A DNA stretch of 64,000 bases, taken from positions 1 through 64,000 of the forward strand of contig CANHQP010000018.1 in the NCBI GenBank assembly GCA_947462925.1, read 5' to 3'. The notes beneath the pieces are model-generated. The model had not been told where the DNA came from, searched no databases, and worked only from the letters and a program-made list of their open reading frames with translations. The translations under genes were made by a program, and so were the position numbers. The DNA comes from Flavobacteriia bacterium. Lineage in GTDB: Bacteria > Bacteroidota > Bacteroidia > Flavobacteriales_D > Crocinitomicaceae. Shown piece after piece: positions 1-64,000 of this stretch. The number at the start of each line of letters is the position of its first letter. The first letter of the stretch is position 1.

Positions 1-765
1 ATAGATATTAGAAATTAGACTAGATTGTTGTTGTTGCTAGGCAACTTTAAGATTTTTGCTGTTTTTGCGAAAATTTTAAATTACTTGAGGAAATCAAGTC
101 TTTTGTCTATGGTCTATTATCTAATGTCTTAAAAAAAGACTCGCTGCGCTGTTAGACAATAGATATTAGAAATTAGATAAGATTGTTGTTGTTGCTAGGC
201 AACTTTAAGATTTTTGCTGTTTTTGCGAAAATTTTAAATTACTTGAGGAAATCAAGTCTTTTGTCTATGGTCTATTATCTAATGTCTTAAAAAAGAGACC
301 CGCTGCGCTGTTAGACAATAGATATTAGAAATTAGACTAGATTGTTGTTGTTGCTAGGCAACTTTAAGATTTTTGCTGTTTTTAAGCAAATTTTAAAGTT
401 CTTAAAAAAACTAATCTTTTGTCTAGCGTCTTTGGTCTAATGTCTTAAAAAAGAGACCCGCTGCGCTGTTAGACAATAGATATTAGAAATTAGACTAGAT
501 TGTTGTTGTTGCTAGGCAACTTTAAGATTGTGATGTTTTTAAGCAAATTTTAAATTTCTTAAAAAAAACTAATCTTTTGTCTAACGTCTTTGGTCTAATG
601 TCTTAAAAAAGAGACTCGCTGCGCTGTTAGACAATAGATATTAGAAATTAGACTAGATTGTTGTTGTTGCTAGGCAACTTTAAGATTTTTGCTGTTTTTG
701 CGAAAATTTTAAATTACTTGAGGAAATCAAGTCTTTTGTCTATGGTCTATTATCTAATGTCTAAT
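1..765. repeat. Five tandem copies of a ~158-bp non-coding repeat
   Basis: Copies begin at 1, 159, 318, 476 and 634; the first four are 158-159 bp and the fifth stops near 765, just before the ettA promoter. Each carries the same ordered blocks: an AGACAATAGATATTAGA-like arm, a run of GTT triplets, TTGCTAGGCAA, an A/T block, CTTGAGGAAATCAAG, then TTGTCTATGGTCTATTATC and CGCTGCGCTG. The two outer arms are imperfect reverse complements of each other (AGACAnTAGATnnTAGA against its complement), so each unit could form a long stem, with two small internal hairpins. Copies 3 and 4 share a divergent middle (TTTTTAAGCAAATTTTAAA instead of TTTTTGCGAAAATTTTAAA), while copies 1, 2 and 5 agree. No long open reading frame runs through it. 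The array may continue left of the window. Function unknown. Confidence 0.93.
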
Positions 766-775
766 AAAAAAAAAC

Positions 776-783
776 TATCTTTG
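776..783 (+). promoter_or_regulatory. Probable -7 element of the ettA promoter
   Basis: TATCTTTG matches the Bacteroidota -7 consensus TAnnTTTG and lies 19 nt before the ettA start. No TTG stands at the ideal -33 distance, so the assignment rests on the -7 box alone. Confidence 0.45.
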
Positions 784-802
784 AATTTCTCAAAAAAACA
801 AC

Positions 803-2488
803 ATGGCAGACGATAAAAAAGTTATATTTTCCATGGTGAACGTTTCCAAAACGACACCTCAAGGAAAGCAAATCATTAAAAATATTTACCTCTCGTTTTT
901 TTACGGGGCGAAAATTGGTATCATTGGTTTAAACGGTTCTGGAAAATCAACCGTGATGAAAATCATCGCTGGATTGGATAAATCATTTCAAGGGGATGTA
1001 GTTTTTTCTGATGGTTATTCTGTTGGATATTTGCCACAAGAGCCAGAATTGGATCCTACCAAAACAGTGAAAGAAATCGTGATGGAAGGCGCACAAGAAA
1101 CGGTTGATGTTTTGCGTGAATACGAGGAAATCAACGCTGCATTCATGGATGAAGAGGTTTTGAACGATCCTGACAAAATGGACAAGTTAATTGCCCGTCA
1201 AGGTCAAGTTTCAGATCGAATTGATGCTTTGGATGCATGGGAATTAGACACCAAATTGGAAAGAGCGATGGATGCTTTGCGTTGTCCGCCGGATGATCAA
1301 TTAGTTGATTCGCTTTCTGGTGGAGAACGTCGTCGTGTGGCTTTGTGTCGTTTGTTGCTTCAAAATCCAGATGTATTATTATTGGATGAGCCAACAAACC
1401 ACTTGGATGCTGAATCGATTGATTGGTTGGAACAACATTTACAACAATACGCAGGAACTGTAATTGCAGTGACGCACGATAGATATTTCCTAGACAATGT
1501 TGCTGGATGGATTTTAGAATTAGACCGCGGTGAAGGAATTCCTTGGAAAGGAAATTATTCTTCTTGGTTAGAACAAAAAGGAAATCGTTTAAAACAAGAG
1601 GAAAAAACGGCATCGAAACGTCAGAAAATGTTGGAACGCGAGTTGGAGTGGGTGAGAATGAACCCAAAAGCACGACAAGCGAAAAGCAAAGCACGTTTGA
1701 CGAATTACGATAAACTGCTTTCAGAAGACATGAAAGACAGAGAAGACGTATTGGAAATCCCAATTCCGAACGGACCTCGTTTGGGGAACAATGTGATTGA
1801 TGCAGAACATGTGGCTAAATCTTTTGGAGATAAATTGTTGTATGATGATTTGAATTTCAAATTACCACCAGCGGGAATTGTAGGGGTTATCGGACCGAAT
1901 GGTGCAGGTAAGACGACTATTTTCAAAATGATTATGAATGAGTTACAACCAGATTCTGGTGAATTCAAAGTCGGTGAAACAGCGAAAATTGGTTATGTAG
2001 ACCAATCTCACAAAGACATTCATCCAGATAAAACGGTTTTTGAAGTGATTTCAGATGGAAATGAATACATCGAAATTGGAAATCAAAAAATCATTTCACG
2101 CGCGTATATTTCGAAATTTAATTTTGCAGGTTCAGATCAAAATAAAAAAGTCGGTGTCCTTTCCGGAGGTGAAAGAAATCGTTTGCATTTGGCGATGACA
2201 TTGAAAACTGAAGCAAATATTTTATTACTTGATGAGCCAACGAATGACATTGACGTCAATACTTTGCGTGCATTGGAAGAAGGAATTTTGAATTTTGCAG
2301 GTTGTGCGGTAGTAATTTCTCACGACAGATGGTTCTTAGATCGTATTTGCACGCACATTTTAGCATTTGAAGGCGATTCGCAAGTACATTGGTTCGAAGG
2401 TTCTTATTCGGATTACGAAGAAAATCGCAAGAAACGTTTGGGCGATCAGGCACCAAAAAGAATCAAGTATAGAAAATTGACGAAATAG
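803..2488 (+). CDS. ettA: Energy-dependent translational throttle protein EttA (ABC-F ATPase)
   Basis: ABC-F proteins bind the ribosomal E site; EttA gates the first peptide bond according to the ATP/ADP ratio. This 561-residue protein has two ABC domains. The first has Walker A GLNGSGKST (42-50), signature LSGGERRRVALCR and Walker B LLLDEPTNHLD; the second has GPNGAGKTT, LSGGERNRLHL and LLLDEPTNDID. A charged linker with the ARQAKSKAR motif lies between them. The C-terminus (FEGSYSDYEENRKKRLG, then RIKYRKL) is diagnostic of EttA rather than Uup or other ABC-F members, and length fits (about 555). There are no membrane segments. It is monocistronic, with a -7 box upstream and a hairpin terminator downstream. 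Confidence 0.96.
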   Translation: MADDKKVIFSMVNVSKTTPQGKQIIKNIYLSFFYGAKIGIIGLNGSGKSTVMKIIAGLDKSFQGDVVFSDGYSVGYLPQEPELDPTKTVKEIVMEGAQETVDVLREYEEINAAFMDEEVLNDPDKMDKLIARQGQVSDRIDALDAWELDTKLERAMDALRCPPDDQLVDSLSGGERRRVALCRLLLQNPDVLLLDEPTNHLDAESIDWLEQHLQQYAGTVIAVTHDRYFLDNVAGWILELDRGEGIPWKGNYSSWLEQKGNRLKQEEKTASKRQKMLERELEWVRMNPKARQAKSKARLTNYDKLLSEDMKDREDVLEIPIPNGPRLGNNVIDAEHVAKSFGDKLLYDDLNFKLPPAGIVGVIGPNGAGKTTIFKMIMNELQPDSGEFKVGETAKIGYVDQSHKDIHPDKTVFEVISDGNEYIEIGNQKIISRAYISKFNFAGSDQNKKVGVLSGGERNRLHLAMTLKTEANILLLDEPTNDIDVNTLRALEEGILNFAGCAVVISHDRWFLDRICTHILAFEGDSQVHWFEGSYSDYEENRKKRLGDQAPKRIKYRKLTK

Positions 2489-2509
2489 ATTTGAGTTTAT
2501 TATATTTAG

Positions 2510-2536
2510 AAGGAGGGAATTTTCTCTCCTTTTTTT
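2510..2536 (+). terminator. Intrinsic terminator of ettA
   Basis: AAGGAGGGA (2510-2518) pairs with TCTCTCCTT (2523-2531) with one G-U pair across a 4-nt loop, followed by a T run. It lies 22 nt after the ettA stop. Confidence 0.85.
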
Positions 2537-2544
2537 GTTTTAAC

Positions 2545-4593
2545 CTATTTTAGTTTATAGACTTTAAATCCTAAATCCTTGTAATTTATTTCATTGTGAT
2601 TTGGATTCCAAATGTAAATTCCCAATTCTGCATTTTCAATTTTTACAGATGGAAGTGGAATTATCAATTCAACAAAGTTGGTTTTTTGGTTTTTTTTGAG
2701 ATTGTGATTCAATGCAAGAGATTTGTATAAAACACTTTCTCCGTTTTGAAGAATTGAAATCACTAAATTTGATTCATTGGCATTTTTCAGCGTGATATTT
2801 CCATCAAACTTAATGACCAAATTTTCATTTTGCTTTTTTGAAAATCCTTTATTCTTGTAAACAGCGCCAAATTCTTTGTTTTCTGGAATGAATCCATATT
2901 TTGAGTTATTACGTCCAATTTCCCAATAATGATCACTTGAATCTGAGGATTCTAGAAAAATAGCATATTTTTCAAGTTGCAGAAATTCATTCAAATTGCT
3001 TTTTTTTGCTTGCTGACGTTTTTTGCATAAAGTTATTTTCCCGTCAGTATCAATTACCTCAAAATGATTGATGATTTCAGGATAATTTTCGTAAACATTA
3101 GGAACAAAATATTCGTTTTCAAACAGCATGAATTCAAAATCCCAATGAATTGTCGCTTTTAGCAGTTCTGGTTTATCGTCGATAATGGGAATTCCATCTC
3201 GTTTCATCAAATAAAATGGAAGATTCGGCGGAAATGCGTGGTAACATAGAATTGTTTCGGTTGGGTTTATATTGTTGTCATTCAATAATTTATTCGCATT
3301 CTCATAATTGGAATAAGTCGTAAAAGTTTGATTCCATGGTCCTGGTGCGTAGACTTTTTCTTGTTCACTTTTGGCTTCCTTGCGAAAGAAGAAAATTGAA
3401 ATAAAGATCAATATCAGGTAAAAGTTGTTTTCAAATTTAAAGGTCTTGATTCTACCAGCTAATATGATTGTTGTAAAAATGACAGGAAACAAAAATGAAT
3501 CGATGAAATAATAATCGTGATTTACATATTGTTTTGCCATCGAAACAAAAAATGCAAGAGAGGCAAGCCAAAGGAATATACAAAGAATAATGGGTAATTT
3601 ATTGATGAATATTTTGGTTCTTCTTCGATAAAAAATAATGGCCAAAAGCGCCAAAATTCCCATCGCTAAATATTGGCTTTTGGAAAAGTAAATGTATTTC
3701 CAATTTTGTAGCATCAATCGAACTATTTGTTTAAATTCTTCGAAATCTTTTGGAAGCATCAAATGCGACAAGAACAACGATCCATAGGTTTTTCGTAAAT
3801 AGAAATTATACGCAAAATAGCTAAGAATCAATGTAAAAGAAATCAAACTTCCGATCAAAAATTTGCTTTTGAAGATTGACTTGAAGTTGTTCACATTTAA
3901 ATAGCGAATCAATTCAACACCTAAAATTGAGAAGTAAAGAAAAAGATAGCTCGTTCTCGCCAAAACAGCCAAACTCAAGAAAATGAGCGCTAAAACCCAA
4001 TATTTTTGCCTGTCACTTTGAACGAATTTGATGTAAAAATAGGTGCCAATCACAAAGTTTGAAAACGAGGGAATAGACGGCATGAATCCATTTTGATAAT
4101 AAACAAAAAGGGGAGAATAAATCAGAATTAATACAGGAAATAGTGCGAGTATTTTGTTTTCAATCAGTATATTAGAAAGTTTGAATAAAAAGAAAATCCC
4201 AAACAATGAATACAGATAAATGTAAATCCGATTGATGATTTGTGATTCACCCCCAGTTATTTTCATGACAACCGCAGGAATAAATTGATGAATTGGAAAA
4301 TCTACGCTAGTTGTTGTTGAAAGTTTTTTTCTTTTCCAGTCTTCTGGATATTTGTAGTTGTAAGTGCGCGTTTTTGGTTTGAAAAAATTTAAATCATTTT
4401 CAACAAATCCTAAACTCAATGAGTAATGATCAATTTGACTCCAAGCATGTTTTTGCAGGGGAAATTGTTTGAATGTAAATAAATTACTTTTTAACAGCAT
4501 CAAAATACACAACAACAAAATTGAAAATGGAATGTATTTTTTCACAAGCAACTTTTTAGGCACAAATATCTTAAAAAATAATGCTTTACCCAA
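2545..4593 (-). CDS. Multi-pass membrane protein, probable GT-C type glycosyltransferase
   Basis: A 682-residue protein. The first ~410 residues contain about ten hydrophobic segments; the last ~270 are soluble and rich in beta-type sequence. The first large loop after TM1 carries HAWSQIDHYSLSLGF and later DFPIHQFIPAV, the acidic-loop layout of GT-C (PMT/ArnT-like, GT39-type) glycosyltransferases that use polyprenyl-phosphate sugars. The C-terminal part (from about 420) looks like a periplasmic beta domain. The family assignment rests on topology and loop pattern, not on a decisive motif. It converges on ettA and stands alone on the minus strand. Substrate unknown; a cell-surface glycan or protein glycosylation role is inference. 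Confidence 0.6.
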   Translation of the reverse strand: MGKALFFKIFVPKKLLVKKYIPFSILLLCILMLLKSNLFTFKQFPLQKHAWSQIDHYSLSLGFVENDLNFFKPKTRTYNYKYPEDWKRKKLSTTTSVDFPIHQFIPAVVMKITGGESQIINRIYIYLYSLFGIFFLFKLSNILIENKILALFPVLILIYSPLFVYYQNGFMPSIPSFSNFVIGTYFYIKFVQSDRQKYWVLALIFLSLAVLARTSYLFLYFSILGVELIRYLNVNNFKSIFKSKFLIGSLISFTLILSYFAYNFYLRKTYGSLFLSHLMLPKDFEEFKQIVRLMLQNWKYIYFSKSQYLAMGILALLAIIFYRRRTKIFINKLPIILCIFLWLASLAFFVSMAKQYVNHDYYFIDSFLFPVIFTTIILAGRIKTFKFENNFYLILIFISIFFFRKEAKSEQEKVYAPGPWNQTFTTYSNYENANKLLNDNNINPTETILCYHAFPPNLPFYLMKRDGIPIIDDKPELLKATIHWDFEFMLFENEYFVPNVYENYPEIINHFEVIDTDGKITLCKKRQQAKKSNLNEFLQLEKYAIFLESSDSSDHYWEIGRNNSKYGFIPENKEFGAVYKNKGFSKKQNENLVIKFDGNITLKNANESNLVISILQNGESVLYKSLALNHNLKKNQKTNFVELIIPLPSVKIENAELGIYIWNPNHNEINYKDLGFKVYKLK

Positions 4594-4655
4594 GTGAAAA
4601 ATATTTTCAGCACATCTGAATTATTGGTTATGATTTATTTTGAGTAAATATTATC

Positions 4656-4663
4656 TACTTTTG
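4656..4663 (+). promoter_or_regulatory. Probable -7 promoter element for the DUF2132 gene
   Basis: TACTTTTG fits TAnnTTTG, 25 nt upstream of the start at 4689. The nearest TTG (4640-4642) is closer than the usual -33 spacing. Confidence 0.4.
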
Positions 4664-4688
4664 ACCCAAAATTAATAGTACAATTTTC

Positions 4689-4904
4689 ATGTCGCAACCC
4701 AATAATCCGCTTCACGGAATCAAATTAGAAGAAATGATTGTCGCACTCGAAAAAGAAATCGGTTGGGATCACATGGGTTATCTAGTTCCGATCAATTGTT
4801 TTTTGAAAGATCCAAGCGTGAAATCAAGTTTGACTTTCTTGAGAAAAACGCCTTGGGCAAGAAAAAAAGTGGAAGATTTGTATTTGGAGAGAATCGTTAA
4901 ATAA
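4689..4904 (+). CDS. VF530 / DUF2132 family DNA-binding-type protein
   Basis: A 71-residue protein matching the whole length of the DUF2132 (VF530) family: [12 protein letters not shown] at the N-terminus, then [32 protein letters not shown]. The family is a small helical fold widespread in Gram-negative bacteria, described structurally as resembling a DNA-binding domain; its physiological role is unknown. No signal peptide or membrane segment. Monocistronic, divergent from the GT-C-like gene and convergent with the phosphodiester glycosidase gene. The match to the family motif is unambiguous even though the function is not. Confidence 0.93.
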
Positions 4905-4910
4905 TTGTGG

Positions 4911-4975
4911 AAGTTAAGAGTTAAAAATTAGGCAGTACTTTCTGATTTTAAGTCCTTGTTTTTCACTTTTAACTT
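4911..4975. repeat. Imperfect inverted repeat between convergent genes
   Basis: AAGTTAAGAGTTAAAAA (4911-4927) and TTTTTCACTTTTAACTT (4959-4975) are reverse complements at 15 of 17 positions, with a 31-nt loop. The element lies between convergent stops (4904 and 4984). It could end transcription from both sides or be a dispersed intergenic palindrome; it resembles in style, but not in sequence, the arms of the repeat at the left edge. Confidence 0.6.
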
Positions 4976-4983
4976 TTAGTTTT

Positions 4984-5850
4984 TCACTCTTTCACCCTAA
5001 ACCCAATCACATTCGGCAAAGCCCAAAAATGATCGTTTAAGTCGTTTGGATAAGTTTCTGAAACATAACTTCCAATTTTTTCAATTTTTCGATCTCCAAA
5101 ATGAATGTATAAACTTGTTTGTGGTCCGCCCTCCATGTAAATGGCATTGTTTAACTTGAATGGAAAACCTAGCATAAATTCAATCATTTCATTGTGCGTG
5201 TATGGCGAACGTGAAAAGATGAAATAAATATTCCCAAGTGCATCAACTGCGGTAACCAACATGCTGCAAGATTGATTTTTCTTGTTCCAACTCAAAGGTT
5301 GACTATTGCAATCAATCATTCTCAAACCTTGTGCATAACAATGGTAATCATCTTTGACATTTTCCCAATTTTCGCATTTTAAATCCAAGACAGTAAATTT
5401 CCATTTCAAACTGTCCTTTGGATTGAACGCAATCATTGCATTGTAATTCGGATACAAATTTGGGTTGTTAAGATGTTCGCCAGCTTTCAGATAGCCTTTG
5501 CTCAACATCTTTTTTGCCAAATCATACATTCCTGCATTGACCACCACATTCAAATTGTATTTTTCAGCCCATTCGCTTGCCGATTTCGATTTTTTATCTT
5601 CTTCGGCAGTTGCAGCGTACATTTCCAATTCAAAATCTTTTGGGTTGAGTTTTAAAATACAAATGCGTGAATCGTTGATTGCAGATTTTTTCGGTGCTTC
5701 CATTTCCATGTAATCCGCTCCTTTGGCTAAATTTTGCCATTTTCCAAGAAGTGTATCCGGTTCGATTTTCACTGAATCAACTGGTTGTGAACAAGCTGAA
5801 AGTGGTAATAAAATTGAAAACATGAAAATGTATCGCAGTTTAGATCTCAT
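4984..5850 (-). CDS. Phosphodiester glycosidase (DUF2233/NAGPA-type) lipoprotein
   Basis: Starting at 5850 the protein is 288 residues, beginning MRSKLRYIFMFSILLPLSAC: a lipoprotein signal with lipobox LSAC. A longer reading frame upstream adds 24 residues lying within the preceding gene and is not needed. The mature part carries the motifs of the phosphodiester glycosidase family (NAGPA domain, formerly DUF2233): VVVNAGMYD, LRMIDCNSQP, SMLVTAVDALGNIYFIFSRSPYT and YMEGGPQTSLYI. Family members remove sugars linked through phosphodiesters, for example in wall polymers or modified glycoproteins. The start overlaps the end of the upstream lysozyme-like gene by 11 bp, so the two are probably translationally coupled. 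The substrate here is unknown. Confidence 0.85.
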   Translation of the reverse strand: MRSKLRYIFMFSILLPLSACSQPVDSVKIEPDTLLGKWQNLAKGADYMEMEAPKKSAINDSRICILKLNPKDFELEMYAATAEEDKKSKSASEWAEKYNLNVVVNAGMYDLAKKMLSKGYLKAGEHLNNPNLYPNYNAMIAFNPKDSLKWKFTVLDLKCENWENVKDDYHCYAQGLRMIDCNSQPLSWNKKNQSCSMLVTAVDALGNIYFIFSRSPYTHNEMIEFMLGFPFKLNNAIYMEGGPQTSLYIHFGDRKIEKIGSYVSETYPNDLNDHFWALPNVIGFRVKE

Positions 5851-6958
5851 TCCAATCAAACTTTTTTGTGTGGATAGGAAACAAATCACACAATTCTCCT
5901 GAATAGTAAAACTGATAGCCAATCATCCCAAATGAAATGGGTTTTTCTTTAATTTTAATTGTTGAACCACCCACTTTTGGATCTTTTTTCGGAACTGATT
6001 GTGGAAATCCTACATTGAAAAGCGTAGATAAAATTTCTGGACGATTGTCGATTGGAAATCCTCTGCGTTCCCATTGGTGTTTCACTTGTTTTAAGAAAAC
6101 AGCGGCGTACATGTAGGAATAATAGTGATTTCGGAATGAAATCAAACGATCAATTCTCTCTTGTGCAGGATTGTCCGTTTTGAAATCCAACAGCTTTTCA
6201 TATTTCTTACCTAAATAATAGGCACATGTTGAGTCTTTTAAATATTTTTCAATCGTTTGCGCCGTCAATTCTTTGATTCCAGTTACACCCAAAGAAAATT
6301 TAGATTCAACAGACAATATTTTCAACGGACCAATCCATTTTTTGTAAGCTTCACGGTCCGAATTGAATAGACGCATTTGTTCGCCAATCAAACAGCAAAC
6401 AATCAATCGAGATTCCACGCCAGTCATTTTCGCCACCGAATCAATCACTTTTTTGTCTTTTTCGACCGCAATTTTGAAATCGTCCCATTCTGAAGTGTTC
6501 ATCCAATGATAAATGCTTTTGCTCGTTTTTCCTTCAACAGGCTGGTATTTGTTTTCCCGATATTTAATAACTTCCAAATAATAGGGCGAAGTTTTATCTG
6601 CCAACATATCCACAGACTCAACCATTCTCAGCGCTTCAGTATAATCATGATTCGATTCTAAAGAAGCCAAAATGTGTTGCGCATTTTTTGGATAATACTT
6701 TTTCAAAATCAGAATTCGATTCAAAGCTTCGTATTTTTCAGCAACCAAAGCCAAACTGTCTTTATCTGTTTTTACTTGGTATTTGTCGCTCATCACTTGC
6801 AATACACGACTGTTTCCATCTACAGCACCAGATTCATTGGTCCATTTGAAATAAATGGCGAAATAAGCAATCGTTAAAAACGCACCAATGAGTGCAAAGC
6901 AAATTGTAAAAAAGTACAATGGAATCTTAATCCACTTACTGCGAAAAAAATTTTTCAA
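5840..6958 (-). CDS. Membrane-anchored protein with a lysozyme/transglycosylase-like region
   Basis: A 372-residue protein with one N-terminal transmembrane segment (about residues 12-35) and a long extracytoplasmic part. Around residues 170-240 the text VESRLIVCCLIGEQMRLF, then KFSLGVTGIKELTAQTIEKYL resembles the catalytic-Glu helix and the (S)xGxxxIxxxTA block of lytic transglycosylase/lysozyme-like domains (DUF1402 is a comparable group). Initiation appears to be TTG at 6958: no in-frame ATG lies between the upstream stop and this codon, and a TAATTTTG box sits at 6990-6983 on this strand. It overlaps the downstream lipoprotein gene. Enzyme activity is inferred. Confidence 0.55.
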   Translation of the reverse strand: MKNFFRSKWIKIPLYFFTICFALIGAFLTIAYFAIYFKWTNESGAVDGNSRVLQVMSDKYQVKTDKDSLALVAEKYEALNRILILKKYYPKNAQHILASLESNHDYTEALRMVESVDMLADKTSPYYLEVIKYRENKYQPVEGKTSKSIYHWMNTSEWDDFKIAVEKDKKVIDSVAKMTGVESRLIVCCLIGEQMRLFNSDREAYKKWIGPLKILSVESKFSLGVTGIKELTAQTIEKYLKDSTCAYYLGKKYEKLLDFKTDNPAQERIDRLISFRNHYYSYMYAAVFLKQVKHQWERRGFPIDNRPEILSTLFNVGFPQSVPKKDPKVGGSTIKIKEKPISFGMIGYQFYYSGELCDLFPIHTKKFDWNEI

Positions 6959-7002
6959 AGGAATTTCATTTTGTTAACGGCGCAAAATTAAGCTTTTCAT
7001 TC

Positions 7003-7968
7003 CTATTTGCCAACATTCAACGCTTTTACGTCACCTTCATGCGTTACGATGAAATATTCTTTCGTTGTTTTGGTTTCAACAACTGGCGCAGGTTTTGGCG
7101 TTTCGTCTGCGTAAATACGAAAAGTTATTTCATACATCACCTGAATCACTGGTTCCACAATTTCAGGATTGGTCACAAAATCAAATTCTTTGTCAAAAAT
7201 TGGTTGATAAAATTGCGTTGTGGATTTTTCAGTTTGCGTTACTGCAGCAGATTTTTTCAAGTTCAATGAAGAATTAGAGTAGGCCTGGTAAGATTTATAA
7301 CTTTCAATCGGGTAGTTTACTCGATATCCTTCAGCCAATTGTTTTTTCATTGAAGTAAAATCCATTCCCAATAAATCTTGGCGCATTTTGATTTTTTCTT
7401 TTAAAATTAATTGTGCTTTGGTTGCCAAATCTTTACGCACTTGTTCCATGTTACTAGCAAAATAATCTACACGAATCAAATCATATATTTCTGATGCTGA
7501 ACAAGCAGCAACGATTTCCGTCAATGAATTTGGATTTTTATATTTAATATGAACGTTGATTTTCATTTCGAATCCTTTGGGAACTTCATTGTACGTTTTC
7601 TTGTTGAATGCTTTTTTCGTTTCTTCAAATTCGTAGCAAGGAACAAATGAAATCATATCTGTATAAAACTCAATTTCTTTCTTCAATTCAAACGGTTTTT
7701 TGATTTGATTGATGCGTTCATCTATTAGTCGTTGAATTTCTTCTAAACTTTCACCTGTTTGGGTAATACTGAAAATAGCCACATAACTTTCAGCTTTCAC
7801 ATTGGTCATTCCTTTAATATTGATGATGATATCGTTTGTGCTGATGCGCACATCAATATTGCTTTCATTCAAATGCGTTTGTTGCAAATAATTGATATTG
7901 CCAGAAACTTGTCCAAAAAGTACTGTTGAAGAGGTGATTAGACTTAAAAATAAAATTGATTTTTTCAT
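7003..7968 (-). CDS. Secreted SIMPL-domain (DUF541-like) protein
   Basis: From ATG at 7968 the protein is 321 residues with a signal peptide MKKSILFLSLITSSTVLFGQ. An upstream in-frame extension of 33 residues is ignored because the signal peptide starts here. The N-terminal half (ISTNDIIINIKGMTNVKAESYVAIFSITQTG) and the central part with a long helix (LATKAQLILKEKIKMRQDLLGMD) match the architecture of SIMPL-domain periplasmic proteins of unknown function. The C-terminal strand YEITFRIYADE is followed by a Pro/Lys/Thr linker and a short tail. It stands alone, divergent from pepD. The family assignment is moderate because SIMPL sequences diverge strongly. Confidence 0.6.
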   Translation of the reverse strand: MKKSILFLSLITSSTVLFGQVSGNINYLQQTHLNESNIDVRISTNDIIINIKGMTNVKAESYVAIFSITQTGESLEEIQRLIDERINQIKKPFELKKEIEFYTDMISFVPCYEFEETKKAFNKKTYNEVPKGFEMKINVHIKYKNPNSLTEIVAACSASEIYDLIRVDYFASNMEQVRKDLATKAQLILKEKIKMRQDLLGMDFTSMKKQLAEGYRVNYPIESYKSYQAYSNSSLNLKKSAAVTQTEKSTTQFYQPIFDKEFDFVTNPEIVEPVIQVMYEITFRIYADETPKPAPVVETKTTKEYFIVTHEGDVKALNVGK

Positions 7969-8145
7969 AAAATTTGTTGTTTGGTGGTTTAATACATTGG
8001 TGACATAGAAAGGTTCATTCGCTATGTAAAATGGCAGATTAATTTCTGATTCAAAAGTCAAAATCAAAGTAGAATCACTATTTTTGTTTCTAGTTAATTT
8101 GTATTCATGTCGACTCGATTTATTCGGGTTATTAAAAATAAGAAA

Positions 8146-9594
8146 ATGTCAATTAGAAACTTAGAGCCGAAAGCATTGTGGAATCATTTTGCAGATTTAA
8201 ATGCAGTTCCTCGTCCATCTAAAAAAGAAGAGCGAGTGATTGAATTTATGGTAAATTTTGGTAAATCTTTAGGACTTGAAACCATTCAAGATGCCATCGG
8301 AAATGTTATCATCAAAAAACCAGCAACTGCAGGAATGGAAAATAGACCAACGGTGGTTTTACAGTCGCATTTAGACATGGTGCATCAAAAAAACAGCGAT
8401 ACAGTTTTTGATTTCGATACGCAAGGAATTGAAATGTTGGTTGATGGAGATTGGGTAAAGGCAAATGGAACCACTTTAGGCGCTGACAATGGAATTGGTG
8501 TTGCAGCGATCATGGCGATTTTTGCTTCAACTGACATTGCTCATCCGGCATTGGAAGCAATGTTTACAATTGATGAAGAAACTGGAATGACTGGCGCAAT
8601 TAAAATTGATCCTTCTAATTTCAAAGGAACCGTTTTGTTGAATTTAGACACAGAAGATGACGATGAATTGTCTATCGGTTGTGCGGGAGGAATTGATACT
8701 AACACAACTTATTCTTACGAAGAAGAAAATACAGATGCTGATCACGCAGGATACGAAATCAATATTCGTGGATTGTTAGGTGGACATTCAGGAATGGACA
8801 TTCACCGCGGAAGAGGAAATGCAAATAAATTGATGAATCGCATTTTGTATCAAGGAGTTTCTTTGATGCATTTGCAGGTTGCATCGATTGACGGAGGTAG
8901 TTTGCGCAATGCGATTCCAAGAGAATCGACAGCTGTTGTGACGGTTTTAAAAGATGATGCCAAAGCTTTTGAAGCATTTTTAGCTTCATTTTCAGAGGAA
9001 TTGAAAGTTGAATTAAGCACGGTCGAAACTGCGTTGACGATTGAATGGAAATCAGTTACAACGCCAGCTAAAGTCATGAAACCTGAAGATACAATTAAGG
9101 TTTTGAATACCATTTATGCAGTTCCAAACGGTGTTTTTAGAATGAGTCCAGATATGGAAGGATTGGTTGAAACTTCTTCAAGTTTGGCGCGAATCATTTT
9201 GAAAGATGGAAAATTCATTACACAATCATTGCAACGTTCAAGTGTTGAAAGTACAAAATCAGATGTTGCCAACGCAGTGAGAGCAGCTTTTGAAAATATG
9301 GGTTGTGCCGTGGTGCAAAATGGAGATTATCCAGGATGGAAACCAAATCCAAATTCGCCAGTGTTGAATTTAATGGCAGATTTATACCGCAAAAGATACA
9401 ATGAGGAACCACAAATCAAAGCTTGTCATGCAGGGTTGGAATGTGGAATCTTAGGAAAACATTTTCCAAATATGGACATGATTTCTTTCGGACCAAATAT
9501 TCGTGCGGCACATTCACCGGATGAAAAAGTACAAATTTCTTCTGTACAAAAATTCTGGGGTTATTTGTTAGAAGCTTTGGAATCAATTAATTAA
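8146..9594 (+). CDS. pepD: Aminoacyl-histidine dipeptidase (cytosol nonspecific dipeptidase), M20C
   Basis: PepD hydrolyses Xaa-His and a wide range of other dipeptides in the cytoplasm with two zinc ions. Seen here: LEPKALWNHFADLNAVPRPS at the N-terminus, the metal site QSHLDMVHQ, LGADNGIGVAAIMAI, the catalytic pair in FTIDEETGMTG, LLNLDTEDDDELSIGCAGG, and ACHAGLECGILG plus SFGPNIRAAHSPDE at the C-terminus. Length (482 from this start) fits the family. An ATG at 8107 would add 13 residues; 8146 is preferred because family members begin just before the LEPxxLW block, but a TATTTTTG box at 8079-8086 would allow either start. Confidence 0.96.
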   Translation: MSIRNLEPKALWNHFADLNAVPRPSKKEERVIEFMVNFGKSLGLETIQDAIGNVIIKKPATAGMENRPTVVLQSHLDMVHQKNSDTVFDFDTQGIEMLVDGDWVKANGTTLGADNGIGVAAIMAIFASTDIAHPALEAMFTIDEETGMTGAIKIDPSNFKGTVLLNLDTEDDDELSIGCAGGIDTNTTYSYEEENTDADHAGYEINIRGLLGGHSGMDIHRGRGNANKLMNRILYQGVSLMHLQVASIDGGSLRNAIPRESTAVVTVLKDDAKAFEAFLASFSEELKVELSTVETALTIEWKSVTTPAKVMKPEDTIKVLNTIYAVPNGVFRMSPDMEGLVETSSSLARIILKDGKFITQSLQRSSVESTKSDVANAVRAAFENMGCAVVQNGDYPGWKPNPNSPVLNLMADLYRKRYNEEPQIKACHAGLECGILGKHFPNMDMISFGPNIRAAHSPDEKVQISSVQKFWGYLLEALESIN

Positions 9595-9611
9595 AAAATA
9601 ATTAAAATTTG

Positions 9612-9651
9612 AATCGCGGGTTAGTTCCAATTGCTAATTCGCGATTTTTTT
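9612..9651 (+). terminator. Strong intrinsic terminator of pepD
   Basis: AATCGCGGGTTAG (9612-9624) pairs with CTAATTCGCGATT (9634-9646), allowing two G-U pairs, with a 9-nt loop and a T run to 9651. Confidence 0.9.
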
Positions 9652-9676
9652 GTAGAAAGAATCTAAACTTGCGCGC

Positions 9677-9904
9677 ATGTTTAATCCAGAAGAAGCTAGA
9701 AAAGAATTGATTGAATTGGCAAATACCAAAATGTATTATGGCAAATACAAAGGGAAATTGCTGATTCAGATTCCAGAAGAATATTATGTTTGGTACAAAG
9801 GCAAAGGATTTCCTGATGGAAAATTAGGAAGGCAAATGGAACAAATGTTAGAGATTAAAATTAACGGATTGGAAAAGTTGATTTATCCTTTGGTGAAAAA
9901 GTGA
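9677..9904 (+). CDS. DUF3820 family small protein
   Basis: A 75-residue soluble protein. MYYGKYKGKLLIQIPEEYYVW and GFPDGKLGRQMEQMLEIKINGLE are the two conserved blocks of DUF3820, found across Gram-negatives and also fused to exonuclease-like domains in some proteins. No function is established. A TAAACTTG box lies at 9664-9671, only five bases before the start codon, which suggests a leaderless or nearly leaderless transcript. The pepD terminator immediately upstream separates it from pepD. Confidence 0.9.
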   Translation: MFNPEEARKELIELANTKMYYGKYKGKLLIQIPEEYYVWYKGKGFPDGKLGRQMEQMLEIKINGLEKLIYPLVKK

Positions 9905-10051
9905 AACAAAATTGGTTTTGAACGCATTTTCCTCTTCTGGTTATATTTTTTGGATACTTTGTTTTGAGTTGTGGTTAATAGTGATGATACTTCGCCCTCA
10001 GTTGTTAATTCACATAGAGATTGAATCTATGATTATTTTCAGATTTATTAA
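9905..10051. other. Intergenic stretch, no gene seen
   Basis: This is the left part of a ~350-bp gap. No open frame of useful length and no clear hairpin. It may be the more strongly decayed upstream part of the CHU_C remnant that follows. Confidence 0.5.
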
Positions 10052-10242
10052 GCAGTTTGCTCTCAAATAATCAACTTTACTTCTTTTAATGTTGTGGAAT
10101 TATTATTTTTGAAAAAGAAGGTTATCAAAACACTTTTGAAGGGTCACAATTTAGTGAAGGAGTTTATTGGTATGTTTTCTACCAAGATCCAATTAACAAT
10201 CCTAAAAAAGTGAAGCAAGGATTTTTGCATATTTATCATTAA
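10052..10242 (+). pseudogene. Decayed C-terminal fragment of a gliding-motility-associated (type B) sorting domain
   Basis: Translation of 10096-10242 gives GIIIFEKEGYQNTFEG, then FSEGVYWYVFYQDP and KQGFLHIYH before TAA. This is the end of the CHU_C/type B T9SS domain (consensus RWGexiFexxxYxxxWdG, GvYxYxi, GfxxIxR). Just before it, the frame 10052-10090 reads AVCSQIINFTSFN, matching the strand before NRWG, but in a different frame. TTTAAT followed by GTTGTGGA looks like an original TTTAATCGTTGGGGA with a lost base. The rest of the gene is absent. It lies immediately upstream of another T9SS-substrate gene, pointing to a deleted or recombined surface-protein gene. Confidence 0.72.
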
Positions 10243-10255
10243 CTATTGAAAATCA

Positions 10256-11425
10256 ATGAGAAAATTATTATTAATCATTTTGTTAGAATTAACTGTAATT
10301 GCTTCTCATGCTCAAAATGTCAAAGGTTTGTACGTGAATGGCTTTAATTCTATTGTGGGAAATCAATCAAGAGAAGATAGCTTATTGCGATTTGCAGAAA
10401 ATAATGGATTTAATTATTTGACCTTGTATGAAGTACATTTGGTACACAATGCAAATCCATTGACAAATGTGAGTTCATCTCAAACTTTTGCCAATTTTAT
10501 TTCCAAGGCAAAAACACAGTTTGGGATCAATCAAATTGGCGTTGCTGCGGAAAATTATTGGTTTTTTAGTAACGTAATTGCAGTTTACAATCAACAACAT
10601 ACAGCTTTGTCAGAAAAAGTGGATGTGTATAATTTCGAATTTGAATTTTGGATTCCAACGTCTGTTGAGGCAGGTGCATATTATTGTTCGACTTACCTTC
10701 AACCAAATTCGTTCTCATGTGATACTGCTGGCGCATTTCAATTTTACAAGAAAAATTTGCATCAAATCGATTCTCTCGCTAATGCAAACGGTCAGCTTTC
10801 TGAAGCTTATTTCGGATTTTTCAATACAGGTCAAGGAAATCAAATTGTACAAACTGGCATTGATCGAGTTTTGTTGAGTATTTACTTGCCAACATCAAAT
10901 TATTCAGCAAGTTATCAATACAACTACGTTAAACCAAGACTTCAAAATTTGGCAAGTTCTCAAATTGAAATAAAAGTTTTACCTATTTACAGCGCAGAAT
11001 CTACTTTTATGCAATCTTGGGTTGTTTCAAATCCATTTTTTGAACCTTTCTCAACCTTGAGTACTAGTTTACAAGCAGAAACTGCTTCTTGGAAAAATTA
11101 CATTAATTTAGAAGGAATTCAATGGTTTGCATACAGTTTTATGCCAAAGAAAAATTTAGATTTATCAGTGAATGAAAATCAAACTCAGAAAAAAAGCAAC
11201 TGTAAAGTATTTCCGAATCCAAGCACTGACTACTTTCAAATCAAATTGGAAGATACTCAAAATGAAGCTCAGTTTTGTTTGTTTGATTTAAGTGGGAAAT
11301 TGGTTGCTAAACAGGATTTTAAACAAGAAATTATCGTTTCAACTAGTCAATTTCCAGCTGGGTTATACTTTTTAAAAGTAAAATCAAATGACTCAGAATC
11401 TAATCTCGAGTTGACTATAAGATAG
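10256..11425 (+). CDS. Secreted protein with T9SS type A sorting domain, unknown catalytic part
   Basis: A 389-residue protein. Residues 1-19 form a signal peptide (LLLIILLELTVIASHAQ). Residues 20-310 contain GLYVNGFNSIVGN, FAENNGFNYLTLYEVH and repeated beta-alpha-like alternation, reminiscent of a TIM-barrel glycosidase-like or deacetylase-like fold, but no catalytic motif was recognised. Residues ~315-389 are a type A C-terminal sorting domain: VFPNPSTDYFQIKL, FDLSGKLVAK, FPAGLYFLKVKS, which directs export through T9SS. The product is expected to be extracellular or surface-attached. It follows the decayed CHU_C fragment by 13 bp. Function of the main domain is unknown. Confidence 0.82.
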   Translation: MRKLLLIILLELTVIASHAQNVKGLYVNGFNSIVGNQSREDSLLRFAENNGFNYLTLYEVHLVHNANPLTNVSSSQTFANFISKAKTQFGINQIGVAAENYWFFSNVIAVYNQQHTALSEKVDVYNFEFEFWIPTSVEAGAYYCSTYLQPNSFSCDTAGAFQFYKKNLHQIDSLANANGQLSEAYFGFFNTGQGNQIVQTGIDRVLLSIYLPTSNYSASYQYNYVKPRLQNLASSQIEIKVLPIYSAESTFMQSWVVSNPFFEPFSTLSTSLQAETASWKNYINLEGIQWFAYSFMPKKNLDLSVNENQTQKKSNCKVFPNPSTDYFQIKLEDTQNEAQFCLFDLSGKLVAKQDFKQEIIVSTSQFPAGLYFLKVKSNDSESNLELTIR

Positions 11426-11478
11426 CGCAGTATTTTGTGATGTTTTGTTAATTCTAGCTACCTGCAGACTTAATTCAG

Positions 11479-11486
11479 TATTTTTG
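11479..11486 (+). promoter_or_regulatory. Probable -7 promoter element for the thioesterase gene
   Basis: TATTTTTG, 22 nt before the ATG at 11509; no TTG at the ideal -33 distance. Confidence 0.4.
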
Positions 11487-11508
11487 GATTTTTATACATA
11501 CAAGCACA

Positions 11509-11952
11509 ATGGATAATATTTTCAAAAGCAAAGTGATTTGGGCCCAAATGGATGCCAACAGACATTTAAGACATTCTGCATATGCAGATTTAGCTGCCCA
11601 GGCACGAATTGAATTATTGGAAGCAATTAATTTAAATATGGAAACCTTTGCCAAACTAAAATTAGGTCCAATTTTGTTTAGAGAGGAATTAGTCTATTTG
11701 AGAGAAATAACAGGTTCCCAAAACATCGAGATAAAAACGGTGATGACTAAAACTAGAACAGATGGTTCAAGGTGGTCAATTCGACATGAAGTTTTTAGAG
11801 AAGATGGAATCAAATCAGCCATTATCAACGTGGATGGCGCTTGGTTAAATATGGTCGACAGAAAATTAACTTCCCTCCCTGAAGAATATGCTGGACTTTT
11901 CCAGCAAGTACCAAAAAGTGAAGATTTTATTTTAGAAGAAATTTCTAAATAA
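11509..11952 (+). CDS. Hotdog-fold acyl-CoA thioesterase family protein
   Basis: A 147-residue single-domain hotdog protein of the FadM/4HBT-like acyl-thioesterase group. The N-terminal VIWAQMDANRHLRHSAYADLAAQARIE is the usual D-x-N/D-x-H-(x)-xxxxxY active-site loop followed by the hotdog helix; R-x-E-L-V-Y and ITGSQNIEIKT are central strands. Such enzymes release fatty acids from CoA or ACP. Substrate is not predictable from the sequence. Cytoplasmic, monocistronic, ending in a clear hairpin terminator shared with the convergent gene. Confidence 0.85.
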   Translation: MDNIFKSKVIWAQMDANRHLRHSAYADLAAQARIELLEAINLNMETFAKLKLGPILFREELVYLREITGSQNIEIKTVMTKTRTDGSRWSIRHEVFREDGIKSAIINVDGAWLNMVDRKLTSLPEEYAGLFQQVPKSEDFILEEISK

Positions 11953-11957
11953 ACAAA

Positions 11958-11983
11958 AAAGGCTGTTCGTTTGAACAGCCTTT
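11958..11983. terminator. Bidirectional intrinsic terminator
   Basis: AAAGGCTGTTC (11958-11968) and GAACAGCCTTT (11973-11983) form a perfect 11-bp stem with a GTTT loop, flanked by an A run on the left and a T-rich tract on the right. It lies between the convergent thioesterase and surface-protein genes. Confidence 0.92.
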
Positions 11984-12002
11984 ACTTTTGCAATAAATCG
12001 TT

Positions 12003-14246
12003 TTATCTTAATAGATTCACACTTCCCATCAATAATTTTCGTTCGTCGGAAGCGATTGTTTTAAATTCAATTTTCCAAGTGTAAGTATCATCTTTGACAA
12101 TTCCATGTGTACCATTATAGGTTCCATCCCAACCATAATTGACATCATTTGATTCAAAAATAATTTCTCCCCAACGGTTATAAATTACCATTTTGTAATC
12201 ATTTGGATCAAAACCAGAGGTGAAAATAGGTTTAAAAACTGGATTGTGCTCATCTTGGTCAGGTGTAAATATGTTTGGAATATAATATATCAACTCATCT
12301 TGCACTTCAATATTTACTTTTGCTGTATCACTACATCCATCAGCAGAATATACAATTAATGTAATCTGATAATTAGCTGCAAACTCCGCAGGAAAAGTAT
12401 GCTCAGGATTTGCAAGCACTGACGTTCCAGAGCCATCACCGAAATTCCACAAGTAAGTATTTGCTCCAGTTGAAGCGTTTACCATATTTGTTGTAGTTTC
12501 CAAAATGGAAAGCACTGGAGGATTTGCTGTAAAGTCTGCCACTGGATTTGCAAAAGCACAAATCATCGCTGGAACTGTTGATTGACCAACACAGCCCTCA
12601 GGTGTGGTTGAAATTAAAGTGACATCATAACAGCCAGCTGCAGTATAAGTTGTTGCTGCCGAAATTGGATTACTTGAAGTTGTACCATTTCCTAAAATCC
12701 ATTGGTATGTATTGGTTGTTGGATTGGTATTGTTAAATATCACTGGCAAAGGAAGGCATCCGCTTGTTACATTTGCTGAAAAGGTCACAATTGGCGTTGG
12801 AACTACAGTTATTGTCATTTGATCCGTTCCAGTGCAACCTGATGCATCTGTCCCAATCACGGTATAGGTTCCCGTAGCAGTCGGTGCAAAAGCTACCCCA
12901 TTTGAAACTCCATTGTCCCAAACATAAGTTTGTCCTCCGCTAGCTACACAAACAGCTGTAGCACCTGAACAAATCGTTTGATCTTGGCCAGCATTGATAA
13001 TTGCTCCAGGGTTCACAGTAACAGTAATCTGATCTGTAGAAGTACATGAACCAGTAGTTCCTGTCACAGTGTATGTGGTTGTTGCTGCTGGATTGAAAGG
13101 AACTCCATTGGTAATCGTTGCATCACTCCATGCATAAGTTACTGCATTAGTTGGGTTGAAAACTACTGATTGCCCTATACAAATGGTTTGATCAGGTCCT
13201 GCATTGACAGTTGCTGAATTTACGACAACAGTGGTTGTTGAAGTACAAGTAACGCCGTTTAAAGTAGTTGAAACAGTGTAATCATAACTTCCAGGAGTAT
13301 TAATAACAAATCCAGTTGGATTTTGCAAATTTGATGTAAAGCCATTTGGACCTGTCCATGAATATGCTGTGGCTCCTGTTACTGTTGTTGCCGTTAAATT
13401 AACTGTACCACCAACACAAGTTGGACCATTGTTCCCTGCAGTAATTGAACAACCACAAGAATTTACAGTAATTGTTGAAGAAACAGTTGATGGTGATCCT
13501 GGGCAAAGTGATGAAGTAGAGGGCAAAGTCGATGTTGCGGAAAAAGTATAAGTTCCTGGCGATGGTGGTGTAACAGTAACTGTTGAGCCTGAACCTGATA
13601 AATAAGGAGAAGCTGCCCAAGTATATGTTCCGTCACCACCAGACGCGGTAAGTGTTACACTTTCACCAGGACAAATACTAGCAGTCGATGAACTAATTGA
13701 AACAGGGGTAGAAACGCCTGAATTTGCTCCGATGATATAATCACAAACATCTCCTGCATTTCCATCAATCATCATATAATAGGTTTGACCGGGAGTTAAG
13801 CCAGATGCAGAAACGTTAATGGGTCCAGCAGTTGCGGTACCATCGTTCCAACAAGTGTAGCTAGTTACTGAACCAGCGCACGGTTGAGAAGAGGAGAAAA
13901 TCATAATCTGAATTCCAATTCCATCAGCTGAACTAGTGAGCCAAACATCAAATGAAATACTACTTGAAGCAGCAGTGAATGAAAGAAATGAATTGTTTTC
14001 AATTGAACCACAAAATGTACTATTTAATTCAGTCCAATAATCAGCAGTATAACTTGATGAGGTAGTTCCACAAAAACCATTTAAATCGCAAATTGGTGTT
14101 GCTTGTGAACAAGTATTACCTGGAGCAGCATTACCAACACAATTAGGTGCTGGTGAAGTTGGTGTTCCAATACCTCCTCCACCTGTACTGGCATAAAGAG
14201 AAAGATTTATTGAAACGAAAGCAAGAATGAGTAGTAAATTTTTCAT
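12003..14246 (-). CDS. T9SS type B surface protein with Ig-like and PKD domains
   Basis: A 747-residue extracellular protein. A signal peptide (residues 1-20) is followed by a Gly/Pro/Cys-rich start and a domain with CSQATPICDLNGFCGTT and FCGSIENNSFLSFTA, common in Bacteroidota surface proteins. Then come a series of Ig-like repeats (ITVNPGAIINAGQDQTICSG, TTTYTVTGTTGSC), a PKD-type domain with GCLPLPVIFNNT and another with YLWNFGDGSGTS, and a C-terminal gliding-motility-associated sorting domain (YIPNIFTPDQDEHNPVF, YNRWGEIIFES, WDGTYNG). T9SS export and surface attachment are expected; a structural or adhesive role is inference. Transcribed after the small secreted protein gene 24 bp upstream. 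Confidence 0.88.
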   Translation of the reverse strand: MKNLLLILAFVSINLSLYASTGGGGIGTPTSPAPNCVGNAAPGNTCSQATPICDLNGFCGTTSSSYTADYWTELNSTFCGSIENNSFLSFTAASSSISFDVWLTSSADGIGIQIMIFSSSQPCAGSVTSYTCWNDGTATAGPINVSASGLTPGQTYYMMIDGNAGDVCDYIIGANSGVSTPVSISSSTASICPGESVTLTASGGDGTYTWAASPYLSGSGSTVTVTPPSPGTYTFSATSTLPSTSSLCPGSPSTVSSTITVNSCGCSITAGNNGPTCVGGTVNLTATTVTGATAYSWTGPNGFTSNLQNPTGFVINTPGSYDYTVSTTLNGVTCTSTTTVVVNSATVNAGPDQTICIGQSVVFNPTNAVTYAWSDATITNGVPFNPAATTTYTVTGTTGSCTSTDQITVTVNPGAIINAGQDQTICSGATAVCVASGGQTYVWDNGVSNGVAFAPTATGTYTVIGTDASGCTGTDQMTITVVPTPIVTFSANVTSGCLPLPVIFNNTNPTTNTYQWILGNGTTSSNPISAATTYTAAGCYDVTLISTTPEGCVGQSTVPAMICAFANPVADFTANPPVLSILETTTNMVNASTGANTYLWNFGDGSGTSVLANPEHTFPAEFAANYQITLIVYSADGCSDTAKVNIEVQDELIYYIPNIFTPDQDEHNPVFKPIFTSGFDPNDYKMVIYNRWGEIIFESNDVNYGWDGTYNGTHGIVKDDTYTWKIEFKTIASDERKLLMGSVNLLR

Positions 14247-14270
14247 GTATATCTTAATTTAATAAAAATC

Positions 14271-14657
14271 TTAGGGCACTTGAACAATTTTAATCAGTTC
14301 CGTTCTTAAAGGTTTTATAACGCTTATGAAACTTTCTGTTTGATTGTTAGAAATAATTTTGACGAAAAATCTCTCTCTGTCCCTCTTTGGGTCATCATTT
14401 TCAGGGAAATATTGTTCTACTTTGTAACCACTTTCGGTAAGCTCTGTGATTTTAAAATGTTTCAAAACCAAATCATCTTTCAAAATTTGAAAATTATTAC
14501 CTTCAATAATTAACTTATTGTATTTATTGATAGGCTGACCTTCAAGTTGTATTACGGAAAAAGTTCCACTAAGAGGAAATGTGAAATTCGTTTGAGCTTT
14601 CAGGGTAAAAGCGCATAAACTTACAACGAGTAGCAATAGTAATTTTTTGATTCGCAT
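14271..14657 (-). CDS. Small secreted protein, unknown function
   Basis: From ATG at 14657 the protein is 128 residues with signal peptide RIKKLLLLLVVSLCAFTLKAQ; an ATG eight codons further upstream would disturb the signal peptide and is not favoured. The mature ~107 residues are a beta-rich single domain (SGTFSVIQLEGQPINKYNKLIIEG, LKHFKITELTESGYKVEQYF), reminiscent of lipocalin-like or heat-shock-META-like small barrels but without a clear family motif. It precedes the T9SS type B surface protein by 24 bp, so the two may be co-transcribed and exported together. Confidence 0.7.
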   Translation of the reverse strand: MRIKKLLLLLVVSLCAFTLKAQTNFTFPLSGTFSVIQLEGQPINKYNKLIIEGNNFQILKDDLVLKHFKITELTESGYKVEQYFPENDDPKRDRERFFVKIISNNQTESFISVIKPLRTELIKIVQVP

Positions 14658-14879
14658 AATTTTTAATATAATATTAAACAAATATAATTATTCTTTTGAC
14701 GCATAACTCTTGGTAAGGTTGCTATTTTTCATTAAAATGATGTTGAAAAAGCCTTATTTAGAATTGTTATACCGATTCAAGTTTAATTGTTAATTAATTA
14801 ACAGATAATTAATTTTATTTCATTTACAGATTTTTGAAAAAATTAATTTAAAAAACTATCTTCGTTTAAAATTAAGTAT

Positions 14880-15734
14880 ATGACAATTTATCCTTTAAAT
14901 ACGGGGAATTTTAAATTAGATGGCGGGGCGATGTTTGGCGTGGTACCAAAATCTTTGTGGTCTAAAACAAATCCAGCTGATGAAAACAACATGTGTAACT
15001 GGTCGATGAGAAGCATGTTAATTCAAGATGGAAATAAATTGATATTAATTGATGCTGGAATTGGTGACAAACAATCTGAAAAGTTTTTTAGTCATTATTA
15101 CATGAATGGCAGCGATTCACTTTCAGGGAATTTAGCGAAACTTGGATTTTCTAAAGATGATATTACAGATGTTTTCTTGACTCACTTACATTTTGACCAT
15201 TGCGGCGGAGCAATTCAGTGGAACAAAGATCACACTGCTTTTGAGCCAGTATTTAAAAATGCAACATATTGGAGTACTGAAAATCACTGGAAATGGGCAA
15301 CTGAACCAAATCCACGAGAGAAAGCCTCATTTCTTTCTGAAAATATTTTGCCAATCCAAGAAAGCGGACAATTAAAATTTATTGAACGAACTGGAAATTA
15401 TACGCAAAATGTGTTTTCAAATTTTGATGTGCTTTTTGTTGATGGTCATACAGAAAGCATGATGATTCCTCACATTCATTACAAAGATAAAACCGTTGTT
15501 TTTATGGCTGATTTACTGCCAAGTACTGGACATATTCCGCTGCCTTATGTGATGGGTTATGATACACGCCCTTTGATTACAATGGCTGAGAAAGAGATTT
15601 TTTTAAATGAAGCTGCAAACAAAGAATTCGTTTTATTCTTGGAACATGATAGTGTGAACGAATGCTGCACCTTGCAGAATACTGAAAAAGGAGTGAGACT
15701 TAAAGATTCATTTGCATTTTCAGAATTGTTTTGA
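14880..15734 (+). CDS. MBL-fold metallo-hydrolase (lactonase-like)
   Basis: A 284-residue metallo-beta-lactamase-fold enzyme. The metal-binding HLHFDHCGG lies at residues 102-110, with DAGIGD upstream, VDGHTESMMIPHI and FMADLLPSTGHIPLPYV downstream, and a last ligand in FLEHDSVNECC. The spacing and the MRSMLIQDGNKLILIDAGIG start resemble quorum-quenching lactonases (AttM/AiiA-like) and similar esterases. No signal peptide, so cytoplasmic. It is followed by alkB after 22 bp and the GMC gene after a further 15 bp, suggesting an operon in which it may open a lactone or act on another product of oxidised lipids; that role is inference. Confidence 0.85.
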   Translation: MTIYPLNTGNFKLDGGAMFGVVPKSLWSKTNPADENNMCNWSMRSMLIQDGNKLILIDAGIGDKQSEKFFSHYYMNGSDSLSGNLAKLGFSKDDITDVFLTHLHFDHCGGAIQWNKDHTAFEPVFKNATYWSTENHWKWATEPNPREKASFLSENILPIQESGQLKFIERTGNYTQNVFSNFDVLFVDGHTESMMIPHIHYKDKTVVFMADLLPSTGHIPLPYVMGYDTRPLITMAEKEIFLNEAANKEFVLFLEHDSVNECCTLQNTEKGVRLKDSFAFSELF

Positions 15735-15756
15735 TTTAATGATGTTTTAAAAAACT

Positions 15757-16821
15757 ATGAATTTCAGAATATTAAAGTATTTATTGGTTTACCTTACGCC
15801 GTTGGCTGTCCTCAGATCAATTTTGGCTGAAGGTTGGTTTACTTATTATTCTGTAATTGTGATGTTTATTTTGATTCCTTTGCTGGAACTTTTTGCTAAA
15901 GGTTCTGAGAAGAATTTGTCGAAAGCGGAAGAAGAAATGGCTTTGAAAGACAAAATGTATGATTTTCTCCTTTACAGTTTGGTTCCTATTCAATATGCTA
16001 CTTTGGTGATATTCTTATTTAGGGTCTCCGAAGGAAATCTTTTGTTTTACGAGAAATTTGGAATTGCCATTTCTTTCGGAATGTCTTGCGGGATTTTGGG
16101 AATAAATGCCGCACACGAACTTGGACACCGCGTAACTTGGTATGAACAATTGATGAGCAAAATGCTATTGTTGACAACCTTGTATATGCATTTTTTCATT
16201 GAGCACAATCGCGGACACCACAAAAATGTTTCCACTGACGAAGATCCCGCTTCCAGTCGTTTGGGAGAAATGGTTTACTTATTCTATTTCAGGTCAATAT
16301 ATGGAAGTTTTGTGTCAGCATGGAAATTGGAAGCTGAACAATTGAAAAGATTGAAATTACCTTTTTGGAGTTTGAAAAATGAAATGATTGTTTATCAATT
16401 ATTGCAAGTTTCCTTGATTTCATCGATTTTCTATTTGTTTGGATTGGAAGCGACTTTGTTTTTTCTGATTTCAGCAACAATTGGGATTTTGCTTTTGGAA
16501 ACGGTTAATTACATTGAACATTACGGACTTAGAAGAAAAAAGAAAGAAAAAGGATACGAACGCACACTTCCAATTCATTCTTGGAATTCAAATCATCCTG
16601 TGGGACGAATGGTTTTATTAGAACTTTCGCGTCACTCTGATCATCATTACATCGCAAGTCGAAAATACCAAATTCTCAGACATTTTGATGAAAGTCCTCA
16701 GATGCCAACTGGTTATCCCGGAATGTTATTATTGGCAATGGTTCCACCACTTTGGTTTCGCGTGATGAATCCTCGAATTGAAAAATACAGAAAATCCATT
16801 GAAGGAAATTCACTGGCTTAA
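15757..16821 (+). CDS. alkB: Alkane 1-monooxygenase (AlkB-type integral membrane di-iron)
   Basis: AlkB inserts oxygen into the terminal carbon of n-alkanes or related chains at the inner membrane, using electrons from rubredoxin. The 354-residue protein has about six transmembrane segments and all the histidine boxes: HELGH (120-124), EHNRGHH (149-155), the AlkB-specific NYIEHYGL (251-258) and RHSDHH (292-297). Length is slightly below the ~400 of the Pseudomonas enzyme. Rubredoxin is not encoded in the cluster. Some AlkB homologues in Bacteroidota may act on other fatty substrates, so alkane is the family expectation rather than proof. Confidence 0.93.
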   Translation: MNFRILKYLLVYLTPLAVLRSILAEGWFTYYSVIVMFILIPLLELFAKGSEKNLSKAEEEMALKDKMYDFLLYSLVPIQYATLVIFLFRVSEGNLLFYEKFGIAISFGMSCGILGINAAHELGHRVTWYEQLMSKMLLLTTLYMHFFIEHNRGHHKNVSTDEDPASSRLGEMVYLFYFRSIYGSFVSAWKLEAEQLKRLKLPFWSLKNEMIVYQLLQVSLISSIFYLFGLEATLFFLISATIGILLLETVNYIEHYGLRRKKKEKGYERTLPIHSWNSNHPVGRMVLLELSRHSDHHYIASRKYQILRHFDESPQMPTGYPGMLLLAMVPPLWFRVMNPRIEKYRKSIEGNSLA

Positions 16822-16836
16822 ACTTAATTATTTGAA

Positions 16837-18411
16837 ATGATGAATAATCAATTTGATTATGATTATGTAATTATCGGAAGCGGTTTTGGAGGCTCTGTTT
16901 CTGCTCTTCGACTTTCTGAAAAAGGCTATAAAGTATTGGTCATAGAGCAGGGGAAATGGTTTAATCAACCTGAAGATTTTCCTAAAACCAATTGGAATTT
17001 AAAGAAATGGATGTGGGCACCTAAATTGGGTTTTCAAGGGATTTTTAATTTGACTTTTTTCCGCCACGTTGCTGTATTGAGCGGTACTGGAGTAGGCGGA
17101 GGTTCATTAGTTTACGCGAATACCTTGCCCGTACCAAAATCTGGTTTTTTCAATTCTGGTACCTGGAAAGGTTTGGTAGATTGGGAAAAAGATTTGCAAC
17201 CATTTTATGCAATTTCAAAGAAAATGTTGGGGGCTGAAATGCATCCTTACATGAGTAAAAGCGACAAAGTAATGCAAACTTTGGCTGAAGAAATGGGCAA
17301 CAAAGCTGGTTTTGAGAAAACAGATGTTGCAGTCTATTTTGGCAAACCTGGAGAAACTGTTGCCGATCCCTATTTTGAGGGAAAAGGTCCTGACAGAACT
17401 GGTTGTAATTTATGCGGCGGTTGCATGTTAGGTTGTCGTTTCAATGCCAAAAATACCTTGGATAAAAACTATCTACATCTTGCACAACAATTAGGCTGTG
17501 AAATCAAAGCCGAAACCATTGTATATGATGTAATTCCGTTGAATCAAGTTGGGAGCGAAGGTTATCAAATCAAATTCAAAGAATCACTCAAAAGTTTCCC
17601 AAAAAGAGGTTCAGTCAAAACCAAAGGTGTCATATTTGCTGGAGGTGTTTTAGGTACGATGGATTTACTGTTGAAATTGAAAGAAACTTCTTTGCCGAAT
17701 CTTTCAGACACATTAGGAAAAGGAATCAGAACCAATTCTGAAAGTTTGATAGGCGTAACTACTTTTGATAAAAATACTTCATTTTCAGAAGGAATCGCCA
17801 TTGGATCGATTATTAATATTGACGAAAATCGTCACGTTGAACCGGTGAAATATTCAGATGGCTCAGGATTTTGGCGCATTTTTATGGCTCCCATGGTACA
17901 GGGAAAATCAGTTGGAATTCGCTTTTTTAGAATGTTGAAAGATTTGATTTCTCATCCAGTGGATAATTTCAAAGCATTTTTTGTGGATGATTGGAGCAAA
18001 AGAACCCATATTTTACTTTACATGGAAAGCATCGATTCTACTTTGCAAATGAAACGAACAAAGTTGGGTTACAAGAAGACCAACATTGAAGCAGGAGCAG
18101 CACCAACAGCGTTCAATCCAATTGCCCAATCGATTGCGAAAAAAGTAGAAAAAATCATTGATGGAAAAGCAATGGTAATGAGCAGTGAAACGCTATTTGG
18201 AATTCCTACGACCGCTCACATATTAGGCGGTGCTTGCATGGGTAAAGATGAAAATGAAGGAGTGATTGATTCTAATAATCATGTTTTCAATTATCAAAAT
18301 ATGCTTGTTTGCGATGGAAGTATGATTTCAGCGAATATTGGTGTAAATCCAAGTTTGTCGATTACTGCAATTACCGAACGTGCCATGAGTTTGATTCCTG
18401 ACAAGAAATAA
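16837..18411 (+). CDS. GMC-family oxidoreductase with a cysteine cluster (long-chain alcohol/sterol oxidase-like)
   Basis: A 524-residue flavoprotein of the glucose-methanol-choline family. FAD-binding IGSGFGGSVSA lies at residues 13-23, GTGVGGGSLVYANTL is the second FAD motif, and the C-terminal HILGGACMG and DGSMISANIGVNPSLSI are the catalytic and FAD-closing blocks. Residues 190-200 carry four cysteines (C190, C193, C196, C200) in the CxxCxxCxxxC arrangement of cholesterol-oxidase-like GMC enzymes, suggestive of a metal or Fe-S site. Starting 15 bp after alkB, it is a good candidate for oxidising the alcohol produced by AlkB; that link is inference. Either of the first two Met codons could start. 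Confidence 0.85.
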   Translation: MMNNQFDYDYVIIGSGFGGSVSALRLSEKGYKVLVIEQGKWFNQPEDFPKTNWNLKKWMWAPKLGFQGIFNLTFFRHVAVLSGTGVGGGSLVYANTLPVPKSGFFNSGTWKGLVDWEKDLQPFYAISKKMLGAEMHPYMSKSDKVMQTLAEEMGNKAGFEKTDVAVYFGKPGETVADPYFEGKGPDRTGCNLCGGCMLGCRFNAKNTLDKNYLHLAQQLGCEIKAETIVYDVIPLNQVGSEGYQIKFKESLKSFPKRGSVKTKGVIFAGGVLGTMDLLLKLKETSLPNLSDTLGKGIRTNSESLIGVTTFDKNTSFSEGIAIGSIINIDENRHVEPVKYSDGSGFWRIFMAPMVQGKSVGIRFFRMLKDLISHPVDNFKAFFVDDWSKRTHILLYMESIDSTLQMKRTKLGYKKTNIEAGAAPTAFNPIAQSIAKKVEKIIDGKAMVMSSETLFGIPTTAHILGGACMGKDENEGVIDSNNHVFNYQNMLVCDGSMISANIGVNPSLSITAITERAMSLIPDKK

Positions 18412-18417
18412 GTCAAT

Positions 18418-19455
18418 TTATTTGAAATTTTTCTTCGATGCTTTGATTTGAATTATTTCAATCTTACCATTTGGCATTGTGGCGTAAATAACACCATTTC
18501 TCTCATGCATTGCAAAGTAATTTTTTCCTTCCGTAAGTGTCATAGTCTCCCAATTTTTTCCGTGGTCTAACGAAATATCAATTCCTGTTGTACCACAGGC
18601 ATATAAGTTTCCTTCGTAGAAAATGACACATGATCGATATCCTAGTGTTGGTTTTTCTGATGGCAACCAAGTCAATCCTCCATCGGAAGAATAAAAACTC
18701 CTATTCTCTGAATTCTTAGGTTGCGTATAATCGCCACCAACGATTACCATTTCTTTTGCATTGATTACACATAGGGAAAACGGACCGCTTCCACTGGATT
18801 TTGGATAGTTTAAATCAGTAGATTGCCAAGTTTTTCCTGCGTTTGTTGATTTGAAAAACCTACTTTGCATGCCTCCGCTTACAAAAGTAAAAGAAGAATC
18901 GTTCAAGCAATGAACCGTTGATCCGCTTGCGGCAAATCCAGCTTCTCCAATTTCTGCAGGCAATTTAGGCGAAATTTCCGTCCATTGTAAACCAAAATCA
19001 GCGGTTTTATAAAGCGTAAATAATCCGTCAACTGGATCTCCCATTAAAAATCCGATGCCAGAAGGCAAAATATCCATTCCATCCAAAAATATTGCTTTAT
19101 TAGAAATCGATTGCGTTTGTTCTTTTCGATTTTTTAAATTCAACACAACACTAGAATCATTCGATTGCATGGCAACCAAGGTTTTCTTTCCCGTTAGGGC
19201 AATGTCTCTAATTTCAGCAATCGGTTTTTTCGAAATTTGTTTTGATTTGAAATTTTTAAGGTTCACTTTATAAATGAAACCATCAGAATTACCGATGTAT
19301 AAGTTTTTGGAATCACTTGTAATTGCGCGTGAATAGGTGGAATCAGAAGCATATTTAAAGTTCGGATTTTCCCAATGAGTAGGTCTGTAACGACAACATG
19401 ATTGAAGAATCAAGATTCCAAAACAAAAAGCGAAAAATGTAAATCTATTTTTCAT
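18418..19455 (-). CDS. Ycf48/BNR-type beta-propeller lipoprotein
   Basis: From ATG at 19455 the protein is 345 residues beginning MKNRFTFFAFCFGILILQSC, a lipoprotein signal with lipobox. The nine residues upstream belong to the overlap with the preceding gene. The body contains repeated Asp-box/BNR-like motifs: TADFGLQWTEISP, STNAGKTWQST, SSDGGLTWLPS and SLDHGKNWETM, as in Ycf48-like seven-bladed propellers and related photosystem-assembly-like proteins. The typical family block AGFAASGSTVHCLNDSSFTFVSGG is present. The precise role in non-photosynthetic Bacteroidota is unknown. Overlaps the acyltransferase gene by 11 bp; ends 6 bp from the convergent GMC stop. Confidence 0.78.
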   Translation of the reverse strand: MKNRFTFFAFCFGILILQSCCRYRPTHWENPNFKYASDSTYSRAITSDSKNLYIGNSDGFIYKVNLKNFKSKQISKKPIAEIRDIALTGKKTLVAMQSNDSSVVLNLKNRKEQTQSISNKAIFLDGMDILPSGIGFLMGDPVDGLFTLYKTADFGLQWTEISPKLPAEIGEAGFAASGSTVHCLNDSSFTFVSGGMQSRFFKSTNAGKTWQSTDLNYPKSSGSGPFSLCVINAKEMVIVGGDYTQPKNSENRSFYSSDGGLTWLPSEKPTLGYRSCVIFYEGNLYACGTTGIDISLDHGKNWETMTLTEGKNYFAMHERNGVIYATMPNGKIEIIQIKASKKNFK

Positions 19456-20383
19456 GTTGTGACGTGATAAATTTTGCTTCAAATTTTGACTTTTGTTCCA
19501 CTTTAAGACTTTTTAAATCAGCTGGTACATCGCGTTTCCAACGTTTGTGAGACCAAAGCCAAAATTGTGGATTTCGAATGATTTCTTTTTCCAATAATTT
19601 AGTGTGTATTTCTGTGATTTCTCCCCAACTTTTGGAGGATGGATTGTCTGTAATCAACTTTAATTCCATGGAATAATGTCCGCGTTTTACTTTGTGCAAA
19701 ACGAAAAACACAACTGCTTGTTGGTATTGATGCGCCATTTGCTCACAACCAAACAAAACCGCTGTTTGTTGATTCAAAAAATCCATCCAATAAGCTTTTC
19801 TTGCATCTCCTGGTGATTGATCTGATAAAATTAAAGTCGCAAAAACGTCATTTTTCATTTCCTCAAAAGCAGTTCGCACATTTTTTGAATTCAAAATTTT
19901 CATTCCGAAGCGACTTCTTTGCTCGTTGATTTTTTTGTCCCAAAAAGCGCTTGTCATGGGCATTCCGATTCCTACAGCTTGGTGTTTGAATAATAAATTT
20001 TGCCCTGTAATCAACCATTCCCAATTGTTGTAATGGCCAGAAACGAGTAAAACACTTTTATTTTTTTCAAAAAGTTCGGTCATCAATTCAGGGTTTTGAA
20101 CTGTCAATCTTTTGCGCAATTCATTTTCTGAAATACTGAGATTCTTGACACCTTCAGCCAGTAAATCAGTGAAATGTCTGTAAAATTGATTTCTAATTTT
20201 TTTGATTTCTCGATCAGATTTTTCTGGAAAAGAACGTTTTAAATTTCCTTCAATGACCTTTTTTCGATATGGAACAATCGTGATTATTAGTACAAAGAAA
20301 AAATCAGTAAATAAATAGATGATTCGCAGTGGAAGCAAAGAAATTGGATAAACCAAAATATAATATGCGATTTTGGCGAACAT
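19445..20383 (-). CDS. LpxL/HtrB-like lipid A (Kdo2-lipid IVA) acyltransferase family protein
   Basis: A 312-residue inner-membrane protein with an N-terminal hydrophobic region (residues 1-38) followed by the lysophospholipid-acyltransferase fold. SGHYNNWEW carries the HX4(D/E) catalytic motif with His and Glu, and GIGMPMTSAFWDKKINEQRSRFG and LSDQSPGDARKAYWMDFLN are the later substrate-binding blocks. It is expected to transfer a secondary acyl chain to a lipid A precursor on the cytoplasmic side. Its ATG overlaps the rarA stop by one base (TAATG) and it in turn overlaps the Ycf48-like lipoprotein gene, so the three are probably co-translated. Which acyl position is modified cannot be told. 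Confidence 0.88.
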   Translation of the reverse strand: MFAKIAYYILVYPISLLPLRIIYLFTDFFFVLIITIVPYRKKVIEGNLKRSFPEKSDREIKKIRNQFYRHFTDLLAEGVKNLSISENELRKRLTVQNPELMTELFEKNKSVLLVSGHYNNWEWLITGQNLLFKHQAVGIGMPMTSAFWDKKINEQRSRFGMKILNSKNVRTAFEEMKNDVFATLILSDQSPGDARKAYWMDFLNQQTAVLFGCEQMAHQYQQAVVFFVLHKVKRGHYSMELKLITDNPSSKSWGEITEIHTKLLEKEIIRNPQFWLWSHKRWKRDVPADLKSLKVEQKSKFEAKFITSQHEK

Positions 20384-21660
20384 TATTTATACTTATTGGT
20401 CCATAGTTTTTGAATGATTTCTGCAATTTCTTGCTCTTTTTTGCTACTTCCAGCGTTGAAGAAATTGGTCGTTTTGATCGCTTCTGGTAGAAATTCTTGT
20501 TGAACAAAATTTCCAGGAAAATCATGTGAATACAAATATCCGTCTCCGTAACCCAATTCATTCATCAGTTTGGTTGGAGCATTTCGAAGTGGCAGAGGTA
20601 CAGGTAAATTTCCCGTTTCTTTCACGACTTGTTGTGCTTGATTAATAGCCATATATGCCCCATTTCCTTTAGGCGAAGTAGCTAAATAAATGGCGCATTG
20701 CGACAATATGATTCTAGATTCAGGCCAGCCAATCGTATTTACCGCTTGAAAAGTATTATTCGCCATCACCAATGCCGTTGGATTTGCCAACCCAATGTCT
20801 TCACTGGCTGAAATCAATAATCTACGCGCGATAAATTTAGGATCTTCTCCACCTTCAATCATTCTCGCTAACCAATAAACTGCGCCGTTTGGATCACTTC
20901 CACGAATTGATTTGATGAACGCAGAAATGATATCGTAATGTTGTTCGCCATCTTTGTCGTACATCGCCAAACTCTGTTGCGCAGAATTTAAAACCATTTC
21001 ATCGGTAATGACGATTTCAGATTTGTTGTGGTGGATCCCGACGATAATTTCAAAAACATTCAATAATTTTCTTGCATCTCCACCTGAAATTGCCAACAAA
21101 GCATTGGTCTCTTTTAAATTGATTTTGTATTTCTTCAATTCAAAATCTTCAGCAATTGCTTGTTTGAGAAGCGCTAGTAAATCTTCTTTGGAATGAGATT
21201 GTAGTGTATAAACTTGACATCTTGATAACAATGCTGAAATCACTTCAAAAGAAGGATTTTCTGTTGTTGCACCAATTAATGTAACAATTCCTTTTTCAAC
21301 TGCGCCTAACAAAGAATCTTGTTGTGCTTTCGAAAATCGATGAATTTCATCTATAAATAAAATCACACCTTTTTGCTGAAACATTCCTGCATTTTCAACG
21401 CGTTGAATGACTTCGCGCACGTCTTTCACACCAGACGAAATAGCAGAAAGCACATGAATTTCCCTTTTCAGTTCATGGGCAATTAAAAAAGCCAATGTTG
21501 TTTTTCCAACTCCTGGAGGTCCCCACAAAATCATCGAGGGAATCATGCCAGCGTTCAATGCGCTTCGCAACGATGCTCCTTCTTTTAAAATATGTTGCTG
21601 ACCAATGTATTTGTCCAATGTTTTCGGACGCATTCTTTCAGCAAGTGGAGATTGTATCAT
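20383..21660 (-). CDS. rarA: Replication-associated recombination protein A (AAA+ ATPase, RarA/MgsA)
   Basis: A 425-residue AAA+ ATPase of the RarA/MgsA/WRNIP1 family, which acts at stalled replication forks with SSB. Begins SPLAERMRPKTLDKYIGQQHIL; Walker A GPPGVGKTT at 47-55, Walker B FIDEIHRF at 102-109, sensor 1 IGATTENPSFEV, arginine finger ALLSRCQVY, sensor 2 SGGDARKLLNVFE; the C-terminal tetramerisation part contains GSDPNGAVYWLARM and YLATSPKGNGAY. Length is normal. It starts 14 bp after the parallel beta-helix gene and overlaps the following acyltransferase by one base. Confidence 0.96.
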   Translation of the reverse strand: MIQSPLAERMRPKTLDKYIGQQHILKEGASLRSALNAGMIPSMILWGPPGVGKTTLAFLIAHELKREIHVLSAISSGVKDVREVIQRVENAGMFQQKGVILFIDEIHRFSKAQQDSLLGAVEKGIVTLIGATTENPSFEVISALLSRCQVYTLQSHSKEDLLALLKQAIAEDFELKKYKINLKETNALLAISGGDARKLLNVFEIIVGIHHNKSEIVITDEMVLNSAQQSLAMYDKDGEQHYDIISAFIKSIRGSDPNGAVYWLARMIEGGEDPKFIARRLLISASEDIGLANPTALVMANNTFQAVNTIGWPESRIILSQCAIYLATSPKGNGAYMAINQAQQVVKETGNLPVPLPLRNAPTKLMNELGYGDGYLYSHDFPGNFVQQEFLPEAIKTTNFFNAGSSKKEQEIAEIIQKLWTNKYK

Positions 21661-21674
21661 CGTTGAATTGGAAT

Positions 21675-23060
21675 TTAAAATTCGTAAGCACCCAAATCTG
21701 GATTAGCCATATCTCTAGGATTTCCTTCAATGTCAAAAGGTAAGCTGTATAGTGGATTTCCCAAGCCGTTTATCGGGGATGAAACAACAGGTTTGAAATT
21801 TCCTTCAGATACATTTGTGAAAATTGGATCTGTATTCCAAGTAATTTGGTCTTGATACATCTCATTACTTGAAGGAGTTTCTAATTTGATTAAGCAACGT
21901 TTGAAAGCGATGTTTAGCAAAGTAGGATCGTTTTCTGGATTCACAGTATCGAAAGCAATTTCACTTGTTTGAGAACCGTAGATGATAGAATTTTTAATTT
22001 CTCCAAAACCAATTCCACTGGCGATTCCATTATAGTAATTTCTAATTCCAATTGCTGGTGTTTGACCAGAGCTTCCGTAACCCAATAAATCAGAGTGATT
22101 GATGTCGTACGAACCACCGCGTAAAAGGAAAAGTGCATGAATTCCGTTTTTCGAAACAATACAATTTTCCATTTTTATTTTTGGACTGTCATACAGAAAA
22201 ACCCCATAGCTCGAATTATTGGAAATTTTGGTGTTAGTTACTATTACATTGAATTCATTGGGTAAATTGGCGTCATTGTTTGCGGTCAAATGCAAACCTG
22301 CTGTACCATTTTTAATAATGGCATAATCGACTGTTGATGGCAAGGATTTAAAAAAGTAAATTCCATACCATTGACCTGCAATATCTTTGTAAAATTGTTC
22401 CAATCTATCTCCTTGAAAAACAACTTCGTGGTCTTTCGTTCCCTTCACATTCAATGTTCCTTTATAAACAAATAAGATGCTATTTTTATGTAAGTAAACT
22501 TTCGTGTCTGGTTGAATATTCAAGGTTTTCGCTGAATCAATGATTGCACGATTATAAATTACATGTGGTTTGTCATTTCCCCAAGTTCCTTCCACAAATG
22601 TATCGTAATAGAAATAAGCATCTTGTCCCCAGACTGCTAAGCGCAAATATTGGTCTTTACCATTGGTTCTAAATCTGATTGAATCTTCAATAACGAGCGG
22701 AGAATTTTGTCCATTTACACTCAACGTAACTTCAACAAAAGCGAACAAACTGTCTTCTGCTAAAATTTCAATGTTTGTATGCTTGTCTCCAGAAATCCCA
22801 TCGATGTTGATTCTAAAAGGAGAATTTTCGCCACCTACTAATTCAATTTCTTCAATAATAACATTTTTATTTTCTCTATTGTAAATTTTGAATTGTTGTG
22901 TAGTAGAACCAACGGTTGTAAAAACGGTGTCAAAAACAAGTGTATCGACTGAAAACTCAAGATTTCCTTTCGAAAAGCCTGTTTGTTTTTTACAACCATA
23001 AAAGCTGCTCAATAACGTAATTGAAAATATAATAGAAATATATTGAATGAAACTTTTCAC
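21675..23060 (-). CDS. Right-handed parallel beta-helix lipoprotein
   Basis: A 461-residue lipoprotein (signal peptide with lipobox SSFYGC). Residues ~25-130 resemble a small Ig-like/choice-of-anchor domain (TTQQFKIYNRENKNVIIEEIEL). From about 190 onward the pattern of short repeats (YAIIKNGTAGLHL, VIVTNTKISNNSSYGVFLYDSP, MENCIVSKNGIHALFL) marks a right-handed parallel beta-helix as in pectate-lyase-like folds. No catalytic residues were identified, and such proteins may bind or cut polysaccharides. The end GNPRDMANPDLGAYEF is the common terminal motif of Bacteroidota beta-helix (choice-of-anchor Q type) proteins. It is probably the first gene of the rarA operon. Confidence 0.78.
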   Translation of the reverse strand: MKSFIQYISIIFSITLLSSFYGCKKQTGFSKGNLEFSVDTLVFDTVFTTVGSTTQQFKIYNRENKNVIIEEIELVGGENSPFRINIDGISGDKHTNIEILAEDSLFAFVEVTLSVNGQNSPLVIEDSIRFRTNGKDQYLRLAVWGQDAYFYYDTFVEGTWGNDKPHVIYNRAIIDSAKTLNIQPDTKVYLHKNSILFVYKGTLNVKGTKDHEVVFQGDRLEQFYKDIAGQWYGIYFFKSLPSTVDYAIIKNGTAGLHLTANNDANLPNEFNVIVTNTKISNNSSYGVFLYDSPKIKMENCIVSKNGIHALFLLRGGSYDINHSDLLGYGSSGQTPAIGIRNYYNGIASGIGFGEIKNSIIYGSQTSEIAFDTVNPENDPTLLNIAFKRCLIKLETPSSNEMYQDQITWNTDPIFTNVSEGNFKPVVSSPINGLGNPLYSLPFDIEGNPRDMANPDLGAYEF

Positions 23061-23202
23061 TTTATTAATTTTGGTTCAACAAGGAACGCTACAAAGAACG
23101 GTTTTATTTCAGAATATTTCAAGAAACTTACTGAAAACTGACTGTTTTTTAGAAAATAAATTAAAATACTTAAAATAATATGCATACTTTTATTGAAAAT
23201 CA

Positions 23203-23232
23203 TTGCAGATAAAAAAACTTTCATTAAATTTG
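23203..23232 (+). promoter_or_regulatory. Bacteroidota sigma-A-type promoter of rpmE2
   Basis: TTG at 23203-23205 and TAAATTTG at 23225-23232 with 19 bp between them match the TTG-N17-23-TAnnTTTG consensus. It predicts an A/T-rich leader of about 35 nt before the L31 start. Confidence 0.75.
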
Positions 23233-23274
23233 CACTCCGAATTTTGAGAATAATAGAATTTAATATATACAAAA

Positions 23275-23529
23275 ATGAAAAAAGACATACATCCAGAAGA
23301 TTACAGATTGGTAGTTTTTAAAGACATGACAAACGATTACGCATTTCTTTGTCGTTCTTCTGCTGCATCGACTGATACTGTAGCTTGGGAAGATGGAAAT
23401 GAGTATCCTTTAGTAAAATTGGATATTTCTCACAAATCTCACCCATTCTTTACTGGGATTGTTAAGTTTGTGGATACTGCAGGTAGAATTGATAAATTCA
23501 ACTCTCGCTACGGTCGTCACAAGAAATAG
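23275..23529 (+). CDS. rpmE2: Type B 50S ribosomal protein L31
   Basis: An 84-residue ribosomal protein of the zinc-independent (type B) L31 class: [18 protein letters not shown] at the start, [21 protein letters not shown] near the end and no CxxC zinc motif; the single Cys in FLCRSSAA is the usual type B feature. The longer insertion ([22 protein letters not shown]) also marks type B. It has an ideal promoter upstream and a hairpin terminator after the stop, so it is transcribed alone and presumably strongly. Confidence 0.97.
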
Positions 23530-23548
23530 TCAATCGTTCAAATTATTT

Positions 23549-23576
23549 AAAAGCTCTCTTTTTGAGGGCTTTTTTT
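23549..23576 (+). terminator. Intrinsic terminator of rpmE2
   Basis: AAAAGCTCTC (23549-23558) pairs with GAGGGCTTTT (23564-23573) with one G-U pair and a T loop, followed by a T run. Confidence 0.9.
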
Positions 23577-23651
23577 ATGTTTTGTTGATTTATAAATCTT
23601 AATATTGATGCAATCTATTTGATTTTGCACGTTTATTGAAGTAGAAATACA

Positions 23652-25769
23652 ATGATGGTTAAAAATACATTTTACGTTCTTCTTTTTTATTTCTTATCAG
23701 TTTTTTCAGTTTCTGCTGGTAAAATTGAAAAGGGATTTGCTTGTTTGAAAATTTACAATTATTTCGAAGCCAAGCAATTATTTGAAAAATCAATCAAGAA
23801 GCAACCAGCAGCAGCGCAATACGGATTGGCAATTATTTATGCCAGAAATGACAATCCTTTTCACAATTTGGATTCAGCATTTTCTTTCATTCAACGTTCT
23901 GAAAAATTGTTTCCATTGTTGGGCGAGAAGGAAAAATCAAAATTGAAACTCATAGAAGTGGATTACGAGCACATTTTATCGCTTCGTCAAAATATTTCCA
24001 CTCAATATTTTAAAATCGCCAATCTTCATCCCTCAGAAAATGGATTCCAATCATTTTTAAATCAACATCCTTGGGCAATCGAAAATGCAATTGCTGTTCA
24101 TCGGAGAGATTCACTTGCTTTTGATCTTGCCACTGAAAAAAACACAAGTGAAGATTTTCAAAATTTTTACATCAAATATCCAAACTCGGAATATGCCAAT
24201 GATGCAAAAAGTGCTTTTGATTTGAGATTGTACCAAGAAAAAACTGTCAACGGAACTTTAGGTGAATTGGAACTTTTTTTAATCAATTTCCCGAACAATC
24301 CTTACAAAGGTGATGCTGAAGACCGCATTTACGCTCTGTCAATTGAAAAACAAAAGATTGAAAATTACGAAGCTTTTATCAGAAGATTTCCAAACAATCG
24401 AAATATAGAAGACGCTTGGAGAAAGCTGTATCAATTGTATATGTACGATTACTCAGAAAAGCGAACCATTCAATTTTTGCAAGATTATCCAGATTATCCT
24501 TTTAAATCGGAAGTCGAAATGGACAGGGCACTGTCGTTACAGCAATTGTTTCCTTATAAATCCGGAACGCTTTTCGGATGGATGAATGATAAAGGCGAAA
24601 TCGTTTTTTCTGCTGAATATGAATCTCTTGGACTGTTCAGCGAAGGGCTTTCATTGGCAGCGAAAAATGGGAAATATGGATATGTTGACAAGTCAAATAA
24701 TGTAGTAATTCCATTTAAATTTGATGCTGGTTTTGATTTTGAATCGGGAAGAGCCATTGTTGAATTGAACGGAAAACTCGGGATCATCGATAGAACTGGC
24801 AAATTGTTGTTTGATATTGTTTTTAACGATTTAGGTCAGTTTTCAGAGGGGTTGATTTATGGTTCAAAAGATTCATTATATGCCTATTACGATAAATACG
24901 GTTTGAAAAGATTGGACCAAGATTTTCAAGAAGCTTTTTCTTTTTCAAATGGAATGGCGAAAGTAAAAATCAATGGAAAAGAGGCATTTGTAAATCCTTA
25001 TGGGGCTTACATTGTACCGCCAATTTATGACGAAATTAGTTTTTTCACGGATTCACTTTTGATATTCCATGAAAATGAAAAATATGGAATCATGAATTTG
25101 AAAAATGAGATAATTTTGCCTGCTGTTTATGAGCAAATTGGAAATTTATCTCATGGAAAAGCCATCATTGTCAAGAATAATAAGATTGGTTACATTAATC
25201 AAGATGGAATGTTGGTATTACAACCTTCATTTGAGGTTTTTCCAAATTACATGGAAAATGCACAGTTTTCTGGAAATTACGCAAAAGCTAAATCCAAAGA
25301 TAAGTTTGGGATTATTGATGGAACAGGAAAGTGGATCATCCCTGCAACATATACAAATTTGGGAAATGTCTCAAGTTTAATATCATTTCAAAAGGGTAAA
25401 AAATGGGGATTTATTGATTTGACAAACAAAATAGTCATGAAACCAACATTCGATGAAGCAACTTCCATTTTGGATGGTACTTCATTTGTTTTAATTAATG
25501 GTAAGCAAGGTTTAATCAATGCAAAAGGTGAATTTATAATTCCTGCTGAATATGATGAGATTAAGAAATTCGAAGAAAATTACTTTTTGGTTTCTCAAAA
25601 TCTTCAATGGGGTTTATTTTCGGCAAAAGGAGCAGTGATTGTTACACCAAATTACGACTTTATAAAGTTGATAGACAAAGACTTGATGGTTATGTCAAAT
25701 TTGAGTGAAGTACATTATTATTTCACAAAAAATCAACAAATTTTGGTGCCACAAGTTAAAAGACCTTAA
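23652..25769 (+). CDS. WG-repeat protein with N-terminal TPR-like region
   Basis: A 705-residue exported protein (signal peptide about 1-22; alternative Met at residue 2). Residues ~25-290 are helical with TPR-like features (YNYFEAKQLFEKSIKKQPAAAQ, FQNFYIKYPNSEYANDAK, FLINFPNNPYKGDAEDR, FIRRFPNNRNIEDAW). Residues ~300-700 contain about ten WG-type repeats of 35-45 residues (FGWMNDKGEIVFSAEYESL, YGYVDKSNNVVIPFKFD, KGKKWGFIDLTNKIVMKPTF), a fold found in periplasmic and cell-surface proteins of unknown binding partners. It ends 2 bp before the acetyltransferase gene, so the two are almost certainly co-transcribed. Confidence 0.88.
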   Translation: MMVKNTFYVLLFYFLSVFSVSAGKIEKGFACLKIYNYFEAKQLFEKSIKKQPAAAQYGLAIIYARNDNPFHNLDSAFSFIQRSEKLFPLLGEKEKSKLKLIEVDYEHILSLRQNISTQYFKIANLHPSENGFQSFLNQHPWAIENAIAVHRRDSLAFDLATEKNTSEDFQNFYIKYPNSEYANDAKSAFDLRLYQEKTVNGTLGELELFLINFPNNPYKGDAEDRIYALSIEKQKIENYEAFIRRFPNNRNIEDAWRKLYQLYMYDYSEKRTIQFLQDYPDYPFKSEVEMDRALSLQQLFPYKSGTLFGWMNDKGEIVFSAEYESLGLFSEGLSLAAKNGKYGYVDKSNNVVIPFKFDAGFDFESGRAIVELNGKLGIIDRTGKLLFDIVFNDLGQFSEGLIYGSKDSLYAYYDKYGLKRLDQDFQEAFSFSNGMAKVKINGKEAFVNPYGAYIVPPIYDEISFFTDSLLIFHENEKYGIMNLKNEIILPAVYEQIGNLSHGKAIIVKNNKIGYINQDGMLVLQPSFEVFPNYMENAQFSGNYAKAKSKDKFGIIDGTGKWIIPATYTNLGNVSSLISFQKGKKWGFIDLTNKIVMKPTFDEATSILDGTSFVLINGKQGLINAKGEFIIPAEYDEIKKFEENYFLVSQNLQWGLFSAKGAVIVTPNYDFIKLIDKDLMVMSNLSEVHYYFTKNQQILVPQVKRP

Positions 25770-25771
25770 AA

Positions 25772-26671
25772 ATGAAGATACGCGATTTAATACGATCTTT
25801 GGCACCATCTTTTTTGTTAAATGCTTATAGACAAAAACAGAAAGACAAGCAACGACAACTGCTACAAAATCAAAAGTCAAAAGGCGAAATTTGGACGAAA
25901 GGAGATTTAGTTGCCCAATTAAAGTCAATTGGAATCATTGAGGGAGATGTTTTGTTAGTTCATTCAAGTTTGTCAAAAATTGGATTTATTGAAAATGGTC
26001 CCAAGGATCTTGTTGAAGCATTGTTAGAAGTTGTTGGTTCAGAAGGACATATTTTGATGCCAAATTCACCCAATGCTTCTTTTCAGTTAGAGTATATTCA
26101 GCATCTTTCTGTGTTTGATGTGCAAAATGAAGCTTCAAAACTGGGTGCAATCACAGAATATTTTAGAAAATTACCAAACGCCATTCGAAGTGAACATCCA
26201 ACAGAACCAGTTTCTTGTATCGGTCCAGATGCCAATTTTTTTGTTGACAATCATTTCGGAAATATCACACCATACAATGAAAACAGCCCGTTTTATAAGG
26301 TTTCTCAAATGAAAGGTAAAATCTTGTATGTCGGTGTAACATTAGATAATGCTGGAACTAATTTGCATACATTGGAAGATGCGATTTCTGATTTCAAGTT
26401 TCCAGTTTACCATGAACAAATTTTCGATGTGAAAGTCAAAAGCATAGATGGAACAGTGAAATCAATGCAAACTAAAGTACACAATCCAATTTGGTCTAAA
26501 AAGAGACAATGTGATGGACTTTTACCGCTTTTTGTAGAGAAAAATGTTGCAAGAAAAGTCAAAATTGGTCATGCAGAAACTTGGTTGTTTGATGCTGAGA
26601 AAATGTTAGAAGTAATGATTGAATCTTATCAATCGAATGGTGTAACAATGTATACGCCAAAAGGAAGTTAA
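25772..26671 (+). CDS. AAC(3)-family (aminoglycoside 3-N-acetyltransferase-like) acetyltransferase
   Basis: A 299-residue protein with the antibiotic N-acetyltransferase (AAC(3), FrbF-like) fold. Conserved blocks seen: EGDVLLVHSSLSKIG, HILMPNSP, AIRSEHPTEPVSCIGPDA, NENSPFYKVSQMKGKILYVGV and TNLHTLED with the conserved His and acidic residue. Chromosomal members in Bacteroidota and in polysaccharide clusters usually act on amino-sugars rather than on aminoglycosides, so the name does not imply resistance. An extra ~45-residue basic N-terminal region precedes the fold. It follows the WG-repeat gene with a 2-bp gap. Confidence 0.85.
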   Translation: MKIRDLIRSLAPSFLLNAYRQKQKDKQRQLLQNQKSKGEIWTKGDLVAQLKSIGIIEGDVLLVHSSLSKIGFIENGPKDLVEALLEVVGSEGHILMPNSPNASFQLEYIQHLSVFDVQNEASKLGAITEYFRKLPNAIRSEHPTEPVSCIGPDANFFVDNHFGNITPYNENSPFYKVSQMKGKILYVGVTLDNAGTNLHTLEDAISDFKFPVYHEQIFDVKVKSIDGTVKSMQTKVHNPIWSKKRQCDGLLPLFVEKNVARKVKIGHAETWLFDAEKMLEVMIESYQSNGVTMYTPKGS

Positions 26672-26742
26672 TTTTTGATATTTCAGTGCGTCAAAGTAGA
26701 TTTATTTACAAATTTTTTAGCTGAATTTTAATCTTCTCTTTG

Positions 26743-26750
26743 TATTTTTG
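26743..26750 (+). promoter_or_regulatory. -7 promoter element of menB
   Basis: TATTTTTG, 16 nt before the menB ATG at 26767. Its position excludes a TTG start proposed further upstream at 26740, which would lie in the promoter. Confidence 0.5.
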
Positions 26751-26766
26751 GGCAAAATTTTCAATC

Positions 26767-27588
26767 ATGAGTAAATTCAATTGGACAACAATCAAAAATT
26801 ATACAGATATCAAATTTGATTTCTTCGAAGGAATAGCAAAAATCACCATTAATAGACCAAAAGTTTACAACGCTTTTCGTCCAGAGACTAACATGGAAAT
26901 GTTGGATGCCATGAACATTTGCCGCGAGAGAAATGACGTTGGTGTTATTGTTTTGACTGGAGAAGGTGACAAAGCATTTTGTTCTGGAGGAGATCAAAAT
27001 GTGAAGGGAGTAGGAGGCTACATTTCTGAAAATGGCGTACCTCGTTTGAATGTATTGGATTTACATAAAGCCATTCGTTCAATGCCTAAGCCAGTAATCG
27101 CAATGGTAAACGGATATGCAATCGGCGGTGGTCACGTTTTACATGTTGTTTGTGATTTATCAATTGCTTCAGAAAATGCAAGATTTGGACAAACAGGTCC
27201 TAAAGTTGGAAGTTTTGATGGTGGTTTCGGTTCATCTTATTTAGCACGTTGTGTCGGACAGAAAAAGGCCCGTGAAATTTGGTTTTTGTGCGAACAATAT
27301 ACTGCCAAAGAAGCTGAAGACATGGGAATGGTAAACAAAGTTGTTCCGTTTGATCAATTAGAAGAAACGACTGTTCAATGGTGTAGAACGATAATGAAAC
27401 GCAGTCCTTTGGCAATCAGAATGATTAAAAGAGGATTGAATGCTGAATTAGATGGTCAACACGGATTGATGGAATTGGCTGGCGATGCGACTTTGATGTA
27501 TTATTTAACTGAAGAAGCACAAGAAGGAAAACATGCATTTTTGGAAAAAAGAGATCCTAATTTTCAAAAATTCCCAAAATTCCCTTGA
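26767..27588 (+). CDS. menB: 1,4-dihydroxy-2-naphthoyl-CoA synthase
   Basis: MenB closes the second ring in menaquinone synthesis, turning o-succinylbenzoyl-CoA into DHNA-CoA. The 273-residue protein is a crotonase-family enzyme: [39 protein letters not shown] (oxyanion loop), [45 protein letters not shown] (signature of MenB rather than other crotonases) and [16 protein letters not shown]. Menaquinone is the normal respiratory quinone of the Bacteroidota. No other men gene lies in the window, but a PaaI-type thioesterase two genes downstream is a candidate for the next step. Confidence 0.96.
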
Positions 27589-27628
27589 TTTTTTGATTAA
27601 CAGTAATTTACATTTTTATCAATAATTC

Positions 27629-28468
27629 ATGGCATTGTCAGATACAATTATTAAGAATTCTCCTATTTCAAACATTGAGAAAATTTTCAATTACAAACCT
27701 GCTGAAATCAATCAGTTGTTAATTAAATGGGGTACAAATTTGTTGATTACTGTCATCATTTTTGTAGTTGGTTTTTGGTTGGCAAAAATGGCTGCTAGAA
27801 CAGTTCGCAAAGTATTACAAAAAAGCAATACAGACGAAGGTTTAGTCACTTTTTTGACCAGTTTAACTTCCATGGTTTTGAAGGTTCTAGTTGTTGTAAC
27901 TGGAATCAATCAACTTGGAATTGAAATGACTTCATTTGTTGCCATTTTAGGAGCTGCAGGTTTGGCTGTAGGTATGGCGTTTTCCGGAACACTTTCAAAT
28001 TTTGCCGGCGGAGTAATGATTTTGGCTTTTAAACCGTTTAAAGTAGGTGATACAATCAAAGCGTTAACTGAAACCGGGACGGTGAAAGAAATTTTGATTT
28101 TCAACACTTATTTGCATACTGCTGATAACAAAGTAATTATTCTACCAAATGGCCCAGTTGCGAATGGAAATATTGTCAATTTTACGCGTGAACAAGTCCG
28201 CCGGGCTGATTTCAGTATTGGAATCGACTATGGAAATGATCTGAAATTGGTGAAAGATATTTTACACAAAATTATCGCCGAAGAACCTAGAATCATTGAA
28301 GAGCCAGCACCTTTCGTTGGAGTGGGGGATTTAGGAGTTGGAACCGTACAAATGATTGTGCGTGTTTGGGTTAAAACAGACGATCATGCTTCGGTTACAT
28401 TTTTCATTAACGAAAAAATATACCAAGAATTTGGTGATGCGAAAATTGCGATGCCAGCACTTTCTTAA
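27629..28468 (+). CDS. mscS: Small-conductance mechanosensitive channel (MscS family)
   Basis: A 279-residue channel with about three N-terminal transmembrane segments (33-57, 75-95, 100-125) and the MscS fold: VAILGAAGLAVGMAFSGTLSNFAGG is the glycine/alanine-rich pore helix TM3, followed by the beta domain FKVGDTIKALTETGTVKEILIFNTYL and ILPNGPVANGNIVNFT. It opens under membrane tension to release solutes on osmotic down-shock. It lies 40 bp after menB and 9 bp before the thioesterase gene on the same strand. Confidence 0.94.
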   Translation: MALSDTIIKNSPISNIEKIFNYKPAEINQLLIKWGTNLLITVIIFVVGFWLAKMAARTVRKVLQKSNTDEGLVTFLTSLTSMVLKVLVVVTGINQLGIEMTSFVAILGAAGLAVGMAFSGTLSNFAGGVMILAFKPFKVGDTIKALTETGTVKEILIFNTYLHTADNKVIILPNGPVANGNIVNFTREQVRRADFSIGIDYGNDLKLVKDILHKIIAEEPRIIEEPAPFVGVGDLGVGTVQMIVRVWVKTDDHASVTFFINEKIYQEFGDAKIAMPALS

Positions 28469-28477
28469 TTATTTTCT

Positions 28478-28912
28478 ATGAGCGATTTACAAAATCATCC
28501 ACTGATTCAAAAGTACATTGAATTCAATCAATTTGGAAAATTGATTGGGATGAATTTCGAAGTTGTTTCTGCTGGAAATATTGAATATTACCTTACAATT
28601 GATACTAAACATTTGGCAACTCCTTTAGCTGCTCACGGTGGAGCTATCGCTGCCTTATTGGATGCATCGCTAGGTGTTGCAGGTTTAAGCGCAGTTTGTG
28701 AAAATGAAAAGGTGGTTTCAACTTTAGAAATGAGCACACATTTTTTATTGCCAGCTTTGTTAGGAGATTCTTTGATTGCAAAAGCAAATGTCCTTTCTCA
28801 AGGAAATAGAATTTTAGTGATTGAAGCAAAAGTTTTTAACCAGAAAAATCAGCTGATTGCTACTGGGAATGGCACTTTTAATGCTTATCCGAAGGAAAAA
28901 GCGGGATTGTAG
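28478..28912 (+). CDS. PaaI-type hotdog thioesterase, possible DHNA-CoA thioesterase
   Basis: A 144-residue single hotdog-domain protein. The catalytic region LAAHGGAIAALLDASLGVAGLSA carries the HGG motif and the catalytic Asp (Glu in classic MenI/YdiI); the remaining strands include KVVSTLEMSTHFLLPALLGDSLIAKANVLSQG. Members cleave aromatic or fatty acyl-CoA. Its location nine bases after mscS and downstream of menB makes DHNA-CoA hydrolysis (MenI function) a reasonable hypothesis, but the Asp-type active site is shared with PaaI enzymes of phenylacetate degradation and other roles. Confidence 0.8.
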   Translation: MSDLQNHPLIQKYIEFNQFGKLIGMNFEVVSAGNIEYYLTIDTKHLATPLAAHGGAIAALLDASLGVAGLSAVCENEKVVSTLEMSTHFLLPALLGDSLIAKANVLSQGNRILVIEAKVFNQKNQLIATGNGTFNAYPKEKAGL

Positions 28913-28945
28913 TAATTTTAGAAAAGTTCGAAATATAGCGATATT

Positions 28946-29881
28946 TCATTCACTCCAAATTTCATTGATTCCCGATTGAAAATAGATTCTCGATTTTCGT
29001 ACTTGTGATTTTTCAAAAACAGGTTTTCCCTCTTCGTTCAATCTCGGATAGTGCGGCGTATTTCGTTCTAGACTTTTTGGTAAAAATAATAAATCATGCG
29101 CAAATCGATTTTGAGTTGCATGTCGAATATGTTCACTGTCGATGCCGATTTTAAAATTTGCATTTTGTTTTTCAAGAAAATTACGATAAAATCCTACTGA
29201 TAAAATCCCATGACTTGTTTTTCCATAAGGTAAATTTTCAAGGCATCTGAAACCACTAGGGCATTTGGATAAAGGAGTTTTATCCCAAAATGAATTCGCA
29301 GTTTCTCCCGTCCAAAGATTTAAGTTGGTGAAAAATTTCCAATCTCTGTATCGGTAATTGAGTTGTATCGTTCCTGTTCTAAATCGATCTTTTTGTTGAC
29401 CTCCAAATACATCATTTTCAAAGAGCAGGGAAAAGTATCGGAGATGTAATCCCCATCCACCAGACCTTTGTGAAGTTCCCGCTTGGTCAAAATACCAAAT
29501 ATAATTGTAGCCAAGGGCATTTGAAAATTTCGTCTGATGATTTAAACCATCAAATTGAAAATCAGGTGATAAATTCTTCCTTCCAGCCATTAACATTAAT
29601 CCAGCTGCATTTCGATTTTCCCAAAAATGAGTCCGATTTCCCAAACTCGTAAAGTTATATTTCAATTGTGAAGAAACGTTGAGCTGATAGAAAAAATCTG
29701 AATAATAGAAATTTCCTGATATTCCTAGCGCATTGATGTGTGTTCCAAATTGAACAACTGCTCCCAATTGAAATCCAATGGATGGATTTGATTTAAATTG
29801 TCCTAGTAAACTTGGAAAGTTCCAACTTAAAAGTGCTGAAATAAATACAAGGCGTCTTAAGCAAAACAATTTTAAAATCAT
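28946..29881 (-). CDS. Outer-membrane-type beta-sheet protein of the 'polymorphic toxin type 23' family
   Basis: From ATG at 29881 the protein is 311 residues with a signal peptide (MILKLFCLRRLVFISALLSWNFPSLLGQ); longer in-frame starts upstream run into the divergent histidine kinase gene and are not credible. The whole mature part matches what is annotated in many Bacteroidota as a polymorphic toxin type 23 domain: FGTHINALGISGNFYYSDFFYQL, FENDVFGGQQKDRFRTGTIQL, NLPYGKTSHGILSVGFYRN, LPKSLERNTPHYPRLNEEG and KSRIYFQSGIN. It has no toxin-delivery domain, no immunity gene and an alternating beta pattern, so an outer-membrane or periplasmic role is as likely as toxicity. Convergent with the thioesterase gene. 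Confidence 0.72.
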   Translation of the reverse strand: MILKLFCLRRLVFISALLSWNFPSLLGQFKSNPSIGFQLGAVVQFGTHINALGISGNFYYSDFFYQLNVSSQLKYNFTSLGNRTHFWENRNAAGLMLMAGRKNLSPDFQFDGLNHQTKFSNALGYNYIWYFDQAGTSQRSGGWGLHLRYFSLLFENDVFGGQQKDRFRTGTIQLNYRYRDWKFFTNLNLWTGETANSFWDKTPLSKCPSGFRCLENLPYGKTSHGILSVGFYRNFLEKQNANFKIGIDSEHIRHATQNRFAHDLLFLPKSLERNTPHYPRLNEEGKPVFEKSQVRKSRIYFQSGINEIWSE

Positions 29882-29951
29882 TCTAAGCAAATTTAGGATA
29901 ATATCCATACAACAATCCGCTAAAACAAAAATAAAGCCATCTATACGGAAG

Positions 29952-29984
29952 TTGAAAAAAAACTCGATGAACCGTTTATCTTTG
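29952..29984 (+). promoter_or_regulatory. Promoter of the LytS/LytTR pair, leaderless layout
   Basis: TTG at 29952-29954, a 22-bp spacer and TATCTTTG at 29977-29984. The ATG of the kinase begins only 5 nt later at 29990, which places the expected transcription start at or next to the start codon. Confidence 0.65.
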
Positions 29985-29989
29985 TTGAT

Positions 29990-31027
29990 ATGCAAACATC
30001 CAAATTTTTTTACTGGGGGGCTCAAGTTGGTGGCTGGTTCGTTTACGCGATGTTGACGATTTTGGCAACTTATGCAGATAATCCAGCCAAAATGAATTCT
30101 CAGTTTTGGATTTCGTTGCTGTTAATGATTGCTTCTGGATTAGGCGTTACTCATTTGATGCGTCTTTATTTATTGAATAGGAATTGGCTAAGATTAAAAT
30201 TTGGACCACTTGTTCCGCGAATAGTGATTATTTCAATTGTTACAGCAGCGATTTTTGTTGCTTTGATCCATTTGACATCTTGGATCATAGAAAGTGAAAA
30301 TATTTTCGACAATTCAATTTTCAATCTTGAACTATTGATTGACATTTTGAGTACTACCTTGTTGATGATATTGTGGAATGCAATCTATTTTACGTATCAT
30401 TTTTTTAAAAAGTCAATCGACCAAGAATTACATAATTTGCAATTGCAATCGAGTCAGAATGAAATTGAATTGAAAACTTTGCGCTCTCAATTGAATCCAC
30501 ATTTTTTGTTCAACTCATTAAATAGCATTCGTGCTTTGATTGATTTGGAGCCGGTTAAGGCGAAGCAATCTGTTACGACTCTATCAAATCTACTCCGAAA
30601 CTCGTTAGTTTTAGGTAAACATGAGTTCATCACTTTACAAGAAGAATTGCAAATTGTGAAAAGTTATCTTGAACTTGAAAAGATTAGATTTGAGGAGAGA
30701 TTAGAAGTTTTTTGGGAAATTGATGAATCTTTGAATGAAATTTTAGTACCACCTTTTATCTTGCAAACACAAGCTGAAAATGCAATCAAACACGGAATTT
30801 CAAAAATTGTGGAAGGTGGAAAAATAGTTATTTCAACAAAAAAAGTCAATGAATATTGGATTGAATTGACAATTTTGAATTCCGGAGAATTGGGATATCA
30901 AGTGGATACTGGAATTGGGATAGAAAATTCTAAACGCAGGTTAGATTTGCAATATAATGGAAATGCTTTGTTTGAATTATTTCAAAATAAAGATGAGGTC
31001 GTATGTAGCATAAAAATTAAGTTATGA
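29990..31027 (+). CDS. LytS-type sensor histidine kinase
   Basis: A 345-residue membrane kinase with four hydrophobic segments in the first 135 residues, a short coiled-coil linker (HNLQLQSSQNEIELKTLR), the His_kinase motif SQLNPHFLFNSLN with the phospho-accepting His at about 171, and a HATPase-like domain with QAENAIKHGIS (N box) and TGIGIENSKRRL (G box). This is the standard Bacteroidota LytS/YehU family with a four-helix sensor. It overlaps the response-regulator gene by four bases (ATGA), so the two form a two-component system. The signal sensed is unknown. Confidence 0.94.
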   Translation: MQTSKFFYWGAQVGGWFVYAMLTILATYADNPAKMNSQFWISLLLMIASGLGVTHLMRLYLLNRNWLRLKFGPLVPRIVIISIVTAAIFVALIHLTSWIIESENIFDNSIFNLELLIDILSTTLLMILWNAIYFTYHFFKKSIDQELHNLQLQSSQNEIELKTLRSQLNPHFLFNSLNSIRALIDLEPVKAKQSVTTLSNLLRNSLVLGKHEFITLQEELQIVKSYLELEKIRFEERLEVFWEIDESLNEILVPPFILQTQAENAIKHGISKIVEGGKIVISTKKVNEYWIELTILNSGELGYQVDTGIGIENSKRRLDLQYNGNALFELFQNKDEVVCSIKIKL

Positions 31028-31758
31028 AGGTAATTATCATTGATGACGAGAGATTAGCAAGGGAAGAGTTAAAATCTTTGCTTAGTCAATTTAGTTTTAT
31101 CGAAATTGTAGATGAAGCCAAAAATCCTGAAGAAGGAATTGCAAAAATCAAAGAGCATCAGCCAGATTTGATCTTTTTAGATATTCAAATGCCAGGAATG
31201 AATGGATTCGACATGTTGAAAAAACTCGATGAAATTCCAAAAGTTGTTTTTGTAACTGCTTACGATGAATTTGCATTGAAAGCTTTCGAAGTAAAAGCAT
31301 TGGATTATCTTTTAAAACCTGTTGATCCTGAAAGATTAAAGGAAACAATTCAAAAGGTGCAACTGCCTGAAGAAGAATTTGCTACTAAATTAAATCCCTT
31401 GCCAGCTCAGAAGGAAAAAGTCTTGCAAGCTGGTGACAAAATTTTCATCAAGGACGGCGAAAAATGCTGGTTCATTGATATTGCAGAAGTTCGCATGTTT
31501 GAATCTGATGGAAACTATGTTAAAGTCTATTTTGATAGATTTAGACCCTTGATTTTACGTTCATTAAATAGTTTAGAAGATCGATTAGACCCGAAATTAT
31601 TTTTCAGAGCAAATCGAAAATTTATCATCAATTTAAATTGGATCAGTGGTATTGAAAATTGGTTCAATGGAGGTTTACAAGTGAGTTTGAAAGACGGAGA
31701 AAAAGTTGAAATTTCTCGCCGTCAAGCCATTCGTTTTAAAGAATTGATGAGTTTGTAA
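31024..31758 (+). CDS. LytTR-family response regulator
   Basis: A 244-residue regulator: receiver domain residues 1-118 with acidic pocket D7/D8/E9, phospho-acceptor D53 in FLDIQMPGMNG, Thr in VFVTAYDEFA and Lys in LKPVD; LytTR DNA-binding domain residues ~140-244 with KIFIKDGEKCWFIDIAEVRMFE, DGNYVKVYF and FFRANRKFIINLNWI. LytTR proteins bind direct repeats upstream of targets and are phosphorylated by the partner kinase encoded directly upstream. Targets cannot be deduced here. Ends 8 bp from the convergent cvfB stop. Confidence 0.95.
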   Translation: MKVIIIDDERLAREELKSLLSQFSFIEIVDEAKNPEEGIAKIKEHQPDLIFLDIQMPGMNGFDMLKKLDEIPKVVFVTAYDEFALKAFEVKALDYLLKPVDPERLKETIQKVQLPEEEFATKLNPLPAQKEKVLQAGDKIFIKDGEKCWFIDIAEVRMFESDGNYVKVYFDRFRPLILRSLNSLEDRLDPKLFFRANRKFIINLNWISGIENWFNGGLQVSLKDGEKVEISRRQAIRFKELMSL

Positions 31759-31766
31759 ATTATCAA

Positions 31767-32597
31767 TTAAACCAAAGAAATATGGTCTTCATGAATTTCA
31801 ATTAACCTTTGTTTGTACAAGTTCCCAACTGCTTGTTTGAACGTTTTTTTACTCATTCCCAACGTGTCGCGAATTGCATCTGGATCACTTTTGTCTGTTA
31901 AGCGCAGTTTTCCTTCGTTTTTTTCTAAGAATTTTAAGATGATTTCGCTGTTTGGCTCAATTTTTTGAAATCCAGGTTTTTCTAAAGAAATATCCAATTT
32001 TCCATCCTCACGAACTTTGGTTACATACCCTTTACAACGTTCACCACGTTTCAAAAATCTGAAAATATCGCTGTTATATATTAAGCCACTGTAAGTATCA
32101 TTTACAACAACATTTTTTCCTAAATCCGTTGTTTCGCAGATTAATACATCTACTTCGTCTTTTTCTTTTACTACGATTAATTCTGTTTCAAAAAACTTTT
32201 TGACCTTAGCAGATGCTACCAATCTTTGCGTCGCTTCATCGAGATATAAATAAACAAGGTAATATTTACCTTCTTCCATTTTCAAACTTTGTTCTTTGAA
32301 AGGAACAAGCAAATCTTTTTCTAATCCCCAATCTAAAAAAGCGCCAAAATGAGTCACTTCTTTTACTTTCAGAAATTCAAATGAATTCAATTCTATCAAT
32401 GGTTTTTCAGTAGTAGCAACCAATCGATCTTCAGAATCAAGGTACAAAAAAACTTCTATTTCATCACCGATTGATAAATCAGGAGTTAGATATTTAGTTG
32501 GTAACAAAACATCATTGTCTTCATCATCGCCCAAATAGGCGCCAGGATTGGTGAAACGTAATATAGTAAGTGTATTGAATTGACCGAGATGCATCAT
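31767..32597 (-). CDS. CvfB/YitL-type S1-like RNA-binding protein
   Basis: A 276-residue cytoplasmic protein with S1-like domains in tandem and a C-terminal winged helix, as in CvfB (conserved virulence factor B). Seen: MHLGQFNTLTILRFTNPGAYLGD, VKEVTHFGAFLDWGLEKDLLVPF (first S1 block), RCKGYVTKVREDGKLDISLEKPG (second) and a C-terminal winged-helix-like segment DAIRDTLGMSKKTFKQAVGNLYK. CvfB binds RNA and influences virulence genes in staphylococci; its role in Bacteroidota is not known. Two neighbouring Met codons (MMHLG) are possible starts. Confidence 0.9.
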   Translation of the reverse strand: MMHLGQFNTLTILRFTNPGAYLGDDEDNDVLLPTKYLTPDLSIGDEIEVFLYLDSEDRLVATTEKPLIELNSFEFLKVKEVTHFGAFLDWGLEKDLLVPFKEQSLKMEEGKYYLVYLYLDEATQRLVASAKVKKFFETELIVVKEKDEVDVLICETTDLGKNVVVNDTYSGLIYNSDIFRFLKRGERCKGYVTKVREDGKLDISLEKPGFQKIEPNSEIILKFLEKNEGKLRLTDKSDPDAIRDTLGMSKKTFKQAVGNLYKQRLIEIHEDHISLV

Positions 32598-32677
32598 AAT
32601 TTTTCGTAAAGCACAAAGGTAGGAATAAACGGGGAAGGTTTATCGATTTCTTAAATTGGATTTTCTAGTGACAAAAA

Positions 32678-32709
32678 AAAGGTTATCAAGTATTGAACCG
32701 ATAACCTTT
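32678..32709 (-). terminator. Intrinsic terminator of the universal stress protein gene
   Basis: AAAGGTTATC (32678-32687) and GATAACCTTT (32700-32709) form a perfect 10-bp stem. Read on the minus strand it is followed by a T run (the A run before 32678 on the plus strand), placing it correctly after the UspA gene. Confidence 0.9.
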
Positions 32710-32730
32710 GCAATTTATTAATCTAAGTTT

Positions 32731-33537
32731 TTAAAAATAAGAACTTGATGCTGATTTTGAATTAATAATCGCGCAAGGCAAGTTCAATTCATTTGTCATC
32801 AATGATTGCGCAAATTTGTCAAATTGAGGCAACAAACTTTCTGTATGATATGCCAAAGCAATTAAATCACCTTGATTAGCTTTGGTGTAGTCAATAATTT
32901 TCTTTTGAAACGAACCGCTTCCATCGATGTGCGTTACATGCGAAGTCAGTTTTCTATCATCGTATTGATTTTTAACCAATAAAATACGAGTAGCCATTTT
33001 TTTACTTTGCAATGGATCTGTTACTTTTTCAGTCACAATGTGTAATTCTGCATCAAACATCATGGCCAAATCTCCCGCAACATTCGTGATTTGAAGACTC
33101 TCTTTGGTTAAATCAATTGGAACAATAATTTTCTTGATTTCGATTAGTGGTGTTTTTTCTTGAACAACTAAAAATGGCACATTTGAACTGGTAATCACTT
33201 TCATGGCGTGACTTCCGAACAATTTTTGCATTCCCACTTGTCCGTGAGTTCCCATGATAATTAGTTGGGCATATTCTCGTTTGGCAATTTTACCAATGTC
33301 TTCGAAAATCGAACCAACTTCAATCAATGAAGTCAATTCAACATTGGTTTCTTTTGGGAAATTATTTAAAATATCATCTAATTTTTGCTTAGCTGCTGCA
33401 ACTTTACTTTTATCAGAAACTATATGTACAACTTGAATTTCCGTTTTTACGTGTTTTCCAATGTGCATAGCATATTTCAAAGCAACATCACCAACACTAG
33501 TAAAATCATGTGGTACTAAATATAAATTATGACTCAT
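32731..33537 (-). CDS. Universal stress protein with two tandem UspA domains
   Basis: A 268-residue cytoplasmic protein. The first UspA domain (1-140) begins LYLVPHDFTSVGDVALKYA and carries the ATP-binding motif IMGTHGQVGMQKLFGSHAMKV (G-x2-G-x9-G-S). The second domain (about 145-262, IKKIIVPIDLTKESLQITNV) lacks a matching motif, with LIALAYHTESLLPQFDKFAQS in its place, so only the first half is likely to bind ATP. Tandem USPs with a degenerate second half are common in Bacteroidota. A TATTTTTG-type box lies at 33561-33554 on this strand. The gene is monocistronic. Confidence 0.92.
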   Translation of the reverse strand: MSHNLYLVPHDFTSVGDVALKYAMHIGKHVKTEIQVVHIVSDKSKVAAAKQKLDDILNNFPKETNVELTSLIEVGSIFEDIGKIAKREYAQLIIMGTHGQVGMQKLFGSHAMKVITSSNVPFLVVQEKTPLIEIKKIIVPIDLTKESLQITNVAGDLAMMFDAELHIVTEKVTDPLQSKKMATRILLVKNQYDDRKLTSHVTHIDGSGSFQKKIIDYTKANQGDLIALAYHTESLLPQFDKFAQSLMTNELNLPCAIINSKSASSSYF

Positions 33538-33653
33538 AGTTTGTTTTTTTATTCAAAAATAACGAAAAAATATGTCCAATGGTTGATTTTGAATCACCAA
33601 TGAACAAAATATGTCTTTGAATGATTAAATGTAAATTTTTGCTAAACAATTGA

Positions 33654-34955
33654 TTAACGACACAATGAAATCTTGACACTTAATTTTTTGATTTTTTTCT
33701 TGTGAAAAAGCGCTTTGATTTTATTGTATTTTTTTGCTTTAATTGCGATATAACTATAAGAATCAAACACTTCGATAATCCCAATTTCTGTTGCTTCACA
33801 ATCCATTTCTTTCATGAAAAATCCTGCGATATCCATTTTACGAATCTTGTCTTTTCGTCCTACGCTCAAATACAATGTAGTCCAACCAGTTTCTTGAAAA
33901 TGTCCGATAATTTCTGGAACTTTTTCATTCTTGATTTCTAGTGAATTTGTGTATTCCGGTAATGGTTCATCTTCAGAGTGAACTAAATATACTTTTCCAT
34001 CTTTTTGCATTCTTGCAGTCCGTCCATTTCTGTGCGTAAAATCTTGCATGGTATGCGGAAATTGATAGTGGACAACATAACTTATATCTGGAATATCCAA
34101 TCCTCTAGCGGCCAAATCTGTACAAACCAATAAATTTTCACTTCCGTTTTTGAATTTGATTAAAGCGCGCTCTCTTTCCGGCTGTTCCATTCCACCATGA
34201 AATAGTACATTGCTTTTTCCATATTCGATTAAGTGTTTTGAAATTCGTTCTGTTGCTTCTCTATGTGAACAAAAAATCAAGGTCGGACTTGGCTTCAAAG
34301 TAGCCAAAAACGAAACCAATGCAAAAAGTTTGTCGTGTCCTTCAGCTTTGATTCCATGATAAGAAATATCAGGTTTTTCTGCTTCTAAGAAATCATGGGT
34401 TGTAAACGTAAAACCTTTAATGATTTCAGGCAGTTCATCGATTTTCGTCGCGCTGATTAATTGTATAGATTTTATATCATTTCCATAAGAGTATATTTCA
34501 TTGATTTCTCTTAAAAATCCCATTTCAAGGGTTTTGTCATATTCATCAATGATCAGATGCGAAAAGCCTTTCAAGCCTTTGGTTTCTCTTCGAAAATGAT
34601 CCAACATTCGTCCTGGTGTTGCAACAATCACTCTTGGATTTTGCTCCATTTGCTGCGCTTCATTTTTGTAGGAATGTCCACCATAACATAGAACAGTTTT
34701 GATTTCTGTTTTCAATGAACTCCAATTTTTAGCAACTTGATGCGCTAATTCACGAGTAGGGCAAAGTATTAAGATTTGCTCATTTTCAGGAGCTTTCTCT
34801 AAAATTTCGATTAATTTGATTAAATAGGCCAATGTTTTCCCACTTCCAGTATTGGCTAGCAATATAGAAAACGAACTTTTGTCTTGGAAATAAACGGATT
34901 GCATGTCAGTCGGACGTTCAAGTCCTGCATTGACAAAATATTGATTGTAATTCAC
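33654..34955 (-). CDS. DEAD-box RNA helicase, DbpA-like, with DEYD motif II
   Basis: A 433-residue SF2 helicase. Walker A ANTGSGKT (34-41), motif Ia PTRELAHQ, Ib ATPGRMLDHF, motif II DEYD (137-140) rather than DEAD, motif III SAT, IV LIFCSHREA, V CTDLAARGLDIP and VI HRNGRTARM. The last ~80 residues (TLYLSVGRKDKIRKMDIAGFF and EVFDSYSYIAIKAKK) match the DbpA RNA-binding domain, which recognises 23S rRNA in E. coli. The likely role is ribosome assembly. A conventional Q motif is recognisable (GLERPTDMQS). The unusual motif II is discussed as a finding. Confidence 0.9.
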   Translation of the reverse strand: MNYNQYFVNAGLERPTDMQSVYFQDKSSFSILLANTGSGKTLAYLIKLIEILEKAPENEQILILCPTRELAHQVAKNWSSLKTEIKTVLCYGGHSYKNEAQQMEQNPRVIVATPGRMLDHFRRETKGLKGFSHLIIDEYDKTLEMGFLREINEIYSYGNDIKSIQLISATKIDELPEIIKGFTFTTHDFLEAEKPDISYHGIKAEGHDKLFALVSFLATLKPSPTLIFCSHREATERISKHLIEYGKSNVLFHGGMEQPERERALIKFKNGSENLLVCTDLAARGLDIPDISYVVHYQFPHTMQDFTHRNGRTARMQKDGKVYLVHSEDEPLPEYTNSLEIKNEKVPEIIGHFQETGWTTLYLSVGRKDKIRKMDIAGFFMKEMDCEATEIGIIEVFDSYSYIAIKAKKYNKIKALFHKKKIKKLSVKISLCR

Positions 34956-35021
34956 ACCACAAAGTTAGGAATAAAGCTCAATGATTTTTATTCAGACAAT
35001 TTCAATTCAGAAGTAAAGACT

Positions 35022-37313
35022 TTATTTTCCCAATTCTTCCAAACGTTTTTGACGTTGCATTGGGTTTTCTTTGTCTTTCTGTTGTTGAAACAATTGAAAT
35101 CTTGTTGGTTGCACTGTAGCTGGCCACGAATTATTGTCTAAATCACAGTCAGCTGTTTCCAAAAATGGATCTATTCTTATTGATTTCACTTTTTGGTCTA
35201 AAATCAAAACTTTTGACACTTGTGTTTCGTCCATTCTCCAAATTTCAGCAGGAATTCTGATAACATCTGTTTTTCCATCTTCAAATGTTACTTGAATGAT
35301 CACAGGGGAAACCAAACCACCTTTGTTACTGAATTTCAATTCGTAAAATTCTTTTCCACTGTTCAATAATTTCAAATCCTCTGCAGATAATTTTTGTTTC
35401 AATTCATCATATTGCTTTTTATCCAATGCATCAGCTTCGTAAATTTTACGTTTTGCATAGAAATCATCAATGGTTGGATCCAATTCGTTGACCGTTTTTT
35501 CGATGCTGGCTTTATTTCTTGTATCCCCAATAAATTGATCTTTTTGAGCAATTTTTTCTTTGTTGATTTGCTTTTCAACTGTTGGGTCTTGGGTATTTAA
35601 TTCAAAATGATTTACATCATCTAGAGAAATATCAACAAACTCAGTAGAGTAGAACCAACCTCTCCAAAACCAGTCTAAATCCACTGCAGAGGCATCTTCC
35701 ATTGTTCTGAAAAAATCAGCTGGTGTTGGATGTTTGAATTTCCACCTTTCACAATATATTTTGAAAGCATAATCAAAAAGTTCACGACCCATAATCGTTT
35801 CGCGCAAAATGTTCAATGCCGTCGCAGGTTTTCCGTATGCGTTATTTCCAAATTGATAGATAGACTCAGAATTAGTCATAATTGGTGAAATGAACTTCGG
35901 ATTTCCACGCATGTAATCCGCAATCATATATGCTGGACCGCGACGAGATGGATATCCACGTTCCCATTCTTGTTCTGTCAAATATTGAACAAAAGTATTT
36001 AATCCTTCATCCATCCACGACCATTGTCTTTCATCAGAATTGATGATCATGGGAAAGAAATTGTGTCCAACTTCATGGATGATCACGCCCCACATTCCGT
36101 ATTTTGTTTCTTCAGAATAAGTCCCATCTTCTTCTGGACGACCGCCATTGAAGCAAATCATCGGATATTCCATTCCAATTTGTTTGGAATGCACAGATAT
36201 GGCAACAGGATATGGATAATCAACTGTGTATTTTGAATAAGTTTTCAATGTATGTGCAACCAATTTGGTGGAATATCTTTCCCACAAAGGATTTCCTTCT
36301 TTTGGATAATAGGACATCGCCAAAATAGATTTTCCGCCAATTTTCACTGACTGCGCATCCCACATGAATTTTCTAGAACTTGCAAAAGCAAAATCTCGCA
36401 CATTAATCGCTTTAAAGATCCAAGTTTTGGTTTTTGAAGTGCCTTCTTTTTCGTTTTCTTCAGCTTCCGCTTGCGTCACAATCAAAACAGGTTTATCTGA
36501 CGTCGAAGCAGTTTTCATTCTCGATTTTTGTTCAGCAGTCAATACTGAGGAAGCATTTTGTAATTCTCCAGTTGCACCGACAATGTGATCAGCAGGAACG
36601 GTGATACTTACATTGTAGTCACCAAAAGGAAGCGTAAATTCTCCTTTGCCTAAAAATTGTTTGTTTTGCCAACCTTCAACATCATTGTAAACACACATTC
36701 TTGGGAAGAATTGTGCTATGGTGTAAAGGTAATTTTTGTCTTTTTGAAAATATTCTAATCCAGATCTTCCACCTACTTTATCTCTATCGTTGACATTGTA
36801 CCACCATTTAATTTTGAATGAAATACTTTGATTTGGTCCCAATGCTTGCGGAGGATCTATACGCATCATCGTTTTATTGATGAAATATTTCAGATTTTGA
36901 CCGTTTGTCGATTGAACATATTCAATTTTGAAACCACCGTCGTAGTAGAAAAGTTTTCTTTTAACATCATTGATGCTTTTGAAATCTTCCATTTTTTCAA
37001 CTTCAATCAATTTTGAGTCAGAATTTTGCGCGTAAATATTTTGGTCCAATTGTAACCATAAATATTCTAACTTATCAGGTGAATTGTTGGTATATGTGAT
37101 AATTTCCTCACCACGAATGATTTGTTTTTCATCGTCTAAAACTAAATCAATTTTATAATCCGCTTTTTGCTGATAATAATGATTTCCTGGCGCACCTGCT
37201 GCCGTTCTAAATTCGTTTGGAGTTGGCAATTCAATATCCAATTGCGCAAATTTAGTTTGACCAAAACCGATGGAACTAAGAACTAAAAGACTTGAAGAGA
37301 GAAATATTTTCAT
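35022..37313 (-). CDS. M1-family metallopeptidase (secreted)
   Basis: A 763-residue gluzincin with signal peptide MKIFLSSSLLVLSSIGFGQ. N-terminal aminopeptidase-type beta domain (YKIDLVLDDEKQIIRGEEIITYTN), then the zinc site HEVGHNFFPMIIN (around residue 413) with the downstream Glu in WMDEGLNTFVQYL, and a C-terminal region including WFWRGWFYSTEFVDISLDD. The usual GAMEN-like substrate loop is replaced by EYPMICFNGG. Such proteins trim peptides in the periplasm or outside. It is transcribed after the small DUF6702 gene with a 4-bp gap, so the two are probably one operon. Confidence 0.93.
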   Translation of the reverse strand: MKIFLSSSLLVLSSIGFGQTKFAQLDIELPTPNEFRTAAGAPGNHYYQQKADYKIDLVLDDEKQIIRGEEIITYTNNSPDKLEYLWLQLDQNIYAQNSDSKLIEVEKMEDFKSINDVKRKLFYYDGGFKIEYVQSTNGQNLKYFINKTMMRIDPPQALGPNQSISFKIKWWYNVNDRDKVGGRSGLEYFQKDKNYLYTIAQFFPRMCVYNDVEGWQNKQFLGKGEFTLPFGDYNVSITVPADHIVGATGELQNASSVLTAEQKSRMKTASTSDKPVLIVTQAEAEENEKEGTSKTKTWIFKAINVRDFAFASSRKFMWDAQSVKIGGKSILAMSYYPKEGNPLWERYSTKLVAHTLKTYSKYTVDYPYPVAISVHSKQIGMEYPMICFNGGRPEEDGTYSEETKYGMWGVIIHEVGHNFFPMIINSDERQWSWMDEGLNTFVQYLTEQEWERGYPSRRGPAYMIADYMRGNPKFISPIMTNSESIYQFGNNAYGKPATALNILRETIMGRELFDYAFKIYCERWKFKHPTPADFFRTMEDASAVDLDWFWRGWFYSTEFVDISLDDVNHFELNTQDPTVEKQINKEKIAQKDQFIGDTRNKASIEKTVNELDPTIDDFYAKRKIYEADALDKKQYDELKQKLSAEDLKLLNSGKEFYELKFSNKGGLVSPVIIQVTFEDGKTDVIRIPAEIWRMDETQVSKVLILDQKVKSIRIDPFLETADCDLDNNSWPATVQPTRFQLFQQQKDKENPMQRQKRLEELGK

Positions 37314-37317
37314 GGAG

Positions 37318-37821
37318 TTAATTTTTCAATTGAATAACAGATGATTTCTGATTTTGCAGAAAAACCGCTGTTTGTTTATTGTTATTTTGAATAAAAGTTA
37401 ATTTATTTTGTTGTGCTTCAAAAATGTCCATCATTGAACTAAATGTGATGTTTATTTTTTCATCTAAAATTACATTTTCTGCTAAGAGGTAAATTTGAAT
37501 CATTCCGTTTGGTGAAATGTCGAAACCTAGTAAATGGAAATCGGCTTTTTGATTGTCAAATTCTACTTGAAATGAGTTCAAAATAAATTTTTCAACTGCG
37601 ATTTGAGCCAAGGTATCTTCAGTTAAGTATTCTAAGCTTTTGTCGATTGATTTAGATTTTATTAATACATCTTCCAAATCATGCGCTGAAAGTACAATTG
37701 TTGTCTCCAAAGTATGGTTGATTTCATTGTATTGCATTTCTGCAAAACCAAAATAATAGTTATGAGACCAAGCACCAAAGCTCAATAAAAAACTGGAGAG
37801 AAATAAGAAAATAAATTTCAT
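37318..37821 (-). CDS. DUF6702 family secreted protein
   Basis: A 167-residue protein with a signal peptide (MKFIFLFLSSFLLSFGAWSHN) and the DUF6702 pattern: YYFGFAEMQYNEINHTLETTIVLSAHDLEDVL. In Bacteroidota these small exported proteins commonly precede an M1-type metallopeptidase, exactly as here (4-bp gap), and a functional link is likely but undefined. No catalytic residues are evident. It presumably acts in the periplasm. Confidence 0.85.
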   Translation of the reverse strand: MKFIFLFLSSFLLSFGAWSHNYYFGFAEMQYNEINHTLETTIVLSAHDLEDVLIKSKSIDKSLEYLTEDTLAQIAVEKFILNSFQVEFDNQKADFHLLGFDISPNGMIQIYLLAENVILDEKINITFSSMMDIFEAQQNKLTFIQNNNKQTAVFLQNQKSSVIQLKN

Positions 37822-37878
37822 GACTTTCCAAAAATAAGAAAGAAATTAAACAAAATTGAAGTTTAGGTTAAAATGTAA

Positions 37879-37910
37879 TTGCATTTCTTTTAGAATCCTT
37901 GCTACCTTTA
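37879..37910 (+). promoter_or_regulatory. Probable promoter of the DUF1345 gene
   Basis: TTG 37879-37881, 21-bp spacer, TACCTTTA 37903-37910 (last base differs from TAnnTTTG). The ATG follows 19 nt later. Confidence 0.5.
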
Positions 37911-37929
37911 CTCTAAAATTATAGTATAA

Positions 37930-38583
37930 ATGACTAAAACAGCGGTAAGAAAATATTTAGCAAGTTTATTTTTTGCTGTGATTATATTTTCGATTTCCAA
38001 TTGGCAACAATTTGAATCGGCTTTAAGTTTCGTTTTAGCTTGGAATGTATTCGGAATATCATACATGATTTTCAATTTGATACTTTTTTCAAAATCAGAT
38101 GTAAATCAAATTCAAAAACAATGTTCAAAAGAAGATGTTAGCAGTTGGGTTTTGTTTGCGTTTGTGATTACCGCATGTTTGATAGGTTTACTTAGTGTTC
38201 TAAGTTTTATGAATAACACCAGCACTTGGCAATTAGGTTCCATCATTGGGTCTATTTTGTGTATTTCCGCTGTAGGTTTTTCTTGGTTAATGGTACATTT
38301 TGCATTTGCAGTTCGTTACGCACATTTATATTACGGTGACAACAATAAGCAGTTTTCGAAGCATGCTAAAGGATTGGTTTTTCCTGAGGACGATGTTCCA
38401 GATTATTTTGATTTTGCCTACTTTTCAATCGTGATAGGAATGACTTTTCAAGTATCAGATGTTGTCATTACATCAAAAGGGGTAAGAAGATTGGTTTTAA
38501 TGCATTCCATTATCGCTTTTATTTTCAATACAGTAATAATCGCCATGACTGTCAGTCAAGTGATAGGAATGAACAATAAATAA
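37930..38583 (+). CDS. DUF1345 family integral membrane protein
   Basis: A 217-residue protein with about five transmembrane segments. DUF1345 features seen: SFVLAWNVFGISYMIF, HFAFAVRYAHLYY and the conserved loop PDYFDFAYFSIVIGMTFQVSDVVITSKGVRRLVLMH. Family function is unknown. It is monocistronic, ends 5 bp from the convergent flavoprotein gene and is divergent from DUF6702. Confidence 0.92.
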   Translation: MTKTAVRKYLASLFFAVIIFSISNWQQFESALSFVLAWNVFGISYMIFNLILFSKSDVNQIQKQCSKEDVSSWVLFAFVITACLIGLLSVLSFMNNTSTWQLGSIIGSILCISAVGFSWLMVHFAFAVRYAHLYYGDNNKQFSKHAKGLVFPEDDVPDYFDFAYFSIVIGMTFQVSDVVITSKGVRRLVLMHSIIAFIFNTVIIAMTVSQVIGMNNK

Positions 38584-38588
38584 TTGAA

Positions 38589-40082
38589 TTACAATCTTTC
38601 CAAAGGTGTTTTTACTCCATCAACGAGTGAGTAGCAAGCCAATTTATCCTTGAAAACCGCTGTTTTGAAGATTGATTTTTTAAGCAACATGCGCACACAC
38701 TCTTGAATTCCCTCAACAATAGATGGATGTGGATGAATTAACTCTGATAAAACTTCTATACCAGTATTCATTTTAATTAATAAACCTACAGCTTGTATTG
38801 TAGATGAGGCATGTTCTCCCACTGCACGCATTCCTAGGATTTTCATTTCAGCATCGTTAGTGACAATTATTTTGAAAAAACCTTGGGTTTTACGCATGGC
38901 AATCGCTCTGGCAATGACCGAATAATCAATTTTTACAACTTTGACAGGAATGTTTTTTTCGATGCATTGCTGTTCATTAAGACCAACTGCCGCCACCTCT
39001 GGATTCAAAAACATAATGGTGCAAACATTGTCGTAACTTATTCTTTCTTTGGTATTTTCAAAAATCTTTTCCACCGCATGTCTTGCTTCGATTTCGCCCA
39101 TATTCACTAGCGCAATTCTGCCCGAAACATCTCCAACCGCATAAATGTTTGGAATATTTGTTTGAGTGTCATTATCTCCGATATGCATTCCTCTTTGAGA
39201 CATTTTCACACCAGCATTATCCAACCCAAGCTTTTCAATATTTGGAATTCTTCCAACAGATAATAGCGCTTTTTCAACTTGGATGATTTCGTTTTCTTTG
39301 TCAGGATATGAAAGTTCATATTCAACCAGTCCGTTTTTGATTTCCATTCTAACTAGAGAAGCATTATGATGCACAATTACACCGTTTTTCTCCATGTTTT
39401 TGCTTACTAAATCTGAAATATCTCTATCTTCAAATGGTAGGATTCTGTCTTGACGATCAATGATATAAACTTTTGTTTTTCCGAAATTAGAGAATATGGT
39501 GGCATATTCACAGCCAATAACACCTGCACCAACAATGACTAAACTTTCAGGATAATTATCAATATTTTCGATGCCGTCGCTTGTCAATATTATCTTTTCA
39601 TCAATTTCAATATTCGGAATTGATCTAGGTCTACTTCCTGTTGCTAAAATGATATTTTCTGCCCAAATAATTTTTTTTTCTCCATCGTTTTCAATTTCAA
39701 TTTCATGATTTGAAAGCAATTTTGCACAACCTCTTTTATAATCAAATTTTGTGTTTGTTGTTTCATTCTGAAGCAAAGAAATATGACAAGAATATTGAAA
39801 TTTTCGTTCAAAAACAGCTTCTTCCAAAGTGTTTTGAACGTCTTTCCATGGAATTTCATATTTACTTCTTTCTGTTGAATTGCCAATGGTTTCATTGATG
39901 TCACTCACTTTTCTTGATAATTCCCACATAGTTTTAGATGAAAGTGCACCATTATAAACGCCAGCGCCACCAACCCTGAATTTTTCAATTAAGCATACAC
40001 TTTTATTGAAGTCAATTCCTCTCATTGCTGCTGAATAACCTGCTGGTCCACCACCAATAACAACTAAATCAAATTTTTCCAT
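38589..40082 (-). CDS. Flavoprotein disulfide-reductase homologue lacking redox cysteines (SthA-like)
   Basis: From ATG at 40082 the protein is 497 residues; a 15-residue upstream extension is unlikely. FAD-binding VVIGGGPAGYSAA at 8-20, NAD-binding VIVGAGVIGCEYATIFSNFG in the middle, GDVSGRIALVNMGEIEAR, and a C-terminal pyridine-nucleotide-disulfide dimerisation domain ending with HPHPSIVEGIQECVRMLL. Where lipoamide dehydrogenase has CxxxxC, this protein has GGAGVYNGALSSKT (38-51) with no cysteine, as in SthA-like transhydrogenases that lost the disulfide. It therefore cannot do dithiol chemistry and probably moves electrons between NAD(P)H and a quinone or another acceptor. Divergent from the YkgJ-like gene. 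Confidence 0.85.
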   Translation of the reverse strand: MEKFDLVVIGGGPAGYSAAMRGIDFNKSVCLIEKFRVGGAGVYNGALSSKTMWELSRKVSDINETIGNSTERSKYEIPWKDVQNTLEEAVFERKFQYSCHISLLQNETTNTKFDYKRGCAKLLSNHEIEIENDGEKKIIWAENIILATGSRPRSIPNIEIDEKIILTSDGIENIDNYPESLVIVGAGVIGCEYATIFSNFGKTKVYIIDRQDRILPFEDRDISDLVSKNMEKNGVIVHHNASLVRMEIKNGLVEYELSYPDKENEIIQVEKALLSVGRIPNIEKLGLDNAGVKMSQRGMHIGDNDTQTNIPNIYAVGDVSGRIALVNMGEIEARHAVEKIFENTKERISYDNVCTIMFLNPEVAAVGLNEQQCIEKNIPVKVVKIDYSVIARAIAMRKTQGFFKIIVTNDAEMKILGMRAVGEHASSTIQAVGLLIKMNTGIEVLSELIHPHPSIVEGIQECVRMLLKKSIFKTAVFKDKLACYSLVDGVKTPLERL

Positions 40083-40162
40083 CAAGACTATTAATTTCTG
40101 CTTAAAAGTAATAGCTTTCCTTATCATTTTACATCTTTAGCTTAATTTTCTAAATTTGTAGA

Positions 40163-40645
40163 ATGATTTACAAGGATATTTTGTCGCAATCTAATGATGA
40201 GTTTCAAGAGAACAAGAAACTGATTCAAAAGTTTAAAAAATCTAATCACCGTGAATTGGACCAATCTTTCCATAAAGAACATGAAAAAGTCTTTAAATCT
40301 ATAGATTGTCTTGCGTGTGCAAATTGCTGCAAAACTACAAGTCCCATTTTTCGAGATATAGACATTAAGCGTATTGCTAATAAATTGAGAATTCCAATTG
40401 GGAAATTTATAGATTTATACTTAAAAATTGATGAAGACAATGATTATGTCCTAAAGCAATCGCCTTGTACCTTTTTAAGTGCCGACAATACTTGCGATAT
40501 TTATGAAGATAGACCGCTAGCTTGCAGAGAATATCCACACACCAATCGTAAAAATATGTACCAAATTTTAGACCTAACGTTAAAAAATTCTCACATTTGT
40601 CCAGCGGTATCTAAAATATTCACAAATTTAAAGCCTAAAAAGTAA
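40163..40645 (+). CDS. YkgJ-type cysteine cluster protein
   Basis: A 160-residue cytoplasmic protein. SIDCLACANCCKTTSPIF supplies the CxxCxxCC motif and later cysteines in SPCTFLSADNTCDIYEDRPLACREYPHT complete the YkgJ/UPF0153-type zinc- or iron-binding signature. The chemical role is unknown for most members. A TAAATTTG box at 40151-40158 ends 4 nt before the ATG, suggesting a leaderless transcript, although no -33 TTG is seen. Confidence 0.88.
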   Translation: MIYKDILSQSNDEFQENKKLIQKFKKSNHRELDQSFHKEHEKVFKSIDCLACANCCKTTSPIFRDIDIKRIANKLRIPIGKFIDLYLKIDEDNDYVLKQSPCTFLSADNTCDIYEDRPLACREYPHTNRKNMYQILDLTLKNSHICPAVSKIFTNLKPKK

Positions 40646-40720
40646 CCTATTTCCAACTTTTTTGATTTCTTTTACGTCTTAATTTTATCAGCGTGCTATG
40701 AATTCTGATTGGATTTTCTA

Positions 40721-40748
40721 TTGAAATTAACTAATTAGTTTAATTTTG
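40721..40748 (+). promoter_or_regulatory. Promoter of the SprB-like surface protein gene
   Basis: TTG 40721-40723, 17-bp spacer, TAATTTTG 40741-40748; leader of about 30 nt to the ATG at 40782. Confidence 0.7.
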
Positions 40749-40781
40749 ATGGCGTTTTCTGAATAAAACAAATTAAAGACT

Positions 40782-43700
40782 ATGAAAAACATCTTTCTCC
40801 TAGGTGTATTGTGCTTATTTTTAAATGATTCATTCGCTCAAAGAGCAAAGGATGGAGTTTATACTGCCACTACTGCAAATATTGTTGTTAATTCCTATAC
40901 TGCTCTTACTGCAAATGCCAGCGCAAATCAAACATCAATTTCTGTTTCTGATGCTGTACTGACTAATGCAATATTAACAACAGCATTATCTCCTGGAGAT
41001 TTGCTATTGATCATTCAAATGCAAGGTGCTTCTTTAGATATTGATGTCACTGCAACAGTAGATTGGGGAGGAAGTTACACTTCAGCTTTTGGTCATGCAG
41101 GTGATTGGTATAATTTTCTTGACCAGTGGGGACAAGTAACCAATTACAATCAAGCTGGAAAAAACGAATATGTCCAGGTTGCTTCTGTATCGGGAACAAC
41201 AATCAATTTGACTTGCGGATTAAAAAATAGCTATGCTATTAGTGGTAAGGTGCAAGTTATTCGTGTACCTAGATTTAGCCAATTAACAATTAATTCAGCA
41301 GCGAGTTTGGTGCCATCAACATGGAATGGAACCACTGGTGGAGTAATTGCCATCGAAGTAGATGGAAATCTTACTATTAATCCTACTGGTAAAATTGATG
41401 CCAGTGGAAGAGGATTCAGAGGTGGTCAGCAAGTTGATAATGTTTCAACAACTGCTGGCGCAGGCAGTGTAAATGATACTCCATATCCTGGTACTTCAAA
41501 CAGCGATATTGCCTCCGAAAAAGGTGAAGGTATCGGAGGTTATACTTCTGAGTATATTGCTTTGTATTCGCGTTTTGGTGTTTCAGCTCCTGCAAATGGA
41601 GGTGGAGGAGCATATCATCATAATTCTGGCGGCGGAGGTGGATCAAATGTTGGTTCAGGAGCTTATACAGGCAAAGGTGTACCCGATCCTCTTTATAATT
41701 CCATTTGGAATTTAGAAGCTAATCCGATAGGAGGTGTCAACAGCTCAGGTGGAGGAAGAGGTGGATATAGTTATTCTAACACAAATCAAAATGAAGCAGT
41801 TTTAGGACCAAATCAATTAGCTTGGTCTGGTGATTATAGAAGAAATAATGGTGGATTAGGAGGGAAACCTCTTGCCTTTGATGCAACACGTGTATTCCTT
41901 GGCGGAGGTGGAGGAGCAGGAGATCAAGATAATAATTACGGAGGAGCCGGAGGAACAGGGGGAGGAATTGTAATGCTTCAAGTCTTTGGTACTATATCAG
42001 GTCAAAATGCTGCAACTTGCACAATAGAAGCAAATGGAGCAAATGGTGTTGCCGCAAATTCACAAAATCTAACAGCAACATTTGCTCAAAAGTTTGGTAA
42101 TGATGGTGGCGGTGGCGGTGGCGGCGGCGGCGCAATTATAATCTCTAATAATGGAAATGTTCCTGCAGGAATTGGCCTTTTAGCCAGAGGAGGTAATGGA
42201 GGAAACCAAAATCTCTCCGTAGGTCCTTTACAAACAGTGAATGAAGCAGATGGTCCTGGCGGTGGCGGTGGCGGTGGTCAAATTTCTATAACTGCAGGTT
42301 CACCGACCACAACTGTTTCCGGCGGTGTCAATGGAATTACCAATTCAACTCAAGTAAATGCTTTTCCTCCAAATGGCGCTACTTCTGGTGGTTCCGGGCT
42401 TTCAAATACTGGCGTTAATTTTTATGATTTGAATGTTCAAAATGCATCAATTTGTGGGAATGGAACTGCAAATTTGTCGGTAACGGTTATCGGAACTTTA
42501 CCAGCTGGAACATCAGTTGGTTGGTACACCAATCAATTTAGTGGATCGCCTGTGCATACTGGATTGACTTTCATAACTCCAAGTTTGACCACAACAACAA
42601 CCTATTGGGTTGGGATTTGTCCAGGAAGTTTTAGAAAACCGGTTCAAGTAACCGTTGGATCAAATCCAACAATTTCAGGAACAGCTACTATTACAAATGT
42701 TTCATGCGCAGGAAACGATGGAGCAATAAGTGGGTTGACTGTTTCTGGTGGGACGCCAAACTATACCTATTCATGGAACGGAAATCCATCAGCTTCTGCA
42801 AATTTGACTAATGCTAACGCCGGTTCATATACTTTAACAGTGACTGAGTCAAATGGTTGTTCTGCAACGAGTGGACCTTATACAATTGCAAGCGCAGGAG
42901 GTCCGGTTATTAACGCAAGCTTAGTAAATATAGTAAATCCAACTTGTGCTGGAGCGAATGGTTCAATAACAGGAATAACACAAACAGGAGGTGTTGCAAC
43001 ATCTTGGAGCAATAACGGTGGTACAAATCTTAATGCAAATAATTTGAATGCTGGAAGTTACACACTTACAGTAACTGATGCAAGTAACTGTTCTGCAACG
43101 GCTGGACCTTTCGTTTTAACAGCACCTACTGGACCAACGATTGATGCTACAAACATTGTTATAAGCAATGAGAATTGTGGAAATGGAAATGGTTCAATCT
43201 CTGGAATCAATGCGAATGGAGTTAGTTTAACATACAGCTGGTCGAATTCAACACAAACAACTTTAGATATTTCAAATCTTTTAGCAGGATCTTATACATT
43301 AACTGTACTAGACAACCAAGGTTGTTCTGCAACCAGTGGTCCTTATGTTATTGGTTCTAACCCAGCTCAAACAATAAATGTTTCAGGAGTTATATTAACA
43401 CCAGAGACTTGTAGTCAAGATAATGGAGCAATTTCTGGAATTCAAATTTCAGGTGGTGCGGCTCCTTTAAGTTATTCTTGGACTAATACTGCACAAACAA
43501 CTTTGGACATTTCAAACCTCAGTAATGGCACTTACACTTTGACAGTTTTAGATGGAAATGGATGTTCATCAATCTCAAATCCATTTTCTATCGTAGATAC
43601 ACCTATGCCAACAATAAATGATTTAAACATTTTGATTGTAAACGAGTCTTGTACTGGTAATGATGGTTCAATTGCGGGAATTACAACATCAGGCGTTGGA

Positions 43701-44798
43701 TTGACTTATCAATGGAATGGAGTTTTAAGCACACTGAATCAGAGTAATTTAGTTGCAAATTCATATACACTTCTTGTGACTGATGTAAATGGTTGTAGCG
43801 TTTCATCTGGCCCATATGATGTATCTGGTAGTATACCATTAAGTATTGATTTGACAAATGTTAGTACCACAAATTCAGCATGCACAACGAATACTGGGTC
43901 AATTTCAGGAATTAGCATAACAGGTGGGATTAATCCAGTATTCACTTGGTCTAATGGTGCAGCTATTTTGAATCAAAATGGTTTAGGTGCTGGTTCTTAT
44001 ACGATTTCAGTAAATGATGATCAAGGATGCACAGACGCTGAGACTATTGTAATCGCATTAAACTCAGGTCCTCTTATTAATAGCAATGCAGTAAGTATAG
44101 ATCAAACAAGTTGTGGACAAAATAATGCAGAAATTTCTGGACTTGTAGATAATTCTGGTAATTCCAGTTATAGTTGGACTGGTACGACGGATACAACCTT
44201 AAATCTTTCTAATTTGTCTTCTGGGACATATTCTTTAACTGCAACTGGTATTGATGGTTGTGTTTCTCAATTCGGGCCAATTGTAATTAATGCTTCAACT
44301 TCTCCAACTGCAGACTTTAGCTATTCTCCTTTGGATGTTAACCCTGGCGATTTAGTCCAGTTTTCAGATTTATCATCTTCAGATGTAGTATCTTGGGATT
44401 GGCAAGTTGATACTACAGATTTTTTTATTGAAAATCCTAACTATATTTTTGTAACCGAAGGAACATATCAAGTTGTATTGTTAGTAACTGACGGAGCTGG
44501 TTGCACAGCTTCAATAACCAAAATTATTCCAGTTTACAATGAATTGATAATTCCAAATGTACTTACTGTAAATGGAGATGGTAACAATGATAAGTTTGAA
44601 ATTAAGGGATTAGAAATAAATACAACTGTTGAAATTTTAAATCGATGGGGAGAAATTGTTTTCAAATCTGATAATTATTTAAATGATTGGAAAGGACAGG
44701 ATATGAGTGGAAATTACTTAAGTAACGGGGTTTATACTTATCGTATAAAGACCAAAAAGGGGGAGGTTAAACAAGGATTTGTTCATCTAATTGATTAA
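40782..44798 (+). CDS. Large T9SS surface protein: glycine-rich domain, seven SprB-type repeats, PKD and type B sorting domain
   Basis: 1338 residues. Signal peptide 1-19. Residues ~20-205 form a beta domain (LLLIIQMQGASLDID). Residues ~205-530 are extremely Gly/Asn-rich with runs of nine glycines (42105-42131) and seven (42258-42278). An Ig-like domain (ICGNGTANLSV, TTTTTYWVGICPG) leads to seven ~78-residue SprB-like repeats (about 629-1177) of the form C-x4-GxIsGI..GG...YsWs......l.nL..GsYTltVtD..GCs. A PKD domain (DFSYSPLDVNPGDLVQFSDLSS) and a CHU_C sorting domain (NVLTVNGDGNNDKFEI, LNRWGEIVFKS) finish it. Surface location via T9SS is expected; adhesion or gliding is inference. Confidence 0.88.
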   Translation: MKNIFLLGVLCLFLNDSFAQRAKDGVYTATTANIVVNSYTALTANASANQTSISVSDAVLTNAILTTALSPGDLLLIIQMQGASLDIDVTATVDWGGSYTSAFGHAGDWYNFLDQWGQVTNYNQAGKNEYVQVASVSGTTINLTCGLKNSYAISGKVQVIRVPRFSQLTINSAASLVPSTWNGTTGGVIAIEVDGNLTINPTGKIDASGRGFRGGQQVDNVSTTAGAGSVNDTPYPGTSNSDIASEKGEGIGGYTSEYIALYSRFGVSAPANGGGGAYHHNSGGGGGSNVGSGAYTGKGVPDPLYNSIWNLEANPIGGVNSSGGGRGGYSYSNTNQNEAVLGPNQLAWSGDYRRNNGGLGGKPLAFDATRVFLGGGGGAGDQDNNYGGAGGTGGGIVMLQVFGTISGQNAATCTIEANGANGVAANSQNLTATFAQKFGNDGGGGGGGGGAIIISNNGNVPAGIGLLARGGNGGNQNLSVGPLQTVNEADGPGGGGGGGQISITAGSPTTTVSGGVNGITNSTQVNAFPPNGATSGGSGLSNTGVNFYDLNVQNASICGNGTANLSVTVIGTLPAGTSVGWYTNQFSGSPVHTGLTFITPSLTTTTTYWVGICPGSFRKPVQVTVGSNPTISGTATITNVSCAGNDGAISGLTVSGGTPNYTYSWNGNPSASANLTNANAGSYTLTVTESNGCSATSGPYTIASAGGPVINASLVNIVNPTCAGANGSITGITQTGGVATSWSNNGGTNLNANNLNAGSYTLTVTDASNCSATAGPFVLTAPTGPTIDATNIVISNENCGNGNGSISGINANGVSLTYSWSNSTQTTLDISNLLAGSYTLTVLDNQGCSATSGPYVIGSNPAQTINVSGVILTPETCSQDNGAISGIQISGGAAPLSYSWTNTAQTTLDISNLSNGTYTLTVLDGNGCSSISNPFSIVDTPMPTINDLNILIVNESCTGNDGSIAGITTSGVGLTYQWNGVLSTLNQSNLVANSYTLLVTDVNGCSVSSGPYDVSGSIPLSIDLTNVSTTNSACTTNTGSISGISITGGINPVFTWSNGAAILNQNGLGAGSYTISVNDDQGCTDAETIVIALNSGPLINSNAVSIDQTSCGQNNAEISGLVDNSGNSSYSWTGTTDTTLNLSNLSSGTYSLTATGIDGCVSQFGPIVINASTSPTADFSYSPLDVNPGDLVQFSDLSSSDVVSWDWQVDTTDFFIENPNYIFVTEGTYQVVLLVTDGAGCTASITKIIPVYNELIIPNVLTVNGDGNNDKFEIKGLEINTTVEILNRWGEIVFKSDNYLNDWKGQDMSGNYLSNGVYTYRIKTKKGEVKQGFVHLID
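42105..42131 (+). repeat. In-frame GGN microsatellite (nine Gly codons)
   Basis: Nine consecutive GGT/GGC codons in the surface-protein gene; a second tract of seven lies at 42258-42278. Such trinucleotide runs can change length by slippage without a frameshift. Confidence 0.9.
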
Positions 44799-44801
44799 TA
44801 A

Positions 44802-44832
44802 TTGTTTTGAATAAAAAAAAATAGTATTTTTG
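44802..44832 (+). promoter_or_regulatory. Promoter of the siaB-like/HDAC/tspO genes
   Basis: TTG 44802-44804, 20-bp spacer, TATTTTTG 44825-44832. The predicted transcript starts about 13 nt before the TTG start codon at 44852, which supports that start. Confidence 0.65.
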
Positions 44833-44851
44833 TTTTAATAATTAAATTCTT

Positions 44852-45445
44852 TTGAAGTACACTACTGAAGATATAATTGATACTGCATCGAAATCGGTTT
44901 TTGACTCAATTCGTGACCGCTATGTTAAAGAGGATTCTTTAGCTGTAGTGATGTCTCATTGTGGGGTCTTTTCTCAAGATCTGGTTAACAGTCTAGGAGA
45001 GGGAGCTGAAGAAATTTTAATTTCTTCTAATGAAAAAAGACAGATGATCAGAAAAATATTCTCCGTTTTAATTGAAGGCTTACAGAATATTAAAATTCAT
45101 GGTGAACCTACCAAGGAAAATGTTAAGTCAGGAATTTTAGTACTTGCAAAAGGAGAAGATTGTTACAAAATCACTTTTGGAAACTTAATTCTAAATGATT
45201 TCGTTCCTAGTATGGAAGAACGCTTGACAGAATTAAATCAACTAGATGAGGTAGAATTGAAAGAGCGATATATGAAAGTATTAAGCGAAGGAATTTTATC
45301 AAACAAAGGTGGTGCAGGGCTTGGATTTATAACCATGAGAATGAAAGCAAAATCAAAGTTAAATTTTCATTTTCAAAAGGTTTCTGATGAAAAATCAGTT
45401 TTTACTTTTGAGCTAATAATTAATAGGTTAACTGAAAACGCTTAG
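44852..45445 (+). CDS. SiaB-like protein kinase (DUF6272 family)
   Basis: A 197-residue cytoplasmic protein with a GHKL-like ATPase fold of the SiaB family: VVMSHCGVFSQDLVNSLGEGAEE at the front, KIFSVLIEGLQNIKIHGEP (N-box-like) and SNKGGAGLGFITMRMKAKSKL (G-box-like). In Pseudomonas, SiaB phosphorylates SiaC and is opposed by the SpoIIE-type phosphatase SiaA. Translation probably starts at TTG: no in-frame ATG lies nearby upstream, and a good promoter ends just ahead. It is followed by the HDAC-like gene after 35 bp. A PAS-GAF-SpoIIE phosphatase and a STAS-like protein are encoded 4-6 kb away on the other strand. Confidence 0.8.
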   Translation: MKYTTEDIIDTASKSVFDSIRDRYVKEDSLAVVMSHCGVFSQDLVNSLGEGAEEILISSNEKRQMIRKIFSVLIEGLQNIKIHGEPTKENVKSGILVLAKGEDCYKITFGNLILNDFVPSMEERLTELNQLDEVELKERYMKVLSEGILSNKGGAGLGFITMRMKAKSKLNFHFQKVSDEKSVFTFELIINRLTENA

Positions 45446-45480
45446 CTTTTCTTTGTTTTTCACTCTATTTTTCTAGTTTT

Positions 45481-46386
45481 ATGATAAAAGTAGCATTCGA
45501 TCACTCGTATGCACATCCGTTACCGGAAAATCATCGCTTTCCCATGGAGAAGTACGATTTACTCCCAAAACAACTTCTATTGGAAGGTACTTTAGATGAA
45601 AATCATTTTTTTGTTCCTCAAATTTTAGATTTCAAAGATGCGCTAGAAGTTCACGATTCTCATTATTTGAGTAAACTTTGCAATCTTGAACTTACTGCTC
45701 GTGAAGAAAGGATTTCAGGATTTCCTCACTCAAAAGCTTTGGTGGAGAGAGAATTTAAAATCATGGAAGGAACAAGAATGTGCGCTCAATTTGCAAAGGA
45801 ACATAACGGAGTTGCGTTTAATATTGCTGGGGGAACACATCATGCTTTTACTAACAGGGGAGAAGGATTTTGCTTGTTGAATGATCAAGCAATCGCTGCC
45901 AAATGGTTACTAAATCAAAAGTATGCAAATCAAATATTAATTATTGATTTAGATGTCCATCAAGGAAATGGAACCGCTGAAATTTTTAAAAACGAATCCA
46001 GGGTATTTACTTTTAGTATGCATGGTGAACACAATTATCCTCTTCACAAGGAAGTTTCAGACCTTGATATTCCTTTGTTTGATGGCATGAATGATGAGGT
46101 TTACTTACATTTATTAACTTCCACTTTGAATTTAATTCTAGAAAAAATTACCCCAGATTTCATATTTTATCAATGTGGAGTTGATATTTTGTCGACAGAC
46201 AAATTGGGTAGATTGAATCTTACGTTAGAAGGATGTAAGAAAAGAGATGAAATTGTTTTTCAAATAGTTAAACATTTAGACGTTCCAGTTGTTTGTACAA
46301 TGGGAGGAGGTTATAGCCCAGATATTAAGACAATTATTGAAGCACATGCCAACACATTTCGAGTAGCAAATAAATATTTTGAGTAA
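45481..46386 (+). CDS. Histone-deacetylase-family amidohydrolase
   Basis: A 301-residue zinc-dependent deacetylase of the arginase/HDAC superfamily. Catalytic features: GGTHHAFTNRGEGFCLLNDQAIAA (His-His pair and the FCxxND block), IIDLDVHQGNGTAEIF (zinc-binding Asp and His), FYQCGVDILSTDKLG (third metal ligand) and TMGGGYSPD. Bacterial relatives (acetoin utilisation AcuC, acetylpolyamine amidohydrolases) remove acetyl groups from small molecules or proteins. Which substrate applies here is unknown. TAATG overlap with tspO: its stop and the next start share one base. Confidence 0.92.
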   Translation: MIKVAFDHSYAHPLPENHRFPMEKYDLLPKQLLLEGTLDENHFFVPQILDFKDALEVHDSHYLSKLCNLELTAREERISGFPHSKALVEREFKIMEGTRMCAQFAKEHNGVAFNIAGGTHHAFTNRGEGFCLLNDQAIAAKWLLNQKYANQILIIDLDVHQGNGTAEIFKNESRVFTFSMHGEHNYPLHKEVSDLDIPLFDGMNDEVYLHLLTSTLNLILEKITPDFIFYQCGVDILSTDKLGRLNLTLEGCKKRDEIVFQIVKHLDVPVVCTMGGGYSPDIKTIIEAHANTFRVANKYFE

Positions 46387-46865
46387 TGAAGTTGATTTTT
46401 AAAGTGATATTTTGTGTTGTAATTTGTCTTTTTTTGGGTGGACTTTCTGGTTATGCTACGGTTTCAGAAATCAAAAATTGGTATTTACATTTGAATAAAC
46501 CTACATTTAATCCGCCAAATTGGTTATTTGGTCCAGCATGGTCCACACTTTATACTTTTATGGGGATTTCTTTTGCTTTGATTTGGGATAGATTGGATAA
46601 AGCCAAGATAAAAATTTTCACTTCCAAAGCTGTAATATTTTTTATTATTCAATTTTTTCTAAACCTTGCATGGTCAAGTATTTTCTTTTCCCTGCATTTG
46701 GTTGCTTTTGCCTTGATTGAAATGTTGATCTTATGGGTATTTATTCTTTTGACTATAATTCAGTTTTATCGAATTAACAAAATTGCAGGTATTTTGCTTG
46801 TTCCATATATTTTATGGGTATCATTTGCGACTGTGTTGACTGCTTCGATTTTAGTTTTGAACTAA
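46386..46865 (+). CDS. tspO: TspO/MBR family membrane protein
   Basis: A 159-residue protein with five transmembrane helices and the family motif WYLHLNKPTFNPPNWLFGPAW followed by YTFMGISFALIW. TspO proteins bind porphyrins and cholesterol-like ligands and modulate tetrapyrrole export or stress responses. Starts on the last base of the HDAC stop codon. The sequence carries the hallmark Pro/Trp-rich first loop, so the family call is firm even though the physiological ligand is not known. Confidence 0.95.
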   Translation: MKLIFKVIFCVVICLFLGGLSGYATVSEIKNWYLHLNKPTFNPPNWLFGPAWSTLYTFMGISFALIWDRLDKAKIKIFTSKAVIFFIIQFFLNLAWSSIFFSLHLVAFALIEMLILWVFILLTIIQFYRINKIAGILLVPYILWVSFATVLTASILVLN

Positions 46866-47226
46866 GAAATAGGATTAACGTTCGTCTTACTAAATTATTT
46901 TTCTTCGTTTGTCGATGTTTTAAATTTAGCAAAATCTCAATATTGAAATCCAGTTATTCCTCCGTCAAGACTTTATTTTAAATTGCATTTTAGCTCTTGC
47001 AATTTTTGGTAATAAAGGAATAAGCTGATTGAATATATTATCAATTTCTCTATTGAAGTTATAACATCATACTGAAGCTCAAGTATTTTGAGGTTCAAGT
47101 TTCTCAAGTTTTTTGATTTACTTTTCAATGCATTTTTGGATTCCTAATGGGAAACTATCATTATTGTTTGAAAAAATAGAGACAAATAAATATTTGCGTA
47201 ATTTATATTACTAATTGAAATATAGT
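46866..47226. other. A/T-rich intergenic gap with no confident gene
   Basis: A 361-bp gap between tspO and the convergent GNAT gene. On the minus strand 46973-47143 is free of stops (56 codons) but has no start codon; it reads as a helical segment (KILELQYDVITSIEKL, then a hydrophobic stretch). It may be the remnant of a gene. No hairpin terminator of note. Confidence 0.4.
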
Positions 47227-47658
47227 TTAGAGTTCTTTTTCCATCAAAAAATGTTGTAAGACATCAAAAAGTTTATAAGATGGTTCTTTTAATTCATAAC
47301 CTAAATTTAAGTAAAAATCAACCGCATAGTCGCGAGCATGTAAGATAATTTTTTTGACTCCCAATGTTTTGCTTTTTAATTCTGTCGCAAGCATGATTTT
47401 CTTTCCATAACCTTTTCCCTGTAAATCAAAATCAACCGCAACAAATCTTACTTGTGCCATTTGATTTTCAGTAATATCTAATCTGGCAATGGCGAGAATA
47501 GTACCATTTTCAAAAAGAGCGAAATGAATTCCGGTTTCGTCTCCATCATTTTTTTCAGAACCACGAATCTGGTTTAAAGGTTCGCGTAGTACTCGGAATC
47601 TTAAATCATAATAAGCTTCCCATTCTTTCTCATTTCGAGGTGTTCTAATATCTACCAT
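47227..47658 (-). CDS. GNAT-family N-acetyltransferase
   Basis: A 143-residue single GNAT domain. The N-terminal VDIRTPRNEKEWEAYYDLRFRVLREP and the acetyl-CoA motif A VRFVAVDFDLQGKGYGKKIM (Q/R-x-x-G-x-G/A) are clear, followed by ILHARDYAVDFYLNLGYE. Substrate unknown; relatives (ElaA-like) act on small molecules or peptides. Its start overlaps the stop of the CoA-transferase gene by seven bases, indicating co-translation. Last gene of a four-gene minus-strand operon. Confidence 0.9.
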   Translation of the reverse strand: MVDIRTPRNEKEWEAYYDLRFRVLREPLNQIRGSEKNDGDETGIHFALFENGTILAIARLDITENQMAQVRFVAVDFDLQGKGYGKKIMLATELKSKTLGVKKIILHARDYAVDFYLNLGYELKEPSYKLFDVLQHFLMEKEL

Positions 47659-48710
47659 GATTTAAATGCAATAGAACTTACTCTTTTCGTATTCTGATTT
47701 TCAATTCTCTCTTGTCTTATAAATGTTTGAGATTGTTTATCTTCAAAAACTTCCTGCAAGTTTCTTATTTTGCCAGCGGGAACAAAATGGGCATGCATCC
47801 AATTCAAAATTTCTTCCGCGTTAAAATCTTTAATTTTATTTTGCAGAAGTTTTGCTAACTTTTCACGATTAATTACCCGGTTTTGATTTGTTTTGAATGC
47901 CAAATCTTCAGGTAAGTCCTCTAAACCAAGATAAGAACAGAGTTTAATAAAATGAGCATCACTTCCAATAGCAAAAGTGATTTGAAATAAGTCGTCAGTT
48001 ATAAATATTTCGCCGTATGGGGCAATATTAGGATGTAAACTTCCTATTCTTTGTGGAATAACATTTTGCATTAGATATCCTGATGCTTGATTAACAAGAC
48101 TGCAAACAGCTGCATCATAAAGTGAAACATGCACTGTTTTGCCTTCACTAGTATGTGTTCTTTCTAACAAAGCTAACAAGATGCCTTCTTTCAATTGATG
48201 CGCAGCCAAAACATCAATTAATGCAACTGGCATTTTAATTGGACCACTTTCTTTCGTCCCATTCATAGACATAAATCCACTTTCAGCTTGCAGAATTAAG
48301 TCGTAGGCCACACGGTCAGAATCAATTCCAAATCCAGAAATTTTTCCATGAATTAATTTTGGATTGATTTTTTTTAATTCAACTTCGCCAATTTTAAATT
48401 TGACGTCATCGCCTTTCTTGAAATTTGTAAGTAGTATATCTGCATTTTTTAGCAAATCAATAAATACAAGATAATCAGCTTCTTTTTTTAAATCTAAAGC
48501 TTTATATTTTTTACCAAAGTTAATGCTAGCAAAGTAAGATGAAATTGAATTGTCTTTGTCTTCATTTGCCAATTTCCATGTTCTTGTTACATCAGGGAAA
48601 TTTGGATTTTCGATTTTGATTACTTCAGCTCCCAATTCAGCGAAAAACATACCAACTGAAGGACCAGCTAATACTGTTGAAGCATCAATCACTTTTAATT
48701 TAGATATCAT
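47652..48710 (-). CDS. CaiB/BaiF-family (class III) CoA-transferase
   Basis: A 352-residue family III CoA-transferase (usually 380-430, so slightly short). Seen: LKVIDASTVLAGPSVGMFFAELGAEVIKIENP, LDLKKEADYLVFIDLLKNADILLTNFK, the catalytic Asp in VAYDLILQAESGFMSMNG, and IDVLAAHQLKEGILLALLERTHTSEGKTVHVSLYD. Substrate acid unknown: family members handle formate, oxalate, carnitine, aromatic acids and others. Lies 18 bp after the SpoIIE phosphatase and overlaps the GNAT gene, an unusual neighbourhood for a CoA-transferase. Confidence 0.9.
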   Translation of the reverse strand: MISKLKVIDASTVLAGPSVGMFFAELGAEVIKIENPNFPDVTRTWKLANEDKDNSISSYFASINFGKKYKALDLKKEADYLVFIDLLKNADILLTNFKKGDDVKFKIGEVELKKINPKLIHGKISGFGIDSDRVAYDLILQAESGFMSMNGTKESGPIKMPVALIDVLAAHQLKEGILLALLERTHTSEGKTVHVSLYDAAVCSLVNQASGYLMQNVIPQRIGSLHPNIAPYGEIFITDDLFQITFAIGSDAHFIKLCSYLGLEDLPEDLAFKTNQNRVINREKLAKLLQNKIKDFNAEEILNWMHAHFVPAGKIRNLQEVFEDKQSQTFIRQERIENQNTKRVSSIAFKSW

Positions 48711-48728
48711 AGCTTAGAAATCAATAAA

Positions 48729-50498
48729 TTACAACTTTAGTCCAGCCACACAAATATCATCTAATTGCTCTAGATCACCTTTCCACGAATTAAATTCATC
48801 AAAAATAAGTTTTGATTGATTTTCACAGGATTCTTTAATGTTTTTTTGAATGGTTTTAACAATTTTATTTCGTTTGATTTTTTTCCCGCTCTCTCCACCA
48901 AATTGGTCAAAAATGCCATCTGTAAATAAATAGATCATTGCATTTTTAGGAAGAATAATTTCAAATTGTTCGTGTTTTAATTTTGTTTCTGAAAAACAAA
49001 TGGATTGCTTCGTTGCTTTGACTTTTTTGAGTTCAAAATCTTCATCAGGAGAGGCATAATAAAGAGAAATATTTGCTCCAGAATATTTGACAATAGCAGT
49101 ATTATCTTCATTTTTTTTGACTGAAACTAGACCAATTTCCATTCCGTCTTTAATTGTATTCAGCTCCTTTTTGAAGTGGTCGTTGAAGCTCTCATTTACT
49201 TTATCTAGAATTTCACCTGGCTCTCTTAATTCAAATTTTTCAACTACTCTTTTTAATATTTTGTAGGAAATAATACTCAGAAAGGCTCCAGGAATTCCAT
49301 GTCCAGTGCAATCGCAGACAGCAAAAAGCATTTCTTCAGGTGTGTTCATACACCAATAGAAATCTCCTGCAACAATGTCTTTAGGTTTGTAAAGGACAAA
49401 GGAATCAGTAAAAAATGATTTATACTCTGATTCTTCTGGTAAAATAGTTTTTTGAATTCTTTCAGCATATCTTATACTGTCTAGGATATCCTTGTTTTTA
49501 GTTTCAATTTCTTCAGTCTTCTTTTCTATTAATTGTTGCAAGTTTTGATTCATAAATTCCATTTCTTCTTCAAATAGATTTCTTTCATGAATAGAAAATC
49601 CATAAGATATAAACTCTGAAATTTGAAAAAGAAACGATACTTCAGATGCTTCCCAATTCCTATATTTATTCGTTTCTTCTTGGCAAAGTACACCAATGAC
49701 TTTTCCTTTGTGAAAGATTGGTACATCCAATAGAGAATAAATTTTATTGGGAATTAGATAAGAATCTTTAAAACAATTAGTGTATTCATGGCTCAAAGCA
49801 TCGTTTGCAATTATATAAGGCTCATTCAACATCGCTTCGAAATAGGTAGGAAAATCAATTCTTTTTAATAGTTTATCTTTATTTCCACTATTTAAGTCTT
49901 CAAAATCGACCTTTTTGTCAAGTAATAATTTATCGCAAAAAAGAACTTCTTCATCTTCATTAAATATCCAGAAGCTTGATCTAGATACATTTAGGGTTTC
50001 AGAAATAATTTTGACGCAAAATGAGGGAATGTCTGAAACTTTGCCTGTTTGAATTATTGGATTTCTCGATAATTTTAAAAGTGCGTCTTTTAACTTTTGA
50101 TCCTTGATTTCTTTATTTTTTTCCGTTGTGATATCAACGTAAACACCTTGCAAGAGGTAATGTGTTTTTTTATCTTCAATGGTCCCAGTGAGTTGAAACC
50201 ATTTTATTTCACCATCAGGTTTTGTTAGATATCCCTCAACTATAACTTGTTCATTACTAACCAAACCTTTCAATATATTTTTCTTGAAATGGTTTTTATT
50301 TTCAACATCAATTGTTTTTAGGAATAATCCCCAATTGCTTATCAATTCTTTGTCAGTAAAACCAAAAAATTGTTCGCAATTTTCAGAAATGAATAAACAG
50401 TCTTCACTAAAATCAAGATTAATTCTAATTTTGACTAAAACACCAGGAAATGATTTGTATAAATCAAGTAAGTGGGATAATTTACTGGTCTTTCTCAT
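48729..50498 (-). CDS. PAS-GAF-SpoIIE (PP2C-like) serine phosphatase
   Basis: A 589-residue cytoplasmic signalling protein. PAS domain about residues 15-130 (LDFSEDCLFISENCEQFFG, VEGYLTKPDGEIKWFQLTG), GAF about 140-310 (YSLLDVPIFHKGKVIGVLCQEE), a coiled coil near 310-345, and a SpoIIE/PP2C-like phosphatase about 355-589 with the metal-binding aspartates in KPKDIVAGDFYW, VCDCTGHGIPGAFLS, IYLFTDGIFDQFGG and QLDDICVAGLKL. SpoIIE-type enzymes dephosphorylate STAS anti-sigma-factor antagonists. It is preceded by a STAS-like gene (14 bp gap), and a SiaB-like kinase lies 5 kb away. Confidence 0.9.
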   Translation of the reverse strand: MRKTSKLSHLLDLYKSFPGVLVKIRINLDFSEDCLFISENCEQFFGFTDKELISNWGLFLKTIDVENKNHFKKNILKGLVSNEQVIVEGYLTKPDGEIKWFQLTGTIEDKKTHYLLQGVYVDITTEKNKEIKDQKLKDALLKLSRNPIIQTGKVSDIPSFCVKIISETLNVSRSSFWIFNEDEEVLFCDKLLLDKKVDFEDLNSGNKDKLLKRIDFPTYFEAMLNEPYIIANDALSHEYTNCFKDSYLIPNKIYSLLDVPIFHKGKVIGVLCQEETNKYRNWEASEVSFLFQISEFISYGFSIHERNLFEEEMEFMNQNLQQLIEKKTEEIETKNKDILDSIRYAERIQKTILPEESEYKSFFTDSFVLYKPKDIVAGDFYWCMNTPEEMLFAVCDCTGHGIPGAFLSIISYKILKRVVEKFELREPGEILDKVNESFNDHFKKELNTIKDGMEIGLVSVKKNEDNTAIVKYSGANISLYYASPDEDFELKKVKATKQSICFSETKLKHEQFEIILPKNAMIYLFTDGIFDQFGGESGKKIKRNKIVKTIQKNIKESCENQSKLIFDEFNSWKGDLEQLDDICVAGLKL

Positions 50499-50512
50499 TT
50501 ATTGAAAATTGA

Positions 50513-50920
50513 TTAAACTGTCAAAAGTGACTCCTTCAATGAGAATATCCATTTTTTTGCACTTTCCAAATCATTAAACATTTTGGAAGGAATAATTGGT
50601 TTTTTAAATTTCAGGTAAAAGTTAGTTAATGACTGAAGGTAAAGAGAATTGATAATAAATGCATCAGCAAGTCTAAATTTATTCAATTCATTTTCAGCAT
50701 AGAAATTTCTAGATTCAAAAGTGGATTCTATATTATTAGTCAAATCAATAATCGCAAAATATTTTTGATTCTTAGTGAAATTAACTGCCTCAAGTAATAA
50801 CTGTTTCATGATAGGTGTATCAACAACCAAACCATCAGTTAATTTAATTGTCAGAATTGAATCTTCAAACTCATATCTGGCTAAATTTGTTTCTGAAACT
50901 TGTAAAATATCCATCGACAT
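50513..50920 (-). CDS. STAS/SpoIIAA-like small protein
   Basis: A 135-residue cytoplasmic protein. Alternating strands and helices (LARYEFEDSILTIKLTDGLVVDT, YFAIIDLTNN, FYAENELNKFRLADAFIIN, PSKMFNDLESAKKWIFSL) match STAS/SpoIIAA-like domains found beside SpoIIE-type phosphatases in Bacteroidota. The conserved phosphorylatable Ser/Thr of SpoIIAA is not obvious. A TATATTTG-like box at 50944-50937 precedes it on this strand. Two alternative starts (residues 1 and 3). Confidence 0.6.
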   Translation of the reverse strand: MSMDILQVSETNLARYEFEDSILTIKLTDGLVVDTPIMKQLLLEAVNFTKNQKYFAIIDLTNNIESTFESRNFYAENELNKFRLADAFIINSLYLQSLTNFYLKFKKPIIPSKMFNDLESAKKWIFSLKESLLTV

Positions 50921-51027
50921 ACCAATCTCTTATAGTCAAATATACAATTTTAATTTGATTGATTTTAATTTTACAATAAAAATTTAGTTTTTAGAAAGAT
51001 ATTTTCTTTCTATCGTATTAGTAAGGC

Positions 51028-51378
51028 TTACAAACTTTCTACTTTTACTTTTGCGTGTCCAAATCGTACAAAATTCAATTGTTTGGCAGCTTTCATACTT
51101 AAATCTATGAGGCTTGAAGATGATTGTCCAAGTCTATCGTTAATTTTGACAATTACGACAGAATCATTCGCTAAATTTACTACTTTAACTAAAGTTCCAA
51201 AAGGCAGTGTTTTATGTGCTCCCGTTAAATTGTCTTGCTTAAAAATTTCTCCAGAAGAAGTTCTTCTACCATGAAATTTGTTGGCATAAAAACTTGCTCT
51301 TCCTGTTTGAGAATATTCTGTTCTTGGAATAAAACTACAAGCTAGCAAAACTATTAATAGGAGAAAAAGACTCTTCAT
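51028..51378 (-). CDS. RlpA-like double-psi beta-barrel protein
   Basis: A 116-residue exported protein (lipoprotein-type or signal peptide MKSLFLLLIVLLACSFIP). The body matches the RlpA/double-psi beta-barrel domain: YSQTGRASFYANKFHGRRTSSGEIF, AHKTLPFGTLVKVVNL, VVIVKINDRLGQSSSSLIDLSMKAA. RlpA proteins bind or cleave peptidoglycan lacking stem peptides. The catalytic Asp of the transglycosylase form appears as the D of NDRLGQ. It is shorter than E. coli RlpA and has no SPOR domain, the common form in Bacteroidota. Confidence 0.9.
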   Translation of the reverse strand: MKSLFLLLIVLLACSFIPRTEYSQTGRASFYANKFHGRRTSSGEIFKQDNLTGAHKTLPFGTLVKVVNLANDSVVIVKINDRLGQSSSSLIDLSMKAAKQLNFVRFGHAKVKVESL

Positions 51379-51529
51379 TCTTTAAATTGGACTACAAAGT
51401 TACCGCATTGAAGTCACGTTTACAGTTTTTTAAGGAAACATTAACATTTGATTGTTTAATTTTTATTGGTATTTAATGCTGAAAAAGCCTATTTCTTAAT
51501 GTTGCAATTTTTGAGTCTTTCTATTTCTA

Positions 51530-51562
51530 TTGAGTGAAATCTTGAGTATTCTTTTAATTTTG
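51530..51562 (+). promoter_or_regulatory. Promoter of tex
   Basis: TTG 51530-51532, 22-bp spacer, TAATTTTG 51555-51562; leader about 20 nt to the ATG at 51587. Confidence 0.65.
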
Positions 51563-51586
51563 TAGAACAAAAAATCAAATATTTTT

Positions 51587-53695
51587 ATGAATTTAAAAGA
51601 TTTCGTTCAATCACATTCTGCTATTTCGGAAAAATCAGTGCAAAACACAATCCAACTATTAAGTGAAGGTGCGACTGTACCATTTATTGCACGTTACAGA
51701 AAGGAAATGACTGGTGCTTTGGATGAAGTTCAAATTGCTTTAATTAGAGATTTGGTTAAAAAATTTGAGGATTTAATTAACCGACAAGGTACTATCTTAA
51801 AGGCAATTGAAGAACAAAATAAACTAACCGAAGACCTTAGAGTTAAAATCTCAAGTTGTTTTGATTCAACCTTATTGGAAGATTTATATTTACCCTTCAA
51901 GCAAAAGAGATTAACAAGAGGTGAAAAAGCAAAGAAATTAGGACTTGAACCTTTGGCAAAAATGATAATGTCGCAAAATGGTGGAAATCCTTTCCAAATG
52001 GCTGGGAAATTTGTTCGGGGTCAAGTTGCTGATGAAGATATAGCAATTGAAGGAGCAAAAGATATCATGGCAGAGTACATGAATGAGAATGTAAATTTTC
52101 GTGGTAGAATGAGAACTTTTTTTCAGCGTAAGGCAATTTTGACCTCAAAAATGATGAAAGGAAAAGCTGAATCTGGAGAAAAGTACAAGGATTATTTTGA
52201 TTTTTCTGAACCACTTTATAAGGTTCCATCTCATCGATTTCTAGCATTATTTAGAGGAGAGAGAGAAGGGATTTTGGGAATTAAAGCAACACCAAATAAA
52301 GAGGAAGCGATTGAAATTACGGAACGTTTTTTTGTTCGGTCAAATGATGCTTGTGGAGATTTGGTTGCAGAAACTTGCAAAGATGCCTATGTTCGCTTGA
52401 TTTCGCCGTCATTGGAAAATGAGGTAATAAATGAAGCAAAAGAAAAAGCAGATAAGGAAGCAATTAAGGTGTTCACTACTAATTTAAAACAATTACTTCT
52501 TGCCCCACCTCTGGGAGCCAAAAGAATATTAGCAATTGATCCTGGATTTAGAACGGGATGTAAAGTTGTTTGTTTGGATGAATCTGGAAATCTACTAACT
52601 AATTCAACTATTTTTCCACATCCACCGCAGTCGGAGCGTGAAAAATCTTCTGCAAAAATTTTTGAATTAGTACAAGCATATAAGATTGATGCCATAGCAA
52701 TTGGAGATGGAACTGCTGGAAGAGAAACTGAAAATCTTGTAAAGCACATTCGATTCGATAGAGATTTGGAAGTTTTTTCAGTTCGTGAAGATGGAGCTTC
52801 AATTTATTCTGCAAGTTCTATTGCTCGGAAAGAATTTCCAAATTACGATGTAACCGTAAGAGGTTCCGTATCCATCGGAAGGCGATTAATGGATCCTTTA
52901 GCTGAACTCGTAAAGATTGATCCTAAGTCAGTTGGTGTAGGTCAATATCAACATGAAGTTAATCAAACATTGTTAAAAAATGCCTTGGATGATGTGGTTA
53001 TTTCTGCTGTTAATTCGGTAGGTGTAGATTTAAATACAGCTTCAGCATATTTGCTAAGTTATGTTTCTGGTTTAGGTCTTTCTTTGGCTGAAAATATTGT
53101 GGCACATCGACAAGAAAATGGACCATTTAAATCAAGACATGAACTTCGTAAGGTAAAACGATTAGGGGATAAGGCTTACGAGCAAAGTGCTGGTTTTTTG
53201 AGGATTAGAAATGGAGACAATCCGCTAGATAACTCTTCTGTTCATCCTGAAACTTACAAGGTTGTGGAAAAGATTGCGCAAAAGTTAAAGGTAAAAATTC
53301 CAGAGTTAATGGGTGATGATTCACTTTTGAATTCACTTAATCCAAGTGATTTTGATGATGTAGATCAATATACATTTACAGATATTGTTTCTGAATTAAA
53401 GAAACCTGGAAGGGATCCTAGACAAAAAGCGAAAGTACTAGAATTTAGTAGTTCAATCCGAACAATTTCAGACCTTAAAATTGGAATGAAACTTACTGGG
53501 ATTGTCACCAATGTTACAGCTTTTGGTGCGTTTGTAAATATCGGAATAAAAGAAAATGGTTTAATTCACAAATCTAATCTAGCAGATGTTTATGTAAGTG
53601 ATCCTTCTCAGTTTATTTCCCTTCACGAGCATGTTGAAGTGGAAATATTGGAATTAGATACGGAAAGAAAAAGAGTAGGGCTAAGGAAAATCTAA
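51587..53695 (+). CDS. tex: Tex family RNA-binding transcriptional accessory protein
   Basis: A 702-residue protein matching Tex end to end: helical N-terminal domain (ATVPFIARYRKEMTGALDEVQ), YqgF/RNase H-like domain (RILAIDPGFRTGCKVV, AIAIGDGTAGRETE), two helix-hairpin-helix motifs (LAENIVAHRQENGPFKSR, LRKVKRLGDKAYEQSAGFLRI) and a C-terminal S1 RNA-binding domain (GMKLTGIVTNVTAFGAFVNIGI). Tex/Spt6-like proteins influence transcription and RNA turnover. The tail overlaps the convergent lipoprotein gene by four bases. Confidence 0.97.
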   Translation: MNLKDFVQSHSAISEKSVQNTIQLLSEGATVPFIARYRKEMTGALDEVQIALIRDLVKKFEDLINRQGTILKAIEEQNKLTEDLRVKISSCFDSTLLEDLYLPFKQKRLTRGEKAKKLGLEPLAKMIMSQNGGNPFQMAGKFVRGQVADEDIAIEGAKDIMAEYMNENVNFRGRMRTFFQRKAILTSKMMKGKAESGEKYKDYFDFSEPLYKVPSHRFLALFRGEREGILGIKATPNKEEAIEITERFFVRSNDACGDLVAETCKDAYVRLISPSLENEVINEAKEKADKEAIKVFTTNLKQLLLAPPLGAKRILAIDPGFRTGCKVVCLDESGNLLTNSTIFPHPPQSEREKSSAKIFELVQAYKIDAIAIGDGTAGRETENLVKHIRFDRDLEVFSVREDGASIYSASSIARKEFPNYDVTVRGSVSIGRRLMDPLAELVKIDPKSVGVGQYQHEVNQTLLKNALDDVVISAVNSVGVDLNTASAYLLSYVSGLGLSLAENIVAHRQENGPFKSRHELRKVKRLGDKAYEQSAGFLRIRNGDNPLDNSSVHPETYKVVEKIAQKLKVKIPELMGDDSLLNSLNPSDFDDVDQYTFTDIVSELKKPGRDPRQKAKVLEFSSSIRTISDLKIGMKLTGIVTNVTAFGAFVNIGIKENGLIHKSNLADVYVSDPSQFISLHEHVEVEILELDTERKRVGLRKI

Positions 53696-54477
53696 TTTTT
53701 CATTAATTCAGGATCTTCAGTCATATATTTCATTACTTTAGGATTGAAAAACCATCTTTTATGTAGTTTATTAGTCTTAAGAATTTCGGGTTCGAATTCA
53801 TAAATGTTTTCAATTTTTGTTGGGTAATTTAGAATTTTCCCTTCATATACCATGATATTCTTAACGTCGCAAATAGAACCTTTGTCATTCTCCAAGAAAT
53901 ATGCCTCCGGCTTGCTTTCACCAATATGATCAAAAATTTTCACTTGAAAAATTTCCTGTAACACATCTCCGTAAATGGTGTAGTAATTTCTAAATGAAGC
54001 GTTCAATACTCTATATTCAATAATTAGATCCTTGTATTTTTCTGAGGATAAATTTTCAAATTTGACTTTTAACTTATTTATTGGACTTGATGGCACCGGC
54101 ACTGGCACAGAGAATTTATCTAATTTTCCATCATAAAAAACGAAGTAATTATAATTTCCCAGGTAACCCATGTCTTCGATTTGATTAGCATTTTTGAGCC
54201 CTGCAGATTTTTTTTTTGCAAATTCAAATCTATTTACGGTGATTATCGCATCTTCAAATTCATCATTATTTATTTTATCTTTAAAAATCTCAGTTGTATA
54301 TTTTTCTGTGGCATCAATCGATAATGATCCTGTAATATGTCTATCTTTTCTTTGTTCAAAAGTCAATTTTTCAACTGTTTCTTCGTCATTGCTGCTGAAA
54401 TTTTCATTTTCAAAATTGCAAGAATGCAATAAAGAGAAAGTTACAGCCAAAAAATAAATAATAAAATGATTTTTCAT
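53692..54477 (-). CDS. Lipoprotein of unknown function
   Basis: A 261-residue lipoprotein: MKNHFIIYFLAVTFSLLHSC with a lipobox. The mature part has KINNDEFEDAIITVNRFEFA, a pattern of VCBS/FG-GAP-like or 'D-x-N-D-E-x-x-D' calcium-type motifs (the family description is uncertain), followed by KFENLSSEKYKDLIIEYRVLNASFRNYYTIY. These resemble Bacteroidota proteins that read out or store a numerical state, but no family could be named. Stands alone, overlapping tex at its 3' end by four bases (convergent). Confidence 0.75.
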   Translation of the reverse strand: MKNHFIIYFLAVTFSLLHSCNFENENFSSNDEETVEKLTFEQRKDRHITGSLSIDATEKYTTEIFKDKINNDEFEDAIITVNRFEFAKKKSAGLKNANQIEDMGYLGNYNYFVFYDGKLDKFSVPVPVPSSPINKLKVKFENLSSEKYKDLIIEYRVLNASFRNYYTIYGDVLQEIFQVKIFDHIGESKPEAYFLENDKGSICDVKNIMVYEGKILNYPTKIENIYEFEPEILKTNKLHKRWFFNPKVMKYMTEDPELMKN

Positions 54478-54645
54478 GTTGCAAATATATGACTTATCTT
54501 TTTTCGATAATAAATTATTACTTTATTATAATATTCTAAAATTTATTTTTTTTAACATATTTTAGTTGACAGAGTTTTTTTTGGAACAAATTTCGTTAAT
54601 TTGTTGTAATTTGCTCCGGTAATTTAATGTTAAAAATACAACAAT

Positions 54646-55050
54646 ATGCTTTCAAATCATTTAAATTCAGCTATTAAGAAGTGTTTTTTCACTTTTTTGT
54701 TTACTATTTGTGGTCATGTGTCCTTCGGACAAGTTGTGACTAATCCTAGCTTAATTAAAGCTGAAGAGTCATCTAATTTAACAAAAGAACAACAGGAGTT
54801 AAACGAAAAGTTGTTAAAAGAAAAAGAATCTAAATCTTTCCCTGTTTTTGTAAATACGGGAAATATCACTTTAGATAATGAAAATTATAAGAAGGCAAAA
54901 GATGCTTGGATTAAAGAAAACCCTCAAGCTTATGAAGAAATGATTTCTAAAAATTCTGTGATTGTAATTTCAAAAGAGGAGTTTAGAAATCTACCAGTGG
55001 AGAGACAAAAGGAAATTACCAATCATCCTGAAAAATACATTTTGAAATAA
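54646..55050 (+). CDS. Small secreted protein preceding the giant adhesin gene
   Basis: A 134-residue exported protein with a signal peptide (about 10-29: KKCFFTFLFTICGHVSFGQ). The mature part is highly charged and helical: LTKEQQELNEKLLKEKES, then FPVFVNTGNITLDNENYKKAKDAWIKENPQAYEEMI and SKEEFRNLPVERQKEITNHPEKYIL. No family recognised. It starts 33 bp before the giant repeat protein gene on the same strand, with no terminator visible between them, so it probably belongs to the same transcript and may assist secretion, anchoring or folding of the adhesin (inference). Possible start alternatives are absent. Confidence 0.72.
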   Translation: MLSNHLNSAIKKCFFTFLFTICGHVSFGQVVTNPSLIKAEESSNLTKEQQELNEKLLKEKESKSFPVFVNTGNITLDNENYKKAKDAWIKENPQAYEEMISKNSVIVISKEEFRNLPVERQKEITNHPEKYILK

Positions 55051-55083
55051 TTCGCTTTTAGTTTTATAAAATAAACAATTCGT

Positions 55084-58000
55084 ATGCTTAAACTTTACAA
55101 AAAACAATTCGGTTTAATTCTTTTTACCGTTTTTTTGAGTTTTAATTCAAGTTCCCTTTATGCACAATGTGCTTTTGGGAATAATACTACACAAAATCCT
55201 GTTGCTACTTTTACTCCAGCTTGCACCGGCGTAGCAGAAGCTGTTACTACTTGTAATTTTGGAGGTGATTATTTCCTGATGGATGTTATCGCTGGGAATA
55301 CCTACGTTGTTGAAACTTGTGGGGGTTCTTGGGATAGTCAAATTATGGTCTATAATGAATCAACGCAAGCGCTTCTTGGCTACAATGATGATGGCTGTGG
55401 ACTTCAATCGACAGTTCAATTTGTTGCTGGGTACACTGGTATTGCTCGAGTTCTGGTTAGTAGATATAATTGTACCACAAATGCAGTTTGCATTACGACT
55501 AATGTAACTTGTACCTCACCACCAGTTAATAATGATTGCGCTTCAGTTATTCCAGCTGCATTAACTTCTCCCGGAAATTTAACTTTTAATGGAACTTCAG
55601 CGGGTGCAACTGACAATTCTGTTGGTGGTAGCTTAGGTGCCGCTCAAGTTTGGGAAGCTTTTACAATTACTGAATGTGCGACAGTTACAATAAATACTTG
55701 CGGTACAACTCCTTCATTTACACAAATGTTTACTGGAATTTCTACTGCTTGTCCTGCAGATTTTCCATCGACATTTATTACTTCAAATAGTATGGATTTT
55801 ACTACTTGCGCAGATGGAAACAGTACAGCTATTTTTAATAACTTAGCGCCAGGGACTTATTATGTTCCAGTTATCGGAGAGGCTCCTGACAATCATGCTT
55901 ATACATTAAATATTTCCGCTGTAGATTTTATTCCTGAACCTGTTATTACACCTGCTAGTTCGACCACTTTTTGTATTGGTGGTTCTGTTCAATTGGATGT
56001 TGCCGAGGAGCTTGGGCCTGATGTTCAGCAAACTGTAACTGGCGGAGGTTCTATTACTATTCCAAGTTCTGGAAACGGAAATCCTTTTCCTTCTGTTTTA
56101 ACTGTTGCTGCACTCCCTACTTCGGGAATTTCAGTTTATTCAGTAAACATTGATGGGATTTCTCATACGTGGCCAGATGATATTGATATGTGGTTAGTTT
56201 CCCCTTCTGGTCAGGCAGTTATGTTGATGTCTGATGTTGGAGGTGCAAATGATCTTTCAAATTTTAGTTTTGTAATTCAAGATGGAGCACCTGCTTTTTC
56301 TGATGGTGCATTAAATCCTTCTGGTACTTATTCACCCACGGATGTTGGTGCTGGCGATGCAGGTGCACCTGCTGGATATACCACTACACTTTCTACTTTT
56401 ACAGGTGATGTAAATGGGTCCTGGAGCTTACATATTGTTGATGATTTAGGTGGAGATCAAGGTTCTATGACTTCGTGGTCAATGACTTTTAATGTTCCTG
56501 GTACGTCTTTAACCTATACTTGGACCCCTGCAACTGGATTGGATGTTTCAACTGGTATTTCGGTTGTTGCCTCACCAACTGTTAGTACTACTTATACAGT
56601 AACAGCTTCAACTCCCAGTTCAAGTTGTACAAATTCACAAACTGTTGATGTTATCGTTACTCCGTTAACCACTCCAACTTTTACCCAAGTCGCTTCAATT
56701 TGTTCTGGCGCTTCGCTTTCAGCATTGCCAACTGCATCAAATGAAGGAATCACAGGAATTTGGTCACCAGCAATGAATAATACAGCAACAACGACATATA
56801 CTTTCACGCCGACTGCAGGTCAATGTGCGAATACTGCTACGATGACCATTACTGTCAATCCGAATGTTACCCCAACGTTTACTCAAGTCGCAGCAATTTG
56901 TTCTGGCGCTTCGCTTGCAGTATTACCAACGACATCAAATAATGGGATTACTGGAACTTGGTCACCAGCATTGAATAATACAGCAACAACGACTTACACT
57001 TTCACGCCAACGGCAGGACAGTGTGGAAGTACAGCAACAATGACTATTACTGTCAATCCGAATGTTACTCCAACTTTCACTCAAGTCGCAGCAATTTGTT
57101 CTGGCGCTTCTCTTTCAGCATTGCCAACGACATCAAATAATGGAATTACTGGAACCTGGTCACCAGCGTTGAATAATACAGCAACTACGACATATACTTT
57201 TACAGCTGATGCAGGTCAGTGTGCAACAACAGCAACGATGACCATTACGGTTAATCCGAATGTTACGCCAACTTTTACACAAGTGGCACCAATTTGTTTA
57301 GGAGGATCTTTATCGGCATTACCAACACCTTCGAATAATGGTATTACGGGATCATGGTCGCCAGCACCTAATAACACGGTAACGACTACCTATAGTTTTA
57401 CTCCAACAGTTGGTCAGTGTGCAACAACTGCAACAATGACTATTTCAGTTAATTTCAATACTGTTCCAACCTTTACACAACTTGCACCAATTTGTTCGGG
57501 TGGATCATTTACACTTCCAAATCCTTCAACGAATGCGATCACAGGAACTTGGTCACCAGTTCCAAATAATACAGCAACTACGACTTATACATTTACGCCA
57601 ACAGCAGGCCAGTGTGCAGTGACTGCAACAATGACAGTTACAGTTAACCCAAATGTTGCACCGACGTTTACTCAAATCACACCAATTTGTTCAGGTGGAT
57701 CTTTCACATTGCCAAATCCATCAAACAATGGTATTACGGGAAGTTGGTTGCCAGTTGCTAATAATACAACAACGACAACTTATACTTTTACACCAACGGT
57801 AGGTCAGTGTGCAAGTACAGGAACGATGACAGTGACTGTTAATCCGAATGTTGCACCAAACTTTACTCAAATCGCACCTATTTGTTCTGGTGGAGTGATA
57901 AACCTTCCAACGACGTCTCCAAACGGCATCACAGGAACTTGGTCACCAGCAGTAAATAATACAGCAACGACCACTTATACCTTTACCCCAACAGCAGGTT

Positions 58001-61000
58001 TGTGTGCAACAACAGCCACTATGACAGTGACGGTGAATACGAATGTGACACCAAACTTCACTCAAATCGCGCCAATTTGTTCAGGAGGATCTTTAACGCT
58101 TCCAACAACATCAACCAATGGCATCACGGGAAGCTGGTCACCAGGGGTGAATAATACAGCAACGACCACTTATACATTCACACCAACAGCAGGTCAGTGT
58201 GCTACGACAACGACGATGACAGTGACAGTAAATACGAACGTTACGCCAACTTTCACGCAAGTAGCCTCGATTTGTTCAGGTGGCGCTCTGGCTTCACTGC
58301 CAAATCCGTCCAATAATGGAATCACAGGATCATGGTCACCAGCATTGAATAATACAACAACAACGACTTATACATTTACCCCAACAGCAGGACAGTGTGC
58401 AAGTGCAGCTACGATGACAGTGACAGTAACGCCAAATGTAACGCCAACATTTGCGGCAATCGCCCCAATTTGTGCAGGAGCTACTTTGAGTGCATTGCCA
58501 ACAATATCTACCAATGGTATTTCTGGAGGTTGGTCACCAACATTGAATAATACAGCGACAACGACCTATACTTTCACACCAACAGCAGGACAATGTGCTA
58601 CAACGACTACACTTACAATCGTTGTGACGCCAAGTACTACTCCAACATTTACGGCCATAGCGCCAATCTGTTCAGGAGGAACATTTAGTTTATCTGCGGT
58701 TTCCAACAATGGTGTTTTTGGTTCATGGACGCCAGCATTTGACAATACAGTAACGACGACTTATACTTTCACGCCTTTGGCCATTCCAGGACAATGTTCA
58801 TCAACAACAACGATGACCATTACAGTAAATCCAAGTCTGACTCCAAGTTTTACACAAGTATCACCGATTTGCTCAGGAGCAACACTATCAGCATTGCCAA
58901 CAACTTCTAATAATGGAGTAACAGGAACATGGTCACCGGCACTGAATAATACGTCGACTACGACTTATACATTCACCCCAACATCTGGACAATGTGCCAC
59001 AAGTACAACGATGACCATTGTTGTCAATCCGAATGTGACACCAAACTTCACTCAAATCCCAGCAATCTGTTCTGGAGGCGTGATTACTTTGCCAGTTGTT
59101 TCCCCAAATGGCATTGTAGGAAGTTGGTCACCAGCACCAAATAATACAGCGACAACTACTTATACTTTCACACCAACTGTAGGTCAATGTGCGACTACAA
59201 CTACAATGACTATTACAGTGAATGCGAACGTTACGCCAACCTTCACTCAAGTAGGGACGGTTTGTTTTGGATCAAGTTTCACACTTCCAACTCCATCTAA
59301 TAATGGAATTACAGGAACATGGGCACCGGCGCCAAACAATACTTCAACAAGTTCTTATTTGTTTACCCCATCAGCAGGTCAGTGTGCAACGAATGCTTTC
59401 ATGGGAGTTACAGTTGTGCCAAATGTGATTCCAACATTCAATCCTATCGCACCAATTTGTTCTGGAGCTAGTTTGACATTGCCAACTTCTTCAACGAATG
59501 GAATTATCGGAACATGGTCACCAGCGGTGAATAATACAGCAACGACGACTTATACATTTACTCCATCTGCAGGGCAGTGTGCAGTGACAACCACATTGAC
59601 AGTGACTGTTACACCAAACGTTACACCAACCTTTACAGCAGTATCACCAATTTGTGCGGGAGCAACATTGACGCCACTTCCATCACCATCAAATGAAGGA
59701 ATTACGGGAACATGGTCGCCAGCATTGAATAATACAGCAACGACGACATACACATTCACTCCAACAGCAGGAATTTGTGCAACTACCCAAACATTGACCA
59801 TTACAGTCAATCCAAACGTTACACCAAATTTTGTACAAGTAGCACCAATTTGTGTAGGAGGAACACTAGCAGCACTTCCAACGATTTCACCAAATGGAAT
59901 TACGGGGAACTGGTTGCCAGCAGTAAATAATACAGCAACGACCACTTATACATTCACCCCAACAGTAGGTCAATGTGCAACGACAGCTACGATGACCATT
60001 GTGGTGAATCCGATTGTGACACCTACATTCAATCCAATTGCAGCTATTTGCTCGGGAGCGGCTTTAAGTTTACCAACATCATCTAATGAGGGAATTACGG
60101 GAACATGGTCACCAGCGGTGAATAATACGGCCACAACGACTTATACATTTACACCAGCTGCAGGACAATGTGCTGTGACAACGACGTTGACTGTTACCGT
60201 TACACCAAACGTTACGCCGACCTTTACAGCAGTATCACCAATTTGTGCGGGAGCTACATTGGCGCCACTTCCATCACCATCAAACAATGGCATTTCAGGA
60301 ACATGGTCCCCGGCCTTGGATAATACACAAACGACGACATATATATTTACGCCAGATGCAGGAATTTGTGCAACGTCACAAACATTGACCATTACAGTCA
60401 ATCCAAACGTTACTCCAAATTTTGTACAAGTAGCACCAATTTGTGTAGGAGGGACATTGGGTGCGCTTCCAACGATTTCACCAAATGGGATCACAGGGAC
60501 ATGGTCACCAGCAGTGAATAACACAGCTACGACTACTTATACATTCACTCCAGATGCTGGTCTGTGTGCAACGACAGCTACGATGACTATTGTTGTGAAT
60601 CCGATTGTGACACCAACTTTCAATCCAATTGCAGCAATTTGCGAAGGCGCAAGTTTGATCTTACCAACAACATCTATTGAAGGTATCACGGGAACTTGGT
60701 CACCAGCAGTGAATAATACAGCGACCACGACTTACACGTTTACTCCATCTGCAGGGCAGTGTGCAGTGACAACTACAATGAGTGTGACCGTTACACCAAA
60801 CGTAACGCCAACCTTTACGCAAGTATCACCAATTTGTGCAGGAGCAGTTTTAAGTTTACCAACACCATCTAATGAAGGCATCACAGGAACATGGTCACCA
60901 GCGCCTAACAATACGGCGACTACGACTTATACCTTTAGCCCAACAACGGGAGTTTGTGCTACAACGCAATCAATGACAGTGAGTGTGACACCAAACGTGA

Positions 61001-62547
61001 CACCAACATTTGCCGCTGTTGCTCCAATTTGTGTAGGTTCAACTTTGTCTGCATTGCCATTAACATCAAACAATGGTATCACAGGAACATGGTTACCAGC
61101 CTTGGATAATACGCAGACTACGACATACACCTTCACTCCAGATGCAGGACAATGTGCTCTGACAACCACTTTGACAATTACAGTAAATCAGTTGACAGTG
61201 CCAACCTTTCTAGCAGTTGGACCAGTTTGTGTTGGATCAACAATCTCTGCATTGCCATTAACATCAACCAATGGCATCACGGGAGTATGGTCCCCGGCTT
61301 TGGATAATACCCAAACGACTACTTATACTTTCACGCCAAATGCTGGTCAATGTGCAGACATTGCAACGATGACAATCACAGTCAATTCTTTGACATCAAC
61401 GACCTTTGCAGCAGTAGCTCCAATTTGTTCAGGAGATGCATTGGCAGCACTTCCAACGACATCCAATGAAGGTGTTTTAGGAACTTGGTCACCAGCCTTG
61501 GATAACACGCAAACGACTACTTATACATTTACGCCAGATGCAGGTCAATGTGCCGATGTATCGACGTTGACTATTACAGTCAATCAGCCGGTGGTTCCAA
61601 CATTCACCGCAGTAGGACCAATTTGCGCTGGCAATACTTATACTTTGCTTGCAAGTTCACTTGAAGGCATCACAGGAACATGGTCACCAGCGATTGATAA
61701 TACCCAAACAACGACCTACACCTTTACACCAGATGCAGGACAGTGTGCTACAACCGCAACGATGACAGTGTCAGTAGTTTCATCTTCAGACGCAGCCTTT
61801 ACGGTTTCTAATTATTGTAATGGAGTGGGAGCAGCGCCAGTTGTAACAGGACTTTCAGGTGGAATATTTAGTTTCAATCCCGCAGTGACTGATGGCGCAA
61901 TCATTGATCCATCTACAGGTGTTATTATTAGCGGAGTTGAAGGGACTACTTACATTGTTCAATACACATTGACAGGTTCGTGTACGGTATTCTCTCAAGA
62001 GTTGATTTCATTTGTTGCAACACCAACAACTCCAGTATTATCCAATGATACAACTTATTGTTTGACATCTACATTTGTGAGTATGACAGCGACAAATACA
62101 GGAGGAACAACGAGTTGGTATAGTGATTTAGGGATGACAAATTTACTTGGTACTGGAACGAATCTTTTGCCATCAAATACATTGGGTACAACCACATACT
62201 ACGTGAGTGAAAACTTACAAGGTTGCCAAAGTCCAATGGACAGTGTGGTGGTAACGGTGAAAGATTGTTATGAATTTACAGCACCTTCAGCCTTCACGCC
62301 AGATGGCGATGGCGTAAACGACAGCTGGGTGATTTCAGAGTTGAGCATTCGTTATCCAAATAACAATGTAACGATATTCAACCGTTGGGGTCAAGTGTTG
62401 TATAATTCTGATGGTTATTTGATACCATGGGATGGAAGATTTGACAACAAAGATTTGCCAGTAGGATCTTATTACTACATCATCGATTTCAATGATGCCT
62501 TGGATACACCAAATGCAACAGGAATAGTAACAATCATCAGAAATTAA
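55084..62547 (+). CDS. Giant T9SS surface protein with 26 tandem Ig-like repeats
   Basis: 2487 residues. Signal peptide 1-28; a pre-peptidase-like domain (~30-140; GYNDDGCGLQSTVQFVAGYTG); a second similar domain (~155-285); a proprotein-convertase P-like domain (~320-472; DDIDMWLVSPSGQAVML, WSLHIVDDLGGDQGSMTSW); an Ig-like domain. Residues 531-2235 are 26 repeats of 65-67 residues (PTFTQVAAICSGASLSALP, NGITGTWSPALNNTATTTYT, FTPTAGQC, TMTITVNPNVT). Then two further Ig-like domains and a C-terminal gliding-motility sorting domain (SAFTPDGDGVNDSWVI, FNRWGQVLYNS). T9SS export and surface display are firm family inference; adhesion or motility is likely. It is followed after 11 bp by a PorP/SprF gene. 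Confidence 0.93.
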   Translation: MLKLYKKQFGLILFTVFLSFNSSSLYAQCAFGNNTTQNPVATFTPACTGVAEAVTTCNFGGDYFLMDVIAGNTYVVETCGGSWDSQIMVYNESTQALLGYNDDGCGLQSTVQFVAGYTGIARVLVSRYNCTTNAVCITTNVTCTSPPVNNDCASVIPAALTSPGNLTFNGTSAGATDNSVGGSLGAAQVWEAFTITECATVTINTCGTTPSFTQMFTGISTACPADFPSTFITSNSMDFTTCADGNSTAIFNNLAPGTYYVPVIGEAPDNHAYTLNISAVDFIPEPVITPASSTTFCIGGSVQLDVAEELGPDVQQTVTGGGSITIPSSGNGNPFPSVLTVAALPTSGISVYSVNIDGISHTWPDDIDMWLVSPSGQAVMLMSDVGGANDLSNFSFVIQDGAPAFSDGALNPSGTYSPTDVGAGDAGAPAGYTTTLSTFTGDVNGSWSLHIVDDLGGDQGSMTSWSMTFNVPGTSLTYTWTPATGLDVSTGISVVASPTVSTTYTVTASTPSSSCTNSQTVDVIVTPLTTPTFTQVASICSGASLSALPTASNEGITGIWSPAMNNTATTTYTFTPTAGQCANTATMTITVNPNVTPTFTQVAAICSGASLAVLPTTSNNGITGTWSPALNNTATTTYTFTPTAGQCGSTATMTITVNPNVTPTFTQVAAICSGASLSALPTTSNNGITGTWSPALNNTATTTYTFTADAGQCATTATMTITVNPNVTPTFTQVAPICLGGSLSALPTPSNNGITGSWSPAPNNTVTTTYSFTPTVGQCATTATMTISVNFNTVPTFTQLAPICSGGSFTLPNPSTNAITGTWSPVPNNTATTTYTFTPTAGQCAVTATMTVTVNPNVAPTFTQITPICSGGSFTLPNPSNNGITGSWLPVANNTTTTTYTFTPTVGQCASTGTMTVTVNPNVAPNFTQIAPICSGGVINLPTTSPNGITGTWSPAVNNTATTTYTFTPTAGLCATTATMTVTVNTNVTPNFTQIAPICSGGSLTLPTTSTNGITGSWSPGVNNTATTTYTFTPTAGQCATTTTMTVTVNTNVTPTFTQVASICSGGALASLPNPSNNGITGSWSPALNNTTTTTYTFTPTAGQCASAATMTVTVTPNVTPTFAAIAPICAGATLSALPTISTNGISGGWSPTLNNTATTTYTFTPTAGQCATTTTLTIVVTPSTTPTFTAIAPICSGGTFSLSAVSNNGVFGSWTPAFDNTVTTTYTFTPLAIPGQCSSTTTMTITVNPSLTPSFTQVSPICSGATLSALPTTSNNGVTGTWSPALNNTSTTTYTFTPTSGQCATSTTMTIVVNPNVTPNFTQIPAICSGGVITLPVVSPNGIVGSWSPAPNNTATTTYTFTPTVGQCATTTTMTITVNANVTPTFTQVGTVCFGSSFTLPTPSNNGITGTWAPAPNNTSTSSYLFTPSAGQCATNAFMGVTVVPNVIPTFNPIAPICSGASLTLPTSSTNGIIGTWSPAVNNTATTTYTFTPSAGQCAVTTTLTVTVTPNVTPTFTAVSPICAGATLTPLPSPSNEGITGTWSPALNNTATTTYTFTPTAGICATTQTLTITVNPNVTPNFVQVAPICVGGTLAALPTISPNGITGNWLPAVNNTATTTYTFTPTVGQCATTATMTIVVNPIVTPTFNPIAAICSGAALSLPTSSNEGITGTWSPAVNNTATTTYTFTPAAGQCAVTTTLTVTVTPNVTPTFTAVSPICAGATLAPLPSPSNNGISGTWSPALDNTQTTTYIFTPDAGICATSQTLTITVNPNVTPNFVQVAPICVGGTLGALPTISPNGITGTWSPAVNNTATTTYTFTPDAGLCATTATMTIVVNPIVTPTFNPIAAICEGASLILPTTSIEGITGTWSPAVNNTATTTYTFTPSAGQCAVTTTMSVTVTPNVTPTFTQVSPICAGAVLSLPTPSNEGITGTWSPAPNNTATTTYTFSPTTGVCATTQSMTVSVTPNVTPTFAAVAPICVGSTLSALPLTSNNGITGTWLPALDNTQTTTYTFTPDAGQCALTTTLTITVNQLTVPTFLAVGPVCVGSTISALPLTSTNGITGVWSPALDNTQTTTYTFTPNAGQCADIATMTITVNSLTSTTFAAVAPICSGDALAALPTTSNEGVLGTWSPALDNTQTTTYTFTPDAGQCADVSTLTITVNQPVVPTFTAVGPICAGNTYTLLASSLEGITGTWSPAIDNTQTTTYTFTPDAGQCATTATMTVSVVSSSDAAFTVSNYCNGVGAAPVVTGLSGGIFSFNPAVTDGAIIDPSTGVIISGVEGTTYIVQYTLTGSCTVFSQELISFVATPTTPVLSNDTTYCLTSTFVSMTATNTGGTTSWYSDLGMTNLLGTGTNLLPSNTLGTTTYYVSENLQGCQSPMDSVVVTVKDCYEFTAPSAFTPDGDGVNDSWVISELSIRYPNNNVTIFNRWGQVLYNSDGYLIPWDGRFDNKDLPVGSYYYIIDFNDALDTPNATGIVTIIRN
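56674..61788 (+). repeat. 26-copy tandem array of ~197-bp coding repeats
   Basis: 5115 bp encode 1705 residues in 26 units of 65-67 residues. Each unit has a conserved Cys after PI/AI (IC-x-G) and a second in GQC or a variant, about 40 residues apart. Units 15-17 (59431-60021) and 18-20 (60022-60612) form a duplicated three-unit block of exactly 591 bp. Later units (19, 23-26) share DNTQTTTYTFTPDAG whereas most early ones have NNTATTTYTFTPTAG. Confidence 0.95.
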
Positions 62548-62558
62548 TCTTTTTGATT

Positions 62559-63596
62559 ATGAATAAAAAATTAATTACCGCAGTTTTAGCGATGGTATCT
62601 TTAACAGGTATCTCGCAACAAATGCCACAGTATAGCCAATACCTTCGCAACCAGTTTATGGTCAATCCAGCTGCAGCGGGCGTTTATGATTTCACAGACA
62701 TCACGGTGAGTGGAAGATGGCAATGGATAGGATTTGACAATACACCAAAAACCGCTTATGCATCCATGAGCACCGTTTTGGGACAAAGAAAGCGCGACAC
62801 TTATAATCCAGGGATTAGAACGAGTGTTGGCGGCAACGAAAGTCCTGAGGTGAATACTGGAAGATTGAAACACGCTGTGGGCGGACAAGTAATTGCTGAC
62901 CAATATGGTGCTTTCCAGAAAATCAATTTGTCGGGAACGTATGCCATTCACTTGCCAATTACCAAAAAGTACAACTTGGCATTTGGAGCGAAAGTAGGGA
63001 TGACCAACAATACATTCTTGCAAGATAGAGCAGTTACTTTGACACCAGGTTCTGATGCTACTTACCAAACCTTTGTTGCCAACCAAAGCAATAAATTCAA
63101 TTTGGATATCGGTGCAGGATTTTACCTTTATTCCCAAAAAGTATTTGTGGGTGTTTCAGCCGATCAGTTGACAGGCGACATGGTTGAATTTGGTTCAGGA
63201 ACAGCATTTTTTGACAGACAAATCCACATGATGCTTACCGGTGGGGTGAAAATCCCAATGGGTGAAAATTTAGAACTTACGCCAGCGGTTTTGGTGAAAT
63301 TCATGAATCCAGCGCCACTAGCTATTGAAGGAAGTTTACAGTTAGAGTACAAACAACGCTATTGGTTTGGAGCTTCATACCGCCACCAAGATGCAGTTGT
63401 GGGCATGGTAGGAATGAACATCAGCACAAGATTTAAGTTTGGTTATTCATTTGATTTTTCAATCAATAGATACAATACTTACAAATCAGGCGGACATGAA
63501 TTGGTACTTGGAATTATGCTCGGAAGAAATCGTCCAGGAGCAAATCCTCCAGCATCGACATCAGGTTCAACGACAACAACGCCAACTACTTTTTAA
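62559..63596 (+). CDS. PorP/SprF-like outer-membrane protein of the type IX secretion system
   Basis: A 345-residue protein from ATG at 62559 (a TTG two codons upstream is less likely) with a signal peptide (NKKLITAVLAMVSLTGISQ). Hallmarks of PorP/SprF: QMPQYSQYLRNQFMVNPAAAGVYDFTD and SGRWQWIGFDNTPKTAYASMS; the rest is a series of amphipathic strands (FGAKVGMTNNTF, NLDIGAGFYLYSQKVFVGVSADQL). In Flavobacterium, SprF is needed for SprB secretion or attachment; here it follows the giant repeat protein by 11 bp. A Pro/Ser/Thr-rich tail ends the protein. Confidence 0.93.
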   Translation: MNKKLITAVLAMVSLTGISQQMPQYSQYLRNQFMVNPAAAGVYDFTDITVSGRWQWIGFDNTPKTAYASMSTVLGQRKRDTYNPGIRTSVGGNESPEVNTGRLKHAVGGQVIADQYGAFQKINLSGTYAIHLPITKKYNLAFGAKVGMTNNTFLQDRAVTLTPGSDATYQTFVANQSNKFNLDIGAGFYLYSQKVFVGVSADQLTGDMVEFGSGTAFFDRQIHMMLTGGVKIPMGENLELTPAVLVKFMNPAPLAIEGSLQLEYKQRYWFGASYRHQDAVVGMVGMNISTRFKFGYSFDFSINRYNTYKSGGHELVLGIMLGRNRPGANPPASTSGSTTTTPTTF

Positions 63597-63671
63597 GAAA
63601 TAGAATCGCCTCTCAAAGGGTAAGAAAGGGATTAAAAAGCCAAGCAAAAACATTAGCAAAACGCAATTAAA

Positions 63672-64000
63672 ATGAAACAAGGATATACATTAGTACTATT
63701 TTTTCTATTCTCAACCGTTTACAGCGCCAATGCCCAGTTTTGGGATTTCAGTCCGGCTACAAAGTTGAGTGAAACCATCAATTCCAATGCAGAGGAAAGT
63801 ATGCCGATGTTTTCGAAAGATAGTTCGACTTTGTATTTTGTGAGAACCTTTGATGCCAAAAATTCAGGTGGAGCGATTGACCAAGATATTTGGTATAGCA
63901 GCAAAAACGAGAAAGGTTTTTATGGCAAAAGTGAGAAACTGACAGCGCTCAACAATAAACTTAACAACGCGGTTTGTGGAATGAATGCAGATGGTACTTC
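63672..64000 (+). CDS. Secreted PD40/OmpA-type protein, truncated by the window edge
   Basis: The frame is open from ATG 63672 to the end of the window (109 codons). It begins with a signal peptide (QGYTLVLFFLFSTVYSANAQ), then PATKLSETINSNAEESMPMFSKDSSTLYFVRTFDAKNSGG and DQDIWYSSKNEKG, the opening of a WD40-like PD40 propeller. Proteins of this kind, often ending in an OmpA domain, commonly follow PorP/SprF in T9SS-associated operons. Only the N-terminal 4-5% to 20% of the expected length is present, so the OmpA part cannot be confirmed. Confidence 0.78.
   Translation, partial: MKQGYTLVLFFLFSTVYSANAQFWDFSPATKLSETINSNAEESMPMFSKDSSTLYFVRTFDAKNSGGAIDQDIWYSSKNEKGFYGKSEKLTALNNKLNNAVCGMNADGT

Follow-up and report, generated by a model that had tools for sequence, protein, structure and literature searches.

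Stalk A, a giant T9SS type B cargo with 26 Ig-like units, is probably a static fibrillar adhesin with an anchor cassette in common with a second stalk gene

Stalk A is encoded on the forward (+) strand at 55084..62547 of the window, the whole stretch of 64,000 nucleotides that was analysed. Its product, an open reading frame of 2487 aa with CHU_C and TIGR04131 above cut-off, is a giant T9SS type B cargo and probably a static fibrillar adhesin whose stalk is built of an Ig-like domain without a family name. The explanation favored here, with a probability of about 0.68, is that of a T9SS type B fibrillar adhesin in which a 26-unit Ig-like stalk lifts a head of pre-peptidase C-terminal (PPC)-like modules and a P-domain, with a static anchor formed by SprF-like and PorE-like proteins and a cassette that is common with a second stalk gene, B. 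Domain content, gene order, the absence of a Cys tail, unit register and the homogenised cassette were all computed for protein A.

The signal peptide would take the protein across the inner membrane, and the T9SS translocon would take it across the outer one. Its CHU_C domain would then dock on the SprF-like carrier, whose gene lies 11 bp downstream, and the PorE-like protein (PD40+OmpA) encoded by the following gene would link this carrier to the cell wall. Short linkers containing Pro would connect the 26 units, each of which probably has a disulfide of its own, into a stalk with an estimated length of some 100 nm (about 4 nm for each of 26 units) that holds two PPC-like modules and the P-domain away from the cell. 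The stalk would be static, given a carrier that lacks the Cys-X-Cys tail of the gliding track and a PorE-like partner. The array would consist of a conserved cell-side part of 17 units and a tip-side part altered by block duplication, and the anchor cassettes of A and B would be kept alike, most simply by gene conversion.

General features of the stalk gene

The array of 26 Ig-like units (56674..61791, +; aa 531-2236; 65-67 aa each) was delimited by repeat count, TRF and AF2 and makes up 1706 of the 2487 residues (69%); TRF recovers it independently with a period of 198 and a score of 2170. Two Cys spaced 40-42 residues apart are present in 26/26 units, invariant columns include F3, C10, G12, W30, Y42, F44 and C51, and the array is 25% Thr with Lys, Arg and His all at zero. 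A sequence-only reading of this DNA had described 26 Ser/Thr/Asn-rich units of 65-67 residues, with two Cys each about 40 apart, as two thirds of a 2487-residue protein, and the open reading frame, unit count and composition agree with it on each of these points. Its array start at 56674 is also correct, but the end is at 61791 and not at 61788, and the units are not near-identical as it had stated: pairwise identity averages 68% for amino acids (48-91) and 72% for nucleotides (56-87). The longest exact DNA repeat is 38 bp, so the array is resolvable by short-read assembly. An older duplication of a three-unit block was found by unit comparison between units 16-18 and 19-21 (59626..60807, +), which are 81-87% alike in nucleotides.

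The composition free of Lys, Arg and His is common to the arrays of the same-genus orthologues and paralogues, with a single Lys among them. A K/R-free array as a family-wide trait was considered and rejected, as one distant array among the four proteins compared has 29 Lys and 4 Arg.

No model in Pfam or NCBIfam covers the stalk unit. Protein A resembles the fibrillar adhesin-like proteins (PMC8286594) in being extracellular with a terminal head, tandem stalk domains and an anchor, and CHU_C is among the anchors listed for that group (PMC8286594); the rod-forming stalk and anchor that characterize the group correspond here to the domain chain, with a presumed stiffness, and CHU_C. Protein A differs from them in that its unit is absent from Pfam, so that Pfam-based surveys would miss the array. 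Of 296 Bacteroidota genomes searched with the unit profile, 22 gave a match at E <= 0.001, and arrays of 30 (L079) and 28 (L080) units occur among the relatives. The named relatives of protein A are mostly Flavobacteriales metagenome genomes, and a contig that carries the name Fluviicola sp. SJ411 has a 96% match to the last 146 residues of the protein, on which basis the host is probably Fluviicola (Crocinitomicaceae), a freshwater Bacteroidota. At the opposite end of the window (1-771), ahead of the first gene, a 158-bp unit is repeated in tandem about 4.9 times with 92% matches.

Variation among species

Three genomes were compared, one per species: the window genome (G000), a sister species (G001) and a third species (G002). 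All belong to the same genus, G001 and G002 carry an orthologue of stalk A, and gene B is present in all three. G000 and G001 each have 26 units in gene A, in register, with a same-index nucleotide identity of 0.90 versus 0.71 off-diagonal and offset 0 lying 5.9 s.d. above the other offsets. Gene A of G002 has 19 recognisable units, and its units 3-19 match units 10-26 of G000. By this register test, units 1-9 form a tip-side zone (56674..58443, +) that is out of register with the third species, and units 10-26 form a cell-side zone of 17 units (58444..61791, +) that is in register in the three species.

Gene B has 41 units in G000, 22 in G001 and 29 in G002, and the 17 nearest the cell keep register across the three species; the 24, 5 and 12 tip-side units respectively fall outside the three-species register, and some of them still match between G001 and G002. 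Both genes are thus conserved toward the cell and variable toward the tip, and the equal length of the conserved zones (17 units) may be a coincidence. Units 14-24 of gene B in G000 contain three-unit blocks that are up to 95-97% alike in nucleotides, a likeness that marks the amplification of the block as recent. Exact repeats in that array reach 104 bp, so its 41 units may be an underestimate. The gene B sequence of G000 (L021; G000:C16:56000-69296), with 41 units of the stalk A family, is open at the contig end in CHU_C.

The identity of G000 and G001 at 4-fold-degenerate sites changes within the array. Nine genes upstream of stalk A have values of about 0.3-0.55, the head has mostly 0.3-0.4, and units 1-2 have 0.33-0.40. 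The identity rises through units 3-5 (57070..57660, +) from about 0.35 to about 0.85, and is then mostly 0.7-0.95 from unit 6 to the gene end and 0.83 in SprF. The best reading of this pattern is a putative recombination junction inside array A that separates the head and upstream genes from the stalk and anchor. No such step was seen against G002, for which the values in the array are 0.45-0.47. Identity at these sites ranges from 0.4 to 1.0 elsewhere in the G000 and G001 genomes, so the exchange is not unique to stalk A. At G000:C16:50000-58000 (L131), the values swing from 0.40 to 1.00 between neighbouring genes, which suggests frequent exchange between the two species. Between G000 and G001, the common ancestry of units 6-26 and the anchor is more recent than that of the head and upstream genes. 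This weakens the equality of 26 and 26 units as a sign of long-term conservation, and the conservation argument rests on the three-species register.

The array had been read at first as length-variable. This holds only in part: A has 26 units in both sister species and keeps its 17 proximal units in the third, and variation in unit number is limited to the tip side, mainly in paralogue B, and is seen between more distant species. Protein A was therefore weighed as a Periscope protein, in which near-identical repeats recombine fast and a strain-variable copy number sets the projection of the head. It has in common with SasG, Rib and Sgo_0707 (PMC8201768) the tandem folded domains raising an N-terminal head; the 41, 22 and 29 units of paralogue B, its three-unit block amplification at 95-97% and the different tip-side part of A in the third species would fit such a process. 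However, Periscope proteins have long, highly identical DNA repeats, and their extreme length change is tied to the highest repeat identity (PMC8201768), whereas 72% between the units of A is too low and 38 bp of exact repeat too short, the 26 units are conserved in number and in register between sister species, and change is confined to the tip side. For protein A this explanation is considered improbable.

Head domain structure

A Sec signal peptide (aa 1-27, MLKLYKKQFGLILFTVFLSFNSSSLYA; 55084..55164, +) was read from the sequence and is followed by two pre-peptidase-like beta modules (aa 28-286; 55165..55941, +), recognised from an AF2 model and Foldseek, and by a P-domain (PF01483, aa 359-469; 56158..56490, +) recognised by Pfam. 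The head was modelled with a pLDDT of 81.5, and its best solved neighbours in Foldseek are the tandem collagen-binding domains s3a-s3b of ColG (E 1.8e-6), which we take to be of the pre-peptidase C-terminal fold, along with furin/Kex2 P-domains. The Pfam PPC model is not significant on the head (E = 4). Both components of the head had been proposed before: the P-domain is confirmed by Pfam, and the pre-peptidase-like part is recognised by fold (ColG) and not by Pfam. Judging from the sequence, the P-domain is apparently nested in an Ig-like domain, which begins near C297 and continues after the insertion to C515.

The head would be the adhesive part of protein A. The converse, that the repeats themselves bind in a multivalent manner and the head is secondary, finds some encouragement in paralogue B, in which no PPC-like or P-domain head was recognised (Pfam detects no P-domain in gene B) and which in G001 has a unit-like stretch directly after the signal peptide, and in the W, Y and F conserved in every unit. 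The conserved residues are, however, also those of the domain core, and the unit matches no known binding family, and binding by the repeats is accordingly judged unlikely.

Secretion and anchoring

The C-terminal part of protein A contains Ig_7, a CHU_C-associated Ig-like domain (PF19081, aa 2314-2393; 62023..62262, +; Pfam), and the CHU_C or T9SS type B sorting domain (PF13585 and TIGR04131, aa 2400-2483; 62281..62532, +; Pfam and NCBIfam), which scores 78.8 bits with CHU_C (cut-off 27) and 61.1 with TIGR04131 (cut-off 35). The PorP/SprF-like carrier gene directly downstream begins with an ATG at 62559 (62559..63596, +; PF11751, 226 bits), and is followed by a PorE-like gene (63672..64000, +), found by domain search, that is cut by the window end; PD40 is found in the part within the window, and PD40 and OmpA in full-length relatives, complete in L130 and L129. 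SprA is above cut-off in the same genome. The sorting domain, signal peptide, linked carrier and translocon (SprA) of a T9SS type B cargo are therefore all present.

Static anchoring of stalk A is predicted by analogy with Flavobacterium johnsoniae, in which the cargo Fjoh_3952, the SprF-like Fjoh_3951 and the PorE-like Fjoh_3950 form static foci (PMC12618676). Stalk A has in common with that system the gene order cargo-SprF-PorE, the CHU_C sorting domain and the predicted static anchoring, with a PorE-like PD40+OmpA gene in the operon as in the static complex; it differs in having two stalk genes with a common homogenised cassette of C-terminal domain, SprF and PorE, and a different, unnamed Ig-like stalk family. 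Stalk A might instead be a gliding adhesin, carried along the cell by an SprF-GldK track in the manner of SprB of F. johnsoniae, which is likewise a giant type B cargo with an SprF-family carrier, and some type B cargos do move helically (PMC12618676). The Cys-X-Cys tail of SprF is required for its link to GldK of the moving gliding track (PMC12635249), whereas the carrier of stalk A has no Cys at all and thus no such tail, and no PorE-like gene accompanies the moving type B cargos of F. johnsoniae (PMC12618676), whereas stalk A has one next to its carrier gene. Movement is not expected on these grounds, and the gliding explanation is doubtful. Among the other SprF paralogues read in the same genome, two have Cys-bearing tails and none has an exact Cys-X-Cys, so the F. 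johnsoniae rule may not carry over to this carrier family.

The window encodes a second T9SS type B protein at 40782-44798, of 1338 aa with CHU_C, SprB repeat, Ig_7 and PKD. No SprF-like gene is among the three genes 3' of it (DUF6272, histone deacetylase-like and TspO).

Sequence exchange between the two stalk loci

In each of the three species, A and B are about 50% alike in nucleotides up to the end of Ig_7 and 82-100% alike from 62273 onward. This homogenised anchor cassette (62273..64000, +) runs on to contig position 64474. In the CHU_C part at 62333-62392, A and B of the same species are 97% (G000), 88% (G001, the weakest of the three) and 100% (G002) alike, versus 80-93% between species. 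The assemblies reflect the likeness: the window contig of G000 (C18) overlaps C80 and C61 by exactly 149 bp each, C3 and C27 of G001 both lead into C29, and in G002 C3 and C4 share their final 149 bp, as C17 and C6 share their first 149 bp. In G001 the two SprF copies are 95% alike and the two PorE-like genes 89% alike, and the downstream contexts of the latter, an S46 peptidase and a gene read from sequence as a uracil-DNA glycosylase, recur in G000 and G002. Since the genomes were assembled from metagenomes and each stalk gene continues into the shared repeat, the pairing of SprF copy and stalk is ambiguous.

The simplest reading is gene conversion between the two loci, acting on the sorting domain, the carrier and the 5' portion of the PorE-like gene. 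A literature search on gene conversion of T9SS sorting domains found no paper on that subject, and the single one returned deals with gingipain adhesin domains. The DNA upstream of gene B (L021:1155-1237) matches the PorE-like gene after the carrier (G000:C18:64287-64373) over about 87 bp at 90% identity, and C16:57233-57463 is 84% identical to the 3' part of the PorE-like region; these matches suggest a remnant of a PorE-like gene before gene B. Tentatively, the loci might form a two-part system, in which a docking cassette is kept alike at both by gene conversion so that either carrier docks either stalk, and the arrays act as crossover zones that exchange heads and tip-side segments between lineages, with a fixed cell-side segment of 17 units in both.

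Structure prediction of the stalk

Prediction of three stalk units with AF2, a check that the sequence-only reading had proposed, gave a confident three-domain beta chain with a pLDDT of 96.5, which does not prove a straight rod as inter-domain error was not part of the output; the stiffness of the stalk is presumed from the model. Its reading of the array as a stalk is well supported by this chain, the N-terminal head, the C-terminal type B sorting domain, the SprF-like carrier and the PorE-like gene.

Both Cys are kept in 486 of 489 distinct units collected from relatives, with only three losses, so that covariation cannot decide their pairing; two distant units (L111 and L120) are without the first Cys and keep the second. 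In 23 of 468 units both Cys are kept though the neighbour Cys required for an inter-unit bond is missing on one side, a pattern that weakly favors an intra-domain bond. One disulfide per stalk domain is plausible.

The solved structures nearest to the units are mostly extended Ig-like chains, and five of the six best are fragments of GhpA of Aureispira (PDB 9flp and related), from its neck and other parts, with E down to 1.2e-5 and a TM of about 0.5. Searches of PDB sequences with the unit profile, a triplet profile and the whole protein found no relative, only a chance lysozyme match (E 0.06), so the GhpA match is one of fold and not of membership; a viral fold library gave generic Ig-like matches only. 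Although GhpA is also T9SS-secreted and its heptamer is the grappling hook (PMC11205867), a predation appendage in which several chains of protein A form such a hook is very unlikely, as no PDB chain, GhpA entries included, credibly matches protein A in sequence, and as protein A does not reach half the size of GhpA (5,898 aa, PMC13319060), lacks a Pfam match to DUF11 (the domain of the Chloroflexota homologue of GhpA), and matches GhpA as a generic Ig-like chain.

Conclusions

Stalk A adds a high-confidence stalk domain family that is unnamed in Pfam and NCBIfam, and provides a natural case of two giant cargos with one type B sorting signal and carrier in common. With the common cassette, comparison becomes a way to test carrier specificity and cross-talk, which is an open question for type B cargos. 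The array with its two zones indicates that repeat stalks need not vary over their full length and that the cell-side part can be frozen as the tip side turns over. Stalk A is probably held to the cell by a sorting tail and an outer-membrane partner in common with the second giant stalk protein, and the head and outer end of stalk A probably evolve separately.
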